Shown piece after piece: positions 1-64,000 of a stretch of DNA of 64,000 nt. Under the pieces are notes generated by a model. That model saw nothing but the letters and a program-made list of their open reading frames with translations. It was not told the origin of the DNA and searched no databases. A program made the translations under genes and the position numbers. The first letter of the stretch is position 1; each line of letters begins with the position of its first letter. The DNA comes from Parvularcula sp. LCG005. Lineage in GTDB: Bacteria; Pseudomonadota; Alphaproteobacteria; Caulobacterales; Parvularculaceae. Location of the stretch: contig NZ_CP136758.1 of NCBI RefSeq assembly GCF_032930845.1, positions 1,255,001 to 1,319,000 on the forward strand, read 5' to 3'.

Positions 1-975
<975 letters not shown>

Positions 976-990
976 TTTAACTCATGTGCG

Positions 991-1015
991 GCGAACGGAT
1001 CGTCTAACCGTTCGC
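991..1015 (+). other. 23S-5S spacer stem-loop
   Basis: Perfect 8-bp inverted repeat: GCGAACGG (991-998) and CCGTTCGC (1008-1015), with a 9-base loop. It lies in the 23S-5S spacer. I infer a processing stem for the rRNA precursor rather than a terminator, because no T tract follows and the 5S gene is downstream. No tRNA gene is visible between 23S and 5S, or directly after the 5S. Confidence 0.5.
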
Positions 1016-1099
1016 TGACATTGTCAGACATAACAAATTCACCAGTTCGCTGGTTGCACTTTGGCCCTTAAGGGCACTCTCGCTTTCATTGTTTTGGCC

Positions 1100-1218
1100 G
1101 GCCTGGTGGTTATTGCGCAGGGCCCCCACCCGTTCCCATTCCGAACACGGTCGTTAAATCCTGCAGCGCCGATGGTACTCCGTCTTAAGACGCGGGAGAG
1201 TAGGTCGTCGCCAGGCCT
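1100..1218 (+). rRNA. rrf: 5S ribosomal RNA
   Basis: A complete 5S gene of about 119 bases. The 5' arm GGCCTGGTGG and the 3' arm ending GCCAGGCC pair to close helix I. The conserved loop CCCATTCCGAACACGG (about 1135-1150) and GATGGTACTCCGTC are present. It follows the 23S gene by about 125 bases and precedes a strong terminator, so this is the end of the rrn operon. Ends are accurate to a few bases. Confidence 0.95.
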
Positions 1219-1254
1219 GCCAAGACAATGATGACCCATCTCGTCAGAAACACC

Positions 1255-1287
1255 AAAAACCCCGCTGCTCACCGCAGCGGGGTTTTT
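1255..1287 (+). terminator. Rho-independent terminator of the rrn operon
   Basis: Stem CCCCGCTG (1260-1267) and CAGCGGGG (1275-1282) with a short loop, preceded by AAAAA and followed by TTTTT. The A and T flanks make it able to act in both directions. It sits 37 bases after the 5S gene. Confidence 0.9.
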
Positions 1288-1429
1288 GCGTTCCAACAAC
1301 TCTCAAAACCAAACAAACCAGTCCGATGACGGACAGTCTGTGTAAGGTGTGTCAGTGCCATTGCTTGAACCCACAAAAGCGGATCTGTGAGGGGGCAGGC
1401 AGGCTTTTCTTTTCAGCGACAGCAGTCGG

Positions 1430-2071
1430 TCAGTCCGCATCCGGCTGGCGTTCAGGCGCTGCGGCCGCCAGGGCGTCAATATTGTTCGATGCAGCTTCAA
1501 TCGCAAGGATGCGTCTATAGGGTGACAGATCGACACTGAACCGTCGGGCCGAATAGATCTGCGGCAACAGATAGCACTCCACCAAGCCCGGTCGGTCGCC
1601 GTGACAGAACTGACCACGGGTATTGTCGTTTGCAAGCATCGCCTCAAGCGCCGAAAAGCCCGCGCCAATCCACTCAGCCGCCCATTGGTCGATAGCGACC
1701 TGATCCTGTCCAAAGTTGCCCTTCAGATATTTCAGGACCCGCAAATTGTTCAGTGGATGGACGTCGCAACCAATAATTGCCGCCATCTGGCGGACGCGCG
1801 CGCGCGCCAGCGGATCGCTGGGAAGAAGAGAGGGCTTTGGATACGCCTCGTCGAGATATTCGATTATGGCCGGAGACTGTGCGATTGCCGTACCGTTGTC
1901 GAGGATAAGCAGTGGAACGAGGCCTTGCGGGTTGATGGCCGTATAGTCGGCGGCTTTTTGCTCTGCCTTGCGCAGATCAACCGCGCGATGTTCCACTTCC
2001 AGCCCCTTGATGGCGAGCGCCAGCCTCGTGCGATAGGATGTGCCTGAACGCCAGTACCCGTACAAAATCAT
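1430..2071 (-). CDS. maiA: Maleylacetoacetate isomerase (zeta-class GST)
   Basis: 213-residue cytosolic glutathione transferase of the zeta type. In tyrosine/homogentisate breakdown this enzyme converts maleylacetoacetate to fumarylacetoacetate using glutathione. The N-terminal thioredoxin fold starts MILYGYWRSGTSYR, where the Ser-Gly-Thr-Ser cluster (residues 9-12) matches the family's catalytic serine loop. The cis-Pro motif NPQGLVP (about 48-54) and QSPAIIEYL follow. The start at 2071 is chosen because AGGAGA lies just upstream; the frame stays open 26 codons further up without family similarity. It diverges from a MarR gene, which may control it (inference). No other homogentisate gene is in the window. 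Confidence 0.85.
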   Translation of the reverse strand: MILYGYWRSGTSYRTRLALAIKGLEVEHRAVDLRKAEQKAADYTAINPQGLVPLLILDNGTAIAQSPAIIEYLDEAYPKPSLLPSDPLARARVRQMAAIIGCDVHPLNNLRVLKYLKGNFGQDQVAIDQWAAEWIGAGFSALEAMLANDNTRGQFCHGDRPGLVECYLLPQIYSARRFSVDLSPYRRILAIEAASNNIDALAAAAPERQPDAD

Positions 2072-2077
2072 GGATAT

Positions 2078-2091
2078 CGTCTCCTGAGACG
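2078..2091. promoter_or_regulatory. Inverted repeat over the maiA ribosome binding site
   Basis: CGTCTC-CT-GAGACG is a perfect 6-bp inverted repeat with a 2-base centre. It covers the Shine-Dalgarno sequence of the maiA gene on the minus strand. It could be an operator half of the divergent maiA/MarR control region or a small mRNA hairpin. Which one cannot be told from sequence. Confidence 0.35.
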
Positions 2092-2289
2092 GGAGAATAG
2101 CGCGTTCGCGATACTTCACCACCGCAATAAGGGGTAGAAATAGTCTCAAGGTGGCGGTTCTGGCGTCCTGAGGGTTGTCATCCGGAAGGCATTGAGGCTA
2201 TTCGATGAACTTCTTTGCCAAAGTATACGAGCGTGATGGCCGATTAAGCCGTTTAGGGGCTCCAATTTGGAAGGGTTAGCGGGAGAACG

Positions 2290-2802
2290 ATGACCAACGG
2301 CGATCAAAATTCATCAGGTCGAGACTGTGCGAAGTCGACCTCGGCTTTCCAGCTCGAATCTTTCATTCCGTATCGGATTGTCGCTCTCGGCCGCTCCATG
2401 GGTCTGGTCCTGTCGAGCGAATATGAGGATGAATTTGGCCTGTCCATGCCCGAATGGCGGACCTTGGCCATCATCGGCCAGTACGAGGAAGTGACGGCGA
2501 CCCAGGTTGTCGCTGAAACACCGATGGATAAGGTGGCCGTCAGTCGCGCCTCCGCCCGACTGGTCGAGAAGGGGCTGGTGGAGCGCAATCAGCGGGAAGA
2601 AGACCGCCGATCGGTCCTGATGCGCCTGACCGACGATGGGCGTCAGATCTTTGATGAGATCGCGCGGCGGGTACTGGCCACGGAGCGACTGATGCTGTCT
2701 CGCCTGACGACGGAAGAACAGGACGTTCTTCACCAGCTTCTGTCCAAGGTCTCCATGGTGGTCGACACGCTGGACGCCGGCGACGGTCACGAATCTCCGT
2801 AA
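2290..2802 (+). CDS. MarR-family transcriptional regulator
   Basis: 170-residue winged-helix repressor or activator. The recognition region AVSRASARLVEKGLVER is followed by the wing signature REEDRRSVLMRLTDDG, which is diagnostic for MarR. Flanking N- and C-terminal helices would form the dimer interface. It diverges from maiA (218-base gap between starts), and its 3' end overlaps the 3' end of the TRAP large permease by 16 bases. Targets could be maiA or the TRAP genes. MarR proteins often sense aromatic acids, which would fit maiA, but this is inference. Confidence 0.88.
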   Translation: MTNGDQNSSGRDCAKSTSAFQLESFIPYRIVALGRSMGLVLSSEYEDEFGLSMPEWRTLAIIGQYEEVTATQVVAETPMDKVAVSRASARLVEKGLVERNQREEDRRSVLMRLTDDGRQIFDEIARRVLATERLMLSRLTTEEQDVLHQLLSKVSMVVDTLDAGDGHESP

Positions 2803-4403
2803 AGCTGGTCCGGCAGCCATGTGGCCAGGTCTGGCCAGAGTGAAAGCAGGATCAACATCCCGATCTGTATGCCCACGAACGGTATGGCGCCTCGGTAGAT
2901 CTGCGCCGTGCGCAGTTCTGGTGGCGCCACGCCGCGCAGATAGAATAGCGCAAACCCAAAGGGTGGCGTCAGGAAGCTTGTCTGCAGATTGACCGCCATC
3001 ATCACACCGAGCCAGATCGGGTCGATCCCGAGGGTCAGGAGTGCCGGAGCCACAAGCGGTACGGCCACCAGGGTGATCTCGATAAAATCGAGGAAGAAGC
3101 CCAGAACGAACATCACCACCATCACGACCACGAGTGCGCCGATCTTGCCCCCCGGTGTGGCAGCCAAGGCACCGGCGATGGTTTCATCGCCGCCGAGGCC
3201 GCGGAAGACGAGACTGAAAAGTGCCGCACAAATCAGAATGGTGAAGACCATGCCGGTGACTTCGGTGGTCTTGGCCAGGACGGGACGGAACATGTGACGC
3301 CGTGCCAGGCTGTAAATGGCGGCGAGAACGCCGCACAGCAGTAAGAGGCAGAGGACGAGGGCGATCGAGACGCCAATATGTTCTGTGGTCGTCATGGCGG
3401 CACGGCCAAGGCGCAGATCGACCGATCCATCGAGAACGATGAGCGCAATGATGGCGGCAAGTCCGAGCTGACTGAGCCGCTTCGGCCATCCTGTTGCAAC
3501 GGCTGACCGGCTGCCAGCGATCAGAAGTGCACCAATCGCGCCGACCGAAGCGGCCTCGGTCGCTGTGGCCTTGCCGGCGAGAATGGAGCCCAGGACGGCC
3601 ACGATCAGGAGCAGCGGCGCAGGCAAGGTGCGCCAAGCAGCGCGGATGGCCTCGTTGAATTCAAACCGCTCTTCTAAGGGAACGGCGGGAGAGGTCCGCC
3701 CACGGAAAAGCGCCATGCCGGCGAGATAAGTCATGTACAGGCCGACGAGAACAAGACCCGGTATGAGGGCGCCGGCGAACAGATCGCCTACGGACACTGT
3801 TTCTGGCGCGAAGATGCCCTGGTTCAGCTGGGCCTCCTGATAGGCATTGGAGATCACATCGCCGAGCAGGATCAGAACGATCGAGGGCGGAATGATCTGT
3901 CCCAGCGTTCCTGCCGCTGCGATAGAGCCCGCCGCGAGCCCCGGGTCATATCCGCGCTTCAACATGGTGGGGAGGGACAGGAGGCCCATGGTGACGACGG
4001 TTGCGCCCACAATGCCCGTCGATGCTGCCAACAGCGCGCCGACCACCATGACTGACAGGCCAAGGCCGCCCCGCATCCCGCCGAACAGTCTGGCCATGGT
4101 GTCGAGAAGATCCTCAGCAATGCGGGATCGCTCCAGTATCACACCCATCAGGATGAACATGGGGACGGCCAACAGGACCTGATTGTTCACGATACCGAAG
4201 ATCCGAATGGGGAACGGATCAGCGATGAAGGCGGGATCGAACGCGCCGACCGCGAGGCCAAACAGGCCGAACACAAGCGCGACGCCGGCCAGCGTGAAGG
4301 CTGCCGGAAATCCCATCATCAAGAGCGCACACAATGTGATGACCATGGCGATGTCGAGCCATGTGGCCCAGCTGCACATGCACAGGACGATCTGATCAAC
4401 CAT
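2787..4403 (-). CDS. TRAP transporter large permease (DctM family)
   Basis: 538-residue inner-membrane protein with many hydrophobic helices, the ion-coupled permease of a TRAP uptake system. Family marks include PMFILMGVILERSRIAEDLL and the GIVGATVVTMGLLSLPTML region. It is longer than the usual ~430-residue DctM because of an extra hydrophobic stretch in the middle (about residues 255-370), as seen in the larger TRAP subfamily. The start MVDQIVL at 4403 overlaps the stop of the small permease gene by 8 bases (ATGGTTGA), so translation is probably coupled; the frame opens 10 codons earlier without support. The substrate is unknown, probably an organic acid. Confidence 0.9.
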   Translation of the reverse strand: MVDQIVLCMCSWATWLDIAMVITLCALLMMGFPAAFTLAGVALVFGLFGLAVGAFDPAFIADPFPIRIFGIVNNQVLLAVPMFILMGVILERSRIAEDLLDTMARLFGGMRGGLGLSVMVVGALLAASTGIVGATVVTMGLLSLPTMLKRGYDPGLAAGSIAAAGTLGQIIPPSIVLILLGDVISNAYQEAQLNQGIFAPETVSVGDLFAGALIPGLVLVGLYMTYLAGMALFRGRTSPAVPLEERFEFNEAIRAAWRTLPAPLLLIVAVLGSILAGKATATEAASVGAIGALLIAGSRSAVATGWPKRLSQLGLAAIIALIVLDGSVDLRLGRAAMTTTEHIGVSIALVLCLLLLCGVLAAIYSLARRHMFRPVLAKTTEVTGMVFTILICAALFSLVFRGLGGDETIAGALAATPGGKIGALVVVMVVMFVLGFFLDFIEITLVAVPLVAPALLTLGIDPIWLGVMMAVNLQTSFLTPPFGFALFYLRGVAPPELRTAQIYRGAIPFVGIQIGMLILLSLWPDLATWLPDQLYGDS

Positions 4404-4992
4404 GGGAGGCCGTCCCCGACATTGAGGCGGCACTCAACAGATCATTGACACGTACGAACGCCCCGCAGGCGAGAAGAAAACCGAAGATGGGAATGAGGCT
4501 TTTGAGGAGGAAGACGGCCTGAATGCCATTGGGTTCCGGTGACCCCTCCAGCGTTTGCCAACTCGTGAGAACATAAGGGAGCGACGCGTTAATCACGAGA
4601 GCAGCGACCGGGAAAACGAAGAGGTAAAGTCCTACGAGATTGACAAAGCGCTGTCTTCTTTCTGTCCACTGAGAATAAAAGACATCGACCCGGACATGAC
4701 CATCCGCGATGAGGATCGCGCCCGACGATAGAAGAAACATCGCGCCAAACAGATAGAGGGCGCTCTCCTGCAGCCAGATGAAATTGATGCCAAAAATATT
4801 GCGAGTGACGAGGGCGGCCATCTGCGCCATGGCAATGAGCAGGGCGGTGCCTGCCGCCAGCCAGAATGCAGCCTGAACCAGATGGCGGGCTGCAGCTGCC
4901 ATCCCGCCGACGAATGGTGAGCCGGCCAATCGCGGGATAAGCGGGACCAGGACGATCGCGGCAAAGAGGCAATAGAAGAGGGCACTGACCAT
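4396..4992 (-). CDS. TRAP transporter small permease (DctQ family)
   Basis: 198-residue membrane protein with four main hydrophobic helices. It contains a family-like segment around residues 75-95 (NIFGINFIWLQESALYLFG), where DctQ proteins carry a Trp-x-x-Glu motif. It would link the periplasmic binding protein and the large permease. The start at 4992 (MVSALFYC) is five bases after the binding-protein stop. The gene order binding protein > small > large permease, with overlaps, marks one operon. Confidence 0.85.
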   Translation of the reverse strand: MVSALFYCLFAAIVLVPLIPRLAGSPFVGGMAAAARHLVQAAFWLAAGTALLIAMAQMAALVTRNIFGINFIWLQESALYLFGAMFLLSSGAILIADGHVRVDVFYSQWTERRQRFVNLVGLYLFVFPVAALVINASLPYVLTSWQTLEGSPEPNGIQAVFLLKSLIPIFGFLLACGAFVRVNDLLSAASMSGTASHG

Positions 4993-4997
4993 GGCGC

Positions 4998-6128
4998 TCA
5001 AACCTCGAAGAGTTCTCGTCTGACGGAGAAATAGGCTTCGTCCGAAATGGCGTTCCAACGCGAGGATTCGGTCAGGGACTGGCGGTAGCTGTCGTAGATG
5101 CGTCGACCGATTTCACTTTCATCGGCAATCTCTGACAGAACCACTTTCGTCTGGTTGGCCAGTTCCTTCAGAATGACGTCCGGCATGCGACGGAGCTGAA
5201 CACCGTGATCCTCCACCAGCTGTTTCAGTGCCCGTCCATTATGCGCAGCGTAGCTGGCCAGGTTGAGATGGTTCGCTGCCCGTGCCGCGTTCTGAATGAT
5301 CGATTTTTCCTGAACCGTGAAGTCGTTCCAGGCATCGAGATTGACGCCTAGAGACAATTGCGCGCCCGGTTCATGGAAGCCCGGCCAGTAGTAATATTTG
5401 GCCTCACGGTAGAAGCCGAAAGCAAGGTCATTCCAGGGACCTACCCATTCGGTCGCATCAATCGCGCCAGATTGGAGTGACTGATAAAGCTCGCCGCCGG
5501 GCACGTTGACCGCCGCTGCGCCCGCCCGTCGCATCACTTCGCCGCCAATACCGGGCATACGGATCTTCAGTCCTCGAAGATCATCGAGCGTATTGATTTC
5601 ACGTTTGAACCAGCCGCCTAGCTGATGCCCTGTATTCCCGGCGGCAAATGGTTTGATATTGAAGCTGGCAGCCAGCTCATCCCACAGTTCCTGACCACCG
5701 CCGACTTCCGTCCAGCCCATCTGCTCTACGGCAGTCATGCCGAACGGCACGGCGGTAAAGAAGGGGTAGGCCCGGGATTTGCCGGTCCAGTAATAGTCAG
5801 CGGCGTGATATAATTCCGCGCTGCCGCCGGACACGGCATCAAAACTGTCAAAGGCGCCGACAAGTTCACCGGCCGCGAAGATACGGACACGGAGCGCACC
5901 GCCGGACATTTCGGTGATGAATTGTGCTGTGCGTTCAGCTGCGTCGCCGAGCCCGGGAAAATCCTTGGGCCAGGTGGTGACCATCTTCAGCTCACGTGAC
6001 CGGATGCCCGGACCCGTACCGTTCACATTGGCGCGTGCCAGCCGGTCTGAGCAGTCACAGCCCGCAAGGGCCGCAGCTGATCCCAGTGCGCCGCGACGCA
6101 GAAACCGTCGGCGGTCCATGTCGGACAT
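4998..6128 (-). CDS. TRAP transporter substrate-binding protein (DctP family)
   Basis: 376-residue periplasmic binding protein. The N-terminus has a twin-arginine signal (MDRRRFLRRGALGS followed by a hydrophobic Ala-rich stretch), so export is likely by the Tat route. A GCDC near residue 25 might be a lipobox. The mature part has the TRAP solute-binding pattern: MVTTWPKDFPGLGD near its start, GLKIRMPGIGGEVMRRAG in the middle, then AIDATEWVGPWNDLAFGFY. This resembles binding proteins for 2-oxo or monocarboxylic acids. The start at 6128 has GGGAGG nine bases upstream. Confidence 0.9.
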   Translation of the reverse strand: MSDMDRRRFLRRGALGSAAALAGCDCSDRLARANVNGTGPGIRSRELKMVTTWPKDFPGLGDAAERTAQFITEMSGGALRVRIFAAGELVGAFDSFDAVSGGSAELYHAADYYWTGKSRAYPFFTAVPFGMTAVEQMGWTEVGGGQELWDELAASFNIKPFAAGNTGHQLGGWFKREINTLDDLRGLKIRMPGIGGEVMRRAGAAAVNVPGGELYQSLQSGAIDATEWVGPWNDLAFGFYREAKYYYWPGFHEPGAQLSLGVNLDAWNDFTVQEKSIIQNAARAANHLNLASYAAHNGRALKQLVEDHGVQLRRMPDVILKELANQTKVVLSEIADESEIGRRIYDSYRQSLTESSRWNAISDEAYFSVRRELFEV

Positions 6129-6212
6129 GCTCGTCCTCCCCATCCCTCATCATGGCGTGTGGGCCATGTTTTTCGGTGATGTTGTGGGAAACCGGCGGGC
6201 GCGTCCAGCCAG

Positions 6213-7529
6213 CTAGCGAGGGGAGTTTTCTGCGTTGAACCGACGGAAATCTTCGCGGTTCAAACCATCAAAGCGGTTGCGGGACATCAATTCGAGCTTC
6301 GCGCGGGCATTGCCTGCGCCACGCAGATAGCCAACGCCACGGCCAAAGCTCTCATAGATGAAGCCCATGAGAACGACGCCCCGGTGCCCCTTCGATAAAG
6401 TCGCAACGTCACGACCCCCGAAGATTTTCGACTTGTTGCGATAGTAGCGAAAATAGGGAAACAGGAAATTGTTGGCGGCCGCCAGAATACGGCGGGGCAG
6501 GGCCCATTTCCCCGACTCCATCGAACGCGCGGCTTCGAGACGTCCGGTGAGAAACCGCATCCGGTTGACGGCGGACCGTTTGGAAGGGTTCAGCGAGGCG
6601 AGTTGAGCCTCACGATTGCGGTACAGGACACCGCCTTTCGCCGTAATCGCGTCGACCAGCGTGCCGTCATCGATCAACTGCGCAAGCTCCGGCCCGAACT
6701 GCAGCAGAGAAGATCGGCGCCAGACGGTGTTCGTGATCGTCGTGATTGTCTTGATCGGGCCGGACGGGCGTCCGTGGATGGCCATAGTGTCTGGCAGCAT
6801 CGCCGCCCAGGAGGCGCCGGACAAAGGATTTGAATTGACCTGACGCGGCGCGAGGGCGTCCCATTCCTTGTCTTCATCTGCCAGGACAAGGGCCGCGAAA
6901 TCGCGCGCCGGTGTTGCATACCAGTCGAGAATGGCGACGAGCGGGGCCTTGGCAACGCCGACAGCGTCGGCAATCGCGCGGCCGGAAATGCTCGCATCAG
7001 GCGTTTTTACGAAATGAATGTCGCCATCATCAAGGGTCAGCGCGGAGGCGGCCGCGATCTCACAGGAGCCAATGGCAATGATTTCTGTCCGACCGACAAC
7101 GGTCTGTTCTTTCAGGGCGTTGAAGATACGCGCGACACGGGCCGTATTGTCGCCGACCGGAATGATAAAGGCGAGATCGGGCCGCGCCGGTGCTGTCTGA
7201 GGTTCAGCCGGTCTGATCGCTGCGGACCGCTGTTGCGGCGGTGCCGGTGTGGCAGTCGGCTTCTCGGCACGTTTGGGCCGCGGCCGACGTGCGGGAGGCG
7301 TGTCTGCTTTTTTGGTCCTGGCCGGCTGAGACATTTCGGGCTGCGCGCGGAAGGGATTGGGATCTTCCAGCTTGGCGGGCGAGGGGCTGGACGCAGAAGC
7401 CGCAGATTTCGCCGCAGGGGCGTCTGCCCGGTCGGTCGACGGCGCGGGTTTGGCGACAGAGCGTTTGGACGGCGAATTAACATCATCGCCGAACAGACTG
7501 CTCAGGCCATGGGGGCTATCCGGTTTCAT
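6213..7529 (-). CDS. Glycosyltransferase-like (GT-A fold) protein of unknown role
   Basis: 438 residues; not a family I recognise with certainty. Residues 1-117 are low-complexity (Ala, Pro, Ser, Lys, Arg), probably disordered. From about 118 the pattern looks like a family-2 glycosyltransferase: DLAFIIPVGDN, an ALKEQTV helix, a strand TEIIAIG and then APLVAILDWYATP where active enzymes carry the metal-binding Asp-x-Asp. Here that site reads Asp-Trp-Tyr, so catalysis is doubtful. The C-terminal third is basic and ends in a conserved-looking RRFNAENSPR. The start at 7529 follows GGGAAGAG. It stands between TRAP and RNase R genes on the same strand and is probably transcribed alone. Confidence 0.55.
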   Translation of the reverse strand: MKPDSPHGLSSLFGDDVNSPSKRSVAKPAPSTDRADAPAAKSAASASSPSPAKLEDPNPFRAQPEMSQPARTKKADTPPARRPRPKRAEKPTATPAPPQQRSAAIRPAEPQTAPARPDLAFIIPVGDNTARVARIFNALKEQTVVGRTEIIAIGSCEIAAASALTLDDGDIHFVKTPDASISGRAIADAVGVAKAPLVAILDWYATPARDFAALVLADEDKEWDALAPRQVNSNPLSGASWAAMLPDTMAIHGRPSGPIKTITTITNTVWRRSSLLQFGPELAQLIDDGTLVDAITAKGGVLYRNREAQLASLNPSKRSAVNRMRFLTGRLEAARSMESGKWALPRRILAAANNFLFPYFRYYRNKSKIFGGRDVATLSKGHRGVVLMGFIYESFGRGVGYLRGAGNARAKLELMSRNRFDGLNREDFRRFNAENSPR

Positions 7530-7733
7530 AAACAAATTCTCTTCCCCACGGACCACAACTCCACAATTGGCCGTCCTTTTACACAACTGGTTTCAAACGC
7601 GCTGAGCTGCATAAAGTTCCCCATCAGACCAATTGCATCCCCTGGTTGATGACCGTGATCGGTTCAATTGCACGGTGGTGCACTATCGCATCTTTTCGGT
7701 GCCATGGGGATAGGATCAGCAGTTAAAGCGCAG

Positions 7734-10142
7734 TCACTTTTGCGGTTTTTTTCGTGGTCGACGGCGCAGGGTCTTCGCATCGCTTTCGCTGGTGGCGGAC
7801 GGTGGCGCTGCCGTGGCGTTTTTAGCGGCTTTCTGTCGCTTCGCGGGCCGCGGGCTCTGTTCACTCGGCGCAGCGTCTTCGCGCCGGGTGCTGGGGACCC
7901 GGCGTTTCCCCTTATCCTTGGAGGCGCGTTTCGGGCCCGCGGCTTTGCGCTTGGGCTTTGCCCCTCGTTTGGGCCGTTCGGACCCCTCATCACCGTCCGG
8001 TTGGACAGAATCGGTAAGCATCTCGAAGCGCATGCCGCCCTGGACCGGGGTGACCTCGACCAATCGGACCATGACTTTTTGGCCGACGGCGTAGCGCCCG
8101 CGTGTACGTTGACCGACAAGGGCGTTTTTGGCCTCGTCAAACTCGTAATAGTCACCGGTCAAAGTGCGCATGGGGATGAACCCATCCGCGCCGGTTTCGT
8201 TGAGGGCGACAAAGAGGCCGGCGCGCGTAGCACCGGAAATGCGGGCCGGGAAGTCAGCGCCGACCTCGTCTTCCAGATAGGCGGCGAGGAAGCGATCCTG
8301 CGTCGAGCGCTCGGCGTTCACGGCGCGGCGTTCGTGACCCGTGATCAGCTCCGCCGTTCGGGTCAGATCCTTTTCATCGTCCTTCGTGGCGGCGCCTGGC
8401 CCAAGCTTGAACGCGCCGACCAGGCCGCGGTGAACGGTCAAGTCTGCATACCGCCGGATGGGTGACGTGAAATGCGCATAGCGCATCAGATGAAGACCGA
8501 AATGCCCACCATTGTCCGTGTCGTACACAGCCTGTGACTGCGTTCGCAGAATCGCCATCGACACGATTTCTTCCTGATCCCGCTTCTGAGCCATGGCCAA
8601 AACGCGGTTGAAGGACTCAGGTTTGATGACCTGCCCCTTGGGCAGGGAGTAGTCCATTGTCGACAGATACTGCCGAAGAGCTTCCAGACGTTCCGGATCC
8701 GGTTCATCATGGACGCGATAGATCAGTGGACGGCGTGCCTCTTCGAGGGATTCAGCGGCACACACATTGGCGGCCACCATCATCACTTCGATGAGCTTGT
8801 GCGCCTCGAGCCGCTCCTTGACCTGAACGCTCGCCACCTGGCCGCTGTCGTCGAGCACTATCTTGCGTTCTGGCAGCTCGAGATTGAGGGGTGCACGGCG
8901 GTTTCGGCCCTTGAGCATCGTCTCATAGGCCGCATAAAGCGGATCGATGATACTGTCCTTGATCGGTGCGGTGCGGTCATTCAATTCGCCCAGATGCGCG
9001 GCTTCGGCTTCCTCATAGGAGATGCCGGCCTTCGACCGCATCAGACCGCGATAGAAGCGATGGCCCGTCTTTCGGCCCTCATCATTGTAGATCATCTCGC
9101 AGCAAAGGGCCGTGCGGTCCTCGCCAGCTTTCAGCGAACACAGACCGTTTGAGAGAACCTCTGGCAGCATCGGGACGACCCGATCGACAAGATAGACCGA
9201 GTTGCCGCGCCGCTGGGCTTCCTTGTCGAGGGCAGAGCCGGGGCGGACGAACCAGGACACGTCTGCGATGGCGACAGTGATCTTCCAGCCGTCCTTGTGG
9301 CGTTCGGCATAGACAGCATCATCGTGATCCTTGGCGTCGGCAGGGTCGATGGTGATGAGGGGCAGATCGCGAATGTCCTCATGGTGCTGACTGTCGCGAG
9401 GCAAGGTCTGCGCCTCCGCTTCACGCACCACGGCGGCAGGGAAGTCGACAGGAATTTCCTGCTCAGCCAGCGCGATCAGCGACCAGTTCTGGGAGGAGGC
9501 AATATCGCCGACAACCTCGCGCACCCGCGCGCGGCGCGGCCCGTAGCCCCGATCATTCTTGGCTTCGATCCAGACGAGGTCGCCATCTTCGGCGTCGCCG
9601 GCATCCTGTGGCGAGACCACGAAGCTGGAGCCGCCCTTGCGGCCCACGGGCTCGACCCGGCCATCTTTCCGGCCCTTGGTGTAGACGCCCAAGGTCCGCT
9701 GAGCGCTCTTGTTGAGCACTTTCATCGGTTGGGCGGTGTAGCGTCCATCTTCCTGCTCGATGATCTTGCCGAGGAAACGCATGCCGACGCCAAGTGGTGG
9801 TTTCACCTTTGATGCGGCACTGTCGGTCAGCAGAACATCGGGCAGGGGCCCGTCAAAATCCCGCAGCACAGGTTCACAGATCAGATCCCCATCCTTGTCG
9901 GATCGGACCACATCCATGACTGAAATCGGGGGAAGGGTGTTCTTCAGATTGGCGCGCTTGCCCTCAAGCGTGATCGCACCTTCGTCTTCTAATGCTTTGA
10001 GAAGGCGGCGTAATTCCGTGCGGTCCGGGCCTTTTACGTGAAACGCTTTGGCGATATCGCGCCGGGCGGGAGGGCCGTCGCCATTTTCAACATAGCTGGC
10101 AATATAATCGGTGAGTTGTTTTTTTGTCGGTAGTTTTGTCAT
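7734..10142 (-). CDS. rnr: Ribonuclease R
   Basis: 802-residue 3'-to-5' exoribonuclease that degrades structured RNA and takes part in rRNA quality control. Domains in order: N-terminal winged helix (about 1-70), cold-shock domains, the RNB catalytic domain, and S1. The RNB metal site is visible in ITIDPADAKDHDDAV (about residues 265-280). The last ~80 residues are a Lys/Arg/Ala-rich tail typical of RNase R. The ATG at 10142 has no clear Shine-Dalgarno sequence. It diverges from the nlpD-like gene. Confidence 0.95.
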   Translation of the reverse strand: MTKLPTKKQLTDYIASYVENGDGPPARRDIAKAFHVKGPDRTELRRLLKALEDEGAITLEGKRANLKNTLPPISVMDVVRSDKDGDLICEPVLRDFDGPLPDVLLTDSAASKVKPPLGVGMRFLGKIIEQEDGRYTAQPMKVLNKSAQRTLGVYTKGRKDGRVEPVGRKGGSSFVVSPQDAGDAEDGDLVWIEAKNDRGYGPRRARVREVVGDIASSQNWSLIALAEQEIPVDFPAAVVREAEAQTLPRDSQHHEDIRDLPLITIDPADAKDHDDAVYAERHKDGWKITVAIADVSWFVRPGSALDKEAQRRGNSVYLVDRVVPMLPEVLSNGLCSLKAGEDRTALCCEMIYNDEGRKTGHRFYRGLMRSKAGISYEEAEAAHLGELNDRTAPIKDSIIDPLYAAYETMLKGRNRRAPLNLELPERKIVLDDSGQVASVQVKERLEAHKLIEVMMVAANVCAAESLEEARRPLIYRVHDEPDPERLEALRQYLSTMDYSLPKGQVIKPESFNRVLAMAQKRDQEEIVSMAILRTQSQAVYDTDNGGHFGLHLMRYAHFTSPIRRYADLTVHRGLVGAFKLGPGAATKDDEKDLTRTAELITGHERRAVNAERSTQDRFLAAYLEDEVGADFPARISGATRAGLFVALNETGADGFIPMRTLTGDYYEFDEAKNALVGQRTRGRYAVGQKVMVRLVEVTPVQGGMRFEMLTDSVQPDGDEGSERPKRGAKPKRKAAGPKRASKDKGKRRVPSTRREDAAPSEQSPRPAKRQKAAKNATAAPPSATSESDAKTLRRRPRKKPQK

Positions 10143-10283
10143 TGCGGCGACACAAACACGAAAATCAGTGAAAAGTCACAGTATTTTAGCGCAGGCCATC
10201 TTGGTCGCGTTAGGACTATCTTAAGCCTGTCGGCCGCATTTTCTCTTCACATTCGATTCACCATGACTCGCGGAGAAAAGCCG

Positions 10284-11453
10284 ATGCGTCAGTCACTCTT
10301 AGTTATTTCCAGTCTGTCCATTGTGGGTCTTGCAGGGGCAGCCATTGCTGACGCTGCACGGGCGCAGGAAGTACCCGTGACCTATCGCAGCGACCCAGGT
10401 CCGGCGCACCCCCGCTACGCCGATGAGCGACAGATCGTGGGAGAGGCGGCTGAACCGGCACGCGTCGCGGTCAATTATACGACCAGCGCACGGACGTATA
10501 GCGAGGAGCGGGTCTATGAGGCCACCAGCCGTCGTGCGGTCACAGTCGAGGCAGGCGACACGGTCTACGCTCTCAGTCGACGCTATGGGGTACCGCCGGT
10601 ACACATCATCGAAGCCAATAATCTGAGTGCGCCCTATGCCCTGAAGATCGGGCAGCGCGTCGTCATTCCGGGCGAGACCATCGTTTCTGCGCCAACCCGC
10701 ACGCCAATCGTGGAACGCGATACGCGTCCAGTGCGCGCCAATTTCCGTGTAGAACCTGATCGTCTGGACACTGTCTATCGGGTTCGCCCTGGTGATACGC
10801 TCTATTCGCTGTCGCGCCAGTTCGGTGTCGATCTTCAGGCGCTGGCTGACGCTAACGATCTTCGCGCGCCATATTCCCTGGCGATCGATGAGCGCATTGT
10901 CATTCCGGGCACGGATGAGGGGTCTGATGATGCCATGTTGGCAGCGCGGGAGCTTGATCTGCCGCGGCGTCAGAATCGCGCGGAAACCTCTCCTTACCGC
11001 AAGGATGACAATCGCATCCTCGTGAGCAAATCCGCTGCCAGCAGCCGTTTTTCGTGGCCGCTTGAAGGCTCCGTCGTCATGAACTTCGGCACATCGGACC
11101 GGGGTGTAAAGAATGACGGGATCAATATTGCGGCTCCTGTCGGTGCGCCAATTCGTGCCGCCGAAGACGGTGAAGTCATCTATACCGGCTCTGAGTTGGC
11201 TGGCTACGGCAATCTTCTCCTGATCCGTCACTCCGATGGCTGGGTGTCAGCCTACGCGCACACGGACAGCATCATGGTCAAGAAGGGCGACACGGTCCAG
11301 CAGGGCCAGGTGGTCGCAAAGGTGGGTCACTCAGGCTCAGTCGACCAGCCTCAGCTGCATTTCGAATTGCGGCATGAACTGAAGCCACGTGATCCGCTTC
11401 TGGCCCTGAACGGCGAAGATCAGGACGCTCGCGAAATCGCCTATCGTCGCTGA
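10284..11453 (+). CDS. LysM/M23 peptidoglycan factor, NlpD-like
   Basis: 389-residue envelope protein. It has an N-terminal signal peptide (MRQSLLVISSLSIVGLAGAA), two LysM domains that bind peptidoglycan (near residues 85-130 and 165-210; the second begins TVYRVRPGDTLYSLSRQFGV), and a C-terminal M23 domain. In the M23 domain the usual zinc ligands are partly lost: the His-x-Gly-x-Asp site reads NDGIN. YAH and LHFELRH are kept. This resembles NlpD/EnvC, which activate amidases rather than cut peptidoglycan. The start at 10284 has GGAGAA upstream; an upstream ATG (10263) is less likely. Confidence 0.85.
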   Translation: MRQSLLVISSLSIVGLAGAAIADAARAQEVPVTYRSDPGPAHPRYADERQIVGEAAEPARVAVNYTTSARTYSEERVYEATSRRAVTVEAGDTVYALSRRYGVPPVHIIEANNLSAPYALKIGQRVVIPGETIVSAPTRTPIVERDTRPVRANFRVEPDRLDTVYRVRPGDTLYSLSRQFGVDLQALADANDLRAPYSLAIDERIVIPGTDEGSDDAMLAARELDLPRRQNRAETSPYRKDDNRILVSKSAASSRFSWPLEGSVVMNFGTSDRGVKNDGINIAAPVGAPIRAAEDGEVIYTGSELAGYGNLLLIRHSDGWVSAYAHTDSIMVKKGDTVQQGQVVAKVGHSGSVDQPQLHFELRHELKPRDPLLALNGEDQDAREIAYRR

Positions 11454-11473
11454 AGACACAGGCCTCAGATAAG

Positions 11474-11503
11474 AAAAACCCCGGTCGATGGACCGGGGTT
11501 TTC
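11474..11503. terminator. Bidirectional terminator between convergent genes
   Basis: Stem CCCCGGTC (11479-11486) and GACCGGGG (11491-11498) with loop GATG, flanked by AAAAA and TTTT. It lies between the NlpD-like gene (plus) and the DUF3108 gene (minus) and can serve both. Confidence 0.9.
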
Positions 11504-11511
11504 TATTGTGG

Positions 11512-12450
11512 TCAGTCGCGACCCAGTTGCACGCTCTTGCCATTGGGACCGGTGATGGTGGGATATTTGCCTTCTAGCCGGGCGGTAAACACACCCTGCT
11601 TGGCGCGGATCATCACGGGCACATAGGCCATAGTCGAGGTGCGGAATGTCTCCGGCACCGGCACGATGTAGACCCACAGATCGCCGTCAATGTCGCCGCT
11701 GTCCTTGGCGCGGTAGCCGGCCACCTTCACCTGATCCAGGCGGCAGCGGTGGGCCGTGCCCTCAAAACGTCCTTTGCCGCCTTTGCGGATGTCCTCCGTC
11801 CCGTCATCGGTCATCACCAGATCAAAGCGCCGACGACCATCGAACGTTTTCACCACGCGGTCGCAGGGAGAGCCCGCGGTCTGACGCGGCAGGAAACCAA
11901 GAGACATCAGCGCCGCCATCGGATCGACTGCGCCGAAGGCCACATCCTCAGGCACAGGCTGATGGAAGGTGTAAACCGGATCCGCCCAGAGGTGGATGCG
12001 CCGCGCATTGGCCGGGCGATACATCTCCACATATTGCTGGTCGTCTTCGGCCTCGAAGTCATGGTTCAGATAATAATGGGCGCCAATGTCGCCGTTCTCG
12101 ATCGTGCCGCGGGCCACCGTTGTGGCATTGGCGTCGGAGAACCAGCGGGCAATGCCTTTTTGCTCCATCCGATATTTGATCGAGTAGCGAGTGTCCGAGG
12201 CGGCAACCGTCAAGAACACACGGCCGACATCAAAGCCGGCGATCTCGCCCTTATAGGTGACAGAATAGGTCGTGGCCTTGCCGGGCAGAGCGACCGGAAC
12301 TTCGGCCAGACGATCGGCCGCGACATCAACGGCGAAATGTTGCCGCCATTCAGGGGACCCGGGCTCGGGCAGATCCTCCTGCGCCAAAGCGCTCCCCAAC
12401 AGGAAGCCGGACGCGGCTAGCAGGGCGAATCGGGATTTCAGTGTCAGCAT
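11512..12450 (-). CDS. DUF3108 domain protein, exported
   Basis: 312 residues with a cleavable signal peptide (MLTLKSRFALLAASGFLLGSALAQ). The body fits DUF3108: a beta-rich region starting TTYSVTYKGEIAGFDVGRVFLTV and a later DVAFGAVDPMAALM. The family is periplasmic and of unknown function. A conserved Cys pair (SPCDRV and HRCRLD) may form a disulfide. In related genomes such genes lie close to rpmB, as here (divergent, 256-base gap). Confidence 0.8.
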   Translation of the reverse strand: MLTLKSRFALLAASGFLLGSALAQEDLPEPGSPEWRQHFAVDVAADRLAEVPVALPGKATTYSVTYKGEIAGFDVGRVFLTVAASDTRYSIKYRMEQKGIARWFSDANATTVARGTIENGDIGAHYYLNHDFEAEDDQQYVEMYRPANARRIHLWADPVYTFHQPVPEDVAFGAVDPMAALMSLGFLPRQTAGSPCDRVVKTFDGRRRFDLVMTDDGTEDIRKGGKGRFEGTAHRCRLDQVKVAGYRAKDSGDIDGDLWVYIVPVPETFRTSTMAYVPVMIRAKQGVFTARLEGKYPTITGPNGKSVQLGRD

Positions 12451-12706
12451 CGGGTCTACGTACTTTCGTCTGGCCGTTCAGGGGATGACCTAGCCCATAT
12501 TGACGAATAATCTGCCCTAAATGTTGGAAAGGCAGCAGCGCCGCAAAGGGCAGGGCAAAGGTGCGGAACTTTATTGGCAAATCCGCCTGCAAGCGGCATG
12601 AAAAGCCCCGTTGCCCGCTTGACGGTCGCGACCGAAGCCGGTACCTGCCGCCGTTCACATAGTCTTAGCGGCCGTCTGACTGGCCCCCGTGGAATGAGGT
12701 TTCATC

Positions 12707-12988
12707 ATGTCTCGTGTATGCGAGTTCACCGGCAAGCGCCCGATGGTAGGGAACAACGTTTCTCACGCCAATAACAAATCCAAGCGTCGCTACCTGCCGA
12801 ACCTGTGCACCGTTTCGCTTGAGAGCGAGCGCCTTGACCGTCGCTTCCGCTTTCGTATTTCGGCTCATGCCCTGCGCTCAGTCGACCATGTTGGTGGCCT
12901 GGATGCGTTCCTGACCAAGGCGAAAGACGAGAAACTGTCTGATCGCGCGCGCAAGCTGAAGCGCGATATCGTCGCCGCAGCAGGATAA
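12707..12988 (+). CDS. rpmB: 50S ribosomal protein L28
   Basis: 93-residue ribosomal protein. The N-terminus [20 protein letters not shown] and the segment [12 protein letters not shown] are signatures of bacterial L28. The length is normal for alphaproteobacteria. It sits alone after a 256-base region that should hold its promoter; a TTGACG at 12619 is a possible -35 box but no convincing -10 pairs with it. A membrane-protein gene follows 31 bases downstream. Confidence 0.97.
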
Positions 12989-13019
12989 CTTTAGTCCTTG
13001 CGGTGGTAGGTGTGATGCC

Positions 13020-13769
13020 GTGACCACGGCTGACCCAGATAGTCCTTCTTCATCCAAACCGGTGATCGGTAGTAACCCGGTCACTGTGGAGCGCTATCGC
13101 GCCGAAGAAGTCACCGCTGGATATCGTTTCAGACAATTGGCCGGACGCCTCGCTGATCAAGTATTGGCGGCGCTCGGCCTTTCTTTGATTCTGGCGCCAA
13201 TGCTGCTGATCGCAGCGCTGACTCTTGATCTGCCGCTTCATCTGTTCGACCGGTTCGCCACCGTTCAGAGCATTCGCCCCAGCCTGTGGACAAGCCGTGG
13301 CGAGTTTGTCCTGACCATCAGCCTGTTCGTGATGCTCGCCATGGGACGGCGCTATGGCGCCACGATTGTGGGCCGGGCCCAGAACCTGTCCTGGCTCGTG
13401 CTGGTCGTGGTCTCCTCTCTGATCCTGCTGATTCTCGCGCCGCAACTGACGGCCGCCGACATGCCGTCGGGGCGATATATGCTCGGCGTGATGTTGGGCT
13501 GGTATGCGGGGCCGCTGGCCGCCATTCATGTCTATGACCTGACGCGTGGCAGCCGATGGTGGCGCGCGCCCCTGCTGGCTTGCCTGACGGGATTTGCGGT
13601 TCAGACAGCGTTTTATTTTCCGATCACCTACGCCGGGACGGGAGCGCCGTGGGGGCTTTGGTGGGCGGCTGACCTGGTCCTGAAGACGGGCCTCAGCCTG
13701 ATCTTTCTTGGGGTTTATCGGTCCCTGCGGCGACGCCTCAAGCCACGCACAGGCTTGGGCGGCAAATAG
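13020..13769 (+). CDS. Multipass membrane protein, function unknown
   Basis: 249 residues with a GTG start. After about 45 soluble residues there are some six hydrophobic helices. Helix two follows SRGEFVLTIS; two more flank the motif GWYAGPLAAIHVYDLTRGSRWW. The C-terminus is basic (SLRRRLKPR), suggesting it faces the cytosol. A faint resemblance to RDD-type membrane proteins at RLADQVLAALGLS is not enough for assignment. It stands between rpmB (31 bases upstream) and the convergent phytase-like gene (3 bases away). Confidence 0.6.
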   Translation: MTTADPDSPSSSKPVIGSNPVTVERYRAEEVTAGYRFRQLAGRLADQVLAALGLSLILAPMLLIAALTLDLPLHLFDRFATVQSIRPSLWTSRGEFVLTISLFVMLAMGRRYGATIVGRAQNLSWLVLVVVSSLILLILAPQLTAADMPSGRYMLGVMLGWYAGPLAAIHVYDLTRGSRWWRAPLLACLTGFAVQTAFYFPITYAGTGAPWGLWWAADLVLKTGLSLIFLGVYRSLRRRLKPRTGLGGK

Positions 13770-13772
13770 CGA

Positions 13773-14723
13773 TTACTTCGCGCCGCATTCCGGCGTTTCA
13801 GCGATGCTGATACCGAGAAAAACGGTCCGCTGAATATCGTTGAAATTATCGTCCGACATCAGGTGCGCGATCAGGCGGCCGTCGGGCGCACGTTCAACCT
13901 CGATCGCTTCCATATTGTCGATGCCATGCAGAAAGCTCATCCGTGCCAGTTCGGTGCCGATGAGCCTGTTCTTGTCCAGGTCACCAGCGGGGACACGGAC
14001 GAGGCGGGCCCGGACCCCCTTGGTCCGTGAAAACGCGCGCTCAAGTACGATCAGGTCACCGGTCGCCGGATCTATATCGGCATCAGTCGGATTGAATTCG
14101 TCCGCAGCCTGATAGGCGCTTTCACGCCACGGCCCATTAAGGCCGTGATGACTGATCCAGAGCGGCGACCAGCCATCGGCACCTTTGCCTTCTGCGAGGG
14201 CCATCACCCGGCCATCAGCCAGCTGAACGATGGTTTCAAAGCCATCATTGCGCCCCAACCGCGCATCATCAGTCTCAAAAATCGTGGCGTCGGGATGCCA
14301 GTCGCCCTCGGCCCGGTGATACCGGTCGATCCGGTTCATGTTCTCAAAGCTGATCAGCGCAGTCCTGTCGTCAAGCAGGATGAGACCCTCGCTGTCGCCA
14401 TTGGCCTTGTTCAGGCGCTCTCCATCAGTGTCCAACAGGTAGTGAGGCGTCGCGGGGCCGAAGGCGCTGACAAACCCTGCCGCGTCGCGTTGCAGGTCAA
14501 AATCGAACACAGTCCCGACATCTGTGACCGCAATTGCTCGATCATCCGCAATTCGCATGGCCGAAACGCCGCCAAAGCCATTACTGCCAAAGAGGGTGAA
14601 GCCGCGTTCCAGCGTGACGCAATGGGCGACGATCGCCTGGTCATCAAGGACGGGAAAACGCTCGACACGCAGATTGATAGCCAGCGGATCCAGCGCCAGA
14701 AGCGCGAGCAGGGACGTCCACAT
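13773..14723 (-). CDS. Esterase-like phytase family protein, exported
   Basis: 316 residues with an N-terminal hydrophobic signal (MWTSLLALLALDPLAINL). The body fits the phytase-like, esterase-like beta-propeller family: FGGVSAMRIADDRAIAVTDV, then LNKANGDSEGLILLDD, FEGMNR-type (FENMNRIDRY) and GIDNMEAIEVE. The enzymatic activity is unproven in the family. The ATG at 14723 starts two bases after the cobT stop (TGATCATG), so it is coupled to cobT; a TTG at 14729 is the alternative. Confidence 0.8.
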   Translation of the reverse strand: MWTSLLALLALDPLAINLRVERFPVLDDQAIVAHCVTLERGFTLFGSNGFGGVSAMRIADDRAIAVTDVGTVFDFDLQRDAAGFVSAFGPATPHYLLDTDGERLNKANGDSEGLILLDDRTALISFENMNRIDRYHRAEGDWHPDATIFETDDARLGRNDGFETIVQLADGRVMALAEGKGADGWSPLWISHHGLNGPWRESAYQAADEFNPTDADIDPATGDLIVLERAFSRTKGVRARLVRVPAGDLDKNRLIGTELARMSFLHGIDNMEAIEVERAPDGRLIAHLMSDDNFNDIQRTVFLGISIAETPECGAK

Positions 14724-14725
14724 GA

Positions 14726-16585
14726 TCAAGCCCTTCGTCGTTGCGGTGCCGATCTATCATCCTCGAACAGGTCCGCCAACTGCTCCGTCATGGCTCCGGC
14801 GAGCTGGTCGACATCTGCGATGGTCAGTGCGCGGCGATAGAAACGCGTGACATCATGGCCAATGCCGATGGCGAGAAGCTCGACCGGTGAGCGGTTCTCA
14901 ATAAAGCCGATGACCTCGCGCAGATGCCGATCAAGATAGGCCCCGCCATTGGCGGATGAGGTCGTGTCGTCGACCGGTGCCCCATCCGAGATAACCATCA
15001 GAATACGGCGCGCTTCAGGACGTTTGACGAGGCGATCATGGGCCCACATCAGGGCCTCGCCATCGATATTTTCTTTGAGAAGGCCTTCCTTGAGCATCAG
15101 GCCAAGATTGTCCTTGGCCCGGCGCCAGGGGACATTGGCCGGCTTGTAGACGATGTGCCGGAGATCGTTGAGGCGGCCCGGGAAGCGGGGGCGTCCATCC
15201 AGAACCCACTTCTCCCGCGACTGGCCGCCTTTCCACGCCTTCGTGGTGAAGCCGAGAATTTCGACCTTCACCGCGCAGCGTTCAAGCGTTCGGGCAAGAA
15301 TATCCGCACACAGGGCAGCGACCGTGATGGGTCGTCCACGCATGGAGCCGGAATTATCAATCAGCAGGGTGACGGTCGTATCGCGAAACGCCTGCTCTTT
15401 TTCCTGCTTGTAGGACAGGGGCTGCATCGGGTCAGCAATGATCCGCGCCAGCCGCGCCGCGTCCAGCATGCCCTCATCAATATCAAACTGCCACGCCCGG
15501 TTCTGCTGCGCGAGCAGGCGACGGTGCAGCCGGTTGGCCAGTCGCCCGACCACGGCCTGCAGCGGGGCCAGCTGATTGTCGAGCATGTTCCGCAGACGGG
15601 ACAGTTCCTCGTCGTCGCAGAGTTCCTGCGGTGCGGCGATCTCGTCGAATTCGTGCGTATAGGCGTGATAGCGTTCGCCCGAATCATCATTGGCCTTTGG
15701 CGGGGTATCGGTGGGGCTCATCCCGTGTTCGTCGGGACGGCTGTCCTTGTCCTCCTCCATCTCGCCGATTTCTTCAGCCTCGGCACCGCTTTCGGGCGAC
15801 TCGCCGAAATCCGGGACTTCATCCTCACTGTCCTGATTGTCTTCATCGGACTCGTCGGGCTGGTCTTCGTCCTGATCGTCGTCGTCGCCATCATCCGTTG
15901 GCGTATCATCCTCGCCGTCGTCCTCGTCCGATTTTTCCTCGCCCTTTTCATCGCCCATTTGCAGGTCATCGATCAGCTGACGAGCAAGGGTGGAGAACAG
16001 GGCCTGATTGTCGATCGCCTGTGGATCGCGCAGGGCATCGAGAGCCGGACCAGCCTTGGCCATGATCTCGTCGCGCCACTGATCCACCAGGTTCGCCGCA
16101 GAAGCCGGTACCGGGCGGCCGGTCATGACCTCCCGTGCGAGCAGCTGGATAATTTCCGGCATCGGAATATTCTGCCGATCCTCCATTCGGCGATAGCCCT
16201 TGTCCTCGAACCGCTTTTCCAGCGCCGCATCGAGGTTATTGCCTACGCCGGGCAGGGCATTGGCGCCGATGGCTTCGATCCGCATGTCCTCAAGGGCCGC
16301 ATAGACTGCTCGGCCCTCATTGTTCTGGGGCGACAGCCTAGCGTGCAGCACCTCGTCATGATGCGCCAGCCGCAGGGCAGCGCCATCACCGAAGCCCCGG
16401 GCAATTGCGACCCGCTCATCATCAAGCCGGCGCGGTGGCATGGGGATACGCGCGCTGCGACCAGTGACGCGTGACTGATCACCGCCATAGGTCACTTCGC
16501 TCTCAGGGTCCGCCGCGATCGCACGCGTCGTCTGGGCGAGAACGCGTTTGAAACGGTCGAGCGGTGTTTCGATCTTGTCAGCCAT
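14726..16585 (-). CDS. cobT: Cobaltochelatase subunit CobT
   Basis: 619-residue subunit of the aerobic cobaltochelatase CobNST, which inserts Co2+ into hydrogenobyrinate diamide in vitamin B12 synthesis. The N-terminal part has [14 protein letters not shown] and [17 protein letters not shown] very acidic stretch (about 205-300) precedes the C-terminal von Willebrand A domain with MIDAS motif DNSGSMRG near residue 410. CobT works with the AAA+ ATPase CobS, whose gene usually lies directly upstream but is absent here; glpK diverges instead. The phytase-like gene is coupled downstream. Confidence 0.95.
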
Positions 16586-16772
16586 CTGGTCTCAATAGCG
16601 AAATTGGCGGCCCAACAAAGGGTGTTGCGTCAAAATAGCAGCCCTGTTCGGCAATAGGCGAGAAAAAGCCCTCGTCAGCGCGTCGACGCGCGCCATAGTC
16701 TAATTGAAAAGCGCTGCCGTTCTGTTCCTGCGCGCGGCGCGACACGAAATGCGGTGGCGGAGACCTGTACCC

Positions 16773-18248
16773 ATGACTGAACCGAACTTGCTGTCCATCG
16801 ATCAGGGCACGACGAGTACTCGCGTGATCTTGTTCTCTCGTCAGGGGAAGATTCTGGACAGCGCCCAGCGTGAGTTGCCGCAGCTCTATCCGCATGATGG
16901 CTGGGTGGAGCAGGACCCTGAGACGATCTGGGCGCATACAGCGGAAGTCGTCCAGGCGGTGCTGTCGCGTCAGGATGCGCTGCCCGTCTGTCTGGGAATC
17001 ACCAATCAGCGCGAGACAGTAGTGATCTGGAACCGCAAGACCGGCAAACCCATTCACAACGCTATCGTCTGGCAGGACCGGCGGACAGCACCGGTCTGTC
17101 GGCGGATGCGCAAGGACGGACATGAGGATCTGGTGCGCGAACGGACCGGACTGCTGCTCGATCCCTATTTCTCCGCCACCAAGATCGGCTGGCTGCTGGA
17201 TCACGTGCCGGGCGCGCGTGATGCGGCGGAACGGGGCGATCTGGCATTCGGGACGATCGACAGCTTTCTCCTCTGGCGACTGACTGCAGGAAGAGTGCAC
17301 GCGACCGATGCCACCAATGCCAGCCGCACATGCCTGTTCAACATTGAGAGCCAGAAGTGGGACGATGATCTGCTGGCCCTGTTCGGCGTGCCTGCGGCCT
17401 TGTTGCCAGAGATAAAGGACTGTGCGGACGATTTTGGTCGCACGGACCGTGCCGCCATCGGTCATGACCTGCCGATAGGCGGGGTTGCCGGCGACCAGCA
17501 CGCCGCCCTGATTGGCCAAGCCTGCTTCACCCCGGGCATGGTCAAGAGCACCTATGGCACGGGGTGTTTTGCGGTCCTGAACACCGGCGCCGAGCGCGCG
17601 CGATCGTCCCACAAGCTTCTCTCCACGCTGGCCTATCGGTTGGGCGGTGAAGTGACTTATGCTCTGGAGGGCTCGATCTTTGTGGCCGGCGCGGCGATCC
17701 AGTGGCTGCGGGACGGCCTTGGTCTCATGACCTCCGCCGCCGAGAGTGAGGCCATGGCGAAGAGCCCGCCGGCTGGCCGGAATGTCTACATGGTCCCGGC
17801 CTTTACCGGCCTCGGTGCGCCGCATTGGGATGCCGAGGCGCGGGGCGCGATTTATGGGCTTACACGTGATACGGTCGCCGCAGATATTGTCCGGGCCGCG
17901 CTGGAGTCCGTGGCATTTCAGACCCACGATCTTCTGTCGGCCATGGTCGCGGATGCGGGCCCGATCGGGACCGTGCGAATCGATGGCGGCATGGCGGCCA
18001 ATGACTGGTTCTGTCAGCGCCTGGCTGATCTCTGTGACGTCAAGGCCGAACGTCCGGAGGTGACCGAAACGACGGCGTTGGGTGCTGCGGTCTTGGCAGG
18101 TTTGTCCTCGGGGATATTCAGTTCCACCGAGGAGGCGGCTGCCATGTGGTCGCAAGACCAGTCGTTCTGCCCGACGCTCAGCGACGAAGGGCGGGCACGA
18201 AAGCTGGAGGGCTGGCATGAGGCCCTGCGACGCACGCTGTCGACCTAA
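16773..18248 (+). CDS. glpK: Glycerol kinase
   Basis: 491-residue FGGY-family kinase making sn-glycerol 3-phosphate from glycerol and ATP. Motifs: SIDQGTTSTRVILFS at the start, GITNQRETVVIWNRKTG, NAIVWQDRR, the glycerol-binding WLLDHVPGARD region, and MVKSTYGTGCF. The length fits GlpK. The start at 16773 is chosen by GGAG upstream and family alignment; the frame opens 23 codons earlier. It diverges from cobT, and no glpF, glpD or glpR is nearby. Confidence 0.95.
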   Translation: MTEPNLLSIDQGTTSTRVILFSRQGKILDSAQRELPQLYPHDGWVEQDPETIWAHTAEVVQAVLSRQDALPVCLGITNQRETVVIWNRKTGKPIHNAIVWQDRRTAPVCRRMRKDGHEDLVRERTGLLLDPYFSATKIGWLLDHVPGARDAAERGDLAFGTIDSFLLWRLTAGRVHATDATNASRTCLFNIESQKWDDDLLALFGVPAALLPEIKDCADDFGRTDRAAIGHDLPIGGVAGDQHAALIGQACFTPGMVKSTYGTGCFAVLNTGAERARSSHKLLSTLAYRLGGEVTYALEGSIFVAGAAIQWLRDGLGLMTSAAESEAMAKSPPAGRNVYMVPAFTGLGAPHWDAEARGAIYGLTRDTVAADIVRAALESVAFQTHDLLSAMVADAGPIGTVRIDGGMAANDWFCQRLADLCDVKAERPEVTETTALGAAVLAGLSSGIFSSTEEAAAMWSQDQSFCPTLSDEGRARKLEGWHEALRRTLST

Positions 18249-18299
18249 GGTTCTGTAAGCAGGAGTGAAACAGCGTTTTCCACAGATGGCTGCGCAAAT

Positions 18300-18314
18300 G
18301 TTCTAAAATTGTTC
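18300..18314 (+). promoter_or_regulatory. LexA (SOS) box upstream of recA
   Basis: GTTC-TAAAATT-GTTC is an exact match to the alphaproteobacterial LexA operator, a direct repeat GTTC with a 7-base spacer. It lies about 100 bases before the recA start, so recA should be DNA-damage inducible. The direct-repeat form is itself evidence for Alphaproteobacteria. Confidence 0.9.
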
Positions 18315-18414
18315 TTTTTCGCTTTCCGCGTGTAGCGCATCGTGCTACAGGAACAAATAGGGTACATAAAAGCGCGCTCGCGCTATGGCGAATCTGAAAG
18401 ACGGTAGGTAGAAC

Positions 18415-19482
<1,068 letters not shown>

Positions 19483-19902
19483 CCCGGATTTCTGCTCAGC
19501 CTGATGGGTTGGGACGACTGAACGTTCGCTTTGGTCCTATTGGGTAACTTGGCCGCTCCCCGGATGGTGGAGCGGCCTTTTTTATGGTCGCGGTGGTGGG
19601 CCTCGCATGGGCTGGCGACATGGCAGCCAGTCGCGCGCGAGCGGCGCGATAGGGCTGCGAATCATCAAGCCGGCCGCGATAGCCCACCTGCGTCATCGCG
19701 TCGTCATCATTGCCGATTTTTCCACCAAATACCGCAATCGGACTGTCGAGAAGGACGATTAAGGCCGGATGTGGGCACAAACTGCCGCCTGATCGGCATG
19801 GGGGCCTTTTCGCCGGAGACAGTTTCCGCTAACCGGCGCCGAAGTTTCACATCGGGCGACGAGTCTTTTTACCGTCTGCCTCAACGATCAAGCGACGTTC
19901 CA
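19483..19902. other. recA-nuoJ intergenic region (420 bases)
   Basis: It holds the recA terminator (19551-19583) and then about 320 bases before nuoJ with no gene I can support. A 94-codon minus-strand frame (19496-19780) runs through the terminator and has no family features. No trace of nuoI or any other nuo gene was seen in the three plus frames. The nuoJ promoter should be here but no clear -35/-10 pair stands out. Confidence 0.6.
19551..19583 (+). terminator. Terminator of recA
   Basis: Stem GGCCGCTCC (19551-19559) and GGAGCGGCC (19569-19577), loop of nine bases, then TTTTTT. Strong Rho-independent terminator; it separates recA from the nuo genes. Confidence 0.9.
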
Positions 19903-20505
19903 ATGGGATCTTTTGCCGAACTGGCCTTCTGGGTATTTGCGGTCACGACCGTTGCCTGGGGCCTCGGGGTCATCTTCTCCCGAAACCCCGTGCACTCCGT
20001 CCTGTGCCTGATCATGACCTTCATCTCGACAGCGGGCCTCTTCGTTCTGATCGGCGCTGAATATCTCGCCTTCCTTCTGGTCGTTGTTTACGTGGGCGCC
20101 GTCGCCGTCCTGTTTCTATTCGTGGTCATGATGCTCGACGTCGATTTCGCCGAGCTGAAAGCCGACTACGCCAAGTTCCTGCCGCTCGGTATCATCGTCG
20201 GTATCGTCTTGATGATCGAAATTGGCATCATGGCGCAAAGCTGGACGGCCGATGAAACGTTGATCCGTCCCGCAGGCGACGTCGGTCCGAACAATGCCGA
20301 AATGCTCGGCATGGTGCTCTACACCGAATATGTTCACTACTTCCAGATTGCTGGCCTGATCCTGCTGGTCGCCATGATCGGCGCCATCCTGCTGACGTTC
20401 CGTGAGCGCCGCGGCATCAAGTCCCAGGACGTGAATGCACAGGTTGCCCGGCGCCGCGACGAGTCCGTCGAAGTCGTGTCGGTCACGACCGGGAAAGGGA
20501 TCTGA
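19903..20505 (+). CDS. nuoJ: NADH-quinone oxidoreductase subunit J
   Basis: 200-residue membrane subunit of complex I (ND6 homologue), with five helices. The diagnostic segments [13 protein letters not shown] and [19 protein letters not shown] are present. The start [10 protein letters not shown] at 19903 is set by family alignment, although no Shine-Dalgarno sequence is seen upstream. It is the first gene of a nuoJKLMN set; nuoA-I do not precede it, which is unusual because they normally form one operon. Confidence 0.93.
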
Positions 20506-20507
20506 AC

Positions 20508-20813
20508 ATGATCGGTCTGCCCCATTATCTCATTGTTGCCGGTATGCTGTTCGTGATCGGTGTCGGCGGGATCTTCCTCAACCGGAAGAATATCATCGTT
20601 ATCCTGATGTCGATCGAGCTGATGCTCCTCGCAGTGAATATCAACTTCGTCGCCTTTTCGATGTTTCTCGGTGATGTGAAGGGCCAGGTTTTCGCCTTCA
20701 TGATCTTGACCGTGGCCGCGGCTGAAGCCGCCATTGGCCTGGCTATTCTCGTCTCCTTCTTCCGCAATCGTGGTGACATCTCTGTCGCCGCCGCCAACTC
20801 GATGAAGAACTAG
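20508..20813 (+). CDS. nuoK: NADH-quinone oxidoreductase subunit K
   Basis: 101-residue complex I membrane subunit (ND4L homologue) with three helices. The conserved buried glutamates are visible in [15 protein letters not shown] and [12 protein letters not shown], part of the proton channel. It starts two bases after nuoJ and nuoL starts four bases after its stop. Confidence 0.96.
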
Positions 20814-20817
20814 CCCC

Positions 20818-22977
20818 ATGGAAGCGCTGATCGTACTCCTGCCGCTGCTCGGGGCGCTGCTTGCCAAGCCGGTTTCCACGATTGGTGGGCCGAGAGCGGC
20901 TGAAATCGTGACATCCACCCTGGTCGTTCTGGCCGGTATTCTGGCGTGGATCACCTTCATTCAGATTGGCTTCGGTGATGGTGCGAAAGAGACCATTCGC
21001 CTGTTCACCTGGATGTCGTCCGGCGGGTTCGAGGCCATCTGGTCAATCCGCCTCGACACCCTGTCGGCCGTCATGATGATCGTTGTGACGACGGTTTCCT
21101 CGCTCGTTCACATCTACTCCATCGGGTACATGCACGAGGATCCATCACGGCCGCGCTTCTTCGCCTATCTGTCGCTCTTCACTTTCGCCATGCTGACGCT
21201 GGTGACCGCGGACGACATGCTGCAGCTGTTCTTCGGCTGGGAGGGCGTGGGCGTCGCGTCCTATCTTCTCATCGGCTTCTGGCACCACAAACCGTCAGCC
21301 AACGATGCCGCCATCAAGGCGTTTGTCATGAACCGCGTCGGGGACGTCGGCCTCGCACTCGGTCTGATGACGATTTTTGCGGTGTTCGGGACGATCTCAT
21401 TCGACGGCATTTTTGCGGCGCTCGAGGCCGGTATCGCCAACCCGGTTTGGACCGATGGCACGGTAACGCTGGATGCGCTGCGCTTCCCGTTCCTGGACCG
21501 TACCTATCCCATCCTTGATCTGATCGGTGTCCTTCTGTTCATCGGCGCTATGGGCAAGTCTGCGCAGTTCATCCTGCACACATGGCTGCCCGACGCCATG
21601 GAGGGCCCGACGCCTGTGTCGGCGCTCATCCACGCCGCGACCATGGTGACCGCCGGGGTCTTCCTCGTCTGCCGCATGTCGCATCTTTATGCCGAAGCGC
21701 CAGCCGCGTCGGCCATGGTGACTTTCATTGGCGCCACGACGGCATTTTTCGCGGCGACGATCGGTCTGGTGCAGACAGACATCAAACGCGTCATCGCCTA
21801 TTCGACGGCCTCGCAGCTTGGCTACATGTTCTTCGCTGCCGGCGTCGGTGGTTATGGCCAAGCCATGTTCCATCTGACCACTCACGCCTTTTTCAAGGCG
21901 CTCCTGTTCCTTGGTGCCGGTGCGGTGATCCACTTCTCCCACCACGAGCAGGACATGCGTCGCATGGGCGGCCTGCGTGAACAGATGCCGGTAACCTTCA
22001 TCATGATGCTGGCAGGCACTCTCGCCATTACGGGTGTCGGTATCCCGATGGTCACGTTCCTTGGCGCGCCGTTCGGCTTTGCAGGCTTTGTGTCGAAGGA
22101 CATGATCCTCGAGGCTGCCTATGAGGGCATCACCGAGGGTCGCTCATTCGCGGTCTATGCGTTTGCCATGGGCCTCATCGCGGCCGTCATGACCGCGTTC
22201 TATTCCTGGCGCCTGATCTTCCTGACCTTTGACGGGAAGTGGCGTGCCCCTGAAGAGGTGCGCAAACACCCTCATGATGTACCGAACACGATGCTTCTGC
22301 CGATCGTGCCCCTGGCCATTGGTGCGATCATCGCCGGGATGGTGTTCTACAAGCCGTTCGTCGGCGGCGGCTCGAATGAGTTCTGGAACGGCGCGCTCTA
22401 TGCGGAGAGCGCCCATGGTGAGATCGCGGGCCATGATGCGCCTGCTTCCCATGGCGGTGCGGCTGATCATACCGCGGACTCCGTGGCTCATGCAGCTGTC
22501 GAAGAAACGTCTCACGCCGAGGCATCTGATCACGGAGAGATGGAAAGCCACGGCGGTGAAGGTGAGCATGATGGACATCACTTCCCGGCCTGGGTGCTCT
22601 GGGCGCCCTTCATCGCTGGTGCGATCGGCTTTGTCCTGGCCCTGTTCCAGTACCGCCTGACGGACCGTCCACTACGCCGCGGCATGATCGGGGAGGGCGG
22701 CATGCTGTACGCCTTCCTGCAGAACCGTTGGTACATTGACGATCTCTATCGAAACATCTTCCTCAAACCCGCCAAGATCGTTGCGCGCTTCCTGTGGAAG
22801 AGCGGCGATGAGCGGACGATTGACGGACTTGGTCCCAATGGTCTGTCGGGCGTGACGGGCGGTATCTCCCGCCGGCTCGTCAAGCTGCAGTCTGGCCTAA
22901 TGTATCATTATGCGTTCATCATGCTGATTGGATTGACGCTTATCCTCCTCTTCATTCTTCTCAGGAGCGCGTCGTGA
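20818..22977 (+). CDS. nuoL: NADH-quinone oxidoreductase subunit L
   Basis: 719-residue antiporter-like proton-pumping subunit (ND5 homologue). Core motifs: [38 protein letters not shown], and [18 protein letters not shown]. The long amphipathic helix and last transmembrane helix are at the C-terminus. An insert at about residues 531-590 is rich in His, Glu, Asp and Ala (for example [12 protein letters not shown]), which core NuoL lacks; it may be a flexible metal-binding loop. Its stop overlaps the nuoM start (GTGA). Confidence 0.96.
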
Positions 22978-24629
22978 TCGAACAGAGCGTCGCTGACCTT
23001 CCCCTTCTCAGTATCCTGACATACCTGCCTTTGTCGGGTGTGGTCTTCATCCTGCTGCGGCAGTGGAGCGCCCGTGCCGATGAGCAGGATGGCGTTGCGC
23101 GGGCGGCCCGGTGGGTGGCACTGCTCGCAACGGCCTTCACCTTCGGTGTCTCTGTCTTCCTGTACTTCCAGTACGACCAGACGGCGACCGGCTTCCAGTT
23201 CGTCGAAGAAATGACCTGGTTCGGTGGATGTGGCGGCGATTTCGGCGGTGTCCTGAACGAATGTGCGCGGGAAGGCATCAAGTACAAGATGGGCGTCGAC
23301 GGCGTGTCGATCCTCTTCATCGTGCTGACCACCTTCATCATGCCGATCTGTATTCTGGCCAGCTGGGATTCGATCAAGACGCGTGTCGCCGAGTACCTGA
23401 TTGCGTTTCTGGTATTGGAAACGCTGATACTGGGCGTCTTCTCCGCGCTCGACCTGATGCTCTTCTACGTCTTTTTCGAAGGCTCCCTCATTCCGATGTT
23501 CCTGATCATTGGCGTCTGGGGATCAAAAGGGACGCGGACCTTGTTCGGACGTGAGATGCCAAGCCGGGTCTATGCGGCGCTCAAGTTCTTCCTCTACACG
23601 CTGCTCGGCTCGCTCTTCATGCTGGTCGCGCTCATCTACATGTATCTGACAGCGGGCACGACCGATGTGGTCCAGCTGATGCAGTATGATTTTGACCCTG
23701 ACGTGCAGCGCTGGCTGTGGGTCGCCTTCTTCGCAAGCTTCGCCGTGAAAATGCCGATGTGGCCCGTTCACACCTGGTTGCCTGATGCACACGTTCAGGC
23801 ACCGACGGCGGGTTCGATCCTGCTGGCTGCGATCCTGCTCAAGATGGGCGGTTATGGCCTCGTGCGGTTCTCGCTGCCGATGTTCCCTGATGCGTCGGTG
23901 TACTTTGCGCCGCTGGTGTTCACCCTTTCGGTCATTGCCATCATCTACACGTCTCTCGTCGCCTTTGCGCAGGAGGACATGAAGAAGCTGATCGCTTATT
24001 CGTCCGTGGCGCATATGGGCTTTGTGACCATGGGCATCTTTACCGGCACCCAGCAGGGCATTGATGGGGCCATGTTCCAGATGCTCAGCCACGGCTTTAT
24101 CTCCGGTGCGCTCTTCTTCTGCGTTGGTGTTGTTTATGATCGCGTCCACACCCGTGAGATCGCGGCCTATGGCGGCCTTGTTCAGCAGATGAAATGGTTT
24201 GCCTTCTTCTTCCTGCTCTTCACCATGGGCAATGTGGGCCTGCCTGGTCTGTCCGGCTTTGTCGGCGAAATCCTGACCATGGTCGGAGCGTTCCAGGTCA
24301 ATACCTGGGTGGCGGCGCTGGCGTCCCTCGGCGTCATTCTGTCCGCGGGCTATGGGCTTCGGCTGTACCGCGAAGTGATGTTCGGGCCGCTCATCCACGA
24401 AAACCTCAAATCACTGCCTGACCTCAATCGTCGTGAACTCGGCATGCTGACGGTTCTTGCCTTCATGGCACTGTATCTTGGTGTCCACGCCACGCCGACG
24501 CTGAAAGTTTTTGAGCAGGGCACGACCTATGTGCGTGACCGTCTGGACAGCCAGATCCGCGTCATTGAGCCAGCCGAAGACGATCATGGTTCGACCGACC
24601 ACGCTTCGGTCTCGGAGAATGTGCAATGA
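22974..24629 (+). CDS. nuoM: NADH-quinone oxidoreductase subunit M
   Basis: 551-residue antiporter-like complex I subunit (ND4 homologue). Motifs include [37 protein letters not shown] and [18 protein letters not shown]; these hold the conserved Glu and Lys of the proton path. The GTG start at 22974 overlaps the nuoL stop as GTGA and has AGGAG in front. The last residues are a hydrophilic tail. Confidence 0.96.
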
Positions 24630-26071
24630 GTGTGCTGCAGAACGATATCACGGCCCTGGCGCCGGAAGTCTTCCTGGCCATCTGTTCAATGGTCCTGCTG
24701 CTCGTCGGCGTCTCGCTGAAGGTCGACCGGATGCGGGAGATCAATCTGGTCGCGACACTGATGCTCGTCGTTGCGTTCGCGATCACGATCTTCGTCAAGC
24801 CGGAAGACACGACCGCCGTTTTCGGGGGCGCCTTTGCCGCTGACGCATTCGGTGATCTTGGGCGCGGCCTTGTCTATGTCGGCGCGATTGTCGCTCTCCT
24901 GATGTCAGGGCGGTTTTTCCACCGTGAAGGTCTGGGACGGTTCGAGTATCCGGTCCTTGTTCTTTTGTCCGTGGTCGGCATGGGCCTCATGGTTACGGCA
25001 ACGGATCTCATCTCCCTTTATATGGGCATCGAGCTTCAGTCGCTCTCGCTCTACATCATGGCAGCGTTCAATCGCAATTCGCGTCGATCAACGGAAGCTG
25101 GCCTGAAATACTTCGTGCTCGGCGCACTGTCTTCGGGCTTGCTGCTCTACGGATCGTCGCTGATTTATGGCTTCACCGGCACCACCAATTTCACCGAGAT
25201 TTCTGTCGCTGCCGCCACGAACGAGTACAGCACAGGCCTCGTCTTCGGTCTTGTGTTCCTGATCGCCGGCCTGGCGTTCAAAGTATCCGGCGCGCCGTTC
25301 CACATGTGGACCCCTGACGTCTACGAAGGTTCGCCGACACCGGTGACGGCATTCTTTGCTGCTGCACCGAAAGTCGCGGCGATGTTCCTCTTCGTCCGGG
25401 TGATGATGGAAGCCTTCCCGACCATCATCGATCAGTGGCAGCCGGTAATCTGGCTCATTGCGGCGCTTTCCATGATCGTCGGGTCCATCTCGGCACTGAT
25501 GCAGACGAACATCAAACGTCTGATGGCATACTCGTCGATCGGCCATGTGGGCTACGCCCTGATTGGTCTGGCCGCCGGGACCGCTACAGGCGTACAGGGA
25601 GTTATCGTCTATCTGGGCATTTACGTCCTGATGACCCTCGGCACCTTTGCGTGCATCCTGTCCATGCGCCGGCCTGAAGGGATGGCAGAGAATATCGATG
25701 ACCTCGCCGGTCTGTCCCAGAACCAGCCTGGTCTGGCATTGGCCTTCTCGGCGCTGATGTTCTCTCTGGCGGGCATTCCGCCATTGCTCGGCTTTTTCGG
25801 CAAGCTGGCGGTCTTTTCCGCCGGCGTTGAGTCAGGGCTCTACATCCTGACGGTCATCGGTGTGCTGACCAGCGTCATCTCGACCTATTATTATCTGCGG
25901 GTCTTGGTGACGATCTGGTTCTCGGAGCCGACGACAGTCTTTGCCAAGGATCATGGGCCGGCTGTGACGCTGACAGCGTCAGTCTCCGCTCTACTGATCG
26001 TTGTAGGCCTTGTCGTTATCCTGCAGCCCCTGACGCGTCTGGCCGCCGTGGCCGCGCAGTCGCTGTTCTAG
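24626..26071 (+). CDS. nuoN: NADH-quinone oxidoreductase subunit N
   Basis: 481-residue antiporter-like complex I subunit (ND2 homologue). Motifs: [39 protein letters not shown] and [19 protein letters not shown]. It overlaps nuoM by the ATGA junction and ends two bases before the biotin ligase gene, as in many alphaproteobacterial nuo operons. Confidence 0.96.
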
Positions 26072-26073
26072 GG

Positions 26074-26811
26074 TTGGCGGGCCACCCCACACCTGTTCAG
26101 CACGCGGCCCGGACCGCCTCTACAAACGAGGACGCTCGCTCAGCCTTCGACGCTGGCGACAGCGGTCCTATATGGCTCACGGCCGAACAGCAGACGGGCG
26201 GCGTTGGACGCCGCGGTCGCGCCTGGTGGACGGGGAAGGGCAATTTTGCGGGCACGCTCCTCTGGCCCGTTGAGAGGAACAGCCTGCGCTATCCCGCAGG
26301 GTTTTCATTCGGCGCCGGTCTGGCCGTTATTGAGGCGTTGGCCGCCTGCGATGCGCCAAGCGGCCACCATTCTCTGAAGTGGCCGAATGATGTCTTGCAG
26401 GATGGCGCCAAGGTCGCGGGCATCCTGTGTGAGTTTCTCACGGCCAAGGGCCGCCAGTGCGTTGCCATCGGCATCGGTGTGAACCTGCAGGCGGCGCCGC
26501 CTGACATGCCTTATGACGTCGCAGCAGTCTCTGATCTTGGCGTCACGGTGCCGTCCGAGACCTTTCTCAAGGCGCTCGATGAACGGCTCACGACCCGCGT
26601 GCAGCAACTCGTATCGGGCGATTTCGCTGGCATCTGCGCTGACTGGTGGAACCATGCCGCCGGGCGGATGGGGCCGGTAACGGTCCGGCAGGGGGATGAG
26701 CCAAGGCATGGAAACTTCGTCGGTCTGGGCCCCAATGGCGAGCTATTGCTGGATCAGTCGGGTAAAATCGTCACGATCTCGGCCGCGGACGTATTCATCG
26801 GCGGGAATTAG
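26074..26811 (+). CDS. birA: Biotin-[acetyl-CoA-carboxylase] ligase
   Basis: 245-residue biotin protein ligase that attaches biotin to carboxylase carrier domains such as the one in the MccA gene of this window. It lacks the N-terminal DNA-binding domain of E. coli BirA, so it is not a repressor. Motifs: ASTNEDAR near the start, GGVGRRGRAW (biotin-binding loop), LKWPNDVLQDGAKVAGIL. The only start that keeps the N-terminus is TTG at 26074, two bases after nuoN; no in-frame ATG lies before the ASTN motif. Confidence 0.9.
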   Translation: MAGHPTPVQHAARTASTNEDARSAFDAGDSGPIWLTAEQQTGGVGRRGRAWWTGKGNFAGTLLWPVERNSLRYPAGFSFGAGLAVIEALAACDAPSGHHSLKWPNDVLQDGAKVAGILCEFLTAKGRQCVAIGIGVNLQAAPPDMPYDVAAVSDLGVTVPSETFLKALDERLTTRVQQLVSGDFAGICADWWNHAAGRMGPVTVRQGDEPRHGNFVGLGPNGELLLDQSGKIVTISAADVFIGGN

Positions 26812-26865
26812 GCCTACATCGCCCGTGAAGGACCGGTCTGGTCAGAATATGACAGGAGGAGAGCG

Positions 26866-27639
26866 ATGCTGCTCGCCCTGGATGTTGGCAACACCAACAC
26901 CGTTTTTGCGCTCATCGACGGCGGCGAACCGGTCGCCCAATGGCGCGCGTCGACATCCAGCCAGTGGACAGCGGATGAATACGCTGTCTGGCTGAGCCAG
27001 ATGCTGTCCATTGATGGCACCTTCAAGCTGACAGATCTGACCGACTGCATCATTTCGACGGTGGTGCCACAGTCGCTCTTCAATCTGCGGAACTTTGCCC
27101 GGCGCTATTGTGGCGGCGAGCCGATGATCGTTGATGAAAAATCCGTGCCCGGCATCGAGGTGCGGATCGACCGGCCGTCAGAGGTCGGGGCGGACAGGCT
27201 GGTCAATGCTGTCGGCGCCCATGTGAAGTATGGCGGCCCGCTCGTGGTCGTCGACAGTGGCACCGCCACGAACTTTGATGTGGTTGGCGAAGATGGCGCG
27301 TTCCTTGGCGGCATCATCGCGCCGGGCATCAACCTGTCCATGCAGGCCCTGCACACGGCCGCGGCACGCCTGCCGCGCATCGCGATCGAACGACCGCCAA
27401 AGGTCATCGGCACGACCACGGTGGGCGCCATGCAGGCCGGTGTTTTCTGGGGGTATGTCGACCTGATCGAAGGCCTTCTGGCCCGTATCCGCGAAGAATT
27501 TGGCGCGCCCATGAAAGTGGTCGCCACTGGCGGTATTTCGTCCCTCTACAAGGACGCTGCCAAGACGATAGATTATTTTGACCCTGATCTGACGATCCGG
27601 GGACTGACAGAAATTGCACGGCGCATTCGAAGCGCTTGA
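26866..27639 (+). CDS. coaX: Type III pantothenate kinase
   Basis: 257-residue kinase for the first step of coenzyme A synthesis. Motifs: [15 protein letters not shown] (phosphate loop), [26 protein letters not shown] and a C-terminal [20 protein letters not shown] precedes the ATG. It lies between birA and rnj, the usual order in this lineage. Confidence 0.96.
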
Positions 27640-27650
27640 CGGAGTATTTA

Positions 27651-29318
27651 ATGCAGAACGAATTCATTTTCCTGCCTTTGGGCGGGTCCGGCGAGATTGG
27701 TATGAACATGAACATGTTCGCGATCGGACCTCCAGAGAAGCGGCAATGGATCATGATCGACTGCGGCGTCACGTTCGGCGGGCTGGACACGCCGGGTATT
27801 GATCTGATCACGCCTGATCACGGCTATCTGCTCGATGATCTGGATGAGGGGGGAGACCTCCTCGGTATCGTCCTGACCCACGGTCATGAAGACCATATCG
27901 GTGCGGTGGCTCATCTGTGGCCTGATCTTGAATGCGATATCTACGCCACGGCCTTTACGGCGGAGCTCGTTCGCCGAAAATTCCTCGACGTCGGTATCGA
28001 CAATCCGCCGATCAAGGTGCTCGACATGAGCGCGCGGTTCCAACTGGGTCCGTTCGATCTTGAATATATCACGCTGACGCACTCTATCCCTGAGCCTAAC
28101 GCCATCGCCATTCGCACTGAATTCGGCAATGTTCTGCATACGGGTGATTGGAAAATTGATCCATCGCCGGTGCTGGGCGATGTGACGGACCGCACCAGGC
28201 TCGACGCCCTGGCGGCGGAGGGCGTGCTGGCGATGGTCTGCGATTCCACCAATGTCTTCTCCGAAGGCCGGTCGGGCTCGGAGAAGGGGGTGGCGGAGAC
28301 GCTTGCCCACGTGATTGCCCAGCAAAAAGGCCGCGTGGCGGTGACGACCTTCGCGTCCAATGTGTCTCGCCTTGTGTCAGTGTGCCGGGCAGCCAATGCC
28401 GCCGGGCGCGACATCTGTCTTCTGGGCCGGTCCATGCTGCGCATGATTGATGTGGCGCGGCTTGTTGGCCTTCTGCCAGACGGTATCTCGTTCATCGAAC
28501 CCCATCAGGCGGGCTATCTGCCAAAGGACAAGGTGCTTTATCTCTGCACGGGCTCGCAAGGGGAAGATCGTGCGGCGCTGGCGCGTATTGCGCGTGACGA
28601 CCATCCTGAGCTGTCGCTTGAGGAGGGGGACACCGTCCTGTTCTCGTCAAAAATCATTCCGGGTAATGAGAAATCGATCTACGAGCTGATGAACAATCTC
28701 ACAGATCGTGGTGTGCGGGTGATCGATGAATCTGAAGCCCATATCCACGTTTCCGGCCACCCCTGCCGTGATGAGCTGCGCGACATGTATGCCTGGGTGA
28801 AACCCGAGGTCTCCGTCCCGGTGCACGGTGAGGCGCGCCATCTGGCCGAACACGGTGAGCTGGCGCTGTCACTCGGCATACCCAAAGCGATCGTCCCGAA
28901 AAATGGCGACATGATCCGCTTTGCGCCCGGGGCACCGGAAATCATCGATCACGTTCCGTCAGGCCGATTGTATGTGGACGGAAAAATTCTTCTGCCTCAA
29001 GGCGACGGTGTCATTCGCGCGCGCCGGCGCCTGGCAGAAGAGGGGATGATCGTCGTGGCCGTCGCCATCGATGGAAAGTCTCGCCTTATTGCCGAGCCCG
29101 AAGTGCTGTTGCGCGGCGTGCCTGTTGAAGACAATGAGGGCGACGAGCTGCAGCCGATTGTAGAATCGGCCGTCAATGACGCGCTGGACAGACTGCCCCG
29201 GGCAAAAATGGGCTCGAACCGCGATATCGAAATGGCAGTGCGTCGCGCCATTCGCACCGAATTGATGCCGCGGTGGGGTAAACGGACGGATATTGCCGTC
29301 ATCGTCCTGCGAGGCTGA
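27651..29318 (+). CDS. rnj: Ribonuclease J
   Basis: 555-residue metallo-beta-lactamase ribonuclease (endo- and 5' exonuclease) acting in rRNA maturation and mRNA decay. The signature LTHGHEDHIGAVAHL gives the zinc ligands; GDWKIDPSP, CDSTNVFSEGRSGSE and the beta-CASP HVSGHPCRDEL follow. The start at 27651 is supported by GGAG and by alignment at FLPLGGSGEIGMN; a TTG at 27636 overlapping coaX is less likely. Confidence 0.96.
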   Translation: MQNEFIFLPLGGSGEIGMNMNMFAIGPPEKRQWIMIDCGVTFGGLDTPGIDLITPDHGYLLDDLDEGGDLLGIVLTHGHEDHIGAVAHLWPDLECDIYATAFTAELVRRKFLDVGIDNPPIKVLDMSARFQLGPFDLEYITLTHSIPEPNAIAIRTEFGNVLHTGDWKIDPSPVLGDVTDRTRLDALAAEGVLAMVCDSTNVFSEGRSGSEKGVAETLAHVIAQQKGRVAVTTFASNVSRLVSVCRAANAAGRDICLLGRSMLRMIDVARLVGLLPDGISFIEPHQAGYLPKDKVLYLCTGSQGEDRAALARIARDDHPELSLEEGDTVLFSSKIIPGNEKSIYELMNNLTDRGVRVIDESEAHIHVSGHPCRDELRDMYAWVKPEVSVPVHGEARHLAEHGELALSLGIPKAIVPKNGDMIRFAPGAPEIIDHVPSGRLYVDGKILLPQGDGVIRARRRLAEEGMIVVAVAIDGKSRLIAEPEVLLRGVPVEDNEGDELQPIVESAVNDALDRLPRAKMGSNRDIEMAVRRAIRTELMPRWGKRTDIAVIVLRG

Positions 29319-29320
29319 TC

Positions 29321-29566
29321 ATGGGTTTTGCAGGCGGGATCGTTACCTATCTGGTCATCTGGTGGGCCGTGTTTTTCATGGTTCTGCCCATGCGCGTGAA
29401 GGGCCTGTGGGAAGATGAGAGTTCCTACGTAAAGGGCGCTGAACGCGGTGCGCCGATCGACCCGCAGATGTGGTTCAAGGTCAAGCGGACCAGCTGGATC
29501 ACAGCCATCCTTTGGGTCATCGTCGTGGTGGTCATCAAGTCGGGCGTCATCAGCTACGAGCCCTAA
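29321..29566 (+). CDS. DUF1467 small membrane protein
   Basis: 81 residues with two transmembrane helices. It matches the alphaproteobacterial DUF1467 family: TYLVIWWAVFFMVLPMRVKG, then EDESSYVKGAERGAPIDPQMW, and a second helix. Function unknown. It starts two bases after rnj and ends the nuo-birA-coaX-rnj block; proS, which often comes next, is missing. Confidence 0.9.
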   Translation: MGFAGGIVTYLVIWWAVFFMVLPMRVKGLWEDESSYVKGAERGAPIDPQMWFKVKRTSWITAILWVIVVVVIKSGVISYEP

Positions 29567-29611
29567 AGGATTTACAAGGACGATTGCTCCAGCAGCTCTG
29601 AAATATTGCAG

Positions 29612-29635
29612 CCTCGTCAAGGTGCGAGGTTGTTT
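29612..29635 (+). terminator. Possible weak terminator after DUF1467
   Basis: Short stem CCTCG (29612-29616) and CGAGG (29625-29629) followed by the T-rich TTGTTTTATTTTT. The stem is only five pairs, so efficiency is doubtful, but the position at the end of an operon fits. Confidence 0.45.
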
Positions 29636-29699
29636 TATTTTTCAGCATGTGCGATGATTTGACGTTCCCAAAATTCTGACCTGACGAGAGGAGTCGTCT

Positions 29700-31199
29700 A
29701 TGGCCCAGCCCTCCCCGCTCGACCCGAACGAGGCACCGCTTTCTGATGAGCTGGCGGCCGAGAGGGTTGAGCAATCGGAGAACGAGGCTCTTCAGGACGA
29801 CGAAAATCTTGCCTTCGACGACCGCATGCAGCTGAACGCTGACTTCATTTGGTCGGTAGACGAAGAAATCAACAATGGCGATGAGTCAGAAGTCCGTCGT
29901 CTTTGTGCGGACCTTAGGCCGGCTGACCTTGCCGACCTGATCGAACAGCTGCCCGACGATTCCCGAGGGCAGCTCGTCCAGATGCTGGGCGAGAATTTCA
30001 GCGCGGAGACGCTGGCCGAACTCGTCTATGACGTTCGCGATTCCGTTATCGGCTCGATGCCGACGGAGCAGCTGGCAGAGGCCATTGCCGAGCTGGATAC
30101 CGATGAGGCTGCCTTCGTCATCGGCGACATGTCCGATGAGGATCGGGCGGAGGTCCTTGCCGAGATGCCGGTCGCCGACCGTCTGGCGTTGCAGGCCGCC
30201 CTCGACTTCCCCGAGGACAGTGCCGGCCGGATGATGCAGCGGGAGGTGTTCGCTGCACCGTCCTTCTGGACCGTTGGCCAGATCATCGACCGGTTGCGGT
30301 CGGCCGAGGAATTGCCAGACCTGTTCTATGAAGTGTTCGTCGTCGATCCCGCATTTAAGGTGATCGGCAGTGTGGCCTTGTCCCGCTTCCTGAAAGCGCC
30401 GCGCGACCTGAAAATCGTTGATCTGATGGTGGATGATATCTTCCGGGTCAGGGTCGATCAGGACCAGGAAGAAGTCGCCTATCTTTTCGAGAAATATAAC
30501 CTGATCTCCGCCCCCGTGGTCGATGCGGGCGATCGCCTTGTCGGCATGATCACGGTGGACGATGTGGTGGAAGTCGTGCGCGATGAAACCGGGGAAGACA
30601 TGCTCGCCCTGGCCGGTGTTGCGCAGGACGAGCACGGCACATCGCTGTCGGTCCCAAAAATTGCACGCTCCCGCTTTGTGTGGCTGTGCATCAATCTGGG
30701 TACGGCGATTTTGGCGTCGTTCGTCATCAGCTTCTTTGATGCGACAATCGCGCAGGTCGTGGCACTTGCCGTGCTGATGCCGATCGTTGCGTCCATGGGC
30801 GGGAATGCGGGCACGCAGACCCTGACGGTGGCAGTGCGCAACCTTGCCACGCGCGATCTGACGCCCGCCAACGCGCTGCGCGTTGTGGGCCGGGAGACGG
30901 CGGTGTCGTTCATCAACGGCGTGGCGTTTGCCGTGCTGCTCGGGGTGACGGCCGGGTTCTGGTATCAGACATTGGGCGGTGGCGGACCGGGTGAGGGCGT
31001 CATCCTCGGCTGCGTTCTGGCTGCAGCCATGATTATCACCATGCTGGCGGCGGGGCTCTCGGGCATTCTGATTCCGTTGACGCTCGACCGGTTTGGCGCT
31101 GACCCGGCGGTTTCTTCAGCCGTTTTCGTCACCACCGTGACGGATATCACGGGCTTCTTTGCTTTCCTTGGCCTCGCGGCGCTCTTTCTGGTCGGCTAG
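29700..31199 (+). CDS. mgtE: Magnesium transporter MgtE
   Basis: 499-residue Mg2+ channel. Cytosolic N domain ([20 protein letters not shown] and similar repeats), two CBS domains (about residues 185-305, with [14 protein letters not shown]), then five membrane helices. The pore signature [19 protein letters not shown] is intact. GAGAGGAG precedes the ATG. Its last 84 bases overlap the 3' end of ppk2 on the other strand. Confidence 0.96.
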
Positions 31200-32093
31200 G
31201 GATCGGTCGCCGTCGAAGTCCGGGGCCGGCATGACGATACGGTCATCCGGCGCACACGCGACCTCAGGATCCTTGTCTGGATAATCCAGGCGGGACAGCA
31301 AATGCCGGATCATGTTCAGCCGTCCGCGCCGCTTGTCGTTCATGCGAACAACGGTCCAGGGGGCCTTTGCCGTATGGGTCCGGGCAAGCATGCGATCGCG
31401 GGCCTCCGTATAGGCGTCAAATTTTTCAAGCGCCGCAATATCCATGGGCGAGAGTTTCCAGATTTTCAGGGGATCGTGCCGACGCTGATGAAACTGCTTC
31501 ATCTGCATTGTCTGGCCGATGGCCAGCCAGAACTTCACCAGTATAATGCCGTCCCGGACCAGCGCCGCCTCGAATTGGGGTGCCTCGTCGAGAAAAGCCT
31601 CGCACTGCTCTTCGGTGCAGAACCCCATGACCGGCTCAACGCCCGCGCGGTTGTACCAGGACCGGTCAAAGAGAACCATTTCGCCTGCCGACGGCAGATG
31701 CGCAGCATAGCGCTGGAAGTACCATTGAGTCCGCTCGCGGTCGGTGGGCTTGTCCAGCGCCACTGTGCGCACGCGCCGGGCGGCCATGTAGTCGCGCACA
31801 GCCGAAATTGATCCGCCTTTGCCGGCAGCGTCGCGGCCTTCGTAAAGACAGACAACACGGTTTCCCGTGTCGGCCAGCCAATACTGTACCTTCACAAGCT
31901 CCACCTGGAGCTTTTCGAGCTCCTTGGCGTAAATCTTCTTCTTGATCTTGTTGTCGTAGGGATAGCCGCCCGATTGGAGGGCCGTGTCATCGAGCCAGTC
32001 CGGCAGAACCGGGTCATCAATATCGAACTGCCGCTGCTGTCCATCGATGGTGAAGGTCACCGGGTCGCCAAAATTCTTGTCGAGAGGCAGCAT
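31116..32093 (-). CDS. ppk2: Polyphosphate kinase 2
   Basis: 325-residue PPK2-family kinase that transfers phosphate between polyphosphate and nucleotides. Walker [11 protein letters not shown] is at residues 85-94, the Walker B region [17 protein letters not shown] follows, then the lid segment [17 protein letters not shown]. This is a one-domain class I type enzyme. The C-terminal 28 residues are charged and encoded opposite the end of mgtE. AGGGCC precedes the ATG. It is the last gene of the ubiX operon, 14 bases after the cyclophilin gene. Confidence 0.93.
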
Positions 32094-32107
32094 GGTGGCC
32101 CTTCCTG

Positions 32108-32725
32108 TCAGTCGCGCTGGACCTCGTCCTCATCGATCGGATCAACGCGCTTGATGATGATCGGCTCCACCGGCACCTCGGCGGCCAGATAGATGGCGCC
32201 GTCCTTGGCGCCCGTGGCGACACTGCCGATTGCGTCGACAACGTCCATGCCCCCGACAACCTCGCCGAACACGGCGTATCCCGCGTCCTTCTTGTAGGTA
32301 TCGCCGCTGCGGTCGAGAAACGGATTGTCCTTGATATTGATAAAGAACTGCGACGTCGCGCTGTCCGGCTCCTCATACCGAGCCATGGCGAGCGTGCCGC
32401 GGGTATTCTTCAGACCATTGGCCGCTTCACTGACGATCGGATCCCGCGTGGCGCGTTCGTACAGACGGGCGGAATATCCGCCGCCCTGGATAAGTGTGTC
32501 GGTCACGACCCGGTGAAAGATGGTCCGGTCATAATGGCCATCGGTCGCGTATTGCAGGAAGTTGGCGGTGGTAACCGGTGCCTCTTCGCGAAAAAGGGCG
32601 ATATCTATATTGCCCATGCTGGTCTGGATTCGCGCATAGGTGACCGCCGGTACGTCTTCTTCCTGAGCCATTGAGGGTGTGGTCAGGCAGAGAAAAAGGG
32701 CGAAGGCGGCCAACAGGCGTGTCAT
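32108..32725 (-). CDS. Peptidyl-prolyl cis-trans isomerase, cyclophilin type
   Basis: 205 residues with a signal peptide ([21 protein letters not shown]), so it acts in the periplasm. Cyclophilin motifs: [19 protein letters not shown] with the catalytic Arg, [14 protein letters not shown] and [17 protein letters not shown]. It assists folding of exported proteins. Its start overlaps the stop of the YdcH-like gene as ATGA. Confidence 0.93.
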
Positions 32726-33039
32726 GCAATAATATCCGGTAGCAACTCATCGTGAAGTTTGGTGATTTCGTCCTTCAGGGCGAGTTTCTTTTTCTTCAGG
32801 CGCTGAATCGTGAGGCGATCATAGGGCATGCGCTCTTCCAGCGTGTCGATGGCGTGGTCGAGGTCACGATGCTCCTGTTCCATGCGCGCCAATTTGTGGC
32901 GGAGGGCCTCGTCATTGGCACCTTCCATCTGCTGTTTCTTGGCATTAGGGGCATTGCCGTGGTCAGCCTGACCGGATTTCCCTGCATCGCCATCAATGCT
33001 GACAAGCGTCGGTTTTTTAGGCTTGTCGTCGTCGGTCAC
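32722..33039 (-). CDS. YdcH/DUF465-like protein, long form
   Basis: 105 residues. After a hydrophilic N-terminal half (residues 1-45) comes a coiled-coil hairpin with the DUF465 pattern RLKKKKLALKDEITKL. A paralogue of 60 residues is encoded at 34349-34531. The GTG start at 33039 overlaps the upstream stop as GTGA and has GGAG eight bases before it. Function unknown. Confidence 0.75.
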   Translation of the reverse strand: MTDDDKPKKPTLVSIDGDAGKSGQADHGNAPNAKKQQMEGANDEALRHKLARMEQEHRDLDHAIDTLEERMPYDRLTIQRLKKKKLALKDEITKLHDELLPDIIA

Positions 33040-33605
33040 GCATTTTTCTCCATGCTGGCGATGTCCCAAATCATATCGAACAGTCTTTGGGGTGCTTCGT
33101 CGCCGAGGTCATCGGCTAAGATGATCGGATTTTCAAGGCGATCGGCACAAACGCCAAAATAACGCCGGGCGGTTTCCGCAACGTTTCCATTTTCGCTTGT
33201 GCCGCTGCGGTCGGCGGTGAAACCGGCCAGCCGGGATTGGACCAGCTTCTCTCCCTCAAGCTCGACCATCAGAACGCGGCGGCGCAAGCCATGCAGTTCC
33301 TCTGTCCGGAACCCCGCCTTCGGGACAGTCAAAAAGCGCCGGATCTCCCGCAATTGCCGCACAGTATGAGCCTGCATGTCCGCGACGCTTTCCAGAATAT
33401 CATGCACGTCGTCATTGCTGAGACTGTAGCCCCGAAGGGCGCTCCACATCGTCCAGAGGACATTGTTGACGTTATAGCCGTAGCGGTCCTGGAGCAGGAG
33501 CAGCGGGGCTTTCACGCCTTCACGCTCGTAGACGTCGATCGACCAATTCCAGAAATCCTCTGCCGCGCCTTCCAGCTTGATTCCCGTCATTTCCGAGCTG
33601 GTCAC
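33036..33605 (-). CDS. TIGR02444 family protein
   Basis: 189 residues, all-helical and soluble. The N-terminal FWNWSIDVYEREGVKAPLLL followed by LQDRYGYNVNNVLW is the hallmark of the TIGR02444/DUF2390 family, whose function is unknown. GTG at 33605 overlaps the ubiX stop as GTGA; an ATG at 33590 is an alternative start that loses only five residues. It is coupled on both sides. Confidence 0.8.
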   Translation of the reverse strand: MTSSEMTGIKLEGAAEDFWNWSIDVYEREGVKAPLLLLQDRYGYNVNNVLWTMWSALRGYSLSNDDVHDILESVADMQAHTVRQLREIRRFLTVPKAGFRTEELHGLRRRVLMVELEGEKLVQSRLAGFTADRSGTSENGNVAETARRYFGVCADRLENPIILADDLGDEAPQRLFDMIWDIASMEKNA

Positions 33606-34201
33606 GGGCGTCGCCCTTTCTCAAGATCTTCCCCCCAGCGCCGTGTCAGCGGACTGTCGAGACCGATCAGGTCTAGGCAGCGCGCGACCGACTGGTCGAC
33701 CATATCCTCGACCGTCGACGGCTCGGCGTAGAAGGCGGGCAGGGGCGGCGCGATGATGGCGCCCATTTCGGCAAGGGCCGTCATGGTGCGAAGGTGGCCC
33801 AGATGAAACGGTGTCTCGCGCACCATCAGGACGAGTGGGCGACGTTCCTTCAGGCAGACATCGGCCGCGCGTGTCAGGAGTGTCGATGTGACACCTGTTG
33901 CAATCTCCGACATGGTTTTGATCGAGCACGGAGCAACGATCATGCCGCGGGTCTTGAACGACCCCGATGCGATCGGCGCCCCCACATCCGTTGCGCTATA
34001 CTCATGATCTGCAGGGCCGAACCGGGCGTCCTGACCATGTTCATAGGCGAGCGTCAGGCGCGCTGATTTCGACACGACAAGATGCGTTTCGATTTGCAGC
34101 TGTGCCAATTGCTTCATTAACGATAGCGCATATAATGCACCGGACGCACCCGATACGCCGACGATCACACGTTCGGTCTTTTTTGGTGTTTTTTCAGTCA
34201 T
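33602..34201 (-). CDS. ubiX: Flavin prenyltransferase UbiX
   Basis: 199-residue enzyme that prenylates FMN to supply the cofactor for UbiD decarboxylase in ubiquinone synthesis. The N-terminal IVGVSGASGALYALSLM binds FMN; VVSKSA, APCSIKTMSEIATGV and ERRPLVLMVRETPF are family motifs. GAGGGAAC lies before the ATG. It heads a five-gene operon with overlapping stop/start codons down to ppiB. No ubiD gene is here. Confidence 0.94.
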   Translation of the reverse strand: MTEKTPKKTERVIVGVSGASGALYALSLMKQLAQLQIETHLVVSKSARLTLAYEHGQDARFGPADHEYSATDVGAPIASGSFKTRGMIVAPCSIKTMSEIATGVTSTLLTRAADVCLKERRPLVLMVRETPFHLGHLRTMTALAEMGAIIAPPLPAFYAEPSTVEDMVDQSVARCLDLIGLDSPLTRRWGEDLEKGRRP

Positions 34202-34348
34202 TTAGTTCCCTCGACGTGTAACGCCATATGATATTGGGCGACAGACCGGAACACCAGAATTTAGCAGCGAATTAACCATTTTTCTGATGACTTCGGCAAT
34301 AGATCGGTGTTCAGATATAGGGGTCTTCAACACGAAAAGGAGAGTCCC

Positions 34349-34531
34349 ATGACAATCGAAGCCCGTTTGAATAGCCTCGGACAACGTCACAAGGACCTCG
34401 ATGCTCTTATTGCCCAAGAAATACAGAGACCGTATGCGGACGACATTAAAGTCCATTATTTGAAGCGACGAAAGCTAGCAATCAAGGATGAGATGGCGGC
34501 GTTGACGACGGACCGCAAATCTGAAAACTGA
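34349..34531 (+). CDS. YdcH/DUF465-like small protein
   Basis: 60 residues forming a predicted helical hairpin: MTIEARLNSLGQRHKDLD, then YLKRRKLAIKDEM. It is clearly a paralogue of the C-terminal half of the protein at 32722-33039. AAAGGAGAG precedes the ATG. It diverges from ubiX and is followed by a terminator, so it is a single-gene unit. Confidence 0.85.
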   Translation: MTIEARLNSLGQRHKDLDALIAQEIQRPYADDIKVHYLKRRKLAIKDEMAALTTDRKSEN

Positions 34532-34550
34532 CATTGATTGTACAAAGAAG

Positions 34551-34579
34551 AAAAGCCCCGGCACGATCCGGGGCTTTTA
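34551..34579 (+). terminator. Terminator after the small YdcH gene
   Basis: Stem AGCCCCGG (34554-34561) and CCGGGGCT (34568-34575) with a short loop and TTTT tail; AAAA precedes. Strong Rho-independent terminator. Confidence 0.9.
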
Positions 34580-34617
34580 TATTTCATCCGACGGGATGAA
34601 GACGGGTTGGGGTATTT

Positions 34618-35424
34618 ATGGTTGGACGTGTCATCCTGGTCACGGGGGCCGCTACAGGCATTGGACGGGCGGCGGCTTTGCGCTTCGCCCGGGGAAAGTC
34701 GAAACTGGTCCTTGCGGACCGCGATTCTGATCGCGGCAAGGCCCTGCGCGACGAAATCAACGGCGCCGGCGGCACTGCGACGTTTATTGAAGCGCATCTT
34801 CACAAGAAAATCAGTGTGCACAATGTGGTGGCCGAGGCGCTGGACACCTACGGTGCCATTCATGTTCTGGCGAATTGCTCGACTTTCTTTCACCCATCAC
34901 CCCTGATGGAGTCGACTGAAGAAGACTATGACAAAGTCTTCGACCTGAATGTCCGCTCGACATTTCTTCTCAATCGCGCGGTGGCCAAGGAAATCATCAA
35001 GCAAAGCGGCGCGACATCAGACGGCGGGGTCGATACCGCCAAATCATCCGCCATTGTCAATGTCATCTCCAACGAGGCTGTGACGGCGTCTGCCGATCAT
35101 GCGCTGTTCGCCGCCACGCAAGGCGCGATCATGCAGCTGACCAAGGCGGTGGCGCTGACGCTTTCTCCCTATGGCGCCAGGGCCAATGCGGTCGGCGTTT
35201 CGGCGATCAAGTCGGAAATCGATGATGTCGAACTGACAAGTCGGGAGATGCGGCAGGATGTGATCGATTCAACGCCGCTGGCGCGGCGGGGCGAGCCCGA
35301 GGAGGCCGCCGCTGCCGTCTATTTCCTGTGCCAGCCCGATGCATCCTTCATCACCGGCCAGACCATCTTCGTCGATGGCGGGCAGATGGCGCAGTATCGT
35401 CGCCCGACACCGTCAAAGGATTAG
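34618..35424 (+). CDS. SDR-family protein lacking the catalytic Tyr and Lys
   Basis: 268 residues with a short-chain dehydrogenase fold. The NAD(P)-binding TGAATGIG is at residues 9-16, LADRD follows beta-2, and the end [10 protein letters not shown] is typical. Ser151 (NVISNEA) is in the catalytic position, but the Tyr-x-x-x-Lys pair reads Phe164-Ala-Ala-Thr-Gln168. The spacings (13 and 4 residues) are exactly those of active SDRs, so the alignment is firm. The protein may bind cofactor without oxidoreductase activity, or use another chemistry. TTGGGG precedes the start. Confidence 0.85.
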
Positions 35425-35553
35425 GTCAGGGAACGCAGCCGGACCCTTCTGCGTTGATACGGGGATGTGCACCGGACAGGGGCTGCGGGCCATTGCAGCG
35501 ACACCCGATTTGCGCGAGAAACTGTTAACTAAACCTCGGGAGAGCTGCCCCTC

Positions 35554-36384
35554 ATGCTATCGTTTCGTAACGCCGTCACTCGCCGCGCCGCCGTAGGGCT
35601 CTTCGCGCTGTCCACCGTCGCTGGCTTGGCCAGCTGTGCCTATAACGATGAACTGGGACGCAGCCAGCTCCTGTTTGCCGGGGGTGCCCAGCTGACGCAG
35701 GCGGCAGCATCAGCCTGGAACGACCTGAAACAGCAGGAAAAAATCTCTCGGGATACGCGCTACACATCGCGGCTGAACCGCGTAGCGCCCAAGATCATCA
35801 CGGCGGCCGGCGGCAATCCCGCCGAGTGGGAATATGTCGTCTTTGACAGCAAGGAGCTGAACGCCTTCGCGCTGCCGGGCGGCAAAATTGGCGTCTATAC
35901 CGGCATCATGGATATCATGAAAAACGACGCGCAGCTCGCGGCGGTCGTTGGCCATGAAGTCGCTCATGTGAACTACAATCATAGCGCTGAGCGCCAGAGC
36001 CAGGCCACGATTGCACAGGTGGGCCTCCTTGGAGCGCAGGTCGTCGGGGCAAGCCAGTGCTCGGGTGCCGAAACCCGCGCCGAGGCAGAAGCGTGCCAGC
36101 AAACCGCCGGTCAGTGGGTGCAGATTTTGGGGATCGGCGCAATGTACGGCGCCATTCTTCCCTATTCACGGACCCATGAGCTCGAGGCCGACAGTGGCGG
36201 CGTGAGGTACATGGCCGCTGCGGGATATGATCCGCGTGAAGCCATCAATTTCTGGCAGGGCATGGCTGCAGCCACGGCGAATTCTGGCCGCCCGCCGGAA
36301 TTTGCCTCTACGCACCCTGCGACCGATACCCGGATCCAAAATCTGAAAGCTGAAGTTCAGCGGCTGGGCTACTCCGTCAACTGA
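35554..36384 (+). CDS. M48-family metalloprotease, lipoprotein
   Basis: 276 residues. The signal sequence ends in a lipobox (LASC, near residues 25-28), so the protein is likely anchored in the envelope. HEVAH (134-138) gives two zinc ligands, and HELEADSGG (about 208) the third. The M48 pattern NAFALPGGKIGVYTG is present. It resembles small BepA/LoiP-type periplasmic proteases for outer-membrane quality control. GGGAG precedes the ATG. Confidence 0.9.
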   Translation: MLSFRNAVTRRAAVGLFALSTVAGLASCAYNDELGRSQLLFAGGAQLTQAAASAWNDLKQQEKISRDTRYTSRLNRVAPKIITAAGGNPAEWEYVVFDSKELNAFALPGGKIGVYTGIMDIMKNDAQLAAVVGHEVAHVNYNHSAERQSQATIAQVGLLGAQVVGASQCSGAETRAEAEACQQTAGQWVQILGIGAMYGAILPYSRTHELEADSGGVRYMAAAGYDPREAINFWQGMAAATANSGRPPEFASTHPATDTRIQNLKAEVQRLGYSVN

Positions 36385-36479
36385 TCAGGACCTTGCCCTG
36401 CGATCATTGAGATTGCAGGGCAACGCGCCATATCCCGATCAGTCTTGCTCGCCTGCTTTGGCGAGATAAAGGAGAAGCC

Positions 36480-37556
36480 ATGAGCGAAATTCGAACGACC
36501 ACAGGACGCGGCCAACGCTATGACAGCGTGCTCGACACTGTTGGTAACACCCCGGTCATCCGCATCAACCGCCTTGCGCCTGAGGGCGTAAACCTGTTCG
36601 TGAAAGCCGAATATTTTAATCCGGCTTCATCGGTCAAAGATCGGTTGGCCTTGGCAATTATCGAAGATGCTGAGCGGTCGGGGAAACTCAAACCCGGTCA
36701 GACAGTGGTTGAGGCCACTTCGGGGAACACGGGCATTGGATTGGCCATGGTTTGCGCCGCCAAGGGCTATCCGCTCGTGATCACGATGGTCGAGACCTTC
36801 TCCATCGAGCGCCGGAAACTGATGCGCTATCTCGGCGCCAAGGTCGTGCTGACACCAAAGGCCGACAAGGGCCTTGGGATGTATAAAAAGGCGCAGGAAC
36901 TGGCCGAGAAAAATGGCTGGTTCTATGCGCGGCAGTTCGAAAATACGGCGAACCCCGACATTCACGAGACCACAACCGGCCGCGAAATTATTGGTGATTT
37001 CGCCGATTCAAAACTCGATTATTGGGTGACCGGTTTTGGCACTGGCGGCACGGTCACGGGCGTGGCGCGCGTACTGCGCCGGGAAAGTCCCGATACCAAG
37101 ATCATTTTGTCAGAGCCTGAACAGGCACAGATGTTGGCAAGCGGTCACGAACAGCCGCGCGAAGCCGATGGCGGTCCGGCCAAAAGCCATGACGCCTGGC
37201 AGCCGCATCCTATTCAGGGATGGAGCCCGGACTTCATTCCGCTGGTGTTGGAAGAGGCCCGCCGCGAAAAGCTGTTCGACGAATTAATTCCCGTCACGGG
37301 CCCAGATGGCATGAAGTGGGCTCACGCCCTTGCGGCCAAAGAAGGGATTCTTACCGGCATTTCCGGCGGGTCGACTTTTGCCATAGCGATGAAAGTGGCC
37401 GAAAAAGCGCCCAAGGGCTCAAACATCCTGTGCATGTTGCCCGATACGGGCGAACGGTACCTGTCGACACCGCTATTCGAAGCGATCGCAACGGATATGT
37501 CGGACGACGAAAAGGCGCTTGCCGCCACAACGCCAGGCTACCTCGTCACGCCCTGA
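36480..37556 (+). CDS. cysK: Cysteine synthase A
   Basis: 358-residue PLP enzyme making cysteine from O-acetylserine and sulfide. PLP lysine motif NPASSVKDRLA, TSGNTGIGLAM (substrate loop) and GFGTGGTVTGVARVL (phosphate loop) are intact. It is longer than the usual ~310-325 residues through an insert of about 20 residues near SGHEQPREADGGPAKSHDAW and a C-terminal extension. AAGGAGAAG precedes the ATG. Confidence 0.95.
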   Translation: MSEIRTTTGRGQRYDSVLDTVGNTPVIRINRLAPEGVNLFVKAEYFNPASSVKDRLALAIIEDAERSGKLKPGQTVVEATSGNTGIGLAMVCAAKGYPLVITMVETFSIERRKLMRYLGAKVVLTPKADKGLGMYKKAQELAEKNGWFYARQFENTANPDIHETTTGREIIGDFADSKLDYWVTGFGTGGTVTGVARVLRRESPDTKIILSEPEQAQMLASGHEQPREADGGPAKSHDAWQPHPIQGWSPDFIPLVLEEARREKLFDELIPVTGPDGMKWAHALAAKEGILTGISGGSTFAIAMKVAEKAPKGSNILCMLPDTGERYLSTPLFEAIATDMSDDEKALAATTPGYLVTP

Positions 37557-37595
37557 AACGGCTTAAAAGCGCCTTGGCGTGGACACCATCCATCA

Positions 37596-37638
37596 CCGGG
37601 CGACAGGGAAGAAAATTGACAATTTCCCTGTTGCCCGG
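37596..37638. other. Long hairpin between cysK and tRNA-His
   Basis: Arms CCGGGCGACAGGGAA (37596-37610) and TTTCCCTGTTGCCCGG (37623-37638) pair over about 15 bp with a single G-T wobble and a 12-base AT-rich loop. No T tract follows, so it is not a standard terminator. It may end cysK transcripts with help or stabilise the RNA end. Confidence 0.6.
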
Positions 37639-37691
37639 CCGTTCAGTCTGGTGCATATGCAGACCCCTTAGCGACATCGTCGCCCTATAGT

Positions 37692-37768
37692 GCCGCCTTA
37701 GCTCAGTTGGTTAGAGCGCCGGTTTGTGGAACCGGAGGTCCTTGGTTCGAGACCAAGAGGCGGTACCA
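37692..37768 (+). tRNA. tRNA-His (GTG)
   Basis: Cloverleaf with acceptor GCCGCCT/AGGCGGT, D-loop AGCTCAGTTGGTTAGAGC, anticodon stem CCGGT/ACCGG around TTGTGGA (anticodon GTG at 37726-37728), T arm with GGTTCGA, and encoded CCA at the end. The base before G1 is T and the discriminator is A73, so the usual G-1:C73 pair of tRNA-His is not encoded. This loss is known from a group of Alphaproteobacteria. Confidence 0.95.
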
Positions 37769-37851
37769 TTTCCCACCGCTTTATTGTTTTTCGTGTTTCG
37801 GTGCCGCATGATTGTGGGCGGACCGGTCGTCACAGGCAAAAGGGCTCGTGC

Positions 37852-38595
37852 ATGTCTGTAAGCGCCGACATCACGCTGGGCATCTTGCCATCATCACAGG
37901 GCCAGCCCCCCCTGCCAGACCCGTTGGTGTGGCTGACGCGCAAAGAACAGGAACGCTACGCGACCTATCGCGTTGAGGCCGCCCGTCATCAGTTTCTCGC
38001 CGCGCGTGTCCTTTTGAAAACGATGGTCGGTGACATTTGTGGGACGTCTGCGCCCAATGTGTTGATCCAGACGGACGATAATGGACGCCCCTTCCTGATG
38101 GATCTTCCAGGCCAGATCAGTATCTCTCATTGTCCTGAGTATATCGCGGTGGCGTATGCTGAACGCTTGGCCGTCGGGATCGATGTTGAACGTCAATCTG
38201 ACGCGACCCTGATCACGGACATCGCCGCACAGATCATGACGCCTGCGGAGCAAAACACTTTGCAGGAGACGACGGATCCTCTTGCTTATTTTCAGCGTGT
38301 GTGGACCGCAAAAGAGGCCGCGCTGAAATGTGCCGGGACAGGGTTCCTGACCGACCCAAAGCGTTTTGCGACGGACATTTATCCTGACCATGCGATGGTC
38401 CAGGGGATCCTCACAACCGGCGAGGTGGGCGCCTACCATGTGCGTCACCGCGACCTGGAAGGCGGCGCGATGCTGGCGGTGGCGGTCGAGGAGAAACGCC
38501 GCGCATCGGCACGCGTCACCGTTCGGCATTATCACTGGCTCAACGTCGCCGACGGTGGCCAGATGGTTGCGGTGGCGAACGAAGATCAGTTCTGA
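37852..38595 (+). CDS. 4'-phosphopantetheinyl transferase (Sfp type)
   Basis: 247 residues. Family motifs: ISISHCPEYIAVAYA, VGIDVERQ (Mg2+ and CoA site) and the helix FQRVWTAKEAALKCAGTGF. It transfers phosphopantetheine from CoA to carrier proteins of lipid or secondary metabolite synthases. No such synthase is nearby, so the partner may be elsewhere. The start at 37852 has AAAGGG upstream; the frame is open further up through the tRNA, which is not coding. Confidence 0.9.
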   Translation: MSVSADITLGILPSSQGQPPLPDPLVWLTRKEQERYATYRVEAARHQFLAARVLLKTMVGDICGTSAPNVLIQTDDNGRPFLMDLPGQISISHCPEYIAVAYAERLAVGIDVERQSDATLITDIAAQIMTPAEQNTLQETTDPLAYFQRVWTAKEAALKCAGTGFLTDPKRFATDIYPDHAMVQGILTTGEVGAYHVRHRDLEGGAMLAVAVEEKRRASARVTVRHYHWLNVADGGQMVAVANEDQF

Positions 38596-38729
38596 TTTCA
38601 CGCCAGGCCGCAGCGAGGGCCTGTGGGCGTTGGTGAGTCTAACTGCCCGGGGCAAAGAAGTGCCGAATTGGAACGCGGCTGCGAACGTCGTAGGCTAGGC
38701 TCGAAACGACCTCGAGCACGGAGATTCTG

Positions 38730-39515
38730 ATGCTGTTCACCTCAATCGCCCTAGCGGCCGGTGCAATCCTGTCGCCGATGGAGCCAAGCGTCGCGCCACC
38801 GGCGCGAATCATCATCGCGGGAGACTCAACGGCTGCTGACTATGCGCCGGAGAGGGCACCGCAGACAGGGTGGGGCCAGGCACTACGATATTTCGCGCCT
38901 GAGGGGACCGAGATCCTCAACCTGGCCGCCAATGGAAGAAGCACGAAAAGTTATCGCGACGAGGGCCGTTGGGCGGCACTCCTCAATGAGGTGCAGGAGG
39001 GTGATACCGTCCTCATCAGCTTTGGTCACAACGATCAGCGTGACGATGCGCCAGAGCGGTATGCCGCCGCGGACGGCGCCTTTCGTGAGAATTTGGTCGC
39101 CTTTGCGACAGAGGTTCAGGCGCGCGGGGGGCGACCCATCATTCTGTCATCAGCGGCCCGGCGGCTGTGGGAAGGACCGGCCATGGTGGAGACCCACGGC
39201 CTGTACCGAGTGAATGCCGAGCGCGCAGCGGGGGAGGCCGGCGCGCGCTACATCGACCTGGCGCAACTCTCGCTCAGCTATTTTGAGACCATCGGGCGGG
39301 ACGAAACCAAGGCCGACTTCCTGTGGCTGCCACCGGACCCTAGCCATGTACGATTCCCGGAAGGGGTCGAAGACAACACGCACTTTTCATTTCTCGGGGC
39401 GTGCGGCGTGGCCCTGATTGTCGCGCGTGAACTGAACCTGATAGCAGAGCCGGGAGAGACCGAAGGTTTGCGGCCCATGCCGGTCGAAGCCTGCGCGGCT
39501 GAACTCTCTCAATAG
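38730..39515 (+). CDS. SGNH/GDSL esterase, rhamnogalacturonan acetylesterase-like
   Basis: 261 residues with an N-terminal signal-like stretch. SGNH blocks: IIAGDSTAADY (nucleophile Ser), NLAANGRSTKSY (Gly), SFGHNDQRDD (Asn) and EDNTHFSFLGACGVA (Asp-x-x-His). The spacing and sequence resemble rhamnogalacturonan acetylesterases of the CE12 type, which remove acetyl groups from pectin. It precedes a lipoprotein aldose epimerase by 93 bases on the same strand, consistent with a carbohydrate role. Confidence 0.83.
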   Translation: MLFTSIALAAGAILSPMEPSVAPPARIIIAGDSTAADYAPERAPQTGWGQALRYFAPEGTEILNLAANGRSTKSYRDEGRWAALLNEVQEGDTVLISFGHNDQRDDAPERYAAADGAFRENLVAFATEVQARGGRPIILSSAARRLWEGPAMVETHGLYRVNAERAAGEAGARYIDLAQLSLSYFETIGRDETKADFLWLPPDPSHVRFPEGVEDNTHFSFLGACGVALIVARELNLIAEPGETEGLRPMPVEACAAELSQ

Positions 39516-39608
39516 CGTTGATAGCGGACGGGGCTGCGGACGCACGTCAAACCCGCTATGAAGGTCGTCAACTATCACAACAAAGATAAGCAAACAGGGA
39601 CGGTGCCT

Positions 39609-40784
39609 ATGACCTTCTATCGGACATTGATGATTGCGAGCGCCCTTATGGGCCTGACGGCCTGTGGTGGTGAGCCGTCGGCCGACAACGACAAGGTCGA
39701 GGACGCTGCCACACAAGAGCAGGGCAATGGCTCGATAGCCGCGGAGTCTTTCGGCACCACTGCGTCGGGTCAGGAAACGACGCTCATCACCCTCACCAAC
39801 GCCAATGGTCTGAGTGTTTCAGCCACCGATTACGGGGCTACGATCATCTCCATCATGGTACCGGACCGGGGTGGTCAACTGGCCAATGTCAATCTGAATG
39901 TGGACGATCTGGCAGGATATGAGGCGGGTGCGTCCTATTTCGGTGCTGTTGCTGGGCGATATGCAGGGCGCATTGGCGGGGCTCAATTCACACTCGACGG
40001 GATAACATATCAGTTGCCTGAGAATGGCGGTGGCAACACGCTGCACAGCGGTCCTGACGGCTACAATCAGATGATGTGGCAGAGCGAAACTGCCATGACC
40101 GATGCGGGGCCGTCGGTGACATTTTCACGTCTCAGTCCTGCAGGAGAGCAAGGGTTTCCCGGCAATCTAGAGGTATCGGTGACCTATACGCTGACTGACG
40201 AGAATGCTCTGAATATCGACTACCAGGCCACGACCGATGCAGCCACGCCGATCAATCTGACGCAGCACGCCTATTTCAACCTGAATGGCGGAAAGGGTGA
40301 TGTCCTCGATCATCTGCTCACGGTCAATGCCGACGCCATTCTCGCGCTCGGGGATGATCTTATCCCCACCGGAAACTATCTGGCGGTGGACGACACACCG
40401 TTCGATTTCCGAACGGCGACGGCCGTAGGCGATCGTGTCGATGCAGATCACGAAGAAATTGTTCGCGGCAACGGGTATGACCACAACTGGGTCCTGAACA
40501 AGGAAGACGGGGCGCTTGCTCTCGCCGCGGTGCTGACGGACCCCAAATCGGGTCGGCGCATGGAAACCTGGACAACCGAACCTGGGCTCCAGATCTATAC
40601 GGGCAATTGGCTCGATGGCAGCCTGAGACGGGGTGCACTGTCTTTCACGAAACGCACAGGCATTTGCCTTGAGACCCAGCACTTCCCCAACAGTCCGAAT
40701 GAGCCGGGCTTCCCGTCGACTATTCTTCGGCCCGGTGAGGTTTTCACCTCCACGACAAGCTACCGCTTCTCAACGGTCGAATAG
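39609..40784 (+). CDS. galM: Aldose 1-epimerase, lipoprotein form
   Basis: 391 residues. The signal ends LMGLTACGGE, a clear lipobox, so this epimerase is outside the cytosol, which is unusual for GalM-type enzymes. The catalytic His (LTQHAYFNLNGG) and Glu (GICLETQHFPNSPNEPGFP) are kept. It interconverts alpha and beta anomers of hexoses such as galactose. The start at 39609 is chosen by the signal peptide. A second, cytosolic paralogue lies at 53486-54610. Confidence 0.92.
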   Translation: MTFYRTLMIASALMGLTACGGEPSADNDKVEDAATQEQGNGSIAAESFGTTASGQETTLITLTNANGLSVSATDYGATIISIMVPDRGGQLANVNLNVDDLAGYEAGASYFGAVAGRYAGRIGGAQFTLDGITYQLPENGGGNTLHSGPDGYNQMMWQSETAMTDAGPSVTFSRLSPAGEQGFPGNLEVSVTYTLTDENALNIDYQATTDAATPINLTQHAYFNLNGGKGDVLDHLLTVNADAILALGDDLIPTGNYLAVDDTPFDFRTATAVGDRVDADHEEIVRGNGYDHNWVLNKEDGALALAAVLTDPKSGRRMETWTTEPGLQIYTGNWLDGSLRRGALSFTKRTGICLETQHFPNSPNEPGFPSTILRPGEVFTSTTSYRFSTVE

Positions 40785-40801
40785 GCCGGAGAGGGGGAGG
40801 C

Positions 40802-41695
40802 ATGGCGTTTCTATTGCCGCCGGTGGATGGCCCGGTGTCGTTGCCGGTCAAAAAACTTGCGAGGCGGCAGCTCAGTAAGGTGCTGGCCGATCTTGATCAT
40901 CCCTCCCGCTCAGACGACCGGAAGGCGTATCTCGCCCGCCGGCGGCTCAAAAAAGTTCGTGCCCTGATCCATCTTGTGGAAGGCTCGCTCGTCGACTTTG
41001 ACGAGGTGGATGCTCGCCTGCAGGGGGCCAGCCGCGCGCTCAGCCCGCTAAGGGATGCTGGCGCAGCGATCGAGGTGCTGGCCCGGCTTTACCCCCTTCT
41101 CAACGGTCTCCTCACGACAAAGACTTGTGTCGAGCTTCATGAGGCGGTGGTGGGGCAACGCATCGACCTGAGCGATAAAGCTATAGCGGACGCCATGGCG
41201 TCCGCACGGGCGTCGATCCAGACAGTGGTCGGGGGCATCGGGAACTGGTCGGTCACGCCGGATACCCATTACACTCTTTTGGACGGACTCCGCCAGACCT
41301 ACCGAATGGCGCGGCGGCGTCTGCGCAAGGCAATCCGTACGGGAACCGATGAGGACCTCCATGATTGGCGGCGTATGGTCAAATATCACCGCTGCCATTG
41401 TCGCCTGATGCAGGAACGGATGCCCGTTATCACCGATACGCGGCGCCACAGCCTTGCAGAAGTGTCGCGACTATTAGGCCACCATCAGGATCTGATTGTC
41501 CTTGAAGAGGTCCTCGCGGCGGCGGGAATGAAGACCGCGATCTCAGGTTTTATCGAGGGCGAAAAAGCCGGCCTGCGTGAACGCGCGCTCAAGATCGGTG
41601 CGCCGCTGTTTGACAGTAAGCCGAAAGCGTTTTCGGCAGTGCTCTACTCATCCTCAGTGGACAGCTCGACCAGAAAATCACCTTCCTTGACCTGA
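40802..41695 (+). CDS. CHAD domain protein
   Basis: 297 residues, a helical domain with conserved His and basic residues: RRRLKKVRALIHLVEG in the first half and DLHDWRRMVKYHRCHCRLM in the second. CHAD proteins are known to bind inorganic polyphosphate. The CYTH domain often attached is absent. It follows the epimerase by 17 bases with GGAGAGGGGGAGG as ribosome site. Its last 52 bases overlap the 3' end of mccA on the other strand. Confidence 0.88.
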   Translation: MAFLLPPVDGPVSLPVKKLARRQLSKVLADLDHPSRSDDRKAYLARRRLKKVRALIHLVEGSLVDFDEVDARLQGASRALSPLRDAGAAIEVLARLYPLLNGLLTTKTCVELHEAVVGQRIDLSDKAIADAMASARASIQTVVGGIGNWSVTPDTHYTLLDGLRQTYRMARRRLRKAIRTGTDEDLHDWRRMVKYHRCHCRLMQERMPVITDTRRHSLAEVSRLLGHHQDLIVLEEVLAAAGMKTAISGFIEGEKAGLRERALKIGAPLFDSKPKAFSAVLYSSSVDSSTRKSPSLT

Positions 41696-43638
41696 TCGCC
41701 GACAGCAAAGCGGAACGCTTTTACAACGCCGTCGGCCGGTGCACGGATGGTATGCTCCATCTTCATCGCTTCCATGACGAGGAGGGCGTCGCCAGCGGCC
41801 ACGCTCGCGCCTTCTTCCGCGACAAGCAGGGTGATGAGCCCCGGCATCGGCGCGGTTAGCGACCCCGCAGAGGCGCCCTGGTCCGCGGCCGGGACCAGCG
41901 GGTTGGGGTGGGCGATGTCCCAATGATCAGCGTCGATCCAGACCCGGACCCCGGCATCTCCCTTGGCAACATGCGCTGTCCGGTCTCTATCACCCATCCG
42001 CAAGCGGAGCATATCGTCGGATTGTTGCAGAATCTGGAATGTCACAGATCGGGCCGCGCCGTTCTGCTGCCCCTCCCGCCGATTGGCGGCCGTGGCGCCC
42101 GGCTCCACGCTCATTGTCCAATCGCCACTGCGATATTCAAAACGACAGAGGTCGGTAGTGCCATTGCCTTCAAGCCAAAGCACCAGCTTGGACGGGGCAT
42201 TCAGACGGAAGCCCTTGGTGGGATCCGCGAAAAACGCCGGCTGCTGTGCAATCGCTGCTGCTATCATGGCCATGTCCGGCACGGTGCCGGGGCCGCTCAG
42301 CAATTGAGCGTGATCTTCAATAAACCGTGTATTGACCTTCTCACGGATAAAGTCGTCTGCGGCCGCGAGGTCATGCAGGAAGCGCGTATTCGTCTCGAGC
42401 CCAGCGATGCGGGTGGCCAGAAGGGCCTGGCGCATCTGCCCCAAGGCGGCGCCGCGGGAGCCTGCATGGGTGATAATTTTGGCGATCATCGGGTCGTAAT
42501 AGGGACTGACCTCCTGTCCCTCTTCGACACCATGATCAACGCGCGCCACATGGTGGGGCAAATGAACGCTGTCGAGAAAGCCCGTTGACGGGGAAAAATC
42601 ATTATACGGATTCTCAGCGTAAATCCGAGCTTCGAAGGCGTGCCCGTTCTCGGTAATGTCGTTCTGCGCGGCGGGCAGGCCTTCATCGGCGGCGATGCGC
42701 AATTGCCATTCCACGAAGTCGAGGCCGGAGATCATTTCCGATACCGGGTGTTCCACCTGCAGCCGGGTGTTCATCTCCATGAAGTAGAAATCGTCTGCGC
42801 CATCATACAGAAACTCGACGGTCCCGGCCCCGCGATAGTCGACCGCCTTGCCAGCATTCACACCGGCATCGAGCAGACGCTTGCGGACAGACGCAGGCAG
42901 GTTTGGTGCGGGCGCTTCTTCAATCACCTTTTGGTGACGGCGCTGGAGCGAGCAGTCCCGCTCGAACACGTGGACGACGTCGCCGCGACCATCGCCAAAG
43001 ATCTGAACTTCAACGTGGCGAGCGGTTTCGATGTATTTCTCCATCAGGAAGAAATCATCGCCGAAAGCCGATTTGGCTTCGCGTTTGGCAGCTGCCAGAG
43101 CGTCGGCCATTTCCCGCTGTTCTCGGACGAGGCGCATGCCCTTGCCGCCGCCACCGGCACTGGCCTTGAGGAGGACCGGATATCCAATCTTCTCCGCTGC
43201 GGCGCTGAAGGCTTCCGCACTCTGATCATCACCCTGATAGCCGGGGGTGATCGGTACGCCTGCGCGCTCCATCATATCCTTTGCGGCGGATTTGGAGCCC
43301 ATGGCGCGGATCGTCTCCGCCGTCGGGCCGACGAAGATCAGGCCCGCGGCTTCGACCGCTTCAGCGAATTCTGCGTTCTCTGACAGGAAGCCATAACCGG
43401 GGTGGATGGCTTCCGCGCCGGTTCGCTTTGCGGCGTCGATAATCTTGGACTGGACGAGATAGCTTTCGGCCGCCGTCGCCCCGCCCAGGGCCACAGCCTC
43501 GTCACAGGCGAGGGTGTGGCGCGCGCCGATATCGATATCGGAATAGACGGCAATCGTCCGTAGGCCCATGCGTTTGGCGGTCTTCGCGACACGGACGGCG
43601 ATCTCGCCGCGATTGGCAATGAGGAGGGATTTGAACAT
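41644..43638 (-). CDS. mccA: Methylcrotonyl-CoA carboxylase, biotin (alpha) subunit
   Basis: 664 residues: biotin carboxylase (1 to about 450; SAGGGGKGMRLV ATP-grasp loop, HPGYGFLSENAEF) and a C-terminal biotinyl domain with VMEAMKMEH, biotin Lys626. Together with MccB it carboxylates 3-methylcrotonyl-CoA in leucine breakdown. A propionyl-CoA carboxylase alpha subunit would look similar; pairing with MccB and ivd decides. The ATG shares one base with the stop of the upstream DUF4279-like gene (TAATG). Confidence 0.9.
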   Translation of the reverse strand: MFKSLLIANRGEIAVRVAKTAKRMGLRTIAVYSDIDIGARHTLACDEAVALGGATAAESYLVQSKIIDAAKRTGAEAIHPGYGFLSENAEFAEAVEAAGLIFVGPTAETIRAMGSKSAAKDMMERAGVPITPGYQGDDQSAEAFSAAAEKIGYPVLLKASAGGGGKGMRLVREQREMADALAAAKREAKSAFGDDFFLMEKYIETARHVEVQIFGDGRGDVVHVFERDCSLQRRHQKVIEEAPAPNLPASVRKRLLDAGVNAGKAVDYRGAGTVEFLYDGADDFYFMEMNTRLQVEHPVSEMISGLDFVEWQLRIAADEGLPAAQNDITENGHAFEARIYAENPYNDFSPSTGFLDSVHLPHHVARVDHGVEEGQEVSPYYDPMIAKIITHAGSRGAALGQMRQALLATRIAGLETNTRFLHDLAAADDFIREKVNTRFIEDHAQLLSGPGTVPDMAMIAAAIAQQPAFFADPTKGFRLNAPSKLVLWLEGNGTTDLCRFEYRSGDWTMSVEPGATAANRREGQQNGAARSVTFQILQQSDDMLRLRMGDRDRTAHVAKGDAGVRVWIDADHWDIAHPNPLVPAADQGASAGSLTAPMPGLITLLVAEEGASVAAGDALLVMEAMKMEHTIRAPADGVVKAFRFAVGDQVKEGDFLVELSTEDE

Positions 43639-44054
43639 TATTTGGCTCCTTCAAGCAATCCATCCGGCACAATAGGGCCATAGATATCCAATGAAAGCTG
43701 GATGCTGCGCTTTGCTAGCTTTTCCATAGTCTTTGGACTGATGGAGATCCCTTCATTGCTATCATCCAGGAAAAGACCACAAAACACGTCAACCTTCAGT
43801 CCTGACGTTGCTTCTCGCCAAAGTGTCTCATCCTCCACAGAATCGTCGATAAGCATAGAGATTTGATGATCCAGATTTCCGGGGCTAACAGCTTCTAGTC
43901 TGCGATGAAGGCTGGGTCTTACAGGGGATCTCCCGTCCACAAGAGGTGGAGCAAGATTTTCGTGACCAGGGAAAAGCGCGATGACTTTTTCTCTGTTCAG
44001 CTTGACGCCAGAGAAGCGCAACGAAACCACAGTTTTTTGTACGGGTTCGACCAT
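43638..44054 (-). CDS. DUF4279-like protein inserted in the mcc operon
   Basis: 138 residues. VVSLRFSGVKLNREKV near the start and VDVFCGLFLDD with ISISPKTMEKLAKRSIQLSLDIYG near the end match the DUF4279 pattern; function unknown. Base composition differs sharply: the four 60-base lines 43681-43920 contain 111 G or C of 240 (46%), against roughly 60% in flanking genes. It sits four bases after mccB and overlaps mccA by one base, so it is co-transcribed and coupled. Most mcc operons have no such gene. It looks like a transferred gene. Confidence 0.75.
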   Translation of the reverse strand: MVEPVQKTVVSLRFSGVKLNREKVIALFPGHENLAPPLVDGRSPVRPSLHRRLEAVSPGNLDHQISMLIDDSVEDETLWREATSGLKVDVFCGLFLDDSNEGISISPKTMEKLAKRSIQLSLDIYGPIVPDGLLEGAK

Positions 44055-44058
44055 CTCA

Positions 44059-45663
44059 TCACATCCTGAACAGGCCGAAGCGTGTCTCTTCTAGCGGTGC
44101 ATTCATCGCGGTGCGGAGGCTGAGGCCGAGCACATCCCGCGTCTGGGCCGGGTCGATGATGCCGTCATCCCACAGGCGGGCCGAGGCATAATAGGGTGAC
44201 CCCTGACGTTCATACCCTTCGCGGATCTTAGCCTTGAACGCCTCTTCTTCGTCTGCTGACCATTCCTGACCTTCGCGCAGGGCGTCGCGCTTGACGGTGG
44301 CAAGGACGTTGGCCGCCTGCTCACCGCCCATGACGGAGATGCGGGCGTTCGGCCACATGAACATGAAGCGAGGGCCATAGGCTCGCCCGCACATACCGTA
44401 ATTGCCGGCACCGTAGGAGCCGCCGACGACCACGGTGAGTTTGGGCACCTTGGCCGTGGACACGGCCGTGACCAGCTTGGCGCCATCCTTGGCGATGCCG
44501 CCAGCCTCAGCACTCTGACCGACCATGAAGCCGGTAATGTTCTGCAGGAAGATGAGCGGCGTCTTGCGCTGGGCGCACAGTTCAATGAAATGCGCACCCT
44601 TCTTGGCGCTTTCGGAGAAAAGGATGCCGTTATTGGCGAGAATCCCGACCGGATAGCCCCAGAGATTGGCGAAACCGCAGACGAGCGTCGAGCCGTAGAG
44701 CGGCTTGAACTCATCAAAGTCCGAGCCGTCAACGATCCGTGCGATGATCTCGCGCGCATCATAGGGCTTGCGGGCATCGGTCTCGACGACACCATACAGT
44801 TCCGACGGATCATAAAGCGGCGCAGGGACCGCTGCCAGCGGTTGCCTCGCAATCTCTTGCGGCCCAAGCCGCGCAACGATTGACCGGGCGATGCCGATGG
44901 CGTGGTCATCGTCTTCGGCGAGATGATCCGCGACGCCGGACTGGCGCGTATGCACATCCCCGCCACCAAGGTCCTCCGCGGACACCACTTCGCCCGTGGC
45001 GGCCTTCACCAGCGGCGGGCCGCCGAGGAAGATCGTCCCCTGATTGCGGACGATGATCGCTTCATCAGCCATGGCGGGGACATAGGCGCCCCCAGCGGTA
45101 CAGCTGCCATGCACGACGGCGATCTGTGCGATGCCCTGGGCCGACATGGTCGCCTGATTGTAGAAGATGCGTCCGAAATCATCCTTGTCGGGGAAAACCT
45201 CGTCCTGCATCGGCAGGAACGCCCCGCCGGATTCGACGAGGTAAATGCAGGGCAGGCGGTTCTCCAGCGCGATTTCCTGGGCGCGCAGATGCTTCTTCAC
45301 CGTCATGGGGTGATAGGTGCCGCCCTTCACCGTCGGGTCGTTCGCCACGATCATGCAGTCGCGGCCTGAGACCTGGCCGACGCCAGCGACCACGCCGGCG
45401 GCCATCACGTCGCCCGAATACATTTCCCAAGCGGCGAACTGGCCGATCTCCAGAAACGCGCCGCCGGGATCGATCAGCCGCTCGATGCGTTCACGAACCA
45501 GTAGCTTTCCGCGTGCCTTATGGCGCTCGGAATAGCGTTCGCCGCCCCCGGCGCGGACCGATTCGGCCCGTGATTTCAGTTCCTGGACAAGTGAGGCCAT
45601 CGCCTCCTGGTTGGCCAGAAAACCGGCGGAACGACGATCGACTGTGCTTTTGAGCACCACCAT
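44059..45663 (-). CDS. mccB: Methylcrotonyl-CoA carboxylase, carboxyltransferase (beta) subunit
   Basis: 534-residue crotonase-fold carboxyltransferase. Motifs: [68 protein letters not shown] and [20 protein letters not shown], which are MccB hallmarks. The start [11 protein letters not shown] at 45663 fits the family; the frame opens nine codons upstream. It diverges from ivd with a 132-base control region containing a GntR-type operator. Confidence 0.94.
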
Positions 45664-45710
45664 TGGGCGTTTCCTCTTGCTTTTTGACACGTACCTAGCA
45701 TAAAGTCAGG

Positions 45711-45721
45711 TTGTCCGACAA
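45711..45721. promoter_or_regulatory. Predicted FadR-subfamily GntR operator
   Basis: TTGTC-C-GACAA is a perfect inverted repeat that fits the FadR-subfamily operator pattern T-N-G-T-N3-A-C-N-A. It lies between the divergent starts of mccB (45663) and ivd (45796). The GntR regulator encoded directly after ivd is the natural candidate to bind it and control both leucine and propionate genes. Confidence 0.6.
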
Positions 45722-45795
45722 ACAGATAATGCTGCTCCGACGACATGGCCGCTGGGCCGTACCGCGAGAGCGCAATGCCCGGGAGGCACGCTCAC

Positions 45796-46962
45796 ATGAA
45801 CTCTGGATACTCCATGACTTTCGGCCTCGATGAGACGATCGAGGATATGCGCGATGTGGTTCGCCGGTGGGTGGACGACAAATTGGCGCCGCGTGCCGCC
45901 GAAATCGATGAGAAGAACGAGTTTCCTAGAGACCTGTGGCCCGCTCTGGGGGAGATGGGTCTGCTCGGCATTACCGCTGACGAAGAATATGGCGGCTCCG
46001 GCCTCGGCTATCTTGCCCATGCAGTTGCGATGGAAGAAATCTCCCGGGGCTCAGCCTCCGTAGGGCTCTCCTATGGCGCCCACTCCAATCTCTGCGTGAA
46101 CCAGATCAACATAAACGGATCCAAGGCGCAGAAGGAAAAATACCTGCCCAAGCTGATTTCCGGCGAGCACCTCGGCGCGCTGGCCATGTCCGAGCCGGGG
46201 GCAGGGTCCGACGTGGTCTCGATGCGCCTCAAGGCCGAGAAAAAAGGCGACCACTACGTCCTCAACGGCAACAAGATGTGGATCACCAACGGTCCGGGCG
46301 CCGACACGCTGGTCGTCTATGCCAAGACGGATCCCGGCGCGAAGTCACGCGGCATCACCGCCTTCCTGATCGAGAGGGGCATGCAGGGTTTCTCGACGGC
46401 CCAGAAGCTCGACAAGCTTGGCATGCGCGGTTCAGACACCTGTGAACTGGTGTTCGAGGACTGCGAAGTCCCTGTCGAAAACATTCTCGGTGAAGAGAAC
46501 AAGGGCGTGAAAGTTCTGATGTCCGGCCTCGACTATGAGCGCGCGGTCCTCGCGGCTGGCCCACTGGGTATCATGCAGGCCGCGATGGAAGTGGTCCTGC
46601 CATATGTTCATGACCGTGAGCAGTTCGGTCAGTCCATCGGCCAGTTCCAACTGGTACAAGGCAAGCTGGCGGACATGTACACGACGATGAATGCGTGTCG
46701 CGCCTATGTGTACGCTGTTGCCGCCGCCTGCGATCGTGGCGCCACCACCCGCCACGACGCGGCGGGCTGCATCCTTTACGCGGCCGAGAAGGCAACACAG
46801 GTGGCGCTCGATGCCATCCAGCTGCTTGGCGGCAACGGCTACATCAATGAATATCCGACCGGCCGTCTGCTGCGCGATGCCAAGCTTTATGAGATTGGCG
46901 CAGGCACATCGGAAATACGGCGTATGCTGATTGGCCGTGAACTGTTTGAGGCGACAAAGTAG
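45796..46962 (+). CDS. ivd: Isovaleryl-CoA dehydrogenase
   Basis: 388-residue FAD-dependent acyl-CoA dehydrogenase of leucine catabolism, converting isovaleryl-CoA to 3-methylcrotonyl-CoA, the substrate of MccAB. The catalytic Glu is in helix G ([14 protein letters not shown], Glu248), the position special to isovaleryl-CoA dehydrogenases. Other motifs: [43 protein letters not shown] and [24 protein letters not shown] precedes the ATG; an upstream in-frame start at 45745 is rejected. It heads a six-gene operon. Confidence 0.94.
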
Positions 46963-46963
46963 T

Positions 46964-47695
46964 ATGCAAGATACCTTCACCACGCTGGAACGCGAACCGG
47001 TCTATCTCAAGGTCTACAAGGCGATCGAGGAGCGGATCAGCACGGGCGTGCTGGAGGATGGGTCGCTATTGCCGACCGAAGCGGTACTTTGTGAACAGTT
47101 CGGGGTCACTCGTTCATCGGTGAGAGAGGGTATCCGTTTGCTTGAGCAGGCGGGCCTTGTGGCCCGCGGTGCGGGCAAGCGTCTTGTTATCGCTCGTCCG
47201 CGCACGGCTGATGTCGCGCGGGCAGCCAGCCGCAGCATGACCTTGAGCGGTGCCACCTTCCGCGAGGTATGGGATACGCTGATGGCGTTCTATCCCGAAG
47301 CAGCGCGGGCGGCGGCCGTTCGATTAGGGCCAAGGGACGCGGCGGCTTTGCGAGAGTGTCAGGAGGTCCTGGCGGCCCTGCGGGATGACCAGTCCGAGGC
47401 TGTTGTGACGGCAGCGGTCGCGTTCTTCGACATTCTTGCAATGCACCTGCACAACCGCGTGATGGCCGCGCTTCTGCAGTCCCTCAACCGCATGATCGAC
47501 AAAAGTCTGCGCGAGGTTATTGGCCAGACGCCACAGGCGCGGCGTCGCATCCTCGAGGCGCAGGGTCGTATCACCGAAGCCATCGCTGATCAGGATCAGG
47601 CCGCTGCCGTCAACTGGATGCGCAAGCACATCGCCGACCTGCAGCGCGCCTATCAAGTTGCTCATATTGATTTAGATACGGAGATCACCTGGTGA
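46964..47695 (+). CDS. GntR regulator, FadR subfamily
   Basis: 243 residues. The winged-helix domain ([17 protein letters not shown], then [31 protein letters not shown]) is followed by a helical FCD effector domain (about 85-235). Effectors of this class are often acyl-CoAs or organic acids. It starts one base after ivd and overlaps the prpD start as GTGA, so it is embedded in the operon it probably controls. It takes the place of PrpR, the usual regulator of prp genes. Confidence 0.9.
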
Positions 47696-49221
47696 TTGAA
47701 CTGAACGTCCACGCTCATCCCTCTAAAGACGAATTGCCGCGCGAGAAACAGCTGGCCTGGACGATGGCCACAGTGGCCGCGGATCCTGTCGGCATCGACG
47801 ACGATGTCACGGACATGATCATTAACCGGATCATCGACAATGCCAGTGTGGCCATCGCCTCCCTGAACCGGGGGCCGATCAAGACCGCGCGAGCACAGGC
47901 CAACGCGCACCGCTCTGGCGGCGCGACGCTTTTCGGCATGGCAGCTGGTCATACGGTTTCGCCCGAATGGGCCGCATGGGCCAATGGTACCGCCGTGCGC
48001 GAGCTTGATTTCCACGATACATTCCTTGCGGCGGATTATTCCCACCCTGGTGACAATATTCCGCCGATCCTGGCCGTCGCCCAACACGCGGGCATGGATG
48101 GCATGGCGCTGATGCGCGGCATTGCCACCGGCTATGAAATGCAGGTCAATCTGGTGAAGGCGATCTGCCTTCACGAGCACAAGATTGACCATATCGCCCA
48201 TCTGGGGCCATCGGCGGCGGCGGGTATTGGCGCGCTGCTTGGTCTGGATACGGAAATTATTTATCAGGCCATCCAGCAGGCCCTTCATTGCACCGTCACC
48301 ACGCGCCAGTCGCGCAAGGGCGAGATCAGCACGTGGAAAGCCTTCGCTCCGGCATGGGCAGGCAAGGTGGCGATCGAAGCCGTCGACCGTTGTATGCGCG
48401 GCGAGGGTGCCCCAAGCCCGATTTACGAGGGTGAGGATTCCATCATTTCCTTCATCCTGAATGGCCGCACCGCGCGCGACCGCGGCGACAGCCCCTATGG
48501 CCCGGCCTACACGGTGCCCATGCCCGCACCGGGTGAGGCGAAGCGTGCCATCATGGACACCTACACCAAGGAACACTCGGCGGAATATCAGAGCCAAGCG
48601 TTGATCGATCTTGCCTTCCGCATGGGCGAAAAGATCGATGATTTCGACAAGGTCAAATCCATCGTTCTGCACACGTCTCACCACACCCACTATGTGATCG
48701 GGACGGGCTCTGGTGATCCCCAGAAGATGGACCCGAATGCCAGCCGCGAAACCCTCGATCACTCCATCATGTATATCTTCGCCATCGCGCTGCAGGATGG
48801 CGAGTGGCACCACGTGAGATCCTATGCACCGGAACGCGCTCAGCGGGCCGATACGGTGCGCCTGTGGCACAAGATCTCGACGACCGAGGATCCCGAATGG
48901 ACACGGCGCTATCACAGCCACGATCCGTCGGAGAAAGCCTTCGGCGCGCGTGTCGTCATCACTATGGAAGATGGCAGCGTGATTGAGGATGAAATGGCGA
49001 TTGCGAATGCGCACCCGCTTGGCGCCCGGCCGTTTGGGCGTGCTCAATATATCCAGAAATTCAAGACGCTGACGGATGACATTCTTGATGCATCTGAAAG
49101 CCAACGGTTCCTTGAGCTTGTTCAGCGCCTGCCTGAATTGACGGCGGACGAAGTGCGCGCACTGAACCCGGTCGCGCCCAATGGCTATCTGGTCGAGAAC
49201 AGCGCGAAGGGGATCTTCTGA
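47692..49221 (+). CDS. prpD: 2-methylcitrate dehydratase (MmgE/PrpD family)
   Basis: 509 residues. PrpD dehydrates 2-methylcitrate in the methylcitrate cycle of propionyl-CoA breakdown. Family signs: [53 protein letters not shown] and [19 protein letters not shown]. The GTG start overlaps the regulator stop. The stop overlaps the prpB start (TGATG). A PrpD hydratase alternative, AcnD/PrpF, is not seen here. Confidence 0.92.
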
Positions 49222-50132
49222 TGCTCTTTACAAAGAAAACTGCAGCGCAGAAACGCGAGGACTTTCGCGATATGCTGGCGGACGGGAAGCTCCATCAGTT
49301 TCCCGGCGCGTTCAATCCTCTCTGTGCGCAACTGATTGAGCGCAAGGGCTTTGACGGCGTCTATGTTTCTGGCGCGGTCATGGCCGCTGACCTCTGCCTG
49401 CCGGATGTGGGCATCGCCAATCAGGAGGAGTTCGTCACCCGTGGTCGCCAGATCGCCCGGGTCACGGACCTGCCTGCGATCATCGATATCGATACTGGCT
49501 TCGGCGAGCCCATGAGTGCTGCGCGCACCGTCCGCCTCATGGAAGAGGCGGGGCTGGCCGGTTGTCACATCGAAGATCAGATCATGCCAAAGCGCTGTGG
49601 TCACCTGGATGGCAAGGAAATTGTCGATACACAGACTATGATCCAGCGCATCAGAGGTGCGGTTGATGGTCGGCTCGACCAGAACTTCGTCGTGATTGCA
49701 CGTTCCGATGCCCGGGCCGTTGAGGGGCTGGACCAGACGATCGACCGGATGAAGGCGTATGTGGATGCAGGCGCCGACATGCTGTTCCCGGAAGCACTGA
49801 AGTCTGAGGCCGAGTTTGAGCGTGTACGGCGCGAGATTTCAGTGCCGATGTTGGCCAATATGACGGAATTCGGCAAAAGCCGCCTTCTGAACAAGAAAGA
49901 ACTCGAAGATCTCGGCTTCAATCTGGTGATCTATCCGGTGACGACCCTGCGGTTGGCCATGGGTGAGGCGGAGCGCGGGCTTGACCATATTTTGCAGCAC
50001 GGTGACCAGAACGGTATTCTGGATCGCATGCAGCATCGCCGGGATCTCTATGATCTTCTGCGCTATGAAGACTATTCGAAATTCGACCAGGATCTCTACA
50101 ATTTCGAGGTGACCGACACCCCGACAAATTGA
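49221..50132 (+). CDS. prpB: 2-methylisocitrate lyase
   Basis: 303 residues of the isocitrate lyase/PEP mutase family. It splits 2-methylisocitrate into pyruvate and succinate. The active-site loop MPKRCGHLDGK with its Cys is present, along with IDIDTGFGEP (metal ligand) and VIARSDARAVEGLDQTIDRM. It is coupled to prpD by TGATG. Confidence 0.95.
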   Translation: MLFTKKTAAQKREDFRDMLADGKLHQFPGAFNPLCAQLIERKGFDGVYVSGAVMAADLCLPDVGIANQEEFVTRGRQIARVTDLPAIIDIDTGFGEPMSAARTVRLMEEAGLAGCHIEDQIMPKRCGHLDGKEIVDTQTMIQRIRGAVDGRLDQNFVVIARSDARAVEGLDQTIDRMKAYVDAGADMLFPEALKSEAEFERVRREISVPMLANMTEFGKSRLLNKKELEDLGFNLVIYPVTTLRLAMGEAERGLDHILQHGDQNGILDRMQHRRDLYDLLRYEDYSKFDQDLYNFEVTDTPTN

Positions 50133-50162
50133 TCCGGTCACTTATAATTATAATCGGAGGAA

Positions 50163-51359
50163 ATGCCCGTGACCCAGGATGTCTATATTTTGAGTGCCGC
50201 CCGGACCGCCGTTGGCCGGTTTGGCGGCGGCTTTGCTGATGTGCCGTTGGAAGACCTTGGCACCCATGCGTTGAAAGCTGCGATTGAGCGGTCAGGTGTT
50301 CAGGCGGACCAGGTCGAATCGGCGGTGGTTGGCAATGTGCTGCGTACCCAGTCCAAGGACGTATACCTGGCACGGACGATGGCCATCAGCGCCGGCATGG
50401 CGGAGAGCTCTCACGCCGTCACTGTCAATCGTCTCTGCGGTTCCGGTCTGGAAGCGATCGTGCAGGCGAGCCAGCAGATCATGCTGGGTGACGTCAGCGT
50501 GGCCGTCGCTGGCGGCGCCGAATCCATGAGCCGGACGACCTATTCCTCCAGCACCCCGCGCTTTGGCCAGAAAATGGGCCCCGTTACGCTCGACGATGAC
50601 ATGCTGGCGGCGCTCAGCGATCCATTTGGCTCTGGCCATATGGGCATGACGGCGGAAAACGTGTCTGAGCAGTTTGGTATCGACCGCGCCGCACAGGATG
50701 CTTTCGCCGAGGAAAGCCATCGCCGCGCCATCCACGCCATCGATAATGGTTATTTCCGTGAACAGATCGTTCCCTTCGAGATTGCCACGCGCAAGGGTAC
50801 GACGGTCATCGACACCGATGAGCACGCAAGACGCGACGTGACAGCGCAGGGGTTGAGCGCCTTGAAGCCTGCCTTCAAACGCGATGGTGGGACAGTAACG
50901 GCCGGAAACGCGTCGGGCCTCAATGATGGCGCATCGATGTTGACGCTGGCATCAGGTGATATTGTGAAGCAGGGCGGCCTTCAGCCCATGGCGAAGCTGG
51001 TCAGCTACGCCCGCGCAGGGGTCGCCCCGTCGATCATGGGCACCGGCCCCATTCCGGCGGTCAAACTCGCGCTTGCGAGGACAGGTCTGTCCGTGGACGA
51101 CATTGATGTCATCGAATCGAATGAGGCCTTCGCCGCGCAAGCCTGTGCTGTGGCCAAGGAACTGAATTTTCCGGCCGAGAAGACCAACCCGAATGGCGGC
51201 GCGGTTGCCCTTGGTCACCCGATCGGTGCGACGGGAGCCATCATCACCACCAAGTGTCTGTACGAGCTTAAGCGGACCGGCGGCCGATATGGTCTCGTGA
51301 CCCTTTGTATCGGCGGCGGGCAGGGGATCGCCGCGATCTTCGAAAACGTTCAGCGCTAG
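50163..51359 (+). CDS. Acetyl-CoA C-acyltransferase (thiolase)
   Basis: 398 residues. The nucleophile Cys92 is in VNRLCGSGLEAI, GGAESMSRTTY follows, and the C-terminal NGGAVALGHPIGATGA and CIGGGQGIA complete the active site. It is between prpB and prpC (30 and 11 base gaps). Possible roles are acetoacetyl-CoA cleavage after leucine breakdown, or 3-ketoacyl-CoA cleavage giving propionyl-CoA from odd-chain or branched acids. The operon context favours catabolism over PHB synthesis. GGAGG precedes the start. Confidence 0.9.
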   Translation: MPVTQDVYILSAARTAVGRFGGGFADVPLEDLGTHALKAAIERSGVQADQVESAVVGNVLRTQSKDVYLARTMAISAGMAESSHAVTVNRLCGSGLEAIVQASQQIMLGDVSVAVAGGAESMSRTTYSSSTPRFGQKMGPVTLDDDMLAALSDPFGSGHMGMTAENVSEQFGIDRAAQDAFAEESHRRAIHAIDNGYFREQIVPFEIATRKGTTVIDTDEHARRDVTAQGLSALKPAFKRDGGTVTAGNASGLNDGASMLTLASGDIVKQGGLQPMAKLVSYARAGVAPSIMGTGPIPAVKLALARTGLSVDDIDVIESNEAFAAQACAVAKELNFPAEKTNPNGGAVALGHPIGATGAIITTKCLYELKRTGGRYGLVTLCIGGGQGIAAIFENVQR

Positions 51360-51370
51360 GAGGAACGATC

Positions 51371-52507
51371 ATGTCCGATACGGAAATCCGTTACGGCCTT
51401 CAGGGGGTGGTCGCTGATGACACGGCCATTTCCAAGGTCATGCCCGAATCCAACTCGCTGACCTATCGCGGCTATCCGGTGCAGGATCTGGCGGTTCAAT
51501 GCCGGTTTGAGGAAGTGGCCTACCTTATCTGGAATGGCGAATTGCCGACGGCGTCGCAGCTGGCGGCGTTTGAACGGGCAGAAATCGCGGCCCGCGGCGC
51601 CGGCGATGAAGTGCTGTCCGTGCTGTCGATGATGAGCAGGGATGCTCATCCCATGGACACGCTGCGCACGGCGGTCAGCTTTTTGGGGCAGGCCGATCCG
51701 CAGGCGGAGGATGCGACGCCTGAGGCGTTGATGGACAAATCCATCTCGCTCTACGCGAAAATCCCTGAACTCATCGCTGCCGATTTCCGGCGCCGTCAGG
51801 GCAAGAAGCCGATCGCCCCGACGAGTGAGCTGGGGTTCTGTGAGAATTTCTTTCACATGTGCTTTGGCAGTGTTCCGAAGCCTGAAATTGTCAAATGCTT
51901 CGACATTTCGATGACGCTTTACGCCGAGCATTCTTTCAATGCATCGACCTTCACGGCACGGACGATCACATCGTCCATGTCAGATATCTATTCGGCTGTC
52001 ACAGGGGCGATCGGTTCGCTGAAAGGGCCGCTTCACGGCGGTGCCAATGAGGCGGTCATGCATATGCTGCGTGAGGTGGGTTCAGCGGAGAAGGCAGAGG
52101 CGTGGATGCTCGATGCGCTCGCCACGAAGAAGAAAATCATGGGCTTTGGTCACCGCGTCTACCGGTCCGGTGACAGCCGTGTCCCGACCATGACGGCTGC
52201 GCTGGAGCGCATAGTAGCGGTGATCGACACCAAGGAAGCGCAGGATCTCTGGGCCATGTCCCGCGTGCTGGACGATACGATGGTTCGGGAGAAGGGAATC
52301 TATCCAAATCTCGATTTCCCGGCCGGTCCGGCCTATTACCTGATGGGTTTTGCCATCCCGATGTTCACGCCAATTTTCGTGATGTCTCGCATCACAGGCT
52401 GGACGGCGCACATCATGGAACAGTGGTCGAGAAACCGCCTGATCCGGCCTTTGTCAAATTATGACGGTCCTGCGGAGCGGGCCGTGACACCGTTGGCGAC
52501 CCGTTAA
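51371..52507 (+). CDS. prpC: 2-methylcitrate synthase
   Basis: 378-residue citrate-synthase-fold enzyme that joins propionyl-CoA and oxaloacetate. Catalytic His residues lie in LKGPLHGGANEAVM and KIMGFGHRVYR; the Asp is near the C-terminus (FAIPMFTPIF region). Its short length and position with prpD and prpB indicate methylcitrate rather than citrate synthase, though a dual enzyme is possible. Start at 51371 with AGGAAC before it. A terminator follows at 52631. Confidence 0.92.
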   Translation: MSDTEIRYGLQGVVADDTAISKVMPESNSLTYRGYPVQDLAVQCRFEEVAYLIWNGELPTASQLAAFERAEIAARGAGDEVLSVLSMMSRDAHPMDTLRTAVSFLGQADPQAEDATPEALMDKSISLYAKIPELIAADFRRRQGKKPIAPTSELGFCENFFHMCFGSVPKPEIVKCFDISMTLYAEHSFNASTFTARTITSSMSDIYSAVTGAIGSLKGPLHGGANEAVMHMLREVGSAEKAEAWMLDALATKKKIMGFGHRVYRSGDSRVPTMTAALERIVAVIDTKEAQDLWAMSRVLDDTMVREKGIYPNLDFPAGPAYYLMGFAIPMFTPIFVMSRITGWTAHIMEQWSRNRLIRPLSNYDGPAERAVTPLATR

Positions 52508-52595
52508 AACGAGGGCCGTCACGTAGTCGCGTGATGTTATTTACCGACCAATTATGTTCTTAAGAATGCCACGCAAGATCATTAGTCGTTCCTGA

Positions 52596-52654
52596 CAGCG
52601 CTAGGCGCTGCTGCCTGGAATGATGATCGAGGGGAGCGAAAAGCTCCCCTTTGT
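52596..52654 (+). terminator. Terminator region after prpC
   Basis: Two stem-loops: CAGCGC-TAG-GCGCTG (52596-52610) and GGGGAGC (52631-52637) with GCTCCCC (52643-52649), loop GAAAA, then TTTGT. The second is a good Rho-independent terminator for the ivd-prp operon. The sequence GTCGTTCCTG occurs twice here (52586-52595 and 52653-52662). Confidence 0.75.
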
Positions 52655-52692
52655 CGTTCCTGCGTGACAGCGTGAAGGATGTAGGCGGCGCC

Positions 52693-53454
52693 ATGGAGAT
52701 TTTGACGGATACACTCCCATCGCGTGACACGACGCTTGGGAATTTGACCCAGCGCATCGTGCAGGATCTGGGGTCAGCGATCATCACAGGCGAGTTTACG
52801 TCTGACACGCCGTTCCCCAATGAAGCCGATATCTGCAAACGCTATGGTGCAAGCCGAAGCATCGTCCGAGAAGCGGTCAAGGTCCTGAATGCGAAGGGGC
52901 TTGTCACGGCCCGACCACGCCGGGGGACGCAGGTCCGCCCGGATAATGAATGGAACCTGATGGACCCCGATGTCCTGTCATGGCTACTGAAACGCCGCTT
53001 CAACCTGCCGCTTCTGATTGATTTTACCCGCACCCGACTCGCGATTGAGCCCATGGCCGCGCAGGAGGCAGCCCGGACGGGTACTCAAAGCCAGCTCGAC
53101 GTCATTGAACAGGCCATGCGTGGCCTGAGAGAGGCGCGCATGGGCGCTGATGATCCGCTGAATGCGGATATTCGGTTTCATCTCTCGCTGCTTGAAGCAA
53201 GCAACAACCGCTTCTTCTTTCACATGCGTCCCATGGTTGAGGCCGCGCTGCGATTCGCGGTTCGTTTTGACCGGTTGGAGGGGGCGGGCGTGGAGCGCGA
53301 TCTGCAGGTGCACGATGAGGTCACGCAGGCGATTCTGCGGCGCGACGGCGCGGGGGCATCGGCGGCGATCAAAGGACTGCTTGAGCAGAACCTGCATGTC
53401 ATGCTGAAAGCGCTCGAAGAGGTGTCTGCGAGCGACGTCAAAGCGACGGCCTGA
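52693..53454 (+). CDS. GntR regulator, FadR subfamily (sugar cassette)
   Basis: 253 residues. Winged helix with ICKRYGASRSIVREAVKVLNAKGLVTARPRRGTQV, the residues PRRGT being typical of the wing. FCD ligand domain follows, with NADIRFHLSLLEASNN metal ligand pattern. It resembles sugar-acid regulators of the UxuR/ExuR or DgoR type. It lies 31 bases before the epimerase gene and likely regulates the cassette. The ATG at 52693 is chosen by family alignment; a TTG at 52651 is possible. Confidence 0.88.
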   Translation: MEILTDTLPSRDTTLGNLTQRIVQDLGSAIITGEFTSDTPFPNEADICKRYGASRSIVREAVKVLNAKGLVTARPRRGTQVRPDNEWNLMDPDVLSWLLKRRFNLPLLIDFTRTRLAIEPMAAQEAARTGTQSQLDVIEQAMRGLREARMGADDPLNADIRFHLSLLEASNNRFFFHMRPMVEAALRFAVRFDRLEGAGVERDLQVHDEVTQAILRRDGAGASAAIKGLLEQNLHVMLKALEEVSASDVKATA

Positions 53455-53485
53455 GACGCATCCCCGCGACTGAGGAGCATCCATC

Positions 53486-54610
53486 ATGCAAGAAGAAAAC
53501 GTCACCGGCCAAGCCAGTGTCGACCGCAAAGCCTATGGCGTCACCACATCTGGTGAGAAGGTGGATCTGTTCACCCTGACCAACGCAAATGGGCTGTCAG
53601 CCAATATCATAGAATATGGTGGGACACTGACCTCGCTGATGGTGCCTGATGCCTCCGGTCAGCTTGAAAATGTCGTTCTCGGACTTGATTCCCTCGAAGA
53701 TTATGAGGCTTGCGAAGCCTATCTTGGCGCACTGATCGGCCGGTCCGGTAATCGGATCGCCAAGGGTCGCGCGACGGTCGACGGCACAACGCTTGATCTG
53801 CCTATCAACAACGGACCCAATCATCTCCATGGCGGACCAAAGGGTTTTCACAAGGTGGTCTGGTCAGGCAAGGCGCATACTGACGATGTTGGTGCGCATC
53901 TTGAACTCCGCTATCGCAGCGTTGATGGCGAGGAAGGCTATCCGGGCAATCTGGATGTCGTTGTCATCTATAGCCTGACAAATGACGATGAGCTGCGGAT
54001 CGACTATCAGGCCCAGACGGATAAACCGACCATCTGCAATCTGACCCATCACAGCTATTTCGACCTGTCCGGTGGCAGCGCGCGGTCGGTTCTCAACACG
54101 CTGCTGCAGCTGGATGCAACGCAGTTCACCCCGGTAGACGAGACACTCATCCCGACGGGCGATTTGCGCGATGTCGAGGGCACGCCTTTCGACTTCACCG
54201 AATTGCAGCCCATTGGTGAGCGAATATCGGAGGATGACGAGCAATTGGCCTACGCTGGCGGCTACGATCATAATTTTGTCCTGACGGCTGAACCAGACGA
54301 GGACGGCCTGCGGGCAGCGGCGCTTGTTATTGATCCGGACAGCGGCCGCGCCATGGAAGTGCTGACGACCGAGCCGGGCATGCAGTTCTATTCGGGAAAT
54401 TTTCTTGATGGCTCACTGCGGGGGCAGGGCCGCGTCTATCGCAAAAGATCCGGGTTCTGTCTTGAAACCCAGGGTTTCCCCGACAGTCCAAATCAGCCTG
54501 CGTTTCCGACGACGATCCTGATGCCTGGCGATACCTATCGCTCGACAACGCTCTACTGCTTCATGACGGCAGATGAATCGGACGACGAAGACGAAGGACA
54601 TGACGACTGA
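53486..54610 (+). CDS. galM: Aldose 1-epimerase, cytosolic form
   Basis: 374 residues without a signal peptide. Catalytic His (LTHHSYFDLSGG) and Glu (GFCLETQGFPDSPNQPAFP) are present, and NRIAKGRATVDG is typical. It equilibrates sugar anomers after uptake. It is a paralogue of the lipoprotein epimerase at 39609. The C-terminus is very acidic (DESDDEDEGHDD). It lies between a GntR gene and a sodium/solute symporter. Confidence 0.94.
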   Translation: MQEENVTGQASVDRKAYGVTTSGEKVDLFTLTNANGLSANIIEYGGTLTSLMVPDASGQLENVVLGLDSLEDYEACEAYLGALIGRSGNRIAKGRATVDGTTLDLPINNGPNHLHGGPKGFHKVVWSGKAHTDDVGAHLELRYRSVDGEEGYPGNLDVVVIYSLTNDDELRIDYQAQTDKPTICNLTHHSYFDLSGGSARSVLNTLLQLDATQFTPVDETLIPTGDLRDVEGTPFDFTELQPIGERISEDDEQLAYAGGYDHNFVLTAEPDEDGLRAAALVIDPDSGRAMEVLTTEPGMQFYSGNFLDGSLRGQGRVYRKRSGFCLETQGFPDSPNQPAFPTTILMPGDTYRSTTLYCFMTADESDDEDEGHDD

Positions 54611-54713
54611 AACCGTTTTTGTCTGGAAAAGTCTCAATAATATGAGCATGGTTCGGGAAAGGGCCGGGCAGCCTTAGCTGGGGACATGGCCAAATTTCCT
54701 TGAGGGAGGAACA

Positions 54714-56363
54714 ATGCAACTCGAAATGATCGACCTGCTGATCGTGGCAGGCTACGCCGTCATCCTGTTGGGCATCGCACTTGTGGTGTCTCGAGAACCT
54801 GCGGGCCACAACAAGAATACCGAGGACTATTTTCTCGCCGGTAAATCATTGCCCTGGTGGGCTATCGGCGCGTCGCTGATCGCGGCGAATATCTCCGCAG
54901 AACAGATCATCGGCATGGCCGGGTCAGGTTTTGCCATGGGCTTGGCCATCGCGTCCTATGAGTGGATGGCCGCGATTACGCTCGTCATTGTCGGCAAGTT
55001 CTTCCTGCCCATCTTCCTCAAACGCGGCATCTACACCATGCCGCAATTCCTTGAGAGCCGGTTCGGCCCGACCGTGAAGTACGTGATGAGCGTCTTCTGG
55101 CTCATTCTCTACACGGTGGTGAACCTCACAACTGTGATGTGGCTTGGCGCAACGGCCATCAACACGCTGACCGGTCTCGACATGTTCTACGGCATGCTGG
55201 CACTTGGGGCATTTGCTGCGGCCTATTCGCTATATGGCGGCCTGAAAGCCGTGGCGATGACCGACATCATCCAAGTGGTAATGCTGATCGGCGGTGGCCT
55301 GCTGATCACTTGGCTGGCCTTGGGCCAGGTGGCCCCATCGGGCAATCCGGTGGAAGGTTTCGCCGTGCTGGCGGATGATCTGCCGCAGAAATTCAACATG
55401 ATCTTCTCCAAAGAGAATTTCTTCTACAACGACCTTCCCGGCATTGGCGTCCTGTTGGGCGGCATGTGGATCATGAACCTCAGCTATTGGGGCTTCAACC
55501 AGTACATCATCCAGCGGGCGCTCGGCGCCAAGAGCATTCAGGAAGCCCAGCGCGGCGTCCTGTTCGCAGGCTACCTCAAGCTCCTCGTGCCGTTCATCGT
55601 GGTCATTCCAGGCATTGCGGCCTTCTATCTGCAGCCAGATCTGGCCTGTCCGGGGACGGAGCTGCTGGTCGATCCGGCAAGCTATCAGGCCACCTGTGCT
55701 GCTGCCGCTGACGGCGCGGCGGTCAGTCCGAGTTTCGACCGGGCGTACCCGACCATGATGGCGCTCGCACCGGTGGGTATTCGCGGACTGATCTTTGCGG
55801 CGCTGATTGCGGCAATCGTCTCGTCGCTCGCCTCCATGATCAACTCGATCTCGACCATCTTTACGATGGACCTCGTGCGGCCGCTGATTGCCCGCGATGC
55901 GACCGAGAAGACGCTGGTCACGGTTGGCCGGGTTGTGAGTTTCGTCGCTCTGCTGATCGCGCTGTTCCTGGCCACGCCGCTGCTCGGGAATTCACCGCAG
56001 GTGTTCCAGAATATCCAGAACTGGACGGGGCTGTTCACGCCGGGGATCACGGCGCTGTTCTTCCTGGGCATGTTCTGGAAGCGGGCAACGGAGATTGGCG
56101 CGCTGGCGGCCGTTATCGGCTCTGTCTTACTGTCGCTCTTCTGGCCTAAACTGTTCCCGGGCATGCCGTTCATGGACCGCGTGGGGATCGTCTTCCTTAT
56201 CGCCATGGCGATCGGCGTTGTGGTGTCCTATCTCCAGAAACCGCAATCAGAGGAAAAGGTTGTCGATCTTCGTGGGATCAGTTTCCGCACGGGTCCCATC
56301 TTCAATTTCGCCTCGATCGCCATCATCGTGATCCTGTGCGGCCTGTATGGCATCTGGTGGTGA
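54714..56363 (+). CDS. Sodium/solute symporter (SSS family, SGLT-like)
   Basis: 549 residues with about 14 membrane helices. The SSS signatures are clear: NTEDYFLAGKSLPWWAIGAS and NISAEQIIGMAGSGFAMG, as in vSGLT-type sugar transporters. NQYIIQRALGAKSIQEAQRG and SSLASMINSISTIFTMDL are also typical. The substrate is likely galactose or another hexose, given the epimerase next door. GAGGGAGGA precedes the ATG. Terminator at 56384. Confidence 0.93.
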   Translation: MQLEMIDLLIVAGYAVILLGIALVVSREPAGHNKNTEDYFLAGKSLPWWAIGASLIAANISAEQIIGMAGSGFAMGLAIASYEWMAAITLVIVGKFFLPIFLKRGIYTMPQFLESRFGPTVKYVMSVFWLILYTVVNLTTVMWLGATAINTLTGLDMFYGMLALGAFAAAYSLYGGLKAVAMTDIIQVVMLIGGGLLITWLALGQVAPSGNPVEGFAVLADDLPQKFNMIFSKENFFYNDLPGIGVLLGGMWIMNLSYWGFNQYIIQRALGAKSIQEAQRGVLFAGYLKLLVPFIVVIPGIAAFYLQPDLACPGTELLVDPASYQATCAAAADGAAVSPSFDRAYPTMMALAPVGIRGLIFAALIAAIVSSLASMINSISTIFTMDLVRPLIARDATEKTLVTVGRVVSFVALLIALFLATPLLGNSPQVFQNIQNWTGLFTPGITALFFLGMFWKRATEIGALAAVIGSVLLSLFWPKLFPGMPFMDRVGIVFLIAMAIGVVVSYLQKPQSEEKVVDLRGISFRTGPIFNFASIAIIVILCGLYGIWW

Positions 56364-56383
56364 CTAGAGGCCCTGACTGAACG

Positions 56384-56415
56384 AAAAAGCCCGGCCAGAT
56401 GGCCGGGCTTTTTTT
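56384..56415. terminator. Bidirectional terminator after the symporter
   Basis: Stem GCCCGGCC (56389-56396) and GGCCGGGC (56401-56408), loop AGAT, preceded by AAAAA and followed by TTTTTTT. It can serve both the symporter and the convergent Lrp gene. Confidence 0.93.
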
Positions 56416-56455
56416 CATTTCAGTGGCAAGCTGCCGAACTGGCAGCCGAATCTGC

Positions 56456-56920
56456 CTAGTGATTCATCGGCAAGACGGGACGCCGAAGAACCTCCCGCAG
56501 CGTGAAGCTCGATTCAATCGAAGCGATATTCTCGGTACGCAGAAGGCTTTCCGACAGGAAACTTTCATAGGCCGTCAGGGTCGGCAGAACCACCCTGAGG
56601 AAATAGTCGAACTTGCCCGTCACGAGGTGACATTCCATGACCTCACTGCGCTGGGAGATCGTCTGTTCAAATGCCCTCAGGGCAACCTCATCCTCTTTCT
56701 CCAGCTTGACGAGAATGATAACGGTAACAGGAAGTCCGAGCACGTCACGATCAACGTCCGTCCGATATCCCTTGATCACGCCTTCTGTCTCGAGACGCCG
56801 TAACCGCCGCAGGCAGGGGGTCGGCGAAAGACCGACCCGTTCTGCCAATTCGGCATTGGTCATGCGGGCGTTACTCTGCAAATGCGTGAGAATTTTAATG
56901 TCGATCTTGTCGAGCTTCAC
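56456..56920 (-). CDS. Lrp/AsnC-family regulator
   Basis: 154 residues. N-terminal helix-turn-helix LDKIDIKILTHLQSNARMTNAELAERVGLSPTPCLRRLRRLE in the AsnC pattern, then the RAM ligand domain with VTGKFDYFLRVVLPTLTAYESFL. It probably senses an amino acid. The GTG at 56920 is preceded by AGGAGG six bases away; the longer frame (to 56989) has no support. It diverges from ppx by 180 bases. Confidence 0.92.
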   Translation of the reverse strand: MKLDKIDIKILTHLQSNARMTNAELAERVGLSPTPCLRRLRRLETEGVIKGYRTDVDRDVLGLPVTVIILVKLEKEDEVALRAFEQTISQRSEVMECHLVTGKFDYFLRVVLPTLTAYESFLSESLLRTENIASIESSFTLREVLRRPVLPMNH

Positions 56921-57100
56921 GCGATCCTCCTGCGTTGCGGACAGTCCTAAGCCCAAAACATGGGGTGCTGCAAGCAAAACGCGCAACATTCGGCCAATAG
57001 TATAAGGCTTGCCGTGAGTGACTTATTGCGCGTACCTTTTCGGGCAAGACTTGTCGGCCCGTGGTCGACGGCGAGGACGCATAAACAAAGGTCGTAAGGT

Positions 57101-58102
57101 ATGGTCGCGCGTAGAGATTGGCGACGCAAGGGAAGACGTGAAACGGCCCCATGTTTTGCGGCTATTGATCTCGGAACAAACAATTGCCGTCTGCTGATCG
57201 TCACGCCGCAATCCAAGGGATTTCGTGTTGTTGATGCCTTCTCGCGCATCGTCCGCCTGGGGGAAGGATTGGGCAGCACGGGACGACTGGGCGATGCCGC
57301 CATGGACCGGACCATGGACGCCCTCAAAATCTGTGCAGACAAGCTGGCCGCGCGCAATATCAAGCGATTGCGCTGTATAGCGACGCAAGCCTGTCGCCAG
57401 GCGTCAAACGGCCCTGATTTCCTGCAGCGAATCGAAAAGGAAATCGGACTGAACTTTGATGTCATCACGCCGGAGGAAGAGGCGACCCTGTCGGTGAAGG
57501 GCTGCCACGACCTGATCGACCCTGCGGCCAAGGCTGTCATGGTGTTCGATATTGGTGGCGGGTCCACTGAAATTTCCTGGATCAATACCAGCACGGATCC
57601 CATGACGACCGGAGCGTGGACATCCATGCCCTATGGTGTCGTGACGGTAGCCGAGCGCCATGGCCATGCCGAGATGACCAGGGCGGAATTCGACGCCATC
57701 GCCAACGACGTCGCCTCGCTTGTCCGACAGACATCGGTGCCCGATGAGATCGCCGATGCCTTCAGGAATGGTGATGCGCATCTGATCGGAACGTCGGGGA
57801 CGGTCACCAGCCTTGCCGGCGTTCACCTCAAGCTGAAACGATATGTTCGCCGTGATGTGGACGGACTATGGCTGACTGCCGCTGAGGCCGCCGCTGTCAC
57901 GGAAAGCCTGCGCTCTGCCGGTGCCGTCGCACGGGCGGAGGAACCCTGTATCGGTGAGGAGCGTGCCGACCTCGTCATTCCCGGCTGTGCAATCCTGCAG
58001 GGCATTTTGCAGGCATGGCCCACCGATCGCATCAGGGTCGGTGATCGAGGCTTGCGTGAGGGCGTGTTGATTGATCTGATCGAGCAATGGCGCCGCCGCT
58101 GA
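57101..58102 (+). CDS. Ppx/GppA phosphatase family protein
   Basis: 333 residues of the ASKHA fold. Motifs: AAIDLGTNNCRLLIV (phosphate 1), CIATQACRQASNG, VFDIGGGSTEISW (phosphate 2) and LIGTSGTVTSLAGVHL. It would hydrolyse polyphosphate or pppGpp. It is the short, single-domain form lacking the C-terminal HD domain of E. coli Ppx. It is followed by rlmE after 75 bases on the same strand. Confidence 0.92.
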   Translation: MVARRDWRRKGRRETAPCFAAIDLGTNNCRLLIVTPQSKGFRVVDAFSRIVRLGEGLGSTGRLGDAAMDRTMDALKICADKLAARNIKRLRCIATQACRQASNGPDFLQRIEKEIGLNFDVITPEEEATLSVKGCHDLIDPAAKAVMVFDIGGGSTEISWINTSTDPMTTGAWTSMPYGVVTVAERHGHAEMTRAEFDAIANDVASLVRQTSVPDEIADAFRNGDAHLIGTSGTVTSLAGVHLKLKRYVRRDVDGLWLTAAEAAAVTESLRSAGAVARAEEPCIGEERADLVIPGCAILQGILQAWPTDRIRVGDRGLREGVLIDLIEQWRRR

Positions 58103-58177
58103 CACCCCTGAGACCCCTGACAGGGTCATCGCCGGTGGAGGCTCTTGCGTTTTTGGCAATCTTCGCTATTCACCGCC

Positions 58178-58987
58178 ATGGCTCAACCTCCAAAGAAACC
58201 CACAAAATCCACCAAGCGCGGCAAGGCGCGACGGACGAATCTTGCCCAGACGGCGCTGGGTAAGGAGCCGGAGAAGCGGGGCCTGTCCAAAAAACCGCAT
58301 TCGGATGGGGAACAGCTCGCCGCGCGCGAGCTGACGACCAAGGTCAAGACGGCGCGCGGGCGCAAGATGTCGTCGACGCTGTGGCTCCAGCGTCAGCTCA
58401 ACGACCCCTTCGTTGTCCGTGCCAAGGCTGAGGGATACCGCAGCCGCGCAGCCTATAAGCTCATTGAGCTGAACGAGAAATTCAACTTTCTGAAGCCTGG
58501 CGGGCGAATCGTCGATCTGGGGGCGGCCCCGGGCGGCTGGTGCCAGGTCGCCGTCAAGGAAACCGGCAAGACAGGGCATGTGGTCGGCATCGACTATTTG
58601 GGCATGCCGCAGGTGGATGGCGCTGAGGTACTCGAGCTCGATTTCCTTGAGGACGGAGCGCCGGACCGTCTGAAAACCCTGCTCGATGGCGAGGCGGACG
58701 TGGTCATGTCGGACATGGCCGCGCCAACGACAGGGCACAAGGCAACCGATCACATGCGCATCATCGCGCTGGCCGAGAGCGCGCTCGACTTCGCCGAAGA
58801 AGTCTTGAGCCCCGGCGGTGTCTTCCTCGCCAAGGTGCTGCAGGGCGGCAGTGAGAAGTCGCTGCTTGATCGCCTGAAGAACAAGTTCAGGACGGTGGCC
58901 CACGCCAAACCCAAGGCGAGCCGAGCGGATTCCGCCGAGATGTATGTCGTCGCCATAGGCTTCATTCCACAAGGGAAGAAATCATAG
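58178..58987 (+). CDS. rlmE: 23S rRNA 2'-O-methyltransferase RlmE
   Basis: 269 residues. It methylates U2552 in the A loop of 23S rRNA. Motifs: [29 protein letters not shown] (SAM), [12 protein letters not shown] and [12 protein letters not shown] give the K-D-K-E catalytic set. A Lys/Arg-rich N-terminal extension of about 60 residues precedes the core, as in alphaproteobacteria. ATG at 58178 by family alignment. Its stop directly abuts the next ATG. Confidence 0.95.
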
Positions 58988-59524
58988 ATGACCATCATCT
59001 GCGCCTATCGTGACACCGCTGCGGGCAAGACCTGGCTCGGATCAAACAGCCGTGGGCTGGTGGGTGATACCGTCCTTCCCGGTGATGTGAGCAAATGGAC
59101 AATTTTCGGTGACTGGGCCTTCGCGTTCTCGGGCAAGGGACTTGTGACGGATGTCATTCTCGGTCTGGAAGCGGAATTTCCGAAGACGGATAAAAATGTC
59201 CATGCGGTGGTGGCGCTTATCCGCAAGGCGCTGCGGGACATGGAGATTGGCAAGGAAGATGACGGCGCCATGGATTTCCAGACCCATGGCCTGCTCGTCC
59301 ACCGGTCCGGCAAGATTTACGACATTGACGGGCATCTGTCCGTCGCGCCGATCAACGAAGACACATTGTGGGCCTGTGGCAGCGGCATGGACTACGCGCT
59401 TGGGGCCTCGCACGCCCTGACAGCGCAGTCGATCAGTCCACGCGACGTTCTGAAGTCATCAATTGAAGCGGCAATCGCACTCGACAGCGGTTGTCCGGGT
59501 ACACCGATAATCGAGGAGTTTTAG
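58988..59524 (+). CDS. HslV-like Ntn hydrolase without HslU
   Basis: 178 residues, the size of HslV. After Met removal the N-terminal residue is Thr1 (MTIICAY), the nucleophile in HslV and proteasome beta subunits. GDTVLPGDVSK aligns with HslV GNTVMKGNVKK, putting Lys35 at the place of catalytic Lys33; HslV Asp17 aligns with Asn19. WACGSGMDYALGASHALTAQ matches IGSGGPYAQAAARAL of HslV, and the C-terminus has the same helix plus EEF end. No hslU is beside it, and overall identity is low. Stop and start codons abut those of rlmE and guaB, so it is part of that operon. Confidence 0.75.
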   Translation: MTIICAYRDTAAGKTWLGSNSRGLVGDTVLPGDVSKWTIFGDWAFAFSGKGLVTDVILGLEAEFPKTDKNVHAVVALIRKALRDMEIGKEDDGAMDFQTHGLLVHRSGKIYDIDGHLSVAPINEDTLWACGSGMDYALGASHALTAQSISPRDVLKSSIEAAIALDSGCPGTPIIEEF

Positions 59525-61000
<1,476 letters not shown>

Positions 61001-61019
61001 AATATCAGAGGCGTAGATT

Positions 61020-62327
61020 ATGCGTGATGGTGGCCGTGTATCAGCAGCGATGGAAATCCTCGATGATTTCAATTCGCGACGTGTACCGCTGAAAGTCTGC
61101 CTGTCTGATTGGGCGCGCAATGCGCGTTTTGCCGGGTCGAAAGACCGCGCCGCCATTTCCGGCCTTGCTCTGGACGTCTTGCGGCGTCGGGAAAGCCTTT
61201 ATGCGACCGATGGCGGGACACGCATGGCCGTCGCGCTGGCGCTTCGTCACCTCTGGGCGTGGCCGGTGAAGCGTATTGTGGATGCCTATGCCGACGAACC
61301 CCACGGTCCGGGTGATCTTGATGATCTCGAGCTGGAACTGATCGAGCAGGGCATTCCGACACCAGAGGAAAAAAGCGAGCAGGCGGAAGTGCCGGCTTTC
61401 GTTTACGACATGCTTGCCCGCGTGTCCGACGATCCGGTGGCTGAGGGGCTTGCCTCTTGCGCGCGTGCAGCGACGGATCTGCGCGTAAACACGCTGAAGG
61501 CGGATCCTGAAAAGGCGATGAAGGCCCTGGTAACGGTCGGTGTCGAACCGTCTGTCTACGCGGTGAACGGTCTTCGGGTCCCGGCGCCATCGCCCGACCA
61601 ACGCGCCGCCGATGTGACGATCACGCCCGCCTATCAGAAGGGCTGGGTGGAGGTGCAGGACGAAGGTTCACAGATTGCGGCGCTGGCCGCGGGCCGACTT
61701 TCCGAGGACCGACAGGGAGCGCAGGTTCTCGACTACTGCGCTGGCGGGGGCGGTAAATCGCTGGCCCTGGCAGCATTGATGGACAATCGTGGCCAGATTT
61801 TTGCCTATGACAATGACGCCCGGCGCCTGGCACCGATCTTTGAGCGGCTGACCCGCTCCAATATCCGCAATGTGCAGGTCATCAGTCCGGCTGAGGATGT
61901 CAGCAAGCTCGAGGAGCTTGTCGGGAAGATGGACGTCGTCTTCGTGGACGCCCCCTGTACGGGGTCAGGAACCTGGCGTCGCCGGCCCGACACCAAATGG
62001 CGCCTGACCGAAGAACAGCTGGCGACACGCATGGATGAGCAGGATGAGGTTCTTGGACTGGCAGCCCAATACGTCAAACCGGGCGGCGCACTGGTCTATG
62101 TCACCTGTTCGGTTTTTGCCGAGGAAAACGAGGACCGCATCGCTGCATTTCTCAGCCGTAACGAAGGATTTACCCTATCCGACGCCCGCGCCGCGATCAT
62201 TCAGTCCGGCGGCGTGCGCGCAGACAGTGACCTTCCGCCGCTCAGCGAGGGAGGCACTTTGCGCCTTTCACCCCGTCTGACCGACACCGATGGGTTCGGA
62301 ATCACGCGCCTTCAGCGGCGCTCGTGA
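61020..62327 (+). CDS. rsmB: RsmB/NOP-family RNA cytosine methyltransferase
   Basis: 435 residues. The N-terminal part is NusB-like and helical; the C-terminal part is a SAM methyltransferase with LDYCAGGGGKSLALAALM, DAPCTGSGTWRRRPDTKW (Cys313) and VTCSVFAEENEDR (catalytic Cys363). It makes m5C in rRNA, by homology m5C967 of 16S rRNA. A C-terminal RNA-binding extension ends the protein. The start at 61020 lacks a strong ribosome site. Confidence 0.9.
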   Translation: MRDGGRVSAAMEILDDFNSRRVPLKVCLSDWARNARFAGSKDRAAISGLALDVLRRRESLYATDGGTRMAVALALRHLWAWPVKRIVDAYADEPHGPGDLDDLELELIEQGIPTPEEKSEQAEVPAFVYDMLARVSDDPVAEGLASCARAATDLRVNTLKADPEKAMKALVTVGVEPSVYAVNGLRVPAPSPDQRAADVTITPAYQKGWVEVQDEGSQIAALAAGRLSEDRQGAQVLDYCAGGGGKSLALAALMDNRGQIFAYDNDARRLAPIFERLTRSNIRNVQVISPAEDVSKLEELVGKMDVVFVDAPCTGSGTWRRRPDTKWRLTEEQLATRMDEQDEVLGLAAQYVKPGGALVYVTCSVFAEENEDRIAAFLSRNEGFTLSDARAAIIQSGGVRADSDLPPLSEGGTLRLSPRLTDTDGFGITRLQRRS

Positions 62328-62629
62328 GATTTTCGTCTCAGGGGTTGGAATGTTCCGTTATTCGCGCTAAGGCTTGAGTCGTGGACGAACATGTGTTCGC
62401 CATTTGACTTCCCACCGCCTAAAACTGGTTATTGGCATTTGCTGTATCAGCAATGTGGTGGGCGAGGATAAACATCCTTCGCAACGGAGTCAGTCAAGAG
62501 CAATCAGCGTTATCTGAACTGTCGACAGGGGCAGTGCAGAGTGGGGTTTTCTGAACATTTTGTTTGGATTTGGCATTGAGGTGAACTCAATACCTCCGCA
62601 CGCGAGAACAGGATTATCAATTTACGCTT
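62328..62629. other. rsmB-DUF4167 intergenic region (302 bases) with structure
   Basis: No gene seen. It holds a perfect palindrome-like repeat CGAACA-TG-TGTTCG (62386-62399), a nested stem CCCACC (62411-62416)/GGTGGG (62457-62462) enclosing a bulged hairpin (CATTTGCTG-TAT-CAGCAATG, 62436-62455), and a hairpin ATTGAG-GTGAA-CTCAAT (62575-62591) 38 bases before the DUF4167 start. This amount of structure suggests an mRNA leader or a small RNA. Confidence 0.5.
62386..62399. promoter_or_regulatory. Inverted repeat CGAACA-TG-TGTTCG, possible operator
   Basis: Two perfect 6-bp arms around a 2-base centre. GAAC-N4-GTTC is the form of the Gram-positive LexA (Cheo) box, not of the direct-repeat box seen before recA in this window. 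It may be bound by another dimeric regulator. Location: 231 bases before the DUF4167 start. Confidence 0.4.
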
Positions 62630-63238
62630 ATGGCGCAAAATTCGAAACGCGGGCGTCAGAACAACAGACGCCGTCAGGGTGGGAATAATCTCAACCGTTC
62701 CATGGATTCCACGGGCCCAGAGGTCAAGATCCGCGGCACGGCAGCGCAGATATACGATAAATACCAGACACTTGCGCGTGACGCAGCGTCTGCGGGTGAT
62801 CGTGTGCGCGCGGAGAGCCTCCTTCAGCACGCTGAGCACTATTTTCGTGTGATGCGCTCCATGCAGAGTGCGGCTGAGAAGCAGGAAGGGCGTTCTCACG
62901 AGGATCGTGGGGACAATCGGTCCGATGATCGTGATGATAATCAGATCGATCAGGACGACGACAATGATGACAATGAGGCCGAGGAGGCGCCGCGTCCGGC
63001 CGCCCGTTCGCCTCGTCGCTCAGAAAAGTCTGACAAGTCCGACAAGGCTGAAAAGGCTGAGAAATCAGAAGCCGAGGCCACCTCCGCCAACGAGACTGAC
63101 GCCAGTGCCGATGATGAAGAGGGCGGACCGAAACGGCGTCCTCGTCGCCGTCGTGCGCCGCGCCGGAGCGCCGAGGCTGGTGATGACGGTTCGGAATCGT
63201 CATCAGAAAACGCTGATGAGTCGGCGCCGGCCGCTTGA
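62630..63238 (+). CDS. DUF4167 domain protein
   Basis: 202 residues. The N-terminal 80 residues carry the DUF4167 pattern: basic RRRQGGNN, then VKIRGTAAQIYDKYQTLARDA and LLQHAEHYFRVM, a family found in Alphaproteobacteria and likely RNA-binding because of its basic start (inference). The rest is low-complexity: alternating acidic (Asp/Glu), Lys-Ser and Arg-rich stretches, probably disordered. Function unknown. Confidence 0.88.
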   Translation: MAQNSKRGRQNNRRRQGGNNLNRSMDSTGPEVKIRGTAAQIYDKYQTLARDAASAGDRVRAESLLQHAEHYFRVMRSMQSAAEKQEGRSHEDRGDNRSDDRDDNQIDQDDDNDDNEAEEAPRPAARSPRRSEKSDKSDKAEKAEKSEAEATSANETDASADDEEGGPKRRPRRRRAPRRSAEAGDDGSESSSENADESAPAA

Positions 63239-63251
63239 CCGACTGCGGTGT

Positions 63252-63275
63252 GAAGGCCTGTTTCGGGCCTTCTCT
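63252..63275 (+). terminator. Possible terminator after DUF4167
   Basis: Stem GAAGGCC (63252-63258) and GGCCTTC (63266-63272) with a 7-base loop and a weak pyrimidine tail (TCTTC). Modest Rho-independent terminator; the tail is poor. Confidence 0.5.
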
Positions 63276-63325
63276 TCAAATGCTGGATGTTGACCGCGGC
63301 CGACGGTCATTCCAGGGACGCTTCC

Positions 63326-64000
63326 ATGTCGCCCGACGATTTCGACTTTGTTCTTCCTGAAGAGCTCATTGCGCTTGAGCCGGCCCAGCCGCGCGACAGC
63401 TCGCGTCTGCTGCATGTTCGGCCCGATGGTCTAGGCCATCACACATTCCGTGAACTGCCGACCCTCCTTCGGCCCGGCGATGTCCTTGTCATTAACGATA
63501 CCAAGGTTTTTCCCGCCGCCTTGACCGCCATCCGTCCCGCGCGCGCGGAGGGCGGCGGCGGTGATGTTCAGGTGGACGTCAATCTCCTGCATCCGGTTTC
63601 GGAGGAGGAAAAGGTGGTTGTCTGGCGCGCCTTTGCCCGACCCGCAAAACGCCTGCGCGAGGGCGATATCTTGCACTTCGGCGATAGGTTCAGTGGCGAG
63701 ATTGTCGCCCGTCGGGCGGGCGAGATCGATCTTCGCGTTTCCCTTTCTGCTGATCAGTTCATGCGCGGACTGCATGACGTCGGGCAAATGCCGTTGCCGC
63801 CCTATATTGCGCGCAAGCGGGGCACGCGGCCGGAGGATCGGGAAAATTATCAGACCATCTTTGCACGGCTTGAAGGTTCTGTTGCTGCGCCGACCGCGGG
63901 CCTGCATTTTACCGACCAGACTTTTGCCGATCTCGAGGCCCGGGGAATCAGCGTTGAGCGGGTGACACTGCATGTAGGGGCTGGCACGTTTCTGCCGGTG
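63326..64000 (+). CDS. queA: S-adenosylmethionine:tRNA ribosyltransferase-isomerase, 5' part
   Basis: The first 225 codons are present and the frame is open at the window end. QueA converts preQ1 in tRNA to epoxyqueuosine. Diagnostic segments: DFDFVLPEELIALEPAQPRD at the start, GDVLVINDTKVFPA, MPLPPYIARK and VAAPTAGLHFT, then ERVTLHVGAGTF at the edge. ATG at 63326. The 3' third lies outside the window. Confidence 0.96.
   Translation, partial: MSPDDFDFVLPEELIALEPAQPRDSSRLLHVRPDGLGHHTFRELPTLLRPGDVLVINDTKVFPAALTAIRPARAEGGGGDVQVDVNLLHPVSEEEKVVVWRAFARPAKRLREGDILHFGDRFSGEIVARRAGEIDLRVSLSADQFMRGLHDVGQMPLPPYIARKRGTRPEDRENYQTIFARLEGSVAAPTAGLHFTDQTFADLEARGISVERVTLHVGAGTFLPV

Follow-up and report, generated by a model that had tools for sequence, protein, structure and literature searches.

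ATPase-less homologs of the proteasome have already been catalogued: Fuchs et al. (2021, PMC8665760) described 22 further proteasome homologs, reported no gene context that would suggest a function for them, and gave a bacterial and phage distribution for AAH and CPH. A sequence-only reading of the locus analyzed here had put it forward as a candidate for an undescribed system, and in that general form the proposal falls to the existing catalogue. For BPH, the portion of the report cited here (PMC5777263) places the genes in unrelated housekeeping operons, describes pulldowns that contained neither HslU nor the pyruvate dehydrogenase subunits of the same operon, and finds the protein inert on standard substrates, yet reactive toward epoxomicin. 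In yeast, the cited portion of PMC4792962 proposes Asp17 as part of the proteasome catalytic triad; a β5-D17N enzyme was severely impaired, with its residual activity tentatively attributed to the Asn carbonyl, and a T1S substitution cost 40–45% of activity on one substrate. Among the matches listed by a literature search of open-licence papers, none described a proteasome-like gene linked to rlmE or a natural Asn at site 17.

The window (the whole stretch of DNA analyzed, 64,000 nucleotides from Parvularcula sp. LCG005) carries such a gene. Its ORF of 178 codons at 58988–59524 on the + strand translates to MTIICAY...EEF. Its features are listed below, with residue numbers of the window protein (Thr2, Asn20, Lys36, Gly49, and Ser132) counting the initiator Met.

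58145..58987, + strand: rlmE, an FtsJ-type rRNA methyltransferase gene (Pfam FtsJ); translation may instead begin at the ATG at 58178
58971..58978, + strand: Shine–Dalgarno-like AAGGGAAG within the 3′ end of rlmE, ahead of the gene's ATG (from sequence; putative function)
58988..59524, + strand: proteasome-like Ntn hydrolase gene, 178 aa (translation, AlphaFold2 model, Foldseek, dN/dS of relatives)
58991..58993, + strand: Thr2 codon, presumed N-terminal nucleophile once Met is removed (Thr 25, Ser 6, neither 1 among 32 relatives)
59045..59047, + strand: Asn20 codon AAC, at the catalytic Asp17 site (Asn in 32/32 core rows)
59093..59095, + strand: Lys36 codon AAA, at the catalytic Lys33 site (Lys 29/32, Pro 3/32)
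59132..59134, + strand: Gly49 codon, at the oxyanion Gly47 site (Gly 32/32)
59378..59386, + strand: Gly131-Ser132-Gly133, Ser132 being the Ser129 site (Ser 30, Cys 1, Asp 1 of 32)
59483..59485, + strand: Asp166 codon, at the Asp166 site (Asp 32/32)
59513..59518, + strand: GAGGAG, likely ribosome-binding site of guaB (from sequence; putative function)
59525..61000, + strand: guaB, IMP dehydrogenase (Pfam IMPDH)

The gene is packed between its neighbors without a spare base, as the sequence-only reading had stated: the rlmE stop codon TAG (58985–58987) directly abuts the gene's ATG (58988), and its own TAG (59522–59524) directly abuts the guaB ATG (59525). GAGGAG forms the two Glu codons preceding the last Phe and the stop. 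Its position 6 bases before guaB points to probable translational coupling of guaB to the upstream gene; the 6-mer alone is not significant (2 found versus 2.02 expected in the 3.5-kb locus). A pattern scan across 58800–59700 found no promoter- or terminator-like patterns. Pfam identifies Ppx/GppA, the FtsJ-type methyltransferase (rlmE), IMPDH (guaB), and RsmB/F among the neighbors, and the genes flanking the ORF, rlmE and guaB, include no HslU ATPase, again in keeping with the earlier reading. We considered and rejected recent import of foreign DNA, since the gene resembles its surroundings in GC content (0.579 versus 0.594 for the window) and its GC3 of 0.687 lies within the range of four neighbors (0.644–0.762). 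Farther upstream, 53486–57005 holds aldose-epimerase-like and solute-symporter-like ORFs, recognized by eye, and an Lrp/AsnC regulator identified by Pfam.

The AlphaFold2 model, based on a 20-row alignment of the window protein and its relatives (A1), has a pLDDT of 93.9 and a pTM of 0.88. It displays the proteasome-β/Ntn arrangement of two helix pairs around two sheets, with four helices overall, including 51–58 and 71–84, and ends in a strand (173–177). Foldseek against the PDB returns BPH from T. denitrificans at the top (E 9e-12, TM 0.81), followed by HslVs and proteasome β subunits, and its search of viral models gives 35 matches with E of at most 0.001, including proteins named HslV, Ntn, or proteasome subunit. 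The A1 profile finds C. metallidurans BPH (5ovu) as its best PDB sequence at E 4.8e-10, with HslVs at about 1e-3. A Pfam search of the window protein, by comparison, gave no family reaching E 1. The fold and the lack of an adjacent ATPase thus uphold the proposal of a stand-alone proteasome-type Ntn protein. Thr2 directly follows the initiator Met, whose removal, and with it the exposure of Thr, is expected from the rules of methionine aminopeptidase. In a HMMER alignment to T. maritima HslV (1m4y), Asn20 pairs with the Asp and Lys36 with the Lys of that protein. The proteasome-like triad therefore has its Thr/Ser1 and Lys33 members in place and Asn20 where Asp or Glu would stand, just as the sequence-only reading had inferred from the N-terminal Thr, the Lys, and the replaced HslV Asp17.

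Of the described families, HslV, BPH, PPH, connectase, and Anbu were compared, and none of these five accommodates the protein. HslV membership was rejected, as the two HslV family models score 18.3 and 18.1 bits against cut-offs of 137 and 157.75 and no hslU lies alongside. The anticipated HslV length does hold: the genome's own HslV, encoded elsewhere, also has 178 aa, scores 271.3 and 267.3 bits (cut-off 137 for the first), and adjoins an HslU (608 bits, cut-off 362), so that a canonical hslV–hslU pair exists separately. BPH membership was rejected because six BPH-like rows, so named by resemblance to 5ovu rather than by a model, form a separate clade (95/92). PPH (about 140 residues, no helix H2) does not fit a 178-aa protein with helix 71–84 and an aligned H2 region, nor does connectase, which lacks H1/H2 and has a two-helix insertion, since helices 51–58 and 71–84 are present. 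Anbu ends in a long C-terminal helix H5, where the model has a strand, and an Anbu-like gene occupies a separate locus: this third proteasome-family gene of the genome (243 aa; PF00227 28.4 bits, cut-off 22.4) looks like Anbu and receives no name from NCBIfam.

To follow the active site across relatives, we defined a core set of 32 distinct sequences from 30 genomes scoring at least 147.9 bits with A1 (the next row scores 108.9); a G049 fragment covering profile positions 1–32 at a contig edge was left out. Site 17 is Asn in every core sequence and Asp in all 19 other aligned rows (phage-like, BPH-like, HslV, and others). The nucleophile, whose conservation the sequence-only reading had made decisive, remains Thr or Ser in all core sequences but one, and the Lys33 site keeps Lys in 29. 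The Gly47 and Asp166 sites are uniform, as are Trp37, Trp43, Asp112, and Asp114, while the Ser129 site departs from Ser twice. Eight of eight pairs of relatives give dN/dS values of 0.063–0.099, indicating purifying selection; these estimates are rough because the pairs overlap in membership, L023 and L027 each being used twice, and dS goes as high as 1.36. Together with relatives in 29 of 119 genomes, these values confirm that the gene is not a chance ORF.

The principal rival to a catalytic reading is a pseudoenzyme, in which the fold would persist as a ring for binding or structure while catalysis is lost or irrelevant. The universal replacement of Asp17, Pro at the Lys33 site in 3/32, and the loss of Thr1 with Ser129 changed to Asp in 1/32 all speak for it. 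D17N also cripples the yeast enzyme in the cited portion of PMC4792962, and Asn17 may by extension mean little or no proteolysis. However, all 28 copies in the slot (the rlmE–guaB interval discussed below) keep Thr/Ser1, Lys33, and Gly47, which is not expected from drift, and the three Lys33 losses, one of them also without Thr1, are confined to a four-sequence subclade outside the slot (96/87). We thus regard a pseudoenzyme as rather unlikely. One genome of another family (G374, L171:3316-4418) carries two tandem relatives that both have Pro at the Lys33 site; in the second copy Thr1 is also missing and the Ser129 site is occupied by Asp.

With the window protein as query, matches at E 0.001 occur in 29 of 119 genomes (its own included), all from one family, Parvularculaceae, and within the window's genus in 2 of 10. 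Outside the family, A1 finds matches at E <1e-20 in 1 of 398 order-sampled genomes (G374, with its two tandem copies) and 2 of 385 class-sampled genomes (G450 and G482); of the weaker order and class matches, the sequences retrieved proved HslV-like or otherwise distantly related. A phylum search with alignment A3, which supplied the BPH-like rows, gave 359 of 398 hits, a figure that we do not use as a count because A3 contained an HslV row and the matches are probably mostly HslV. Several searches came back empty within their scope: an exact-pattern search from the window protein in genome contigs gave 110 stretches, none confirmed; tblastn gave no match for the window protein and three relatives against GenBank phages, or for the window protein against plasmids; and a viral scan found nothing with L061 and only known contigs with L090, L091, and A4.

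The closest outside relatives that these sequence comparisons recovered come mostly from phages or prophages. A tree of 51 rows rooted on HslV groups the Asn clade with viral L091 (97/95) and places this group within Asp17 rows that we labeled phage-like; the label also covers L062 (G450), for which a phage neighborhood was looked for and none shown. Several branches exceed 1.0, and the L091 branch of 2.15 inside the Asn clade leaves its place unsure. Profile comparison likewise puts the Asn family nearest to four long phage-like rows (E 2.6e-40), ahead of BPH-like rows (4.4e-16), short phage rows (3.2e-14), and HslV (4e-12). Some of the relatives also have phage-like neighborhoods: in viral L090 a virion structural gene stands two ORFs downstream of the relative, and in G482 the relative lies downstream of tail-fibre and endolysin genes. 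In viral L091 (3686-9830), a relative sits in a head module between the terminase large subunit and portal genes. These two viral proteins and prophage-borne L061 have Asp17. A motif scan of viral contigs yielded 38 loci, 37 with an Ntn-like ORF, and all 34 whose site 17 could be read by eye have Asp there; the scan samples only phage proteins bearing a W-A-x-G-S-G-type motif, as it demands that motif. Taken together, the tree nesting, profile comparison, and phage neighborhoods make a phage or prophage origin of the Asn family likely, short of proof, and the likely phage-to-cell direction rests on few long branches. A match to phrog_1040, "peptidase HslV family" (E 4e-14; 20/20 A1 rows), was rejected as evidence of phage origin since it also matches 185 of 240 class genomes and 9 of 14 controls, including E. 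coli, and so says only that the protein is HslV-like. In G017 (L176:4403-5276), a distant Asp17 relative lies directly 3′ of another ORF on the same strand, whose end we take to resemble a HINT/polymorphic-toxin C-terminus, with the relative presumably where an immunity gene would be expected.

Such kinship raises the alternative of a phage-derived accessory gene retained for a phage-related benefit (exclusion, defence, or counter-defence). Relatives in phage head, tail, and lysis regions are consistent with this, as are the patchy presence of the gene and a slot that also houses a HigB-like toxin and a RelA/SpoT protein. The slot copies are, however, widespread in Marinicaulis-type genomes with low dN/dS, and we judge this explanation improbable.

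The conserved linkage that the sequence-only reading had asked about is real. The gene lies downstream of rlmE within 0.8 kb in 27 of 29 gene-bearing genomes and elsewhere in two; in 26 of the 27 it is also upstream of guaB, and the last (G016) has no guaB on the contig. That genome carries two tandem copies downstream of rlmE (L004), with a 251-aa ORF without a Pfam family before the first. Among the 27 measured rlmE junctions, 16 have an overlap of exactly 4 nt with the rlmE stop and one an overlap of 10, the distance in the window being 0; the remainder are apart or unreadable, and distances of 821 (L007) and 803 (L016) are reading-frame artefacts, the alignments ending 14 bp apart.

The interval itself is a variable slot. 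Reading it from guaB in 46 family genomes (slot loci L123–L169) showed both ends in 44: the gene is there in 15, rlmE and guaB are no more than 100 bp apart in 7, and at least 470 bp with other ORFs lie between them in 22. With 11 further genomes, the total for 55 Parvularculaceae becomes 26 with this gene, 7 with nothing, and 22 with other genes. The total leaves out seven of the 62 family genomes: guaB gives no match in G025 and G052, is partial in G007 and G012, and is missing from the contig in G016; G009 shows no rlmE within 2.5 kb, and in G049 the contig ends. Most often the other occupant is a phosphatase-like ORF with an HCWAG(I/M)SRS motif (12 of the 22); among the 26 genomes with this gene, 5 have the same ORF between it and guaB, for a total of 17 of the 55 genomes. 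Two examples were run against Y_phosphatase: one narrowly clears the cut-off (21.7 versus 20.9 bits) and the other does not. Pfam tests of occupants, covering nine ORFs (one, from G016, without a family and one below cut-off), further support RelA/SpoT, a chagasin-type inhibitor (I42), DUF2855, and a HigB-like toxin, as well as a DsbA-like protein on the opposite strand.

Position therefore says little about function, and tight packing beside housekeeping genes is not in itself evidence of a common one. The earlier suggestion of a tie to 23S rRNA methylation and GMP synthesis is not sustained, and we consider such a tie unlikely. In the form of a role with rlmE or guaB, for example in IMP dehydrogenase turnover or control of ribosome maturation, it draws on the frequent rlmE linkage and the recurrent 4-nt overlap, and is improbable: sister genomes fill the same interval with the unrelated genes above, others, or none, two of the 29 place the gene elsewhere, and within the genus it is absent from 8 of 10 genomes. 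That the protein is an alternative peptidase borrowing the genome's HslU is very improbable, for although it equals HslV in length and the genome encodes an HslU, its HslV similarity is weak (18 bits against a cut-off of 137) and HslU was absent from pulldowns of BPH, the closest structure, in the cited portion of PMC5777263.

Purifying selection, a near-complete catalytic center, the variable slot, and the BPH precedent lead us to favor, with moderate confidence, an ATPase-independent proteasome-like Ntn hydrolase on the HslV/BPH side (group I of Fuchs et al.) that is specialized or slowed. The impairment of yeast D17N, the losses of Lys33 and Thr1, the inertness of BPH, and the long branches count against this reading. 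Under it, removal of Met would expose Thr1, or Ser1 in some copies. Lys33 would activate this residue, with the Asn17 carbonyl presumably polarizing Lys33 less strongly than Asp, and the putative center would be Thr/Ser-Lys-Asn. The protein is predicted to be probably ring-forming, like BPH with its tetradecameric double ring, and would probably have a narrow substrate or act slowly. Its translation may be coupled to both rlmE and guaB, in which case the operon would provide steady, growth-linked expression and not a common pathway. A bolder version, which we hold only tentatively, is that a phage-type subunit was captured, its triad rebuilt as Thr/Ser-Lys-Asn and fixed by selection, and the gene moved into the slot for constant expression. 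This would add a new enzymatic class to the proteasome-like family, such as an acyl transferase or ligase (cf. connectase) that is slow and substrate-specific, and not a degradative protease.

A natural clade with fixed Asn17 and an otherwise kept center, standing beside Asp17 phage kin and relatives outside the slot with losses of Lys33 and Thr1, allows a direct test of the role of Asp17 and of how proteasome-like proteins shift from protease to something else. It provides a clean test case for the re-tuning of a proteasome-like protease family.

Among the known systems, AAH, CPH, RPC, and DPH (group I), compared by description only, share the compact group I subunit and a bacterial distribution. 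The short phage rows, which resemble PPH in length and lineage, have in common with the window protein the Thr-Lys-Gly core and the W-A-x-G-S-G-xx-A-(L/I/M)-G-A motif for which the scan selected. In contrast to the window protein (178 aa, helix 71–84, Asn17), the median length over 32 phage rows is 145 aa, the aligned short ones lack the H2 region, and site 17 is Asp in 34/34. HslV shares the fold, length, and Thr1-Lys33-Gly47, but has Asp17 in place of Asn17 and an adjacent hslU where the window has none, and the window protein falls far below its family cut-offs. Unlike the window clade, the BPH-like rows keep Asp17 (6/6), form their own clade (95/92), and lack the Trp37/Trp43 and Asp112/Asp114 signatures. 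BPH (5ovs, 5ovt, and 5ovu) is nevertheless the closest solved protein in both fold and sequence, and resembles the window protein in having no propeptide, no known partner ATPase, a Thr or Ser nucleophile, and a place in an unrelated housekeeping operon.
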